Shown here: positions 1-32,239 of the stretch, piece by piece
Layout: every line of letters starts with the position of its first letter
Position numbering within the stretch: the first letter of the stretch is position 1
Assembly (NCBI RefSeq): GCF_025210595.1
Contig: NZ_JAOARH010000003.1
Coordinates: 1-32,239 of the forward strand
Source of the DNA: Winogradskyella sp.
GTDB lineage: Bacteria > Bacteroidota > Bacteroidia > Flavobacteriales > Flavobacteriaceae
Direction: 5' to 3'
Length of the DNA: 32,239 bases
The notes under the pieces: generated by a model
Told to the model about the DNA's origin: nothing
The model's input: only the letters and a program-made list of their open reading frames with translations
Databases searched by the model: none
Made by a program: the position numbers and the translations under genes

Positions 1-1558
1 TCATAAAGAAATCGATACGCTCTCTTACTGATTTTTCAGCAGCTTCAAATTCTTTAGTTTCTGTAGAAATAGGTCCTGTTCTAATATCATCAGCTAAGTA
101 ATCACCAATTGTATATGGTAATACGAAATATCCATCTGCTAATCCTTGCATTAATGCAGAAGCTCCAAGACGGTTAGCACCATGATCAGAGAAGTTAGCT
201 TCTCCAATAGCATAACATCCAGGAATTGTTGTCATTAAGTTATAATCTACCCAAATTCCACCCATTGTATAGTGTGTTGCAGGATAAATCATCATTGGTG
301 TTTTGTATGGATTCTCATCAACGATCTTCTCATACATCTGGAATAAGTTTCCGTATTTAGCTTCAACAATCTTCTCTCCAAGCTCAGTAATTTTTGCTGC
401 AGAAGCATTATCAATACCCTGAATTTTAGCTTGCTCTTTTCCGTAACGTTGAATCGCAGATGCAAAATCTAAGTATACTGCTTCACCAGTTGCATTAACA
501 CCATAACCAGCATCACAACGCTCTTTTGCAGCACGAGATGCAACATCACGTGGCACTAAGTTACCAAATGCAGGATAACGTCTTTCTAAGTAATAATCTC
601 TTTCATCTTCAGACAACTCAGTTGGTTTTTTACGACCTTCTCTAATTGCCATCACATCATCCATGTTCTTAGGCACCCAAATACGACCATCATTACGAAG
701 TGACTCAGACATCAAAGTTAACTTTGATTGGTAGTCACCAGAACGTGGAATACATGTTGGGTGAATTTGTGTATAACAAGGATTAGCGAAATACGCTCCT
801 TTTTTATGGATTTTCCATGCTGCAGTAGCATTAGAACCCATTGCGTTAGTAGATAAGAAATATACATTTCCGTAACCACCAGAAGCAATCACTACAGCAT
901 GTGCTGAATGACGCTCAATCTCACCAGTGATTAAGTTTCTTGTGATAATTCCTCTTGCTTTTCCGTCTACTACTACAACATCTAACATTTCATGACGGTT
1001 GTACATTTGGATCTTACCACGAGCAATTTGGCGGTTCATTGCCGAATATGCTCCTAATAATAATTGTTGACCAGTTTGTCCTTTGGCATAGAATGTACGA
1101 GATACTAATACACCTCCAAACGAACGGTTGTCTAATAATCCACCATAATCACGTGCAAAAGGCACACCTTGTGCCACACATTGGTCGATAATATTTGCAG
1201 ATACTTCAGCAAGACGATATACGTTAGCTTCACGCGAACGATAATCTCCTCCTTTTACAGTATCATAGAATAATCTATATGTTGAATCACCATCTCCTTG
1301 GTAATTCTTTGCTGCATTGATCCCTCCTTGTGCTGCAATAGAGTGCGCACGACGTGGAGAATCTTGATATGCAAATGCTTTTACGTTATATCCTAACTCA
1401 GCTAATGTTGCAGCAGCAGAACCTCCTGCAAGTCCAGTTCCAACAACTATAACATCAATAAGACGCTTGTTTGCTGGGTTTACTAAGTCAATTTTATCTT
1501 TATAAGTTGTCCATTTATCTTTAATTGGACCTTTTGGTGTTCTTGAATCTAAAGCCAT
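1..1558 (-). CDS. sdhA: Succinate dehydrogenase flavoprotein subunit (3' part beyond window)
   Basis: Catalytic FAD subunit of complex II, which oxidises succinate to fumarate at the inner face of the cytoplasmic membrane. The minus-strand frame opens with ATG at 1558 and stays open to base 1, giving about 519 residues of a protein usually near 670, so the C-terminal quarter is missing. Visible motifs are an N-terminal dinucleotide-binding stretch ([12 protein letters not shown], about residue 38), the HSIAAQGG segment whose His carries covalent FAD, HPTCIP in the fumarate-reductase-like core, and HYTMGG near residue 450. It starts 12 bases after the sdhC stop, so the two are co-transcribed; sdhB is expected just outside the left edge. 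Recognition is very secure. Confidence 0.96.
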
Positions 1559-1570
1559 AATAATTTAAGA

Positions 1571-2248
1571 TTAATGGTTAAAATGATGATATACTGCTAC
1601 GATGATAAATCCTAATGGAATTAAATAAGAATATACTTTTCCAAAAGTGATCAATGCTTTTTTACGACCAGCTGTAGAACCCATAGATTGGAAAGCAGAA
1701 GTAAATCCATGTAATAAGTGTAATGTTAAAAACACAAATGCAATAACATAAGCAGCTACACGAATAGGGCTTACAAATTTATGTTGTAATTCTTCAAAGT
1801 ATCTAAACTCTTGAGTTCCTTCAATAAGTCCAGACATATCACCTTGAATATACTTTACGTTCATTTCTGGAACCCAGAAATCAATAAAGTGAAGCACTAA
1901 AAATGCTAAAATTGCCAATCCGCTATAGATCATATTTCTACTCATCCAAGAAGAATTAGCTGCACCATTGTTTTTGGCATATTTTACACCAATTGCTTTT
2001 CTGTTTCTTAATTCTAATACAAATCCCATAACAAAATGGAATACCACACCAATAACCAATACTGGTTGAAGTGCCAATTGCACTAAAGGATTTGTTCCCA
2101 TAAAGTGAGATAATTGGTTAAATAACTCCACACTAAAAAGGGAAGTGATATTGACCGCTAAATGAATAATTAGGAAAAACATGAGGAAGAATGCAGAAAG
2201 CGCCATGGCTACCTTTCTTCCTATTGAAGATTTGAAAAATCCACTCAT
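1571..2248 (-). CDS. sdhC: Succinate dehydrogenase cytochrome b558 subunit
   Basis: Membrane anchor of complex II that carries haem b and passes electrons to menaquinone. The 225-residue protein has about five hydrophobic segments (around residues 11-31, 55-78, 105-125, 160-185, 200-222) with histidines placed as in the b558 family (HLAVN, HFVMGF, HFIDFW, HLLHGF). This single-polypeptide anchor is the type found in Bacteroidota and epsilon-proteobacteria, with no separate SdhD. It is the first gene of the sdh operon, and a strong promoter lies at 2277-2307. The start is the only sensible ATG before the hydrophobic region. Confidence 0.93.
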   Translation of the reverse strand: MSGFFKSSIGRKVAMALSAFFLMFFLIIHLAVNITSLFSVELFNQLSHFMGTNPLVQLALQPVLVIGVVFHFVMGFVLELRNRKAIGVKYAKNNGAANSSWMSRNMIYSGLAILAFLVLHFIDFWVPEMNVKYIQGDMSGLIEGTQEFRYFEELQHKFVSPIRVAAYVIAFVFLTLHLLHGFTSAFQSMGSTAGRKKALITFGKVYSYLIPLGFIIVAVYHHFNH

Positions 2249-2276
2249 AGTTGTTAGTAGTTTATATATATTTTTA

Positions 2277-2307
2277 CAAAAATAAGGCTCTAAAAACGCA
2301 TTAACAA
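2277..2307 (-). promoter_or_regulatory. Bacteroidota-type promoter of sdhC-sdhA
   Basis: On the minus strand TTG (2305-2307), 20 bases, then TATTTTTG (2277-2284) fits the Bacteroidota sigma consensus TTG-N17-20-TAnnTTTG exactly. It predicts a transcript start near 2271 and a leader of roughly 20 bases before sdhC. Confidence 0.7.
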
Positions 2308-2484
2308 CTGACCTTTATCATAATTACTTATTTAGAATGGTTTTAATTAGATAAGCATAAAACCTGTCTCTTTAGACAAATATTATTAGCTTACTAAAAA
2401 GCAAAATGGTTTGCAATTACAACCTACATTAACTCACTCTCTTTCAAGATAAAAGAAGTATTTAAAAAATAGATTATTTATAAC

Positions 2485-2503
2485 TTTCTAATCATTTTAG
2501 AAA
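2485..2503 (-). terminator. AT-rich hairpin after the lipoprotein gene
   Basis: A perfect 7-base inverted repeat (TTTCTAA / TTAGAAA, loop of 5) begins 9 bases past the stop of the gene ending at 2512. It is followed on the minus strand by an A/T-rich stretch with a run of six T (around 2463-2468). The stem has only one G-C pair, so termination strength is doubtful. A second short hairpin (TGTCT/AGACA, 2365-2378) lies further downstream. Confidence 0.3.
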
Positions 2504-2511
2504 TTAATTTC

Positions 2512-2949
2512 TTATCTAGTAAATCGCCAATTTTGGAAAATAGGATCATCCGTAAATTCTCTTTCAATGACCAATTCATTATCTGTGAGTATTACTATTC
2601 GTTGAGCTATCATAGTATTAAGATCTCCTATTGATATCGATTGTTCATCACCTTCCTCAATGACAACTGAAGATTGTTGATTAAAAGACAAATTAACACC
2701 ATCCATTTCAAAAGTTCCAGAATATTGAATCGTATCATTATCGTTATTATCGCAAGGATTGCCAGAAGTAGTATGTATATAAGTACCCTCTAAATTAAAT
2801 ATAATATTGTTTTGACTAGGACATAAATCTGCTCTAAACCATTGTCCTGAAAGTAAATCCATGTCAATAGAAGCAGTATTATTGTCGTCGTCATTTTTAC
2901 AAGAAACAAGTGTAAATAACACTGCTACTAATAGTGTAAGTTTTTTCAT
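2512..2949 (-). CDS. Small lipoprotein, lipocalin-like
   Basis: A 145-residue exported protein. Residues 1-17 form a lipoprotein signal (MKKLTLLVAVLFTLVSC) with Cys17 as the lipidation site, followed by an Asn/Asp-rich linker (KNDDDNN) typical of flavobacterial surface lipoproteins. The rest alternates short beta-strand-like segments: LLSGQWFRADLC, IIFNLEGTYIHT, IQYSGTFEMDGVNLSF, ELVIEREF. That pattern resembles the lipocalin-like/META-type small lipoproteins common in this group, but no catalytic motif is visible and the ligand is unknown. It lies 14 bases downstream of the large propeller gene on the same strand, so it is probably the second gene of that transcript. The family assignment rests on pattern only. 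Confidence 0.72.
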   Translation of the reverse strand: MKKLTLLVAVLFTLVSCKNDDDNNTASIDMDLLSGQWFRADLCPSQNNIIFNLEGTYIHTTSGNPCDNNDNDTIQYSGTFEMDGVNLSFNQQSSVVIEEGDEQSISIGDLNTMIAQRIVILTDNELVIEREFTDDPIFQNWRFTR

Positions 2950-2963
2950 AATTAATTGGGTAT

Positions 2964-5807
2964 TTATTTAATTTCTAATTTAGTTTTGGCATCATTAATC
3001 TGTATTGTATAAATGCCTTTTGGCAAATAATATTTTCCGTTACCAGATTTATCAACGTTCAATTCTTTATTTTCTTTTTGTAAGGCTTTTTTTCCTTTTT
3101 TAGTTAAGGTTAAATCGTAATCTGCATAATTAAATCCTTTATCAACCATCATAGTTATACTACTAAGCTCTGCACCTTCTTCTGATAAGATTTTAATCGT
3201 TTTTTCCCCAGATGTATTGCTATAAAATTGAATCGTTTCTTTTGGTTCATATGCATCTGACCATTGACTCCAAGAACTTCCCCAACGGTTAGAATGATGC
3301 ACTGTACGCATATCAAAAATGGTAATTGGCTGTGACTTTACATCTGCATTCATTTGCTGTAAAGCTTTAATATTTGTTTTATAAATACTTCTTCCATGCG
3401 TGCCTAATAGCAGATCTTTTGCTTCTGGCTGAATTACAATATCGTGTACTGCTACATTTGGAACTCCTTTAGAAAACACTTCCCAATGATTTCCCATATC
3501 GAAAGACACATAAGCACCATTATCTGTACCTAGATATAGTATGTCCTCATTTTCAGAATCTTCTTTTATCACATTTACTGGTGAAGCTGGTATGTTGCTA
3601 CTTATATCTTTCCATGTTTTACCATAATCATCACTCATATAGACATAAACTTTAAAATCATCCCAACGATAACCATTCAATGTTACATAAACACGCTCTT
3701 TTTTGTGCTGTGATGCAATCACACGACTTACCCATAAATCTTTCGGAAAAGCATTTGAAATATTAGTCCAACTTCCACCTGCATTTTTGGTAATATGAAC
3801 TAAACCATCATCGCTTCCTGTATAAATCAATCCAAATTGAAATGGACTTTCAGAAATAGACGTTAATGTACCATAAGCTACATTTCCTTTTTTGCCTCCT
3901 TTGGTTAAATCGTCACTAATAGCTTCCCAATCGCTACCTTGATTCATAGAACGCATCAACTTATTGCCTCCTAAATACAAAATATCCTGATTGTGCGACG
4001 ATAATAAAATTGGTGTCTGCCAATTAAAACGATATGGGTTTTCTCCCAAAGTATGTTTTGGTTGAATGTACGTTTGTGCTTCTGTTTCAAGATTCAATCT
4101 ATAATAATTTCCAAACTGATAACCTGCATATACAATGTTAGAATTACGATTATCTATTTGTATATGCATACCATCACCTCCCATTATAAATTTCCATGGA
4201 TATTGCCCTTCTTGATACCAAGCTTTGTCTTCTCTGGCATTATTAGCACCAAACCAAACACCATTGTCTTGTAAACCACCATAAACATTATATGGTTTTT
4301 CATTATCTACATTTATAGCATAAAATTGTCCAACGGATGGTGAATTGTTCTTTATCCAGTTTTCACCATCATCGTAAGTAATATTTACACCTCCATCATT
4401 ACCATCTACCATGTGGTTTGGATTTTTAGGATTAATCCACAATGCATGATGATCTGCATGCACATTCTCAGCACTAATTGATGTAAATGTTTTTCCTCCG
4501 TCTTTAGATTTTAGAATTGGCACTCCATAAATGTATATATGATCTTCATTAGCTGGAGACACATGGATATGCCCAAAATAATACCCATAACTGTAGTAAA
4601 TTCCATCTAAATAATCGTCGTGCGTTTTTTGCCATGTTTTGCCACCATCAGTACTTTTATAAACCTCAGCACCAATTACAGGAGTATCAAATAGCATCGA
4701 ATTAGCATCCTCTAAATATTTAGCTAAATCTATTGGCTTTACATTACCAGAACGTACCATTTGCTTTACGTTTTCTGCTCTATATTTTTCCTGAAAATTA
4801 TTGGTTTTTAAAAAGGCATTTAGCTTTTTGTCCTCAAGCGCTAAAAAATCCGCATTAGACATGGTTTTAAAATCCTCTTTTGTTAAACCTTGCTTTTCTT
4901 CTTTCTTATCATCTTTTGGTCTTCTAAACTGATTATCGTGAATGGCATATACCACATTATCATTAAACACAGCTACACCAATTCTACCAACACCTTCTCC
5001 TGTTGGAAAGCCACTTTTTTTGGCAGATACTTTTACCCAAGTTTCTCCAGCATCTGTGCTTTTGTAAATTGCAGAATTAGTACCATTTCCTGTAAAATTC
5101 CAAGCTTTTCTATCCTTAGTCCACGAAGTCGCATACATCACATTGTAATTATTAGGACTATGTTGCAAATCAATAACACCACTCATATCATCAACGAAAA
5201 GCGTTTGTTTCCAAGTTTTTCCTCCGTCAGTGGTTTTATAAATACCTCGTTCTTTATTGGGTGAATATAAATGCCCTGTTACACCAACCGTAATAACATC
5301 TGCATTGTCTGGGTGAATTAAAATTGGTGCAAAATGGTGCGCATCCATAAGTCCTAAGTTTTCCCATGTTTTGCCATTATTGGTTGATTTTAAAAGTCCA
5401 ATACCAGCATAAGAAGAACGTGATGCATTATTTTCACCTGTCCCAACATATAATGTGCGTGTTGGCCAATGCACAGCTATATCACCAACATTTTGAGTGT
5501 CTGAGTTATCTAAAACAGGTGTAAACGTAGTACCATTATTTGTGGTATGCCAAACACCACCTGAGGCATAGCCTACATAAAATTCTGAAGGCATTTCAGG
5601 ATTCACATCCACATCAACCACACGACCACTCATTATGGTTGGTCCAATATTTTTAAACGGCACATTTTTAACTATAGATGTTTTTGCCATAGCGCTTTTT
5701 TTAGCTAAAGCTTGCTTTATAGTTTCAGCAGAAGTTGACGGTTGTTGCGCAAAGCTTATAGCTGTACCAAGGCAGAGAAAAAAAGATAGGATTTTTGTGT
5801 ACGACAT
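2964..5807 (-). CDS. Secreted BNR/sortilin-type beta-propeller protein
   Basis: A 947-residue exported protein. An N-terminal signal peptide (about residues 1-20, ending SFAQQ) is followed by many repeats of the form STDGGKTW, TTDGGKTW, STNNGKTW or MSDDYGKTW. These are the Asp-box/BNR motifs of sialidase, sortilin (VPS10) and xyloglucanase-like propellers, probably two consecutive propellers from about residue 50 to 830. The propeller region ends with LLLGTHGRSIYK, which recurs in this flavobacterial family, and a roughly 100-residue beta-rich tail follows. An insertion rich in Lys/Glu (around 300-370) interrupts one blade. I see no sialidase arginine triad and no clear T9SS sorting domain, so it may be a periplasmic or surface binding protein rather than an enzyme. 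Databases often name it a glycosyl hydrolase on propeller similarity; that is not shown here. Confidence 0.85.
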   Translation of the reverse strand: MSYTKILSFFLCLGTAISFAQQPSTSAETIKQALAKKSAMAKTSIVKNVPFKNIGPTIMSGRVVDVDVNPEMPSEFYVGYASGGVWHTTNNGTTFTPVLDNSDTQNVGDIAVHWPTRTLYVGTGENNASRSSYAGIGLLKSTNNGKTWENLGLMDAHHFAPILIHPDNADVITVGVTGHLYSPNKERGIYKTTDGGKTWKQTLFVDDMSGVIDLQHSPNNYNVMYATSWTKDRKAWNFTGNGTNSAIYKSTDAGETWVKVSAKKSGFPTGEGVGRIGVAVFNDNVVYAIHDNQFRRPKDDKKEEKQGLTKEDFKTMSNADFLALEDKKLNAFLKTNNFQEKYRAENVKQMVRSGNVKPIDLAKYLEDANSMLFDTPVIGAEVYKSTDGGKTWQKTHDDYLDGIYYSYGYYFGHIHVSPANEDHIYIYGVPILKSKDGGKTFTSISAENVHADHHALWINPKNPNHMVDGNDGGVNITYDDGENWIKNNSPSVGQFYAINVDNEKPYNVYGGLQDNGVWFGANNAREDKAWYQEGQYPWKFIMGGDGMHIQIDNRNSNIVYAGYQFGNYYRLNLETEAQTYIQPKHTLGENPYRFNWQTPILLSSHNQDILYLGGNKLMRSMNQGSDWEAISDDLTKGGKKGNVAYGTLTSISESPFQFGLIYTGSDDGLVHITKNAGGSWTNISNAFPKDLWVSRVIASQHKKERVYVTLNGYRWDDFKVYVYMSDDYGKTWKDISSNIPASPVNVIKEDSENEDILYLGTDNGAYVSFDMGNHWEVFSKGVPNVAVHDIVIQPEAKDLLLGTHGRSIYKTNIKALQQMNADVKSQPITIFDMRTVHHSNRWGSSWSQWSDAYEPKETIQFYSNTSGEKTIKILSEEGAELSSITMMVDKGFNYADYDLTLTKKGKKALQKENKELNVDKSGNGKYYLPKGIYTIQINDAKTKLEIK

Positions 5808-6159
5808 GTTGTTGGTTTTTTAGAGCCATGAATTTACTCATAATGCCAAAACTCACAAAATTCATATTTAAAGTTTAACAGAAAACGCTTTTCAGCTTTT
5901 ACCTGACGTTTTCTTTGTTTATTTTTGATGGACTGAAGTTTTATCGTCAATTTGAGCCTATATAGAGGAATTTTTATCGTACTTGTTCTCGATATAATAT
6001 TCTTGAATTTATTTATAAACGTAATCTAAGAAAACTCTCAAACTGACATTAAAATACTTCGGTAAGTTCAGTATGACGTACAATTAATATTAATAAAATT
6101 CCCTCTTTCACTTTGATAAGTTCATTGTAACGCTTGGGAATAAAAAATAACTTTTTCTG
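5808..6159. other. 352-base non-coding gap between divergent genes
   Basis: This gap separates the divergent propeller gene (minus) and pepP (plus), so it must hold promoters for both. I find no clean TTG-N19-TAnnTTTG match on either strand; the nearest on the minus strand has GA in place of TA before nnTTTG. About a third of the gap is the decayed repeat at 5977-6082. I see no RNA gene or credible ORF. Confidence 0.6.
5977..6082. repeat. Decayed flavobacterial intergenic repeat
   Basis: The stretch contains ACTTGTTCTCGATA (about 5980-5993), CTCAAACTGACATT and ACTTCGGTAAGTTCAGTATG (about 6056-6075). These resemble a dispersed non-coding repeat I associate with Flavobacteriaceae genomes, of the form CTTCGAC..GCTCAGTATGAC. 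Identification is from memory of similar sequences, and only one copy is in the window, so it cannot be confirmed here. Confidence 0.35.
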
Positions 6160-7452
6160 ATGAAATATCTTCCAATAGACCGCAACCTCTTTATAAAAAA
6201 TCGTAAAAATTTTATGGCTCAAATGAAGCCAAATAGTTTAGCGGTATTTAACTCTAATGATATATATCCTGTTAGTGCAGATAGTACTTTACCATTTGCC
6301 CAGCATCGTGATATTTTTTATCTCAGTGGTGTAGATCAGGAAGAAAGTATTTTAGTAATGTTTCCAGATTCTCCAAAAGAAAAACATCGTGAAATACTAT
6401 TCCTAAAAGAAACCAATGAACATATTGCTGTTTGGGAAGGTGAAAAATTAACTAAGGAAGCTGCTTTAAAAACCTCTGGTATAAAAACCGTGTATTGGTT
6501 ACAGGACATGGAAAAAGTGATGTTTGAATTGATGACGCAATGCGATACCGTTTACATTAATACCAACGAACATTACAGAGCTAGTGTAGAAACCGAAACA
6601 CGCGAAGATCGTTTTACCAAATGGTTAAAAGATAAATATCCTGCACATGCTGTTGCCAAGAGTAATCCTATTTTACAACGCTTACGTTCTGTTAAAGACC
6701 CAATAGAATTAGATATTATGCAAAAAGCCTGTGATATTACCGAGAGAGGCTTTAGACGTGTGCTTAATTTTGTAAAACCAGACGTTTGGGAATATAATAT
6801 TGAAGCAGAGTTTATGCACGAGTTTTTAAATAACCGTTCTAAAGGTTTTGCTTATACACCAATTATTGCAGCAGGAAATAATGCTAATGTCTTACATTAT
6901 ATTGAAAACAACCAACAATGTAAAGCTGGCGATTTAATTTTAATGGATGTTGGTGCAGAATACTCCAATTACTCTAGCGATATGACGCGTACCATACCTG
7001 TTTCTGGGAGATTTACCGACAGACAAAAAGCGGTTTATAATGCGGTTAATAGAGTAAAAGATGAAGCTACAAAAATGTTAGTTCCAGGAACGCTTTGGGA
7101 ACAATACCATGTTGAAGTTGGTAAGCTAATGACTTCTGAACTTTTAGGCTTAGGACTAATTGATAAAGCCGATGTACAAAACGAAAACCCAGATTGGCCA
7201 GCGTATAAGAAATACTTTATGCATGGTACATCGCATCATATTGGTTTAGACACTCACGATTATGGTTTATTACACGAACCAATGCAAGCTAATATGGTCT
7301 TTACGGTAGAACCTGGTATTTATATCCCAGACGAAGGTTTTGGAATCCGTTTAGAAGATGATGTAGTAATACAAGAAACTGGCGAACCGTTTAACTTAAT
7401 GCGTAATATACCAATTGAAGTGGAAGAGATTGAGGATTTGATGAATTCTTAA
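6160..7452 (+). CDS. pepP: Xaa-Pro aminopeptidase (peptidase family M24B)
   Basis: Cytoplasmic metallopeptidase that removes an N-terminal residue preceding proline. The 430-residue protein has the aminopeptidase P N-terminal domain (about 1-150, including FYLSGVDQEE) and a C-terminal pita-bread domain. All five metal ligands can be read: Asp in LMDVGAEY (about 262), Asp in SSDMTRTIP (about 273), His in HGTSHHIGLDTHD (about 354), Glu in VEPGIYIPDEG (about 383) and Glu in IRLEDDVVI (about 398). Length matches the family. It is a stand-alone gene, probably chromosomal backbone, and marks the left flank of the defence island. Start ATG at 6160 is the first in frame and gives the expected N-terminus. 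Confidence 0.93.
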   Translation: MKYLPIDRNLFIKNRKNFMAQMKPNSLAVFNSNDIYPVSADSTLPFAQHRDIFYLSGVDQEESILVMFPDSPKEKHREILFLKETNEHIAVWEGEKLTKEAALKTSGIKTVYWLQDMEKVMFELMTQCDTVYINTNEHYRASVETETREDRFTKWLKDKYPAHAVAKSNPILQRLRSVKDPIELDIMQKACDITERGFRRVLNFVKPDVWEYNIEAEFMHEFLNNRSKGFAYTPIIAAGNNANVLHYIENNQQCKAGDLILMDVGAEYSNYSSDMTRTIPVSGRFTDRQKAVYNAVNRVKDEATKMLVPGTLWEQYHVEVGKLMTSELLGLGLIDKADVQNENPDWPAYKKYFMHGTSHHIGLDTHDYGLLHEPMQANMVFTVEPGIYIPDEGFGIRLEDDVVIQETGEPFNLMRNIPIEVEEIEDLMNS

Positions 7453-7456
7453 ATTA

Positions 7457-7476
7457 TTTTACGGTTTAACGTAAAA
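7457..7476 (+). terminator. Perfect inverted repeat after pepP
   Basis: TTTTACG (7457-7463), six-base loop, CGTAAAA (7470-7476) begins 4 bases after the pepP stop. It is a symmetric 7-bp stem with two G-C pairs and no long T run, so either a weak terminator or an operator-like site. A shorter stem AGCG/CGCT (7492-7506) followed by TTAATTTT lies just downstream. The remaining bases to 7659 are AT-rich; I did not find a full TAnnTTTG promoter for the defence operon. Confidence 0.35.
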
Positions 7477-7659
7477 GAAATCTATAAAAGCAGCGTAATT
7501 TTCGCTTTAATTTTGAGGTCGTCAAAATAATTATATGATAAAAGTCACTTTGTAGTTTGTGAGCTTTTTCTATCTTTAATATCCCTTAGAATTAATTCTT
7601 GTTTTCTTATTTTATAACAAACATTTCTGTTTTTATTTAACAGATAATGAAAGGTGTCT

Positions 7660-9216
7660 ATGCATAATAAAATTCCAATTATAGATTTATTCGCAGGGCC
7701 TGGCGGTCTTGGTGAAGGTTTCATGTCCATAAAAGATAATGAAGGTAAATCTATTTTCGATATAAAACTCTCCATAGAAAAGGATATAAATGCTCACAAA
7801 ACACTGACATTAAGAAGTTTTTTTAGGCAATTTGTTAAAGACAATAAAAAGGTGCCTGAAGACTATTATAATGCATTGAGGGTGTCTGATATTTCAAAAA
7901 GAGAAATCCTTATTGAGAAAATGTTAGATAAATATGAGGAGGGAACTATTGCAAGAAACGAAGCGAAATTAATTGAGTTAGGGTCTAAAAAATGGCCTGC
8001 CAAAAGGGTAGATAGAATAATTAAAGACCAATTAGGAAATGTTAATAATTGGGTTTTAATTGGTGGGCCTCCATGCCAAGCCTATTCTAATGCAGGAAGA
8101 TCTAGGGTTGGAGGTATAAAAAAAGAAGATCATAGAGTTTATTTATATGAAGAATATCTTAGAATTATAAAAAGGCATAAACCTTCTGTTTTTGTAATGG
8201 AAAACGTAAAGGGTCTATTATCCGCTAAAGTTGACGGTGAGAAGGTCTTTGATTGGATGAAAAGGGATTTGAAAGTTGGCAATAACTATAGTATTCATTC
8301 TTTAGTTAAACCCATTGAAAAAGATTCAGATTTTCTAATTAAGTCTGAAAAATTTGGAGTACCTCAAATGAGGCATAGAGTTATCTTATTAGGTATAAGA
8401 AAGGATTACAAACATTTAGGTGATTATTTAAAGGAGAAAAAGGAAGTCACCTTAAAATCTGTGATAGGAAATTTGCCAGCTGTCAGAAGTGGATTAAATA
8501 GAAGGTTTACGAGTTATCATGATAACGAAGTTTATAAAAATGGTAAACCAAAAAGACTATATCAAAATCTTGTCGATTCAGATTCTGCTTGGTTAAAAGA
8601 AATGTCACAAAACATTAAGCAAATTAAGAAATGGGGAGAATTAGAGTTAAACGGATTGTCTTCAGGACCAAAGAATATTGAAGAAGGTACAGGAGCTGAG
8701 TTTATTAAGGCCAATAATGTTATTGCTAGAAATCATGTACTTAAGGATTGGTTTGTTGACAAAAGACTGAAAGGAATGATTAATCATCAATCTCGATCAC
8801 ATTTAACCCAAGATTTAATGCGTTATTTATTTGCTGGGCTCTACGTAGAAAAACACGAGAGATTTCCTCGTTTAAAAGATTATGCAAGTCATAGTAAAGA
8901 TTTATTACCAGATCATGCAAGTGCGGAATCAGGAAAATTTGCGGACCGTTTTAGGGTACAGGTTCCAAATAAACCAGCAACAACAGTAACCAGCCATATT
9001 TCAAAAGATGGACACTATTTTATTCACTATGACACCTCTCAATGTCGTTCTTTAACAGTTAGAGAGGCAGCACGAATTCAAACATTCCCAGATAACTACT
9101 TGTTTAGAGGAAGTAGAACAGTTCAATATCATCAGGTTGGTAATGCAGTGCCACCTTATTTGGCATTTCAAATATCAGAAATAGTAGTAAATATTTTAAA
9201 TCAAAAAAATGGTTAA
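7660..9216 (+). CDS. mzaA: DNA C5-cytosine methyltransferase, Mza system
   Basis: Transfers methyl from S-adenosylmethionine to C5 of cytosine. About 518 residues from ATG 7660 (a GTG two codons earlier at 7654 is possible; ATG has AAAGG upstream). All main motifs are present in canonical order: I DLFAGPGGLGEGF (about 9-21), IV GGPPCQAYSN with catalytic Cys139, VI MENVKG, VIII QMRHRVILLGIR, IX RSLTVREAARIQTFPDNY and X YHQVGNAVPP. About 120 extra residues, highly charged, sit between motifs I and IV. It opens the operon and its stop overlaps the next start by one base (TAATG). Within a defence operon it probably marks host DNA for the downstream ATPases and nucleases. The letter A follows the published gene order as I recall it; the enzyme family is certain. 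Confidence 0.93.
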   Translation: MHNKIPIIDLFAGPGGLGEGFMSIKDNEGKSIFDIKLSIEKDINAHKTLTLRSFFRQFVKDNKKVPEDYYNALRVSDISKREILIEKMLDKYEEGTIARNEAKLIELGSKKWPAKRVDRIIKDQLGNVNNWVLIGGPPCQAYSNAGRSRVGGIKKEDHRVYLYEEYLRIIKRHKPSVFVMENVKGLLSAKVDGEKVFDWMKRDLKVGNNYSIHSLVKPIEKDSDFLIKSEKFGVPQMRHRVILLGIRKDYKHLGDYLKEKKEVTLKSVIGNLPAVRSGLNRRFTSYHDNEVYKNGKPKRLYQNLVDSDSAWLKEMSQNIKQIKKWGELELNGLSSGPKNIEEGTGAEFIKANNVIARNHVLKDWFVDKRLKGMINHQSRSHLTQDLMRYLFAGLYVEKHERFPRLKDYASHSKDLLPDHASAESGKFADRFRVQVPNKPATTVTSHISKDGHYFIHYDTSQCRSLTVREAARIQTFPDNYLFRGSRTVQYHQVGNAVPPYLAFQISEIVVNILNQKNG

Positions 9217-10700
9217 TGGATATAGATTTTAATAATATATCACAAGAAGAAACACCACCTGAAGCAAGTGCGATGATTAATACTTTTCGCGCCTTTGGCT
9301 ATAATTTAAGAACTGCTATTGCTGATATAATTGATAATAGTATTTCAGCAAAGGCTGAAAATATTTGGATAGAATACAAATGGGATGGAGCGGATTCATG
9401 GGTAACAATTACCGATGATGGATTAGGAATGAAACTTGACGAATTAAAATTAGCGATGACACCTGGAAGCCGTGATCCAAAAGACGATCGTGAAGAACAT
9501 GATCTAGGTAGATTTGGACTTGGTTTAAAAACGTCATCCTTCTCTCAGTGCAAGAGATTGACAGTTGCCACTAAAAGTGAAGGTTTTAAGGTTATTAATC
9601 GTTGTTGGGATCTAGATTATGTAAACAAAACAAAGAAATGGTCCCTATTAGACTATCTGTCGGACAAATCACTTGCAAATAAGTTAGAGGAATTAAACTC
9701 TGGCACAACTGTGATATGGGAAAAGATGGATCGACTTGTTGGGAATACCAACAAGAACAACGAAGCCGCTATGAATGTTTTTCTTGATGAATTCGCTTCA
9801 GTCGAAGATCATTTAAGCCTTGTTTTCCATAGATATATGGAACAAAAAAGGGTTACACTTTATTTAAATGGCAATAAGTTAGAACCATGGGACCCTTTTA
9901 TGAAGCAATCTGATGGAGGTCAATTTGTAGCACATGAATCCTTAGACAAAGGTCAAGTGAGTGTTAAATGTTACGTTTTACCTCATATTTCTAAATTAAC
10001 AATTGAAGAAAGGAAAAAGGCAAAGACTGAAGAATGGTATAAACTTCAAGGATTTTATATATATCGTCAAAACCGATTACTCTTACATGGCGATTGGCTT
10101 GGTTTGTTCTCAAAAAATGAACATTTTAAAAACGCAAGAATATTAATTGATATTCCAAATAAATTAGACCACGATTGGAAAATAGATATAAAAAAAGCGA
10201 CTGCCACACCTTCCTTTAATGTTAGAAAAGATCTCATAAGATTAGGTAAGCTAACTCGATCTAAGGCAGGTTCAATTCATAAGTTTAGAGGCAACCAGAT
10301 TATGTTAGATGACACTATCACTTCATTTGATTTTCAACCTATTTGGAAAGCAAGAAAGACAAGAGATGAATCGAGACATTATTATATAAATCAGGACCAT
10401 CCTATTATTAAGAATTTACTAGAAAAGGAAACTATTTCTAAGAAAGAAATGAAGTCTGTTTTAAGACTTATTGGAGAAACAACACCTGTTGAGTCAATTA
10501 TTCAGTTTCACAGTGAAGAACCCGAAAGTCATGAATTAAGAGATTCAGCCAAGGAATTGGACCAAGGAACAATCGAAGTTGCAACATTAATGTATAAATC
10601 TCTTAAGTCTCAAGGATTAAATAATCAAATTGCAATTAAACAAATTTTTAACATAGAACCCTTTAATCAATTCCCAGAATTGGAACAATACTTTAATTAA
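9216..10700 (+). CDS. mzaB: MORC/MutL-type GHKL ATPase, Mza system
   Basis: A 494-residue ATPase of the GHKL fold (HATPase_c_3 type), the prokaryotic relatives of eukaryotic MORC proteins. Seen: N-box AIADIIDNSI with Asn41, G1 box DDGLGM (67-72), G2 box GRFGLGLKTSS (98-108), then an S5-like domain with the lysine-containing segment around residues 300-345. The position of the general base, usually Glu four residues before the Asn, is Asp37, which I believe is common in this prokaryotic group. Known MORC/MutL proteins clamp on DNA upon ATP binding; here it is inferred to be a DNA-bound switch for the nuclease components. It overlaps the upstream and downstream genes by one base each (TAATG both times), so translation is coupled. 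Confidence 0.92.
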   Translation: MDIDFNNISQEETPPEASAMINTFRAFGYNLRTAIADIIDNSISAKAENIWIEYKWDGADSWVTITDDGLGMKLDELKLAMTPGSRDPKDDREEHDLGRFGLGLKTSSFSQCKRLTVATKSEGFKVINRCWDLDYVNKTKKWSLLDYLSDKSLANKLEELNSGTTVIWEKMDRLVGNTNKNNEAAMNVFLDEFASVEDHLSLVFHRYMEQKRVTLYLNGNKLEPWDPFMKQSDGGQFVAHESLDKGQVSVKCYVLPHISKLTIEERKKAKTEEWYKLQGFYIYRQNRLLLHGDWLGLFSKNEHFKNARILIDIPNKLDHDWKIDIKKATATPSFNVRKDLIRLGKLTRSKAGSIHKFRGNQIMLDDTITSFDFQPIWKARKTRDESRHYYINQDHPIIKNLLEKETISKKEMKSVLRLIGETTPVESIIQFHSEEPESHELRDSAKELDQGTIEVATLMYKSLKSQGLNNQIAIKQIFNIEPFNQFPELEQYFN

Positions 10701-13450
10701 TGAATCAATTTGAAAGTGCAAGAAATATTGCTCATGTTCTTCTTGCAAAATACGATAAGGAACAATTAAATACAGATATTCTTCAAAAGGAGATTAACAA
10801 TGTGTTTAAGATGAATGGATTTGATAAGGTTGATAGAGATGATTTAATCATCCAGTTGGAAGCTGATTTAAATATATATTCAGGTAAAGCTACAGAATTA
10901 GTAGAAAAGGACGTAAAACCCTGGTTAAGTGATATCAAAGCATCTGTTAAGTGGCAATTATGGGATCGTTATAAATTATATCTAAGAGCTAAAGATGGAT
11001 CTTTCCCAGTAGATAGTGTTGATGATTTAACTGACAAAATCTTAGATAAGTGTGTAAATCCTAAAATAAAAGGAAGTTGGGATAGAAGAGGAATGGTTGT
11101 TGGTAATGTGCAATCAGGTAAAACGGCTAACTATACTGGATTAATCAATAAAGCAACAGACGCTGGTTATAAGCTTATAATAGTTATCGCAGGTATTCAT
11201 AACTCTCTAAGATCTCAAACTCAATTAAGAGTTGATGAAGGATATATTGGTAGAAAGAGTTCAGACTTTATAATGCGCCAGAGAAATGTAAAAGTAGGTG
11301 TTGGAAAATATGCATGTGATACGGAAATATATTCTTATACTTCGTCTGATAACAAAGGTGATTTTAATCGATCAATTGCTAGTAGAATAAATGTTCCTAT
11401 TGGAGGTAAAAGCCCTACTGTTCTGGTTATCAAAAAGAATAAAAGTATTTTAGAAAACTTAATCCTTTGGCTTAATCAATTTGCTTCTGACGTTAATGGT
11501 GAGCGAAAATTAATGGATGTTCCAATGTTAGTGATTGATGATGAAGCAGATAATGCATCTGTAAATTCTGGAACCCAATACGATGTAAGAACAATTAACC
11601 GCTTAATTAGAACCTTATTGAATCTATTCAATCAAAACACTTTTATAGGATATACTGCCACACCTTATGCTAATTTATATATTCCATCTTCTTGGAGTGA
11701 GGACCTTGAAACGTATGTTAAAGATGTTAAGTTAAAAGTGGGAGAAGATTTGTTCCCAAGAGATTTCATTGTAAATATTCCACCACCTTCAAACTATTTA
11801 GGAGCAGCTCAAGTTTTTGGATTTGAGAATGAAAATACAGGAGAAGCAGCTGAAGGTTTGAATATAATTAGGTTTGCTGAAGATCAGGAACCGTGGATTC
11901 CAAAAAAAATCAATAAACATAATGCAGAAGATTTACCAGATGATGTTCCTGTAACTTTAAAAAAGGCAATCAAAGCATTTATTTTAACGAACGCTATTCG
12001 AAGGTTGAGAGGACATGGAAATAAACATTCCTCTATGTTGGTCCATGTTGCGTTGAGAGTTTTATGGATTGATAGAATTGCTTGGATAGTAAATGAAATA
12101 TTAAGAGGATATAAAAATCAAATTAAATCAGGTCAAGGAAACATCTTATATGACCTTGAAGAGATGTTCTATAATGACTATATGCCTACAACTAAAGATG
12201 TTAAGGACAATATCGCTTATAACGATCCAAAAATAAAGACGCATACTTGGGAAGAAGTAAAGTCGGAATTAATTGCTGCCGTAACTAAAATCGAAGTACG
12301 TTCAGTACATGGTTTGAAGAAAACAAGCGCACTCGAATATCATAGAATTGAAGAGATTGATTATGAGGCTCACAAAAAAGTAGGGCTTTCAGTAATTGCA
12401 GTAGGTGGTAACAAGTTAGCTCGAGGAATTACACTTGAGGGGCTATCCGTCAGTTATTATTTAAGAACAACTAGAATGTATGATTCACTTATGCAAATGG
12501 GTAGATGGTTTGGGTATAGACCTGGTTATGCGGACTTGTGCAGATTATACACTACATCTCAATTGATTAATTGGTATAGGCATGTAACAATGGCGACAGA
12601 GGAGATGCGTAACGATTTTGATGAAATGGCAGCAAATAATATGGTGCCTAAAGATTATCAATTGAAGGTCCGTACACACCCAGGTATGTTAATGGTGACA
12701 TCGTTAACAAAAATGAGGGAACATGAGAAGATTCAGGTTGGCTTTTCTGGTAAGCTAATTCAAACATATACTTTTAATAAGGCTGATGTAAATTCTAATT
12801 ATAAAGTTTTTAAGTATTTGCTTTCACGTCTTAATACAACACCTCAAAAAATTAAAACTGGACAGAATAAGGTCAATGCATTACTTTGGAATAAGGTTGA
12901 CTCTGTTAAGATTTTAGATTTCATTTCAAGTTTCAAAACACCAATACATCGCTTGGATATTATGAAATCTTACATTGATAAACAAAATAATGAAGGGCTT
13001 CTTCAAAAATGGTCATTAGCAGTTTGGGTAAATTCTAGAAATGATAGTAAAAAAGAAAAATGGAAATGGTCTGGAGGAGAATTTAATGCTGGATTACCTA
13101 CTCGATCTTTCGTAGGCAATGAAACTAAACAATTATCTGTGAAAGGAAGCAAAAATGCAATATTAGGTAAGGAACATAGGATGGTTGATTTGGGACTAAA
13201 GATCGGAGAGAAACCAAGTGAAGATGATTTAAAAGAAATTAGGAAAAAGTTGCAACAACCTTTGATAGTGATTTTGCCAATTGATTCTTCTGATTATAGT
13301 GGGATAGAAAATAATTTACCAATTATCGGTCTAGGTATAATTTTTCCAATAATTGAATCAGAGAAGAAATTTGAATATGCGGCTAGACCGTTAAATCCTG
13401 ATTTTGAAGAAGAACCTCAAGAAAGTGATGATAAATCAGACGATGAATAA
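10700..13450 (+). CDS. mzaC: Z1-domain helicase-like ATPase, Mza system
   Basis: A 916-residue protein with a superfamily-2-like P-loop core around the Z1 domain. Walker A is GNVQSGKT (135-142), Walker B is VIDDEAD (278-284), motif III is GYTATPYA (318-324), and a motif V/VI-like segment reads GGNKLARGITLEG followed by LMQMGRWFGYRPGY (about 575-610). Residues 1-125 are helical and could contact partners; the last 20 residues are very acidic. Families of this kind occur almost only in restriction or defence operons beside MORC ATPases. Expected role: nucleic-acid-dependent ATPase or translocase connecting recognition to cleavage (inference). The stop overlaps the next start in ATGAATAA. Confidence 0.93.
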   Translation: MNQFESARNIAHVLLAKYDKEQLNTDILQKEINNVFKMNGFDKVDRDDLIIQLEADLNIYSGKATELVEKDVKPWLSDIKASVKWQLWDRYKLYLRAKDGSFPVDSVDDLTDKILDKCVNPKIKGSWDRRGMVVGNVQSGKTANYTGLINKATDAGYKLIIVIAGIHNSLRSQTQLRVDEGYIGRKSSDFIMRQRNVKVGVGKYACDTEIYSYTSSDNKGDFNRSIASRINVPIGGKSPTVLVIKKNKSILENLILWLNQFASDVNGERKLMDVPMLVIDDEADNASVNSGTQYDVRTINRLIRTLLNLFNQNTFIGYTATPYANLYIPSSWSEDLETYVKDVKLKVGEDLFPRDFIVNIPPPSNYLGAAQVFGFENENTGEAAEGLNIIRFAEDQEPWIPKKINKHNAEDLPDDVPVTLKKAIKAFILTNAIRRLRGHGNKHSSMLVHVALRVLWIDRIAWIVNEILRGYKNQIKSGQGNILYDLEEMFYNDYMPTTKDVKDNIAYNDPKIKTHTWEEVKSELIAAVTKIEVRSVHGLKKTSALEYHRIEEIDYEAHKKVGLSVIAVGGNKLARGITLEGLSVSYYLRTTRMYDSLMQMGRWFGYRPGYADLCRLYTTSQLINWYRHVTMATEEMRNDFDEMAANNMVPKDYQLKVRTHPGMLMVTSLTKMREHEKIQVGFSGKLIQTYTFNKADVNSNYKVFKYLLSRLNTTPQKIKTGQNKVNALLWNKVDSVKILDFISSFKTPIHRLDIMKSYIDKQNNEGLLQKWSLAVWVNSRNDSKKEKWKWSGGEFNAGLPTRSFVGNETKQLSVKGSKNAILGKEHRMVDLGLKIGEKPSEDDLKEIRKKLQQPLIVILPIDSSDYSGIENNLPIIGLGIIFPIIESEKKFEYAARPLNPDFEEEPQESDDKSDDE

Positions 13451-14426
13451 TATTAAAAACATCTGGATTAATCAAGAATTGAATTCGGGTTCATTCACAA
13501 TACGTGAGCATTTTTTTGTTAATGAAAGTCTTAATTGTTTTGTAGGTCGAATTGGTGCGTCAAATGCAAAAATGTTTCAAATTGAATTAGATAAAGGAAC
13601 GCAAATTCATAAGAACTATTTGAAGCGTTTTCATGGAGTTGAGATTAGAGTTTTAGATTCTAAAAAAGATAGGAAAGACATTACCATTATACTTTCAGAC
13701 AATGATTTATTGGATGTATTTATACTTTTTCTTGAAGATTTGATTAGAAGCCTTAAAACTACAAATGATGAAAATGATATTCCATTAGTCCTAAATGAAA
13801 AAGTTGAATATTGGAGAAAACTATTTGCAAAGATAAAAGGTGAATTGCTTTCCAAAGAGAGACAAAGAGGTCTTTATGGAGAGTTAACATTTTTAAACTC
13901 TCTATTGAACCAATCTAACGATTTTGTTCAGACAATTTCAACTTGGACGGGACCTGACGGTTCAAATCAAGATTTTAGTAATGGACTATCAGCAGTTGAA
14001 GTTAAAAGTTCTAAGGCAACCAAACCAACAGTTAATATTGCTAGCGAGTTACAATTAGATTGGACAATCTTAGATAACCTTTATTTACATGTTATTCACA
14101 TAGATGAGTTAAATAATGATTCAAATACTTTAGAAAAATTAATTGAAGATATCAAATTAAAAATAGTAAAGCATCCTAATTTACTACGTTTATTTGAAGA
14201 AAAACTAAATCTAGTAGGAATTCCTTTTGGAGAAGAGAAGCATTATAATGAAATAGGATTTGTTATTCGTTCTCAAAGAGCATATAGAGTCCAAAATGGT
14301 TTTCCTGTGTTGATTAATGATACGATTAGCAATGACGCTATTCATAATGTAAAGTATCAAATAGATCTCACGGCTCTAGAGCCTTTTGAAGCTAAGCTCG
14401 AAACTGTTATAAGTAAAATGATATGA
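13443..14426 (+). CDS. mzaD: DUF4420 PD-(D/E)XK nuclease, Mza system
   Basis: A 327-residue protein of the DUF4420 / PD-(D/E)XK motif family. The nuclease core is visible: Glu147 in RGLYGELTFL, Asp177 in GSNQDFS, and Glu186-Val-Lys188 in AVEVKSS, all placed as in an active PD-(D/E)XK site. The N-terminal 120 residues are beta-rich and may bind DNA or partners. I chose ATG 13443, which overlaps the preceding stop by 8 bases, over ATG 13428 and a TTG at 13404, because it gives the compact overlap seen at every other junction; 13428 remains possible. Its stop overlaps the next start as ATGA. Likely one of the cutting components. Confidence 0.88.
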   Translation: MNNIKNIWINQELNSGSFTIREHFFVNESLNCFVGRIGASNAKMFQIELDKGTQIHKNYLKRFHGVEIRVLDSKKDRKDITIILSDNDLLDVFILFLEDLIRSLKTTNDENDIPLVLNEKVEYWRKLFAKIKGELLSKERQRGLYGELTFLNSLLNQSNDFVQTISTWTGPDGSNQDFSNGLSAVEVKSSKATKPTVNIASELQLDWTILDNLYLHVIHIDELNNDSNTLEKLIEDIKLKIVKHPNLLRLFEEKLNLVGIPFGEEKHYNEIGFVIRSQRAYRVQNGFPVLINDTISNDAIHNVKYQIDLTALEPFEAKLETVISKMI

Positions 14427-16789
14427 GTAATACAAAAACTCAACATTCTGATTTCGAATTAGAACAATACACACAAGAAGTTTTTCATGAAGTAAATTCA
14501 TTAGCCTATTCCGATGAAAATGGCGCTTCTAAAGAGGACAAGTTCACTGAATATATAATGGAGATTTTGGCGGAAGCTGGAGAAACAGAAGGCATAAGAT
14601 TATGTCCATATGTTAAAGAGAACCGTTTCGAAAATATTGATCTTAAAATTAATGGTTATTCCATTGAAGATGGGTTTGAAAGTGTAGACCTTTTTATTAC
14701 TCATTATTCAGACACAAATGAAATTTACTTTTTAAGAAAGCCTGAGTTTGACGGATTATTAAAATGGTCAACTAAATTTTTAAATGCAGCATTAAAAGGG
14801 CATTTAAATGAAATTGAGCCTTCGACTGAAGCACATGGTTTAGCTAGTCTTATGAAAAAGCACAATAAGGATTTTATTAGAATAAATATCTTTGTAGTAT
14901 CTAATGGCAATATTCCTTTTGACGCACCTAAAACTAAAATTAAAGGATTCGATGATCTTTTAGTGAATGTTCATATATGGGACTTAGAGAGATTACATCG
15001 TTTATCTCAATCAAAATATAATAGAGAGCCCATTGAAATTGATTTTAAAGAAACTTTAGGTGTTACTATTCCTTGTTTAGAAATGCCATCAAAGAATGAT
15101 CTTTACGAATGTTATTTAGCAATTGTTTCAGGAGATACCCTTGCTGCTTTATACAAGAATTATGGTACAAGATTATTAGAAAGTAATGTGAGAGCATTTT
15201 TGCAACAAACCGGAAAAGTTAATCGTGGTATTAGAGATACGATTCGCTATAATCCAGAAATGTTTTTACCTTATAATAATGGTTTAGCTACTACAGCAAT
15301 AGATGTGAAAACTGAACAAATTCAAGGTCAAAATTTTATTACAAGTGTTAAAGATTTTCAGATCGTAAACGGTGGGCAAACAACGGCCTCTCTTTTTCAT
15401 ACATTCAAAAAATTCAAATCAGACCTTTCCGAAGTCTTCGTTCAAATGAAATTGACAGTTATCAAAGATGAAGAAAAAAAGAACGAAATGGTACCGAATA
15501 TTTCTCGCTATGCTAATAGTCAAAATAAGGTTTCAGAGCTTGATTTAAGTTCTAATAATGCTTTCTTAATAAAACTTGAAGAATTATCAAGAACAACTTA
15601 TGCCATTAATCCAGATGATAGAAACAAACAATCTATTTGGTTTTTTGAAAGAGTTAAAGGGCAATATAAAGAGTCATTAAATAAAGAACCTACTGCTGGC
15701 AAACAAAGAGCATTTAAATTGAAATATCCAACCTCTCAGAAGATATTAAAATCTGAAGTAGCTAAGTACATGAATATTTATAATAGAATACCATATCATG
15801 TTTCTAAGGGAGCACAGAAGAATTACAATATTTACCTTAGAGAAGCTGAAAAAGAATATAAAAAAAAGAAACCTACTCGTATAATGTGGGAAGACATAGT
15901 TGCTAATGCAATACTGTTTAAGGCAACTGATAAACTTTTTGGAAGAAAGAATCAAGATCCGATAGGTGATACAAATATTAAATCCCACACAGTTGCTTAC
16001 ACTTTATCTCTTTTGCATGAATTAACCGATGGAAAAATTAATTTAGGAAAAATATGGAATAAGCAAGTTATAGATGAATCATTCCAAATAGAATTAAAAA
16101 AGGGCTTAATCTATGTATATAGGTTTTTTACATCATTAAATGTTTTACTGATTAGTGAAGCAGCAAAATCGGAAAAGACTTGGATCAAGTTATTAGAACA
16201 AAAAAAATGCCCTTTTAATCTTGAGATATTAAAACCATATATCGTAGATGAAAAGGAATACAAACAAAGATATGAGGAGAATGAAGACGATAGTGCAGAA
16301 ATACGTAAATATGATAATTTAAAGCGTATTTCAGATTTAGGCCTTAGATTCTGGGATGGCCTATTCAAGTATAATATTAGAACTAATATATTATCAAAGT
16401 ATGAAGATAATATGTTGTCAAGCATTCGGAGAAAAATGAAGTTTTCTGGAAATTTTACAGAAAATGAAATTTCAGTTGGAGTTAGAATTATTAAGAAGTT
16501 AGAACAATTAAAAGTCAATTTTAAAGATATTACAATTTTAAGTCAACTTGATGAAGGTGAAAGAATTGATCCATCCGCATTGTACAATAGACTTCTTTTA
16601 ATTGATAGTTCTATGTGGAGTCAGATAATTGATTTAGGAGAGCAAACGGGTTCACTTACTTTTAAAGAATTAAGTGTAATTAAAACCGTTAGACAAAAGC
16701 TTAAAAGAAAAGAAAACATTGACCTGAAAAGAATGAAAATAGTTGATGAGTCTTTAAAAAAGTTGAAGAAGTTTGGAATTAAAGTATAA
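14423..16789 (+). CDS. mzaE: AIPR-family protein, Mza system
   Basis: A 788-residue protein of the AIPR (abortive infection phage resistance) family. The family signature is clear: FLPYNNGLATTA (about 281-292) and QIVNGGQTTASLF (about 312-324). The N-terminal 200 residues look like a degenerate nuclease fold: an acidic strand VDLFITHY (about 88-95) is followed by a strand (YFLRK) with no ExK, so this domain is probably not catalytic as I read it. The C-terminal half is helical and Lys-rich (about 480-788). AIPR proteins are linked to phage resistance but their biochemistry is poorly known. It is coupled to the nuclease gene by ATGA and followed 26 bases later by the HNH gene. Confidence 0.9.
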   Translation: MSNTKTQHSDFELEQYTQEVFHEVNSLAYSDENGASKEDKFTEYIMEILAEAGETEGIRLCPYVKENRFENIDLKINGYSIEDGFESVDLFITHYSDTNEIYFLRKPEFDGLLKWSTKFLNAALKGHLNEIEPSTEAHGLASLMKKHNKDFIRINIFVVSNGNIPFDAPKTKIKGFDDLLVNVHIWDLERLHRLSQSKYNREPIEIDFKETLGVTIPCLEMPSKNDLYECYLAIVSGDTLAALYKNYGTRLLESNVRAFLQQTGKVNRGIRDTIRYNPEMFLPYNNGLATTAIDVKTEQIQGQNFITSVKDFQIVNGGQTTASLFHTFKKFKSDLSEVFVQMKLTVIKDEEKKNEMVPNISRYANSQNKVSELDLSSNNAFLIKLEELSRTTYAINPDDRNKQSIWFFERVKGQYKESLNKEPTAGKQRAFKLKYPTSQKILKSEVAKYMNIYNRIPYHVSKGAQKNYNIYLREAEKEYKKKKPTRIMWEDIVANAILFKATDKLFGRKNQDPIGDTNIKSHTVAYTLSLLHELTDGKINLGKIWNKQVIDESFQIELKKGLIYVYRFFTSLNVLLISEAAKSEKTWIKLLEQKKCPFNLEILKPYIVDEKEYKQRYEENEDDSAEIRKYDNLKRISDLGLRFWDGLFKYNIRTNILSKYEDNMLSSIRRKMKFSGNFTENEISVGVRIIKKLEQLKVNFKDITILSQLDEGERIDPSALYNRLLLIDSSMWSQIIDLGEQTGSLTFKELSVIKTVRQKLKRKENIDLKRMKIVDESLKKLKKFGIKV

Positions 16790-16814
16790 TCCAATGTCTA
16801 AAAATTAAATTATT

Positions 16815-17558
16815 ATGGCAGAACGTTCAAAAGAATTAATTCAAGTTGGTTATTATTTATCTAAATATGGGAAACAATATCCACCAAAAAGATTAGGCAC
16901 GGATAAATGGAATGAAGCTTATAGAATGTTTTATGACACCTTAAATGGAGATAGAGCTGTATTAGAATTTGAGCACAGCTTAAAAAATTCAAGAGATGGT
17001 TTCGATAGTTATTTTCCTGAAACCAACAGAGAGGGTTGGAAAGATGAAGACGGTAATCCAGCTAACTTAACTGGCTTTTCTGCTGATGTTTACAGTGAAT
17101 TTATCAATAAAGATGAAATTCAAATTTGGTCTATAATTAAGTCTTATTTAGATATTGATTATAAAATAAAGCCTGTTATATTTAATGATTTAATTGCTGA
17201 AGATAATGCTGGGAGTGATTCGAATAAAACCAGAACTGAGGGAGGAATAAAAGTTAGAATATCCAAAACTATAGAGAGAAGTCCAAAATTAAGACAAGAG
17301 GCGTTGAATATACATGGATATAAATGTCAAGTTTGTAATTTTGATTTTGAATTAACTTATGGTGATTGGGGAAAGGAATTTGCAGAAGTACATCATGTAA
17401 AACCATTATCAGAATTAAAAGGCGAGAAATATGAAACTGATCCTTATAAAGATTTAGCCGTTTTATGTGCAAACTGTCACAGAATGCTGCATAGAAAGAA
17501 AGGTATAACTCTTACTCTAGAAGAATTAAGAAAAAAATTATATAAAATCACTTCGTAA
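16815..17558 (+). CDS. HNH endonuclease with unrecognised N-terminal half
   Basis: A 247-residue protein. The C-terminal third is a standard zinc-bound HNH nuclease: Cys171-x2-Cys174, catalytic EVHHVKPLS (His193/His194), LCANCHRMLH (Cys218, Asn220, Cys221, His226). Residues 1-140 contain aromatic and charged stretches (ELIQVGYYLSKYG, KWNEAYRMFYDTLNG, SYFPETNREGW) that I cannot assign; by analogy with other restriction HNH enzymes it may recognise a sequence or modified base. It is 25 bases behind the AIPR gene on the same strand, so it is the sixth gene of the operon and the natural candidate for a restriction partner of the cytosine methyltransferase (inference). Its 3' end overlaps the convergent adenine methylase by 11 bases. 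Confidence 0.88.
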   Translation: MAERSKELIQVGYYLSKYGKQYPPKRLGTDKWNEAYRMFYDTLNGDRAVLEFEHSLKNSRDGFDSYFPETNREGWKDEDGNPANLTGFSADVYSEFINKDEIQIWSIIKSYLDIDYKIKPVIFNDLIAEDNAGSDSNKTRTEGGIKVRISKTIERSPKLRQEALNIHGYKCQVCNFDFELTYGDWGKEFAEVHHVKPLSELKGEKYETDPYKDLAVLCANCHRMLHRKKGITLTLEELRKKLYKITS

Positions 17559-18252
17559 ACACAAACAACCGCTCCACACTTTCTTTAGTGGATAGGTTTT
17601 TAGCATGCCAGGAAAAGGTAGTTTTAGCCCCTTTTTCCCAAATGCATTTAAAGTCCTCAGGTGCATTGTATTCGCTTATAAAGACTTGGTGACCCGCTTT
17701 ACTTTGTTGTCTGCACCATTCCCAAAAGACATCATGGTTAAACTTATCTCTGTATTTAGTCGTAGATGCATAAGGAGGATCGCAGTAGATGATACTGTTT
17801 TCTGGAATCTCTAAATCGAGATAGGATTTGCAAGACAATTGCACTCCTTCTAAATTGGGCACTTGTTTGGTAATGTTTCGGTAATGCTCAGACCAATAAT
17901 CACGTTTCCCTTGTTTATCGCGTCGGTAACCTGCAAACCATTTGCCGCCAAACGAGTTAAACCCAACATAAGCAACCAAATGCTTTGGATACTCGCTTTG
18001 GTTATATTTTATGTGTCGGTATTCTTCTTCACTTACGGATTTTGGCGGATCCCAATTCTCGTAAATCAAGGCTTGCCACATTGCCATTAACTCTTGGTGC
18101 TGATCGTTAGCAATACGAATACCGTCAACCTTATCTATCATATTCATACCACCAGCAAATGGTTCTAAATAAACTTGATCGACTTGTCTATCCTTTAAAA
18201 TTATTGGTAAAAGATCTTTAGCAAAGCGTGCTTTGCTTCCCATATACTTCAT
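17548..18252 (-). CDS. D12-class N6-adenine DNA methyltransferase (Dam-like)
   Basis: Methylates adenine N6 in DNA. The 234-residue protein begins with the family hallmark MKYMGSKARFAKDLLP, then the SAM-binding YLEPFAGGMN (28-37), IANDQHQELM (47-56), the GFNSFGGKWFAGYRRD segment (97-112) and the catalytic DPPY (158-161). It is compact, as in phage or mobile-element versions. Base composition looks different from the defence operon: three 60-base stretches counted by hand are 42-45% G+C, versus 27%, 32% and 42% for three in the Z1 gene. It starts 23 bases after the stop of the serine hydrolase on the same strand and could be co-transcribed with it. No matching adenine-specific nuclease is visible, so it may be an orphan, a second modification arm of the island, or a relic of another element. 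Confidence 0.9.
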   Translation of the reverse strand: MKYMGSKARFAKDLLPIILKDRQVDQVYLEPFAGGMNMIDKVDGIRIANDQHQELMAMWQALIYENWDPPKSVSEEEYRHIKYNQSEYPKHLVAYVGFNSFGGKWFAGYRRDKQGKRDYWSEHYRNITKQVPNLEGVQLSCKSYLDLEIPENSIIYCDPPYASTTKYRDKFNHDVFWEWCRQQSKAGHQVFISEYNAPEDFKCIWEKGAKTTFSWHAKNLSTKESVERLFVFTK

Positions 18253-18275
18253 TGAATTCTCTGTTTATTCTTTGA

Positions 18276-19826
18276 TTAATGGGTCTTTTTAAGTTCTAAA
18301 TCATGAAAATCGAAACTGAAATCTGTGATTGGTGCAATGTATTTCATTGTGGCAGAAACTGCTTTTTCATTTTCATTAAAAGTGAATTGTACAAATACAT
18401 CTGCATCGTAACTTCTATCGTTCCACTTGGCAACAAAAGTTGTAGCATTGTACGGTAGTAATTCACCAAACAATCTTGGCGAACGCACACATTTGATACT
18501 GTATTTTTTTCCGTCGTGAGAAATAACAATATCACCAAACCAATCGTCCGTATAAGTACCAACAATTTGTTCTGGTGCTGGAATGGTTAAATGCATTTTT
18601 GCTTTTTCTACTTTAGCAAAAACCTCAGCTTTTAAGCTGTCATTATATTTTAAATAATCTGCATTACGTTTCCCTAAACGTTGCAACCAAGCTCTATCTT
18701 CATAACCTAAATACGAATCTTTAATAGTATTGGTAATTGTACTAAATGCAGAGCCATTCATTTGGTTGGTTAGTACCACAATAGCCAAATCTAAATCTGG
18801 AATCATAGTAAACTGTGTTACGGTTCCTATCAATCCTCCTGTATGATACACTTGTTTGTATCCTCCTTTTACATCAGTAACAAACCAACCTAAACCATAG
18901 CCTTTAAAGTTAGAGTCGTAAGTGTCGTTAGCTCTCACTTTTAACGGAGTTTGCAATTGCCAAAGCTCATGAAATTGGGCTTCACTTAACAAACGTTCTC
19001 CGCTTTCGGTTACAGCATCGTTCATTAAAAATTTTGCCCATGCCATCATATCATGAACATTACTCACAATACCACCTGCTGCATTTGCAGTTTCGCTCCA
19101 ATCGTGTGGAATCTGAATTACTTTGCCTTCCGCTCTAGTATGCGCTTCAATAATATTCGATTTGTCGGTAACACGATTATAAGATGCCTTAGAATTTTTC
19201 ATCCCAACAGGTTTCATAATTTTAGTTTCAATAAAATCTTCCCAAGATAATCCACTTACACGTTTCAAAACTTCACCAGCTATGATAAACATGTTGTTAT
19301 TGTAGGCGAATTTGCTTCGGAAAGAAGTTTCAGGCTCTAAATATTTTACCTTATCAATTATATCCTGAACTGAAAAATCATTGCCTTCAGGAAAGAACAT
19401 TAAGTCTCCTGCTCCTAATCCCATTCCGCTTCTATGAGTTACTAAATCTCTAACAGTAAAATGCTCAGTAACCCAAGCATCGTGTAGTTGAAATTCTGGT
19501 ATATGTTTTCTTACAGGATCATCCCAATTAAGTTTCCCGTCATCGACCATCATTGCCAACGCAAAACAGGTAAACCCTTTGCTGTTAGAAGCAACACCAA
19601 CTAAAGTGTTTGAATTCATGTCTTTTTTACTGGTTAAAGAACGTACTCCATAGCCTTTAGCATACACTTCTTTACCGTCTTTATAAACACCAACAGAAAT
19701 ACCTGGTACATCAAAAGTTGTAAGCGTTTCTTTAATCAATTTATCAATTTGAGCTTCTTTCAATTGAGCAGACAAGCTTATGCTACTTAAAAATAAAGCT
19801 AAGATCAGTAGTCGTTTTAAAAACAT
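18276..19826 (-). CDS. Serine hydrolase, class C beta-lactamase-like, with C-terminal DUF3471-like domain
   Basis: A 516-residue exported hydrolase of the beta-lactamase/penicillin-binding fold (family S12). Signal peptide about 1-20 (ending SLSAQ). Active-site motifs: Ser80-x-x-Lys83 in ASNSKGF, the Tyr-x-Asn element in FAYNNNMF (about 175), and HTGGLIG near residue 330 in the KTG position. The last about 110 residues, after a break near 400, form a beta-rich domain that often follows such hydrolases. Members are usually esterases, D-aminopeptidases or peptide hydrolases rather than antibiotic-resistance enzymes; the substrate cannot be told. It is divergent from the alpha/beta hydrolase gene and has a TAnnTTTG box at 19855-19862. 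Confidence 0.9.
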   Translation of the reverse strand: MFLKRLLILALFLSSISLSAQLKEAQIDKLIKETLTTFDVPGISVGVYKDGKEVYAKGYGVRSLTSKKDMNSNTLVGVASNSKGFTCFALAMMVDDGKLNWDDPVRKHIPEFQLHDAWVTEHFTVRDLVTHRSGMGLGAGDLMFFPEGNDFSVQDIIDKVKYLEPETSFRSKFAYNNNMFIIAGEVLKRVSGLSWEDFIETKIMKPVGMKNSKASYNRVTDKSNIIEAHTRAEGKVIQIPHDWSETANAAGGIVSNVHDMMAWAKFLMNDAVTESGERLLSEAQFHELWQLQTPLKVRANDTYDSNFKGYGLGWFVTDVKGGYKQVYHTGGLIGTVTQFTMIPDLDLAIVVLTNQMNGSAFSTITNTIKDSYLGYEDRAWLQRLGKRNADYLKYNDSLKAEVFAKVEKAKMHLTIPAPEQIVGTYTDDWFGDIVISHDGKKYSIKCVRSPRLFGELLPYNATTFVAKWNDRSYDADVFVQFTFNENEKAVSATMKYIAPITDFSFDFHDLELKKTH

Positions 19827-19854
19827 GGGATTCTTAATTTAAAATGAATAGCTT

Positions 19855-19862
19855 CAAATATA
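19855..19862 (-). promoter_or_regulatory. -7 box for the serine hydrolase gene
   Basis: TATATTTG on the minus strand, 29 bases before the ATG at 19826, matches TAnnTTTG. I do not see a TTG at the right distance upstream, so the -33 element is weak or absent. It lies back to back with the promoter at 19885-19914. Confidence 0.45.
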
Positions 19863-19884
19863 ATAAATGTTACGGATGATTGAA

Positions 19885-19914
19885 TTGTTAAACTACTTTC
19901 AAAATATATCTTTG
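19885..19914 (+). promoter_or_regulatory. Bacteroidota promoter giving a near-leaderless transcript
   Basis: TTG (19885-19887), 19 bases, TATCTTTG (19907-19914) is a full consensus match. Five bases separate the box from the ATG at 19920, so transcription should start at or within a base or two of the start codon. Confidence 0.7.
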
Positions 19915-19919
19915 CAGCC

Positions 19920-20696
19920 ATGATTTTAGATTATAAAAACATAGCGGTTCATTACACAGTTTCTGGAGAAGGTTCTACAGTAGTTTTACTTCATGGGTTT
20001 TTAGAAACTGTTGCCATGTGGAAAGAAATAGTACCAGAATTTTCGAGAAGTCATCAAGTAGTTTGCATAGATTTATTAGGACATGGAGAAACAGATTGCT
20101 TAGGCTATGTACATACTATGGAAGATATGGCAGGTGCTGTTTTTGCTGTATTAAATCATCTAAACATTGAAAAGGGTGTCTTTATTGGTCATTCCATGGG
20201 AGGTTATGTGGCTTTAGCATTAGCCGAAAAAGAACCTCAATTGTTTGAAGGCTTGTGTTTAATGAATTCCACCTTTGAAGATGATAATGAAGACCGTAAA
20301 TTGTTACGTACTCGTGCTAATGAAATGGCAAAGACTAATTTTGAAAATTTAGTACGCATGTCTTTTGCTAACTTATTTGCAACTGAAAGCAGAATTAGTT
20401 TTAAATCTGAATATAATAATGCATTGCAAACAGCTCTTAACACTTCGGTACAAGGTTATATTGCTGCTAATGAAGGTATGAAATTAAGACCTAATCGATT
20501 TGAAACTTTTAAAACACTAAACGCTCATAAACTTATTATAGTTGGAAAAAAAGACAATCTAATTAATAGTTCGTGTCTTAAAAATTGTATTGAAAATACT
20601 TCGATTCAATTTGAAGAATTATCTGAAGGACATATGAGTCATATTGAAAATATACCAGAATTATCTTACCTATTATTGCTTTTTATCGAAAAATAA
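19920..20696 (+). CDS. Alpha/beta-fold hydrolase
   Basis: A 258-residue cytoplasmic hydrolase of the alpha/beta fold. Seen: oxyanion HGF motif in VVLLHGFLET (21-30), DLLGHGETD after strand 4, nucleophile elbow GHSMGG with Ser92, a likely acid in VGKKDNLIN (about 210) and catalytic His in EGHMSHIEN near residue 240. Length and layout suit small esterases, lipases, epoxide or haloalkane-type hydrolases; there is no way to choose a substrate from sequence. Start ATG 19920 is fixed by the promoter just upstream. A weak hairpin (AACG/CGTT, 20705-20720) followed by TATTTTTC lies after the stop. Confidence 0.9.
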   Translation: MILDYKNIAVHYTVSGEGSTVVLLHGFLETVAMWKEIVPEFSRSHQVVCIDLLGHGETDCLGYVHTMEDMAGAVFAVLNHLNIEKGVFIGHSMGGYVALALAEKEPQLFEGLCLMNSTFEDDNEDRKLLRTRANEMAKTNFENLVRMSFANLFATESRISFKSEYNNALQTALNTSVQGYIAANEGMKLRPNRFETFKTLNAHKLIIVGKKDNLINSSCLKNCIENTSIQFEELSEGHMSHIENIPELSYLLLLFIEK

Positions 20697-20776
20697 TTCT
20701 CATTAACGTTTTATTGCGTTTATTTTTCTAAGTTTATTGCACAATTAAAAAAGTTTATCATAAATCTTAACCTACC

Positions 20777-21019
20777 ATGTCAGCCACAAAAATTTATTGT
20801 GATTTTTTTGGACACAACTACGAGGTTACAAAAAAAGTAACCAAGCACGTTAAGGAGTACACTTGTACGCGTTGCAAAAAGCAGTTGACGACTAGCAGTA
20901 ATGGTAAATTAATTGAGCTTACACCCAAACACAAAGAAATAAACTCTACATTAGAGCGTATCTACAATAACAAATTAACACGTTTAAAGCAAAAATCTAT
21001 CAGTTCATCGATTTGTTGA
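20777..21019 (+). CDS. Small zinc-finger-like protein, copy 1
   Basis: An 80-residue basic protein. Near the N-terminus it reads CDFFGHNYEV and then CTRCKKQ, giving possible zinc ligands Cys8, His13, Cys30 and Cys33, followed by NGKLIELTP and a Lys-rich helix. It is clearly paralogous to the genes at 21105 and 28645, sharing Cys-x2-FGH-x-Tyr/Asn, Cys-x2-Cys, NGN/NGK and a final helix with I-x-S-x-L. The layout recalls the short DUF1660-type (prophage protein) family, but that match is from memory. Function unknown; a nucleic-acid or protein-binding role would suit its charge. The family resemblance across three copies argues that these short ORFs are real genes. Confidence 0.78.
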   Translation: MSATKIYCDFFGHNYEVTKKVTKHVKEYTCTRCKKQLTTSSNGKLIELTPKHKEINSTLERIYNNKLTRLKQKSISSSIC

Positions 21020-21030
21020 TTGTTGAAAAC

Positions 21031-21058
21031 TTGTGAACAACTCTTTTTCTTATATTTA
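21031..21058 (+). promoter_or_regulatory. Probable promoter of small zinc-finger-like copy 2
   Basis: TTG (21031-21033), 17 bases, TATATTTA (21051-21058): one mismatch from TAnnTTTG. It sits 46 bases before the ATG at 21105, which suggests the second copy is transcribed separately from the first. Confidence 0.45.
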
Positions 21059-21104
21059 AGTCCCTATACTGAATTAATCCGTAACTAAGAAAAGTACTCT
21101 CACA

Positions 21105-21335
21105 ATGAAAAACGTTTACTGCTCATTATTTGGGCATGAATATAAAGTCTCTAAAGTTGTCACCTATCATGTAAAAGAGTATAAGTGTAAACGTTGTCAT
21201 TCTGAAATGACTATTGATGGTAATGGCAATTTAATTCCGCTTACACCAAAATATAAAGAAATTAATTCTGTACTCAATCGCGTTCATAATAAACGCTTAG
21301 AAAAAAGCAGAAAGCTTTTTATGATTGATCTTTAA
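21105..21335 (+). CDS. Small zinc-finger-like protein, copy 2
   Basis: A 76-residue basic protein closely related to the copy 86 bases upstream: shared HVKEY before the second Cys pair, KRCHSE, the PLTPKYKEINS stretch and a terminal basic helix. Candidate ligands are Cys6, His11, Cys28 and Cys31. Its 3' end overlaps the convergent thiL stop by 17 bases. The tandem arrangement points to local duplication. No function can be assigned. Confidence 0.76.
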   Translation: MKNVYCSLFGHEYKVSKVVTYHVKEYKCKRCHSEMTIDGNGNLIPLTPKYKEINSVLNRVHNKRLEKSRKLFMIDL

Positions 21336-22371
21336 GAGCATTCCAACCTTTAGCGATTATAGGAATTTTTTGTTCAGCTCTAGTTACCAAATGCATTCCA
21401 TTCGCTTCCTCTGTTATATATCCAATTACTGTTAAATTAGGATTGCCTTTAATTTTAGGATAATCTTTTTGAGAAATTGTCATCAACAACTCATAATCTT
21501 CACCACCATTTAATGCAATAGTTGTACTATCAATGTTAAATTCCTCACATGTAGAAATTACTTGTGGATCTAACGGAATTTTGTTTTCATAAACATCAAC
21601 ACCTACTTTACTTTGTTTACATAAGTGAATAACTTCAGAAGATAATCCATCGCTAATGTCAATCATACTAGTTGGTTTAACCTCTAGCTGTTTAAGCAAC
21701 TCTACAATATCTTTTCGTGCTTCTGGTTTTAATTGACGCTCAACAATGTAGTTATACATAGACAAATCTGGTTGCGAATTAGGGTTTACTTTAAAAACTT
21801 CTTTTTCGCGCTCCAAAATTTGTAAGCCCATATAAGCACCACCAATATCACCGGTAACAACTAAAAGGTCGTTTGGCTGAGCCCCAGATCTTAACACCTC
21901 ATTACCTTTATCAACTTCTCCTATAGCAGTTATAGAAATAATTAAACCTGAAGTTGACGATGTAGTATCACCACCAATAACATCTATGTTATAGTATTTT
22001 GCTGCGGTTGTAATTCCTGAATACAATTCTTCTAAAGCTTCTAAAGGAAACCGATTAGAAACTGCAACAGACACTGTTATTTGAGTAGCCATGGCATTCA
22101 TAGCATAAATATCTGAGAGATTAACCATAACTGCTTTATAACCTAAATGTTTTAATGGCACATAACTCAAATCAAAATGCACTCCTTCTACCAATAAATC
22201 AGTAGAAACCACAATCTGCTTTTTACCATAACTTAAAACAGCTGCATCATCTCCTATGCCTTTAACTGTTGATTTATGGTTAATTTTAAAATGACTGGTT
22301 AAATGTTCAATAAGCTTAAACTCACCAAGCTCACTCAATGGTGTACGTTGTGGATTTTTATCTTCTATCAT
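21319..22371 (-). CDS. thiL: Thiamine-monophosphate kinase
   Basis: Phosphorylates thiamine monophosphate to the active cofactor thiamine diphosphate, in the cytoplasm. The 350-residue protein shows the ThiL/PurM-fold signature: GIGDDAAVL with metal-binding Asp41/Asp42, STDLLVEGVHFD (56-67), AVMVNLSDIYAMNA, GGDTTSS (about 133-139), the glycine-rich VVTGDIGGAYMG and the MIDISDGLSSE segment near residue 235. All expected acidic metal ligands are present and length is normal. Its 3' end overlaps the small plus-strand gene ending at 21335. A -7 box lies immediately before its ATG. Confidence 0.95.
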   Translation of the reverse strand: MIEDKNPQRTPLSELGEFKLIEHLTSHFKINHKSTVKGIGDDAAVLSYGKKQIVVSTDLLVEGVHFDLSYVPLKHLGYKAVMVNLSDIYAMNAMATQITVSVAVSNRFPLEALEELYSGITTAAKYYNIDVIGGDTTSSTSGLIISITAIGEVDKGNEVLRSGAQPNDLLVVTGDIGGAYMGLQILEREKEVFKVNPNSQPDLSMYNYIVERQLKPEARKDIVELLKQLEVKPTSMIDISDGLSSEVIHLCKQSKVGVDVYENKIPLDPQVISTCEEFNIDSTTIALNGGEDYELLMTISQKDYPKIKGNPNLTVIGYITEEANGMHLVTRAEQKIPIIAKGWNALKDQS

Positions 22372-22375
22372 GTTG

Positions 22376-22383
22376 CAAAAATA
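22376..22383 (-). promoter_or_regulatory. -7 box giving a near-leaderless thiL transcript
   Basis: TATTTTTG on the minus strand ends four bases before the ATG of thiL (22371), so the expected start site falls at the start codon. A matching -33 TTG is not visible at 17-20 bases, so strength is uncertain. The sequence TTTGCAACATG parallels TTTGCAGCCATG at 19911-19922. Confidence 0.5.
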
Positions 22384-22565
22384 TTATGCTTTTTTTAAAT
22401 ATAAGCGCCTTATTTAAGGTTTATTACACTGTATTATAAATGATGTGCAAAATTTACTGTAAATTGCTAAAAAAAAGCTTATACTGCTCGATTGGCAAAT
22501 TACAACTATTGTTTGTGCATATTAAGCATAATGCCAGAAGCATATTTTTACAAAATTTTGAAAAA

Positions 22566-23813
22566 ATGAAACTTAACTCTTTTAAGAGGTTTTCCTATGC
22601 AATTTTTATAATTACTTTATTTTCTTCTATAACATTTGGATGTTCAAATGACGATAGTAATGCTAATGATGGAAATAGCCCAACTTCCCAATCTCAATTT
22701 CCTTGTGTTAACGGTTTTTCTAATGGTTATCCATGTAATGGCTTTGATCTAATGAGTCACATACCTATTGATGTACTTGGTGGAGATGGTGCCAGAGGTA
22801 ATGATTCTTGGGGATGGACAGACCCACAATCTGGAAAAGAATATGCTTTAGTAGGGACGACAACAAATGCTGCTTTTGTAGACATTACAGACCCTTCTAA
22901 CCCTATTTTTTTAGGAATCTTACCTACAGCAACTTCAAATAGTGTTTGGAGAGACATTAAGGTTTATAACAACCATGCTTTCATTGTAAGCGAAGCTGAT
23001 AATCATGGTATGCAAATTTTTGATTTAACACGTTTAAGAAATGTTGCAAACCCACCAGAAACATTTACTGCAGATGCGCATTATACAGGTTTTGGTAGTG
23101 CCCACAACATTGTTATCAATGAAAATAGTGGCTTTGCTTATGCAGTAGGTACAGATACCTTTAATGGAGGGCCTCACTTTGTAAATATTCAAAATCCAAT
23201 ATCACCTATTGCTGCTGGAGGATATGCAAATGCTGCTTATTCTCATGATGCTCAAGTGGTCACATATAATGGTCCAGATGCTGATTATACAGGAAAAGAA
23301 ATTTTAATAGGAAGTAATGAAAATGAAGTTGTTATTGTTGATGTTACAGACAAAAATAACCCAACTCAAATTTCAACGATAGATTACAGCAATATTGGTT
23401 ATACACATCAAGGCTGGTTTACCGAAAACATGGAATACTTTTTACTTGGTGATGAGATCGATGAAATTAATTTTGGCTTAAACTCTAGAACTGTTGTTTT
23501 TGATTTTAATGACCTAGATAATCCTGTAATTCATATGGAATATTCAGGACCTACTGCAGCTATTGATCATAACGGTTATGTTGTAGGCAATACATTTTAT
23601 ATAGCCAACTACACAGCTGGACTTAGGGCTGTTGATATTTCTAATATTGAATCTGGCGTTATGACTGAAACTGGTTTTATTGACACCTATATCTCAAATA
23701 ACAATACTGCTTTTAATGGAGCTTGGAATATCTACCCATTTTTTGAAAGTGGTAATATTGTTGTCAGTGATATTGATGGAGGATTGTTTGTCGTTAGAAA
23801 AAGTAACCCTTAA
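22566..23813 (+). CDS. Choice-of-anchor-B / LVIVD-repeat lipoprotein
   Basis: A 415-residue surface or periplasmic lipoprotein. I start at ATG 22566 because it gives a proper lipoprotein signal ending TFGC (Cys26) followed by SNDDSNAND; an in-frame ATG at 22440 would put 42 residues without signal character in front. The body is a propeller with LVIVD-like repeats: AAFVDITDPSNPIFLG, HGMQIFDLTRLR, EVVIVDVTDKNNP, RAVDISN. Two Cys flank NGFSNGYP close to the N-terminus. The pattern matches the choice-of-anchor-B family, in which the same propeller is tethered in different ways. It is about 60% alike by eye to the next gene and heads the operon through 28539. Ligand unknown. Confidence 0.85.
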   Translation: MKLNSFKRFSYAIFIITLFSSITFGCSNDDSNANDGNSPTSQSQFPCVNGFSNGYPCNGFDLMSHIPIDVLGGDGARGNDSWGWTDPQSGKEYALVGTTTNAAFVDITDPSNPIFLGILPTATSNSVWRDIKVYNNHAFIVSEADNHGMQIFDLTRLRNVANPPETFTADAHYTGFGSAHNIVINENSGFAYAVGTDTFNGGPHFVNIQNPISPIAAGGYANAAYSHDAQVVTYNGPDADYTGKEILIGSNENEVVIVDVTDKNNPTQISTIDYSNIGYTHQGWFTENMEYFLLGDEIDEINFGLNSRTVVFDFNDLDNPVIHMEYSGPTAAIDHNGYVVGNTFYIANYTAGLRAVDISNIESGVMTETGFIDTYISNNNTAFNGAWNIYPFFESGNIVVSDIDGGLFVVRKSNP

Positions 23814-23866
23814 AATAGGGTAATCACTATCTCAATTGTTATATATAAGATTATAAAAAAAATATT

Positions 23867-25315
23867 ATGAAAAGTAAATTTCCCCATTTCTTAATTCTCT
23901 TATTGTTTTTATCTCAAACACTTAGTTCTCAAACCAACTGTGTTAACGGATTTGCAGGTGAATATCCTTGTAATAATTTAGATTTAATATCTAATATTCC
24001 CATATCCATATTAGCAAATACAAGTGGAAATCCTGAAGGAAGTGATGTTTGGGGCTGGACAGACCCAATAAACAATAAAGAATATGCCATAGTTGCAACA
24101 ACCAACAGCACCGCTTTTGTAGACATTTCAGATCCTTTAAATCCTATTTTTTTAGGACGCTTAGATACATCAGCTGGAACAAGTTTTTGGAGAGACGTAA
24201 AAGTGTATAATAATTATGCATTTATCGTTGCCGATAATGTTGGCCCTCATGGTATGCAAATATTTGATCTAACACGCTTAAGAAGTGTTACTAATCCTCC
24301 ACAAACCTTCACTACAGATGCTATGTACACTGGTGTTGACAGTTGCCACAATATTGTTATAAATGAAAGCAAAGGTGTTGCCTATTTGGTTGGCTGTAAT
24401 ACCTTTAATGGTGGCCCACACTTTATTGATATTTCTAATCCTGAAAATCCCGTAAGTCTTGGTGGATATTCTGCTGAAGGCTACACTCACGATGCCCAAG
24501 TCATTACATACAATGGTCCAGATTCTGATTATACTGGAAAAGAAATTCTAATAGGCAGCAACGAGAATAAAGTAGTTATTCTAGATATTACCAATAAGAA
24601 TAATGTTATTAAAATAGGAGATATTGATTACCCTCAAATTGGCTATACACATCAAGGCTGGTTTACAGAAGACCAACGTTATTTTATATTAGGAGATGAA
24701 ACCGACGAACAAAGTTATGGTATAAACACCAGAACTATTGTGTTTGACTTTTTAGATCTAGACAATCCTGTTCAATCCTCAACTTATTTTGGAAATTCTT
24801 CTGCTATTGATCATAATGGTTATGTTTTGGGTGATGATTTTTATTTAGCAAGTTATAGAGCTGGTTTAAGATTACTAGATATTTCAAACATTCAATCTCC
24901 AACTAATTCAATGACTGAAATAGCATATTTTGACACATATCCTACTAATGATGGGACAGCCTTTAACGGAGCTTGGAGCGTTTATCCTTATTTTGCTAGC
25001 GGAAACATTGTAATTAGTGATATTGAAAGAGGTATGTTTATTGTTAGAAAAAATCAAACTTTATCTGTTAGTGATGATGAACTTAAAACAAGTTTCTCTC
25101 TTTCTCCAAACCCAACAAGCTCTTTTGCTAAAGTTAAGGCTTCAAAAAATCAAACAATTAATTCAATTGAAATCTATAATAACTTAGGTCAGAAGCTGTT
25201 TTCAAAATATAATATAAATAATAGCACAGTTACTTTACCAACATCTAATTATAAGTCAGGTATATATCTAGTAAGAATAAATAATAAAATTACCGAAAAG
25301 CTTGTTGTTAATTAG
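23867..25315 (+). CDS. Choice-of-anchor-B / LVIVD-repeat protein with T9SS sorting domain
   Basis: A 482-residue paralogue of the preceding protein. It has a cleavable signal peptide (about 1-21, ending LSSQ), the same propeller (TAFVDISDPLNPIFLG, HGMQIFDLTRLR, KVVILDITNKNNV, RLLDISN) and a roughly 70-residue tail (about 412-482: FSLSPNPTSSF, IEIYNNLGQKLF, SGIYLVRIN, EKLVVN) that is a type A T9SS C-terminal sorting domain. It should thus cross the outer membrane by the gliding/T9SS machinery and be attached or released at the surface, whereas its neighbour is a lipoprotein. Gap to the upstream gene is 53 bases. Function unknown; likely extracellular binding. Confidence 0.88.
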   Translation: MKSKFPHFLILLLFLSQTLSSQTNCVNGFAGEYPCNNLDLISNIPISILANTSGNPEGSDVWGWTDPINNKEYAIVATTNSTAFVDISDPLNPIFLGRLDTSAGTSFWRDVKVYNNYAFIVADNVGPHGMQIFDLTRLRSVTNPPQTFTTDAMYTGVDSCHNIVINESKGVAYLVGCNTFNGGPHFIDISNPENPVSLGGYSAEGYTHDAQVITYNGPDSDYTGKEILIGSNENKVVILDITNKNNVIKIGDIDYPQIGYTHQGWFTEDQRYFILGDETDEQSYGINTRTIVFDFLDLDNPVQSSTYFGNSSAIDHNGYVLGDDFYLASYRAGLRLLDISNIQSPTNSMTEIAYFDTYPTNDGTAFNGAWSVYPYFASGNIVISDIERGMFIVRKNQTLSVSDDELKTSFSLSPNPTSSFAKVKASKNQTINSIEIYNNLGQKLFSKYNINNSTVTLPTSNYKSGIYLVRINNKITEKLVVN

Positions 25316-25355
25316 AATCATAGCTTTTAAAGTCAAAGTTTAGTTGTTATAAATC

Positions 25356-26690
25356 ATGAAACTTAAAAAGATAACACATATAATAATTGCCTGCTTGTTT
25401 TTAAGCGTTATTAATTGTTCAAAAGACGATTCTCAACCTTCAAATCCATTTCAAGGTGTGGTTGAAAAAATCACAACCTACGGAGGTTCAAAAAACGAAA
25501 GCGCAAAAGCCGTTACCAAAACCAATGATGGTGGTTATGCTGTTTTAGGACATACGCAAAGTATAGATGGTGATATTACAGACAAACAAAATGAAAACTT
25601 TGATTACTGGCTATTAAAATTTGATTCTGAAAACAATCTTCAATGGTCTAAAACTTATGGAGGTTCTAATGACGATAGAGGAAATGACATTATACAAACA
25701 GCAGATGGAGGCTACATAGTTATTGGTTATAGCTCTAGCAATGATGAAGATGTTTCGGAAAACGCAGGTTTAAGAGACTACTGGCTACTAAAATTAGATG
25801 CATCTGGTAACATTATTTGGCAAAAATCCTATGGCTACTCAGGAATCGACGTAGGTCATAATATAACACAAACAAATGATGGTGGATTTTTTATAACTGG
25901 AGTACTAGACGTTACAGCATCTGGTGGTGAGGGAAATACGTCGAGAAATGCCAACAGACATGCAGGAGGAGATTATTGGGCTCTTAAATTAGACACATCT
26001 GGCAATATTGAATGGAGCAAATATTTTGGTGGAGGGTTTACAGACACACCTTATGATGCTATACAAACCAATGATGGCTATATAATCGTTGGTTCTTCAG
26101 ATAGCGATGATGTAGATATTTCAGACAATAAAGGTACTTATGATTTTTGGGTGGTAAAAATATCTAACACAGGATCTATGATATGGGAAAAATCATTTGG
26201 AGGTGATGAAATTGATGAAGCAAGAGCAATAGCAAGTACTAATGATGGTAACTTTATCATTGCTGGAGACACTAGAAGCAACAATACAGACGTTAGTCAA
26301 AATAATGGCGCAGCCGATTTATGGCTTATTAAAATTTCACCTATTGGAGATTTAATTTGGGAAAAAACTTATGGCGGAAGTAGTTTTGATGTTGCAAGAT
26401 CCATAGAAAGAACAGAAGATAATGGTTTCTTAATTTCTGGTAGTTCAAGAAGTTCAGATGGCGATCTTTCAGTTAATCAAGGGCAAAATGATGCTTGGGT
26501 GATTAAAACAGACGCAAATGGTCAAATACAATGGCAAAAAACAATAGGCGGAACTGATATTGATTTTGCCTTTGATGCTACCGAATTGAATGACAACACC
26601 TTAGTTGTAGTTGGCGAGTCTAACAGCAATGACTTAGAAATAGAAAACAACAAAGGATTTACCGACCTATTAATTGTAAAAATAGATTAA
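25356..26690 (+). CDS. Seven-repeat beta-propeller lipoprotein
   Basis: A 444-residue lipoprotein: signal MKLKKITHIIIACLFLSVINC with Cys21, then an Asp/Ser/Pro linker. The rest is seven repeats of about 55-65 residues, each with a T-N/A-DGGY strand, a polar loop (DGDIT, DEDVSEN, DVDISDN, NTDVSQN, DGDLSVN) and a closing WLLKFD-type strand followed by a Gly/Asn turn and IxWxKxxGG. I count seven closing strands (WLLKFD, WLLKLD, WALKLD, WVVKIS, WLIKIS, WVIKTD, LLIVKID), as expected for a seven-bladed propeller. Acidic loops could bind calcium. Binding partner unknown. It lies 40 bases after the T9SS paralogue and 4 before the MbnP gene, so it belongs to this operon. Confidence 0.85.
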   Translation: MKLKKITHIIIACLFLSVINCSKDDSQPSNPFQGVVEKITTYGGSKNESAKAVTKTNDGGYAVLGHTQSIDGDITDKQNENFDYWLLKFDSENNLQWSKTYGGSNDDRGNDIIQTADGGYIVIGYSSSNDEDVSENAGLRDYWLLKLDASGNIIWQKSYGYSGIDVGHNITQTNDGGFFITGVLDVTASGGEGNTSRNANRHAGGDYWALKLDTSGNIEWSKYFGGGFTDTPYDAIQTNDGYIIVGSSDSDDVDISDNKGTYDFWVVKISNTGSMIWEKSFGGDEIDEARAIASTNDGNFIIAGDTRSNNTDVSQNNGAADLWLIKISPIGDLIWEKTYGGSSFDVARSIERTEDNGFLISGSSRSSDGDLSVNQGQNDAWVIKTDANGQIQWQKTIGGTDIDFAFDATELNDNTLVVVGESNSNDLEIENNKGFTDLLIVKID

Positions 26691-26694
26691 AAAC

Positions 26695-27477
26695 ATGCTA
26701 ATAAAAACGAAAAAACTAATCACTCTTTTAAGCATAATTACTTTGCTTACAGCATGCAACTCTAGTGATGACTCAGATGAAGTTCAAGAAATTTCAACGA
26801 CATTTAAGTTTACCCACAACTGGGACGGAGCCTTAATTAGAGATTATAATTTTGGTCCAATTCAATATGTAACGGAACATGGAGAATCTATTAGTTTTGA
26901 AAGATTTCGTTATGTTATTTCAGATATAATCTTCACAAAAGCTAATGGAGAACAAATAGAACTCGATGTTTATAACTTGGTAGATCTCACCAATGAAGTG
27001 AATATGGAGTACACACCAAACATTCAAATTCCAATTGGAAATTACACTAATGTTTCATTTACTTTTGGACTAGACAATGAAGATAATGCCGAAAATTACA
27101 CAGATTTAAATTCAGCGTCTTTTAATGTACCAGAAATGATGGGAGGTGGTTATCATTATATGCAATTCGATGGTAAATTCATTAACTCTAGCATGGAAGA
27201 GCAAGGTTTTAATTATCATGCTATTAGAGCTGTTGATAATCCTGGTGCTAATCCAACATTTCCGCAAGATACCTTTTTCACAGTTAATCTAGGCGCTATA
27301 GATATTACCAATAATATAGAAATAGAAGTGAAAATGAATATTGCTGAATGGTTTAAAAGCCCAAATCTATGGGATTTAAACATTTACAACCAGATGTTAA
27401 TGCCAAATTCTACAGCACAAATAATGATGTATGAAAATGGACAAAATGCATTTAGTTTAGGTGAGGTTTTTCAATAA
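26695..27477 (+). CDS. MbnP-family copper-binding lipoprotein
   Basis: A 260-residue lipoprotein (lipobox LLTAC, Cys21) of the MbnP family. Supporting features are FKFTHNWDGALI early in the mature protein, HGESISFERFRYVISDI, NLVDLTNE, an IPIGNYTNVSFTFGLD strand pair, GGGYHYMQFDGKF, FNYHAIRA and a C-terminal AEWFKSPNLWDL. In methanotroph MbnP, copper binding depends on a tryptophan oxidised to kynurenine by the partner MbnH; here Trp43 and the Trp residues in AEWF/NLWDL are candidates, and conserved His in HYMQF and YHAIR could be ligands (inference). It precedes the MbnH-like gene by 9 bases, the usual pairing. Expected location is the periplasm or outer membrane. Confidence 0.82.
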   Translation: MLIKTKKLITLLSIITLLTACNSSDDSDEVQEISTTFKFTHNWDGALIRDYNFGPIQYVTEHGESISFERFRYVISDIIFTKANGEQIELDVYNLVDLTNEVNMEYTPNIQIPIGNYTNVSFTFGLDNEDNAENYTDLNSASFNVPEMMGGGYHYMQFDGKFINSSMEEQGFNYHAIRAVDNPGANPTFPQDTFFTVNLGAIDITNNIEIEVKMNIAEWFKSPNLWDLNIYNQMLMPNSTAQIMMYENGQNAFSLGEVFQ

Positions 27478-27486
27478 CAACAAGAG

Positions 27487-28539
27487 ATGAAAAAAGGATT
27501 ATTTCTATTTGCTATGCTATTTTTATTGAATTGTTCTAATGATGATTCTAGCTATAACCCAACTCCCTTACCTTTAAATATTCCTGAAATTTTTTCAGAA
27601 AACATTATCTCACCAATAATCCCAACAGATAATCCTCAAACCGTTGAAGGTGTCGCTTTAGGCAAAAAACTTTTTTTTGATAACATTCTATCTGCCAATA
27701 ACACCCAATCTTGTGCATCATGCCATTCTCCTCAAAAAGCATTTTCAGATCATTTACCCACAAGTTTTGGTATAGATGGTTTTGCAGGTAGTCGTAACAC
27801 CATGCCAATATTTAATCTGGCCTGGAATTATGGAGAGCGTTTTAATTGGGATGGTTCTGCTTTAAATCTAGAAAGGCAAGCAGAAGAACCTGTACAAAAC
27901 CCGATAGAATTGCATAGCGAATGGAATAATGTTGTAGAACGTTTACAATCTCATCCAGAATATCCAGAACTGTTTCAGTTGGCATTTAATACTTCAACCA
28001 TAACTAAAGAACTCACAACTAAAGCTATTGCACAATTTGAACGAACTATAATCTCTGCTAATTCTAAATTTGACAGATACTCCCAAGGACAAGCAACATT
28101 AACCGCTCAAGAAATAAATGGTTTAGACATATTTCTAAGAGAAGATAAAGGCGATTGTTTTCATTGCCACGGCAATCCTAATAATCCTCTGTGGACAGAT
28201 AATGATTTTCATAACAACGGGTTAGATGCTACATTTACAGATTTAGGATTAGGTGCAATTACTGGAGATCCCAATGATAATGGAAAATTTCGTTCACCAT
28301 CTTTAAGAAATTTAGAATTTACGGCACCTTATATGCACGACGGTAGATTTGCAACACTAGATGAAGTTATAGATCATTATAGTGAAGGGCTTCAAAACTC
28401 ACCTACAATAGACCCATTAATGAAACAAATAGCTCAAGGAGGTGTTCAATTAACTACTCAAGAAAAAGCAGATCTCAAAGCATTTTTACTAACCCTTTCA
28501 GATCCTTCATTTATCAATAATCCAGAATTTCAAAATTAA
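27487..28539 (+). CDS. MbnH-like di-haem cytochrome c peroxidase family lipoprotein
   Basis: A 350-residue lipoprotein (lipobox LLNC, Cys16) with two c-type haem sites: CASCH (76-80) and CFHCH (224-228). Family segments include KLFFDNILSANNTQSCASCH in part, GSRNTMPIFNLAW (101-113), EEPVQNPIELHSEW, FERTIISANSKFDRY (about 184-198), KFRSPSLRNLEFTAPYMHDGRFATLDE and a final ALTTQEKADLKAFLLTL-like helix. It belongs to the bacterial cytochrome c peroxidase/MauG superfamily; placement next to MbnP suggests the MbnH role, i.e. oxidising a tryptophan on its partner, instead of simple peroxide removal. A plain peroxidase role cannot be excluded from sequence. Last gene of the exported-protein operon. 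Confidence 0.88.
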   Translation: MKKGLFLFAMLFLLNCSNDDSSYNPTPLPLNIPEIFSENIISPIIPTDNPQTVEGVALGKKLFFDNILSANNTQSCASCHSPQKAFSDHLPTSFGIDGFAGSRNTMPIFNLAWNYGERFNWDGSALNLERQAEEPVQNPIELHSEWNNVVERLQSHPEYPELFQLAFNTSTITKELTTKAIAQFERTIISANSKFDRYSQGQATLTAQEINGLDIFLREDKGDCFHCHGNPNNPLWTDNDFHNNGLDATFTDLGLGAITGDPNDNGKFRSPSLRNLEFTAPYMHDGRFATLDEVIDHYSEGLQNSPTIDPLMKQIAQGGVQLTTQEKADLKAFLLTLSDPSFINNPEFQN

Positions 28540-28644
28540 TTTTGTAAGAATAATCGCTTTAAAAGGTGTATTTCATCGAAAATATACGTGTTTTGTCATT
28601 GATTTGTTTTTAAATAACTAAATTTTCAATCCCAAATCTTTTCG

Positions 28645-28881
28645 ATGAAACCAACTATAAACAAAACATTACCTTGTGCGGTATTTGGACATAATTATGT
28701 AAAATCCAAAACTAATGATGATCACTCATCTGAGTTAACTTGTAGTCATTGTAACGCAATTGTAAAAACAGATGCTAATGGTAATTTTGATGAATTAAGC
28801 ATATCTAATAAGCATATTCAATCTACATTAAGGCAGTTATTTCATCTAAACCTTCAAATTTCTAAGCCTAAATTTTCTTAA
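28645..28881 (+). CDS. Small zinc-finger-like protein, copy 3
   Basis: A 78-residue protein, third and most diverged member of the family at 20777 and 21105. Shared elements: Cys-x2-FGHNY (Cys11, His16), CSHC (Cys33, Cys36), DANGNFDELS and a final helix with IQSTL. It carries a longer N-terminus (MKPTINKTLP) and less basic middle. It stands alone in a gap between the MbnH gene and the suf operon. Function unknown. Confidence 0.72.
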   Translation: MKPTINKTLPCAVFGHNYVKSKTNDDHSSELTCSHCNAIVKTDANGNFDELSISNKHIQSTLRQLFHLNLQISKPKFS

Positions 28882-28953
28882 TCAATAGGCAATTTCTATC
28901 AACTCATATGCTAATATAATGTTAGTTAATGTGATAAAACCTTAGTTATATAG

Positions 28954-28961
28954 TATATTTG
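28954..28961 (+). promoter_or_regulatory. -7 box of the suf operon
   Basis: TATATTTG exactly matches TAnnTTTG, 34 bases before the first ATG (28996). The upstream -33 region (GTG around 28931) is a poor match. It implies a leader of about 28 bases. No obvious IscR- or Fur-like palindrome is seen. Confidence 0.55.
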
Positions 28962-28995
28962 CGAACTATTTAGATATTAATCTATATTAACAGGT

Positions 28996-29325
28996 ATGAT
29001 AAAAGTTTCTGAAACAGCTAAAAATAAGGTAGTCCAATTAATGAATGAGGACGGCTTTGACCCAAGCACTGACTATGTCAGAGTTGGCGTTAAAAGTGGT
29101 GGTTGCTCAGGATTATCTTATGATTTAAAATTTGACAAAGAACAACTGGAAGACGATAAAGTTTTTGAAGATAATGGTATAAAAATTATTGTCGACAAAA
29201 AAAGCTTCTTATATCTAGTTGGAACAACATTAGAATACTCAGGAGGATTAAACGGAACTGGTTTTGTGTTCAATAATCCAAATGCGAATAGAACATGTGG
29301 TTGCGGCGAATCATTTTCGCTATAA
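28996..29325 (+). CDS. sufA: A-type iron-sulfur carrier (HesB/IscA/SufA family)
   Basis: A 109-residue carrier that receives iron-sulfur clusters from the SufBCD scaffold and passes them to target proteins. The three ligand cysteines are all present: Cys37 in KSGGCSGLSYDL, and Cys101 and Cys103 in TCGCGESFSL at the C-terminus. Length and spacing are typical. It is first in the suf operon, 53 bases before sufB, behind the promoter at 28954. The name sufA is chosen for context; by sequence alone it could equally be called iscA or erpA. Confidence 0.93.
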   Translation: MIKVSETAKNKVVQLMNEDGFDPSTDYVRVGVKSGGCSGLSYDLKFDKEQLEDDKVFEDNGIKIIVDKKSFLYLVGTTLEYSGGLNGTGFVFNNPNANRTCGCGESFSL

Positions 29326-29336
29326 ACGCATCTAAA

Positions 29337-29354
29337 TCTTCCAAAAAAGGAAGA
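29337..29354 (+). other. Intercistronic hairpin between sufA and sufB
   Basis: TCTTCC, loop AAAAAA, GGAAGA: a perfect 6-bp stem starting 12 bases after the sufA stop and ending 25 bases before the sufB ATG. No T run follows, so it is more likely an RNA-processing or stability element than a terminator. Confidence 0.45.
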
Positions 29355-29378
29355 CTTTAAAAACATTAAATTTTGAAC

Positions 29379-30827
29379 ATGTCAAAATATACAGAAGACG
29401 ACTTAAGGGAAGAATTAAAAACCAAAGAATATGAATATGGTTTTTATACAGATATTGAATCTGAAACATTCCCTGTTGGTTTAAATGAAGATATTGTACG
29501 AGCGATTTCTAAGAAGAAGGAAGAGCCAGAATGGATGACAGAGTGGCGCTTAGACGCTTTTAAAATTTGGAAAGACATGGTGGAGCCAGAGTGGGCAAAT
29601 GTAAACTATGAAAAACCAGATTTTCAAGCTATCTCGTATTACTCTGCACCAAACAGCAAACCTAAGTATGACAGCTTAGATGAAGTAGATCCTGAGTTAT
29701 TAGCAACCTTTGAAAAACTAGGAATTTCACTTGACGAACAAAAAAAATTAGCTGGTGTAGCTATGGATGTTGTTGTAGATTCTGTATCAGTAGCTACCAC
29801 ATTTAAAAAGACACTTGCAGAAAAAGGTATTATCTTCTGTTCTATAAGTGAAGCGATCAAAGAACACCCAGAACTAGTTAAGAAATATATTGGAACGGTT
29901 GTACCAAAAACCGACAATTTCTATGCAGCTTTAAACTCTGCAGTATTTAGTGATGGTAGTTTCTGTTATATTCCAAAAGGTGTAAGATGTCCAATGGAAT
30001 TATCTACATACTTTAGAATCAATCAAGCAGGAACAGGGCAATTTGAGCGCACATTAGTTATCGCCGATGAAGCTAGCTACGTAAGTTATCTCGAAGGTTG
30101 TACAGCACCTAGTAGAGATGAAAATCAATTACATGCAGCAGTTGTAGAGTTAATTGCTTTAGATGATGCTGAAATAAAATACTCAACAGTTCAAAACTGG
30201 TTCCCAGGAAATGCTGAAGGAAAAGGTGGAGTTTACAATTTTGTAACTAAACGTGGTATTTGCGAAACCAACTCAAAAATTTCTTGGACACAAGTAGAAA
30301 CTGGTAGTGCTGTAACTTGGAAATACCCTTCGTGCGTATTAAAAGGTGACAACTCTGTTGGTGAATTCTACTCTATTGCAGTAACTAATAATTTCCAACA
30401 AGCTGACACTGGAACAAAAATGATTCACTTAGGAAAAAACACTAAGTCAACGATCATTAGCAAAGGTATTTCAGCAGGAAAATCTCAAAATAGCTATCGT
30501 GGATTGGTGCAAGTAAGTAGTCGTGCTGAAAATGCTCGTAACTTCTCTCAATGTGATAGTTTATTAATGGGTAATGAGTGTGGTGCGCACACCTTCCCTT
30601 ACATTGAAGCTAAAAACAAAACCGCTCAAATAGAACACGAAGCAACGACTAGTAAAATTGGTGAAGACCAAATTTTCTATTGCAACCAACGTGGTATTGA
30701 TACTGAAAAAGCCATTGCCTTAATCGTTAATGGATTTAGTAAAGAAGTATTAAACAAATTACCAATGGAATTTGCTGTAGAAGCACAAAAGCTACTAGAA
30801 ATAAGCTTAGAAGGTTCTGTTGGGTAA
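29379..30827 (+). CDS. sufB: Fe-S cluster assembly scaffold SufB
   Basis: A 482-residue scaffold subunit that assembles iron-sulfur clusters with SufC and SufD in the cytoplasm. Recognised by [22 protein letters not shown], the [17 protein letters not shown] stretch, [41 protein letters not shown], and the conserved Cys-bearing [20 protein letters not shown] near the C-terminus (quoted in parts). Start is ATG 29379; a TTG two codons earlier is less likely. Followed by a lipoprotein gene before sufC. Confidence 0.96.
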
Positions 30828-30831
30828 TACA

Positions 30832-30852
30832 TTTTCCTGCGAAAGTAGAAAT
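30832..30852. repeat. Decayed short palindromic repeat
   Basis: TTTTCCTGCGAAAGTAGAAAT lies just after the sufB stop. It resembles, with mismatches, a short palindrome (TTCCTGC..GCAGGAA type) that I associate with flavobacterial intergenic regions. Only one degenerate copy is present, so the call is tentative. Confidence 0.25.
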
Positions 30853-30907
30853 CAATGAAGATTAAGTTCATTCAAAAATGATTCTTGCTTTAGCAAAAAA
30901 AATAGAT

Positions 30908-31324
30908 ATGAAAAAAATTGCAATTCTTTTACTAACTCTTTTCAGTATTTTAAGCTGTAAAAATGAAACAAAGTCAGAGGTAAACTTAGAAGAGAATCGT
31001 TCAAAATCTTACGATCAAAACGATGGCTTAATTACCATGAAAGGGGATTTTGTTTATGATTCTCAACAAAATGCCGCAGTATTTGAAACTCCAAATGGCA
31101 CCATTTATGGCGTTGTTGTAGATGATAATATGCACAAGCTAAATGAAAAAGCAAAGCCTTTTAAAGCAGACAAATACTCATCTGTGCAAGTTACTGTAAG
31201 AGTAAAAAGAATTAAAAACACTAATCCTAAAATTCTTTGGGAAAACAACCTAGAAATAAAGGATATATTAAAAGTAGAGAAACCTGATTCTAAAAAAGAA
31301 GACGTTATAAAATTAGCAAACTAA
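30908..31324 (+). CDS. Small lipoprotein embedded in the suf operon
   Basis: A 138-residue lipoprotein. I start at ATG 30908, which gives a clean lipoprotein signal (MKKIAILLLTLFSILSC, Cys17); an in-frame ATG ten codons earlier would precede it with unneeded residues. The mature part has an acidic linker, then a beta-rich segment (GLITMKGDFVYDSQQ, AAVFETPNGTIYGVVVD, SVQVTVRVKRIK, NNLEIKDILKVEKP) that could form a small OB-like barrel. It has no cysteine besides the lipid site, so it is not an Fe-S ligand donor. It sits 80 bases after sufB and 6 before sufC, so is co-transcribed. No family recognised. Confidence 0.72.
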   Translation: MKKIAILLLTLFSILSCKNETKSEVNLEENRSKSYDQNDGLITMKGDFVYDSQQNAAVFETPNGTIYGVVVDDNMHKLNEKAKPFKADKYSSVQVTVRVKRIKNTNPKILWENNLEIKDILKVEKPDSKKEDVIKLAN

Positions 31325-31330
31325 ACAACT

Positions 31331-32083
31331 ATGTTAAAGATAAATAACTTACACGCTAGTGTAGAAGACAAAGCAATTTTAAAAGGGATTAACTTAGAGG
31401 TTAAACCTGGCGAAGTACATGCCATTATGGGACCAAACGGTTCTGGTAAAAGTACACTTGCTTCAGTAGTTGCTGGTAAAGAAGAGTACGAAGTTGGACA
31501 AGGAGATATTATTCTTGAAGATGAAAACATAAACGAATTAGCCGCAGAAGAACGTGCTCACAAAGGTGTGTTTTTATCGTTTCAATATCCTGTAGAAATA
31601 CCTGGTGTTAGCGTTACTAATTTTATGAAAACAGCTATTAACGAAACTCGTAAGGCAAAAGGCTTAGAAGATATGCCTGCAAATGAAATGCTTAAAATGA
31701 TTCGTGAAAAATCTGAGCTTTTAGAGATTGACCGAAAGTTCTTGTCGCGTTCTTTAAATGAAGGATTTTCTGGTGGTGAGAAAAAACGAAACGAGATTTT
31801 TCAAATGGCAATGTTAGAACCTAAGTTAGCCATTTTAGATGAAACCGATTCAGGATTAGATATTGATGCTCTTAGGATTGTAGCTAATGGTGTAAATAAG
31901 CTAAAATCTAAAGACAATGCTATTATAGTGATTACTCATTACCAAAGGTTATTAGATTATATAGTACCAGATTATGTACATGTACTATACAATGGTAAAA
32001 TTGTAAAATCTGGCACAAAAGAATTAGCTCACGAGTTAGAGGCTAAAGGATACGATTGGATAAAAGAAGAAGTTAATCAGTAA
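31331..32083 (+). CDS. sufC: Fe-S cluster assembly ATPase SufC
   Basis: A 250-residue ABC-type ATPase that drives the SufBCD scaffold. Walker A GPNGSGKS (about 34-41), Q-loop in FLSFQYPVEIPGV, signature LNEGFSGGEKKRNEIFQM (about 143-160), Walker B LAILDETDSGLD (about 167-178) and the H-loop in VITHYQRLLDYI. The ETDSGLDIDAL segment is characteristic of SufC versus transport ABC proteins. No membrane segments. Followed after 82 bases by sufD. Confidence 0.96.
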   Translation: MLKINNLHASVEDKAILKGINLEVKPGEVHAIMGPNGSGKSTLASVVAGKEEYEVGQGDIILEDENINELAAEERAHKGVFLSFQYPVEIPGVSVTNFMKTAINETRKAKGLEDMPANEMLKMIREKSELLEIDRKFLSRSLNEGFSGGEKKRNEIFQMAMLEPKLAILDETDSGLDIDALRIVANGVNKLKSKDNAIIVITHYQRLLDYIVPDYVHVLYNGKIVKSGTKELAHELEAKGYDWIKEEVNQ

Positions 32084-32130
32084 GTAGAAAATCAGCACAC
32101 AGTCATCACTACGCAACCAATAAAAACTGC

Positions 32131-32155
32131 TAACTGAAGACCGGTAACTGAAGAC
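32131..32155. repeat. Tandem 14-base repeat before sufD
   Basis: TAACTGAAGAC occurs at 32131-32141 and again at 32145-32155, a 14-base period with the three bases between the copies being CGG. It fills most of the gap between sufC and sufD and resembles low-complexity repeats seen between genes in related genomes. Confidence 0.55.
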
Positions 32156-32165
32156 TTAATAACAT

Positions 32166-32239
32166 ATGGAATTAAAAGAAAAGTTAGTATCTTCTTTCAT
32201 GGCGTTTGAGAATACAGTAGATATAGATTCTCCTATACA
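32166..32239 (+). CDS. sufD: SufD, N-terminal fragment (cut by window edge)
   Basis: ATG 32166 opens a frame running to the window end (24 codons). The visible residues MELKEKLVSSFMAFENTVD match the usual beginning of flavobacterial SufD, the SufB paralogue and third member of the SufBCD scaffold. Position directly after sufC supports this. Only the first few percent of the protein is visible. Confidence 0.82.
   Translation, partial: MELKEKLVSSFMAFENTVDIDSPI

What the first reader, a model, noticed from the sequence alone, without database searches (positions are those of the whole stretch)
7660..16789. Complete Mza-type defence operon (methyltransferase, MORC ATPase, Z1, DUF4420, AIPR)
Five consecutive genes carry intact motifs for a C5-cytosine methyltransferase, GHKL/MORC ATPase, Z1 P-loop ATPase, PD-(D/E)XK nuclease and AIPR protein. 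Every junction is a start/stop overlap of 1, 1, 8 and 4 bases. This set corresponds to the Mza antiviral system and to the restriction-type loci predicted for prokaryotic MORC proteins. Its mechanism is largely unknown, so a complete flavobacterial copy is a useful example. The system itself is not new.
Basis: partly seen in the sequence, partly recalled or inferred. Interest (0 to 1): 0.75.

Follow-up and report, generated by a model that had tools for sequence, protein, structure and literature searches.

The report
Methylase-linked Mza-like antiviral operon
A bacterium carries an intact five-gene, perhaps six-gene, DNA-defence operon that probably marks its own DNA and attacks unmarked foreign DNA; it resembles the known Mza system but has a DNA-marking enzyme where Mza has a sigma factor.

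Summary
In detail: five intact genes at 7660-16789, overlapping by 1, 1, 8 and 4 bases, in the families named. The label needs correcting. Genes 2-5 match MzaB-E, below NCBIfam's equivalog cut-offs. Gene 1 is not MzaA, a sigma factor (PMC9523054): none of the MzaA matches listed in 23 genomes with such operons lies near the operon. The set fits the "Type II" putative system of PMC9523054 and the third MORC operon type of PMC2292703.

The parts
7660..9216 (+). C5-cytosine DNA methyltransferase (518 aa, class A of two main classes seen at this position); stands where Mza has MzaA
   Evidence: PF00145 172 bits, TIGR00675 155 bits over a cut-off of 101; motifs intact; C5 MTase in 42 of 46 related loci
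9216..10700 (+). MORC-family GHKL ATPase, MzaB-like (494 aa); MORC signature motif at residues 279-289 (10050-10082)
   Evidence: PF13589 103 bits, PADLOC MzaB 344 bits, NCBIfam MzaB 401 bits, cut-off 850; best solved relatives by sequence MORC4 (E 3e-4) and MORC3 (E 4e-3), then MutL (E 7e-3)
10700..13450 (+). [not shown]
   Evidence: PF10593 262 bits, MzaC 528 bits and 626 bits, cut-off 1500; motifs
12767..13279 (+). [not shown]
   Evidence: Codon-block comparison of eight pairs, windowed identity
13443..14426 (+). DUF4420 PD-(D/E)XK predicted nuclease, MzaD-like (327 aa)
   Evidence: PF14390 206 bits, MzaD 66 bits and 118 bits, cut-off 420; E, D and ExK conserved
14423..16789 (+). AIPR protein, MzaE-like (788 aa), with about 200 C-terminal residues beyond the match to the MzaE models
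   Evidence: PF10592 290 bits and PF22879 127 bits, MzaE 278 bits over residues 31-587 and 370 bits over 13-591, cut-off 1050
16815..17558 (+). HNH endonuclease, possible sixth gene (membership uncertain)
   Evidence: PF01844 38 bits; 25 bases after AIPR; HNH half resembles 6ghc, a 5-methylcytosine-specific restriction enzyme A (E 7e-5); one of 46 related loci has a remote homologue inside the operon (L116), without a Pfam HNH match
17548..18252 (-). Dam-like N6-adenine methyltransferase, resident gene of this interval, judged not part of the system
   Evidence: PF02086 50 bits; homologues in 21 of 36 pepP-serine hydrolase intervals of the genus, window included
6160..7452 (+). Left flank: aminopeptidase P, boundary of the variable interval
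   Evidence: matches in 40 of 41 genus genomes, one of them weak
18276..19826 (-). Right flank: serine hydrolase (beta-lactamase/AmpH-like), boundary of the variable interval

Best explanation
[not shown]
Against: The MTase class changes at least 9 times on a quick core tree, beside similar cores, which is odd for a fixed cognate pair. No core region covaries convincingly with the MTase target-recognition region (50 windows in each of two classes, uncorrected, no window significant in both). 4 of 46 loci lack a recognised MTase, one of them a contig fragment. PMC9523054 calls mzaA of the validated system a sigma factor, not an MTase. No target sequence, cleavage or phage data.
Confidence: 0.6

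Rival explanations
1. Ordinary Mza core whose defence does not depend on methylation; the methyltransferase (often with Vsr) is a loosely attached passenger or anti-loss module.
For: The five Mza genes as described include a sigma factor and no methyltransferase (MzaB-E models). Methyltransferase class is exchanged often, 4 of 46 loci lack one, and in 5 of the 42 with one it is downstream or on the other strand.
Against: Presence in 42 of 46 loci; where directly adjacent to MORC, start/stop overlap or a gap of at most 30 bases in 13 of 20; the same set on an alphaproteobacterial plasmid. A passenger should be lost more often.
Confidence: 0.2
2. Methylation-activated system: the core senses 5mC rather than its absence.
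For: The MORC's best solved relatives by sequence are eukaryotic MORC4 and MORC3, with weak E-values, and PMC2292703 suggests that MORCs respond to signals such as DNA methylation. The neighbouring HNH resembles the HNH half of a 5mC-specific enzyme.
Against: The cell's own DNA would be the target. Pfam shows no methyl-binding domain in the five proteins at E<=0.01.
Confidence: 0.07
3. Abortive-infection outcome: DNA recognition triggers AIPR, which kills or arrests the cell. This may overlap with the best explanation.
For: AIPR is named for abortive infection; in the alignment the tested NNG and NGGQT residues are identical in every row that has a residue there (39 of 39 and 38 of 38, of 40 rows).
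Confidence: 0.13

Closest known systems
Type II (II-A/II-B) of the putative defence system of PMC9523054
   Different: That paper lists a putative transcriptional regulator as associated; none was seen here. Its figure and supplements were not seen, so II-A or II-B cannot be assigned.
MzaABCDE (Mza/MZA)
   Same: MzaB, C, D, E homologues.
   Different: No MzaA, a C5 methyltransferase instead; all four homologues below NCBIfam equivalog cut-offs; AIPR about 200 residues longer than the model match; possible HNH sixth gene.
Third MORC operon type of Iyer et al. 2008 (PMC2292703)
   Same: MORC with its signature motif, SFII helicase with a DThhQXuRhFG-type motif (here DSLMQMGRWFG, S for T), E-D-ExK nuclease; cytosine methylases and Vsr are frequent in such operons.
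   Different: No Vsr among the window genes scanned; HNH downstream.
CglI / NgoAVII restriction systems
   Different: There the nuclease has PLD and B3 domains; no MORC or AIPR component appears in the passages read.

Membership tests
MzaABCDE | MzaB-like MORC/MutL ATPase | tested here: met
   PADLOC MzaB 344 bits; NCBIfam 401 bits, under its cut-off of 850
[not shown]
   528 bits; 626 bits, cut-off 1500
MzaABCDE | MzaD-like PD-(D/E)XK protein | tested here: met
   66 bits; 118 bits, cut-off 420
MzaABCDE | MzaE-like AIPR protein | tested here: met
   278 bits; 370 bits, cut-off 1050
MzaABCDE | MzaA (sigma factor) in the operon | tested here: not met
   No MzaA match on this contig. None of the matches listed for 23 genomes lies near the operon; the nearest on a shared contig is about 74 kb away, G527. 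Some operons of other genomes lie on short contigs, where a neighbour could be cut off
MzaABCDE | Meets the curated equivalog cut-offs for MzaB-E | tested here: not met
   All four below
[not shown]
Type II putative system of PMC9523054 | AIPR gene and associated MORC | tested here: met
   MORC motif
Type II putative system of PMC9523054 | Associated putative transcriptional regulator | tested here: not met
   None among the genes at 6160-19826; the paper gives it as an association, not a core gene
Prokaryotic MORC | GHKL motifs and the GhXhhpXXRhl S5 motif | tested here: met
   R287 in 44 of 44 rows
Restriction-modification system | Sequence-specific methylation protecting from a cognate nuclease | not testable with these tools
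   Needs methylome and cleavage assays

The most novel reading that the evidence does not exclude
Probability: 0.2. Interest if true: 0.72.

Novelty: new member of a known kind. Interest (0 to 1): 0.42.

Why it matters
Iyer et al. propose that eukaryotic MORC silencing proteins came from bacterial operons of this kind, and how these operons work is unsettled. This locus is an intact methylase-bearing form. Natural pairs such as L009 and L019, with the methyltransferase swapped and the other four proteins 86-96% identical, give a direct way to ask which gene sets the target. It also corrects a naming trap: gene 1 of such operons is not MzaA.

Noticed in passing
L012:5056-9962 and L015:3990-8856: Between MTase and MORC lies a pair of genes, homologous in the two loci: a ~400 aa protein with a weak Glycos_transf_3 match and a ~1220 aa protein with kinase-like and ORC/CDC6-like matches (Pfam run on L015 only). 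The loci are from Algoriphagus and Christiangramia.
   Followed up: partly
L136:3348-6651, L010:4637-8141, plasmid locus L146:2117-5496: A large protein (two GHKL ATPase domains in L010; annotated sensor histidine kinase in L146) followed by a ~370-430 aa gene near the MTase; may be the two-component-like HEF_HK/Response_reg_2 pair of PMC8011034. The L136 pair was not searched.
   Followed up: partly
L014:3276-4777: MORC gene split into two ORFs and no MTase recognised; perhaps a decayed copy or a sequencing fault.
   Followed up: no
[not shown]
   Followed up: no
window 17548-18276: A branched-chain amino-acid transporter gene found in 32 of 36 intervals of the genus (one copy identified by Pfam) is missing from the window's interval.
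   Followed up: no
[not shown]
   Followed up: no
[not shown]
   Followed up: no
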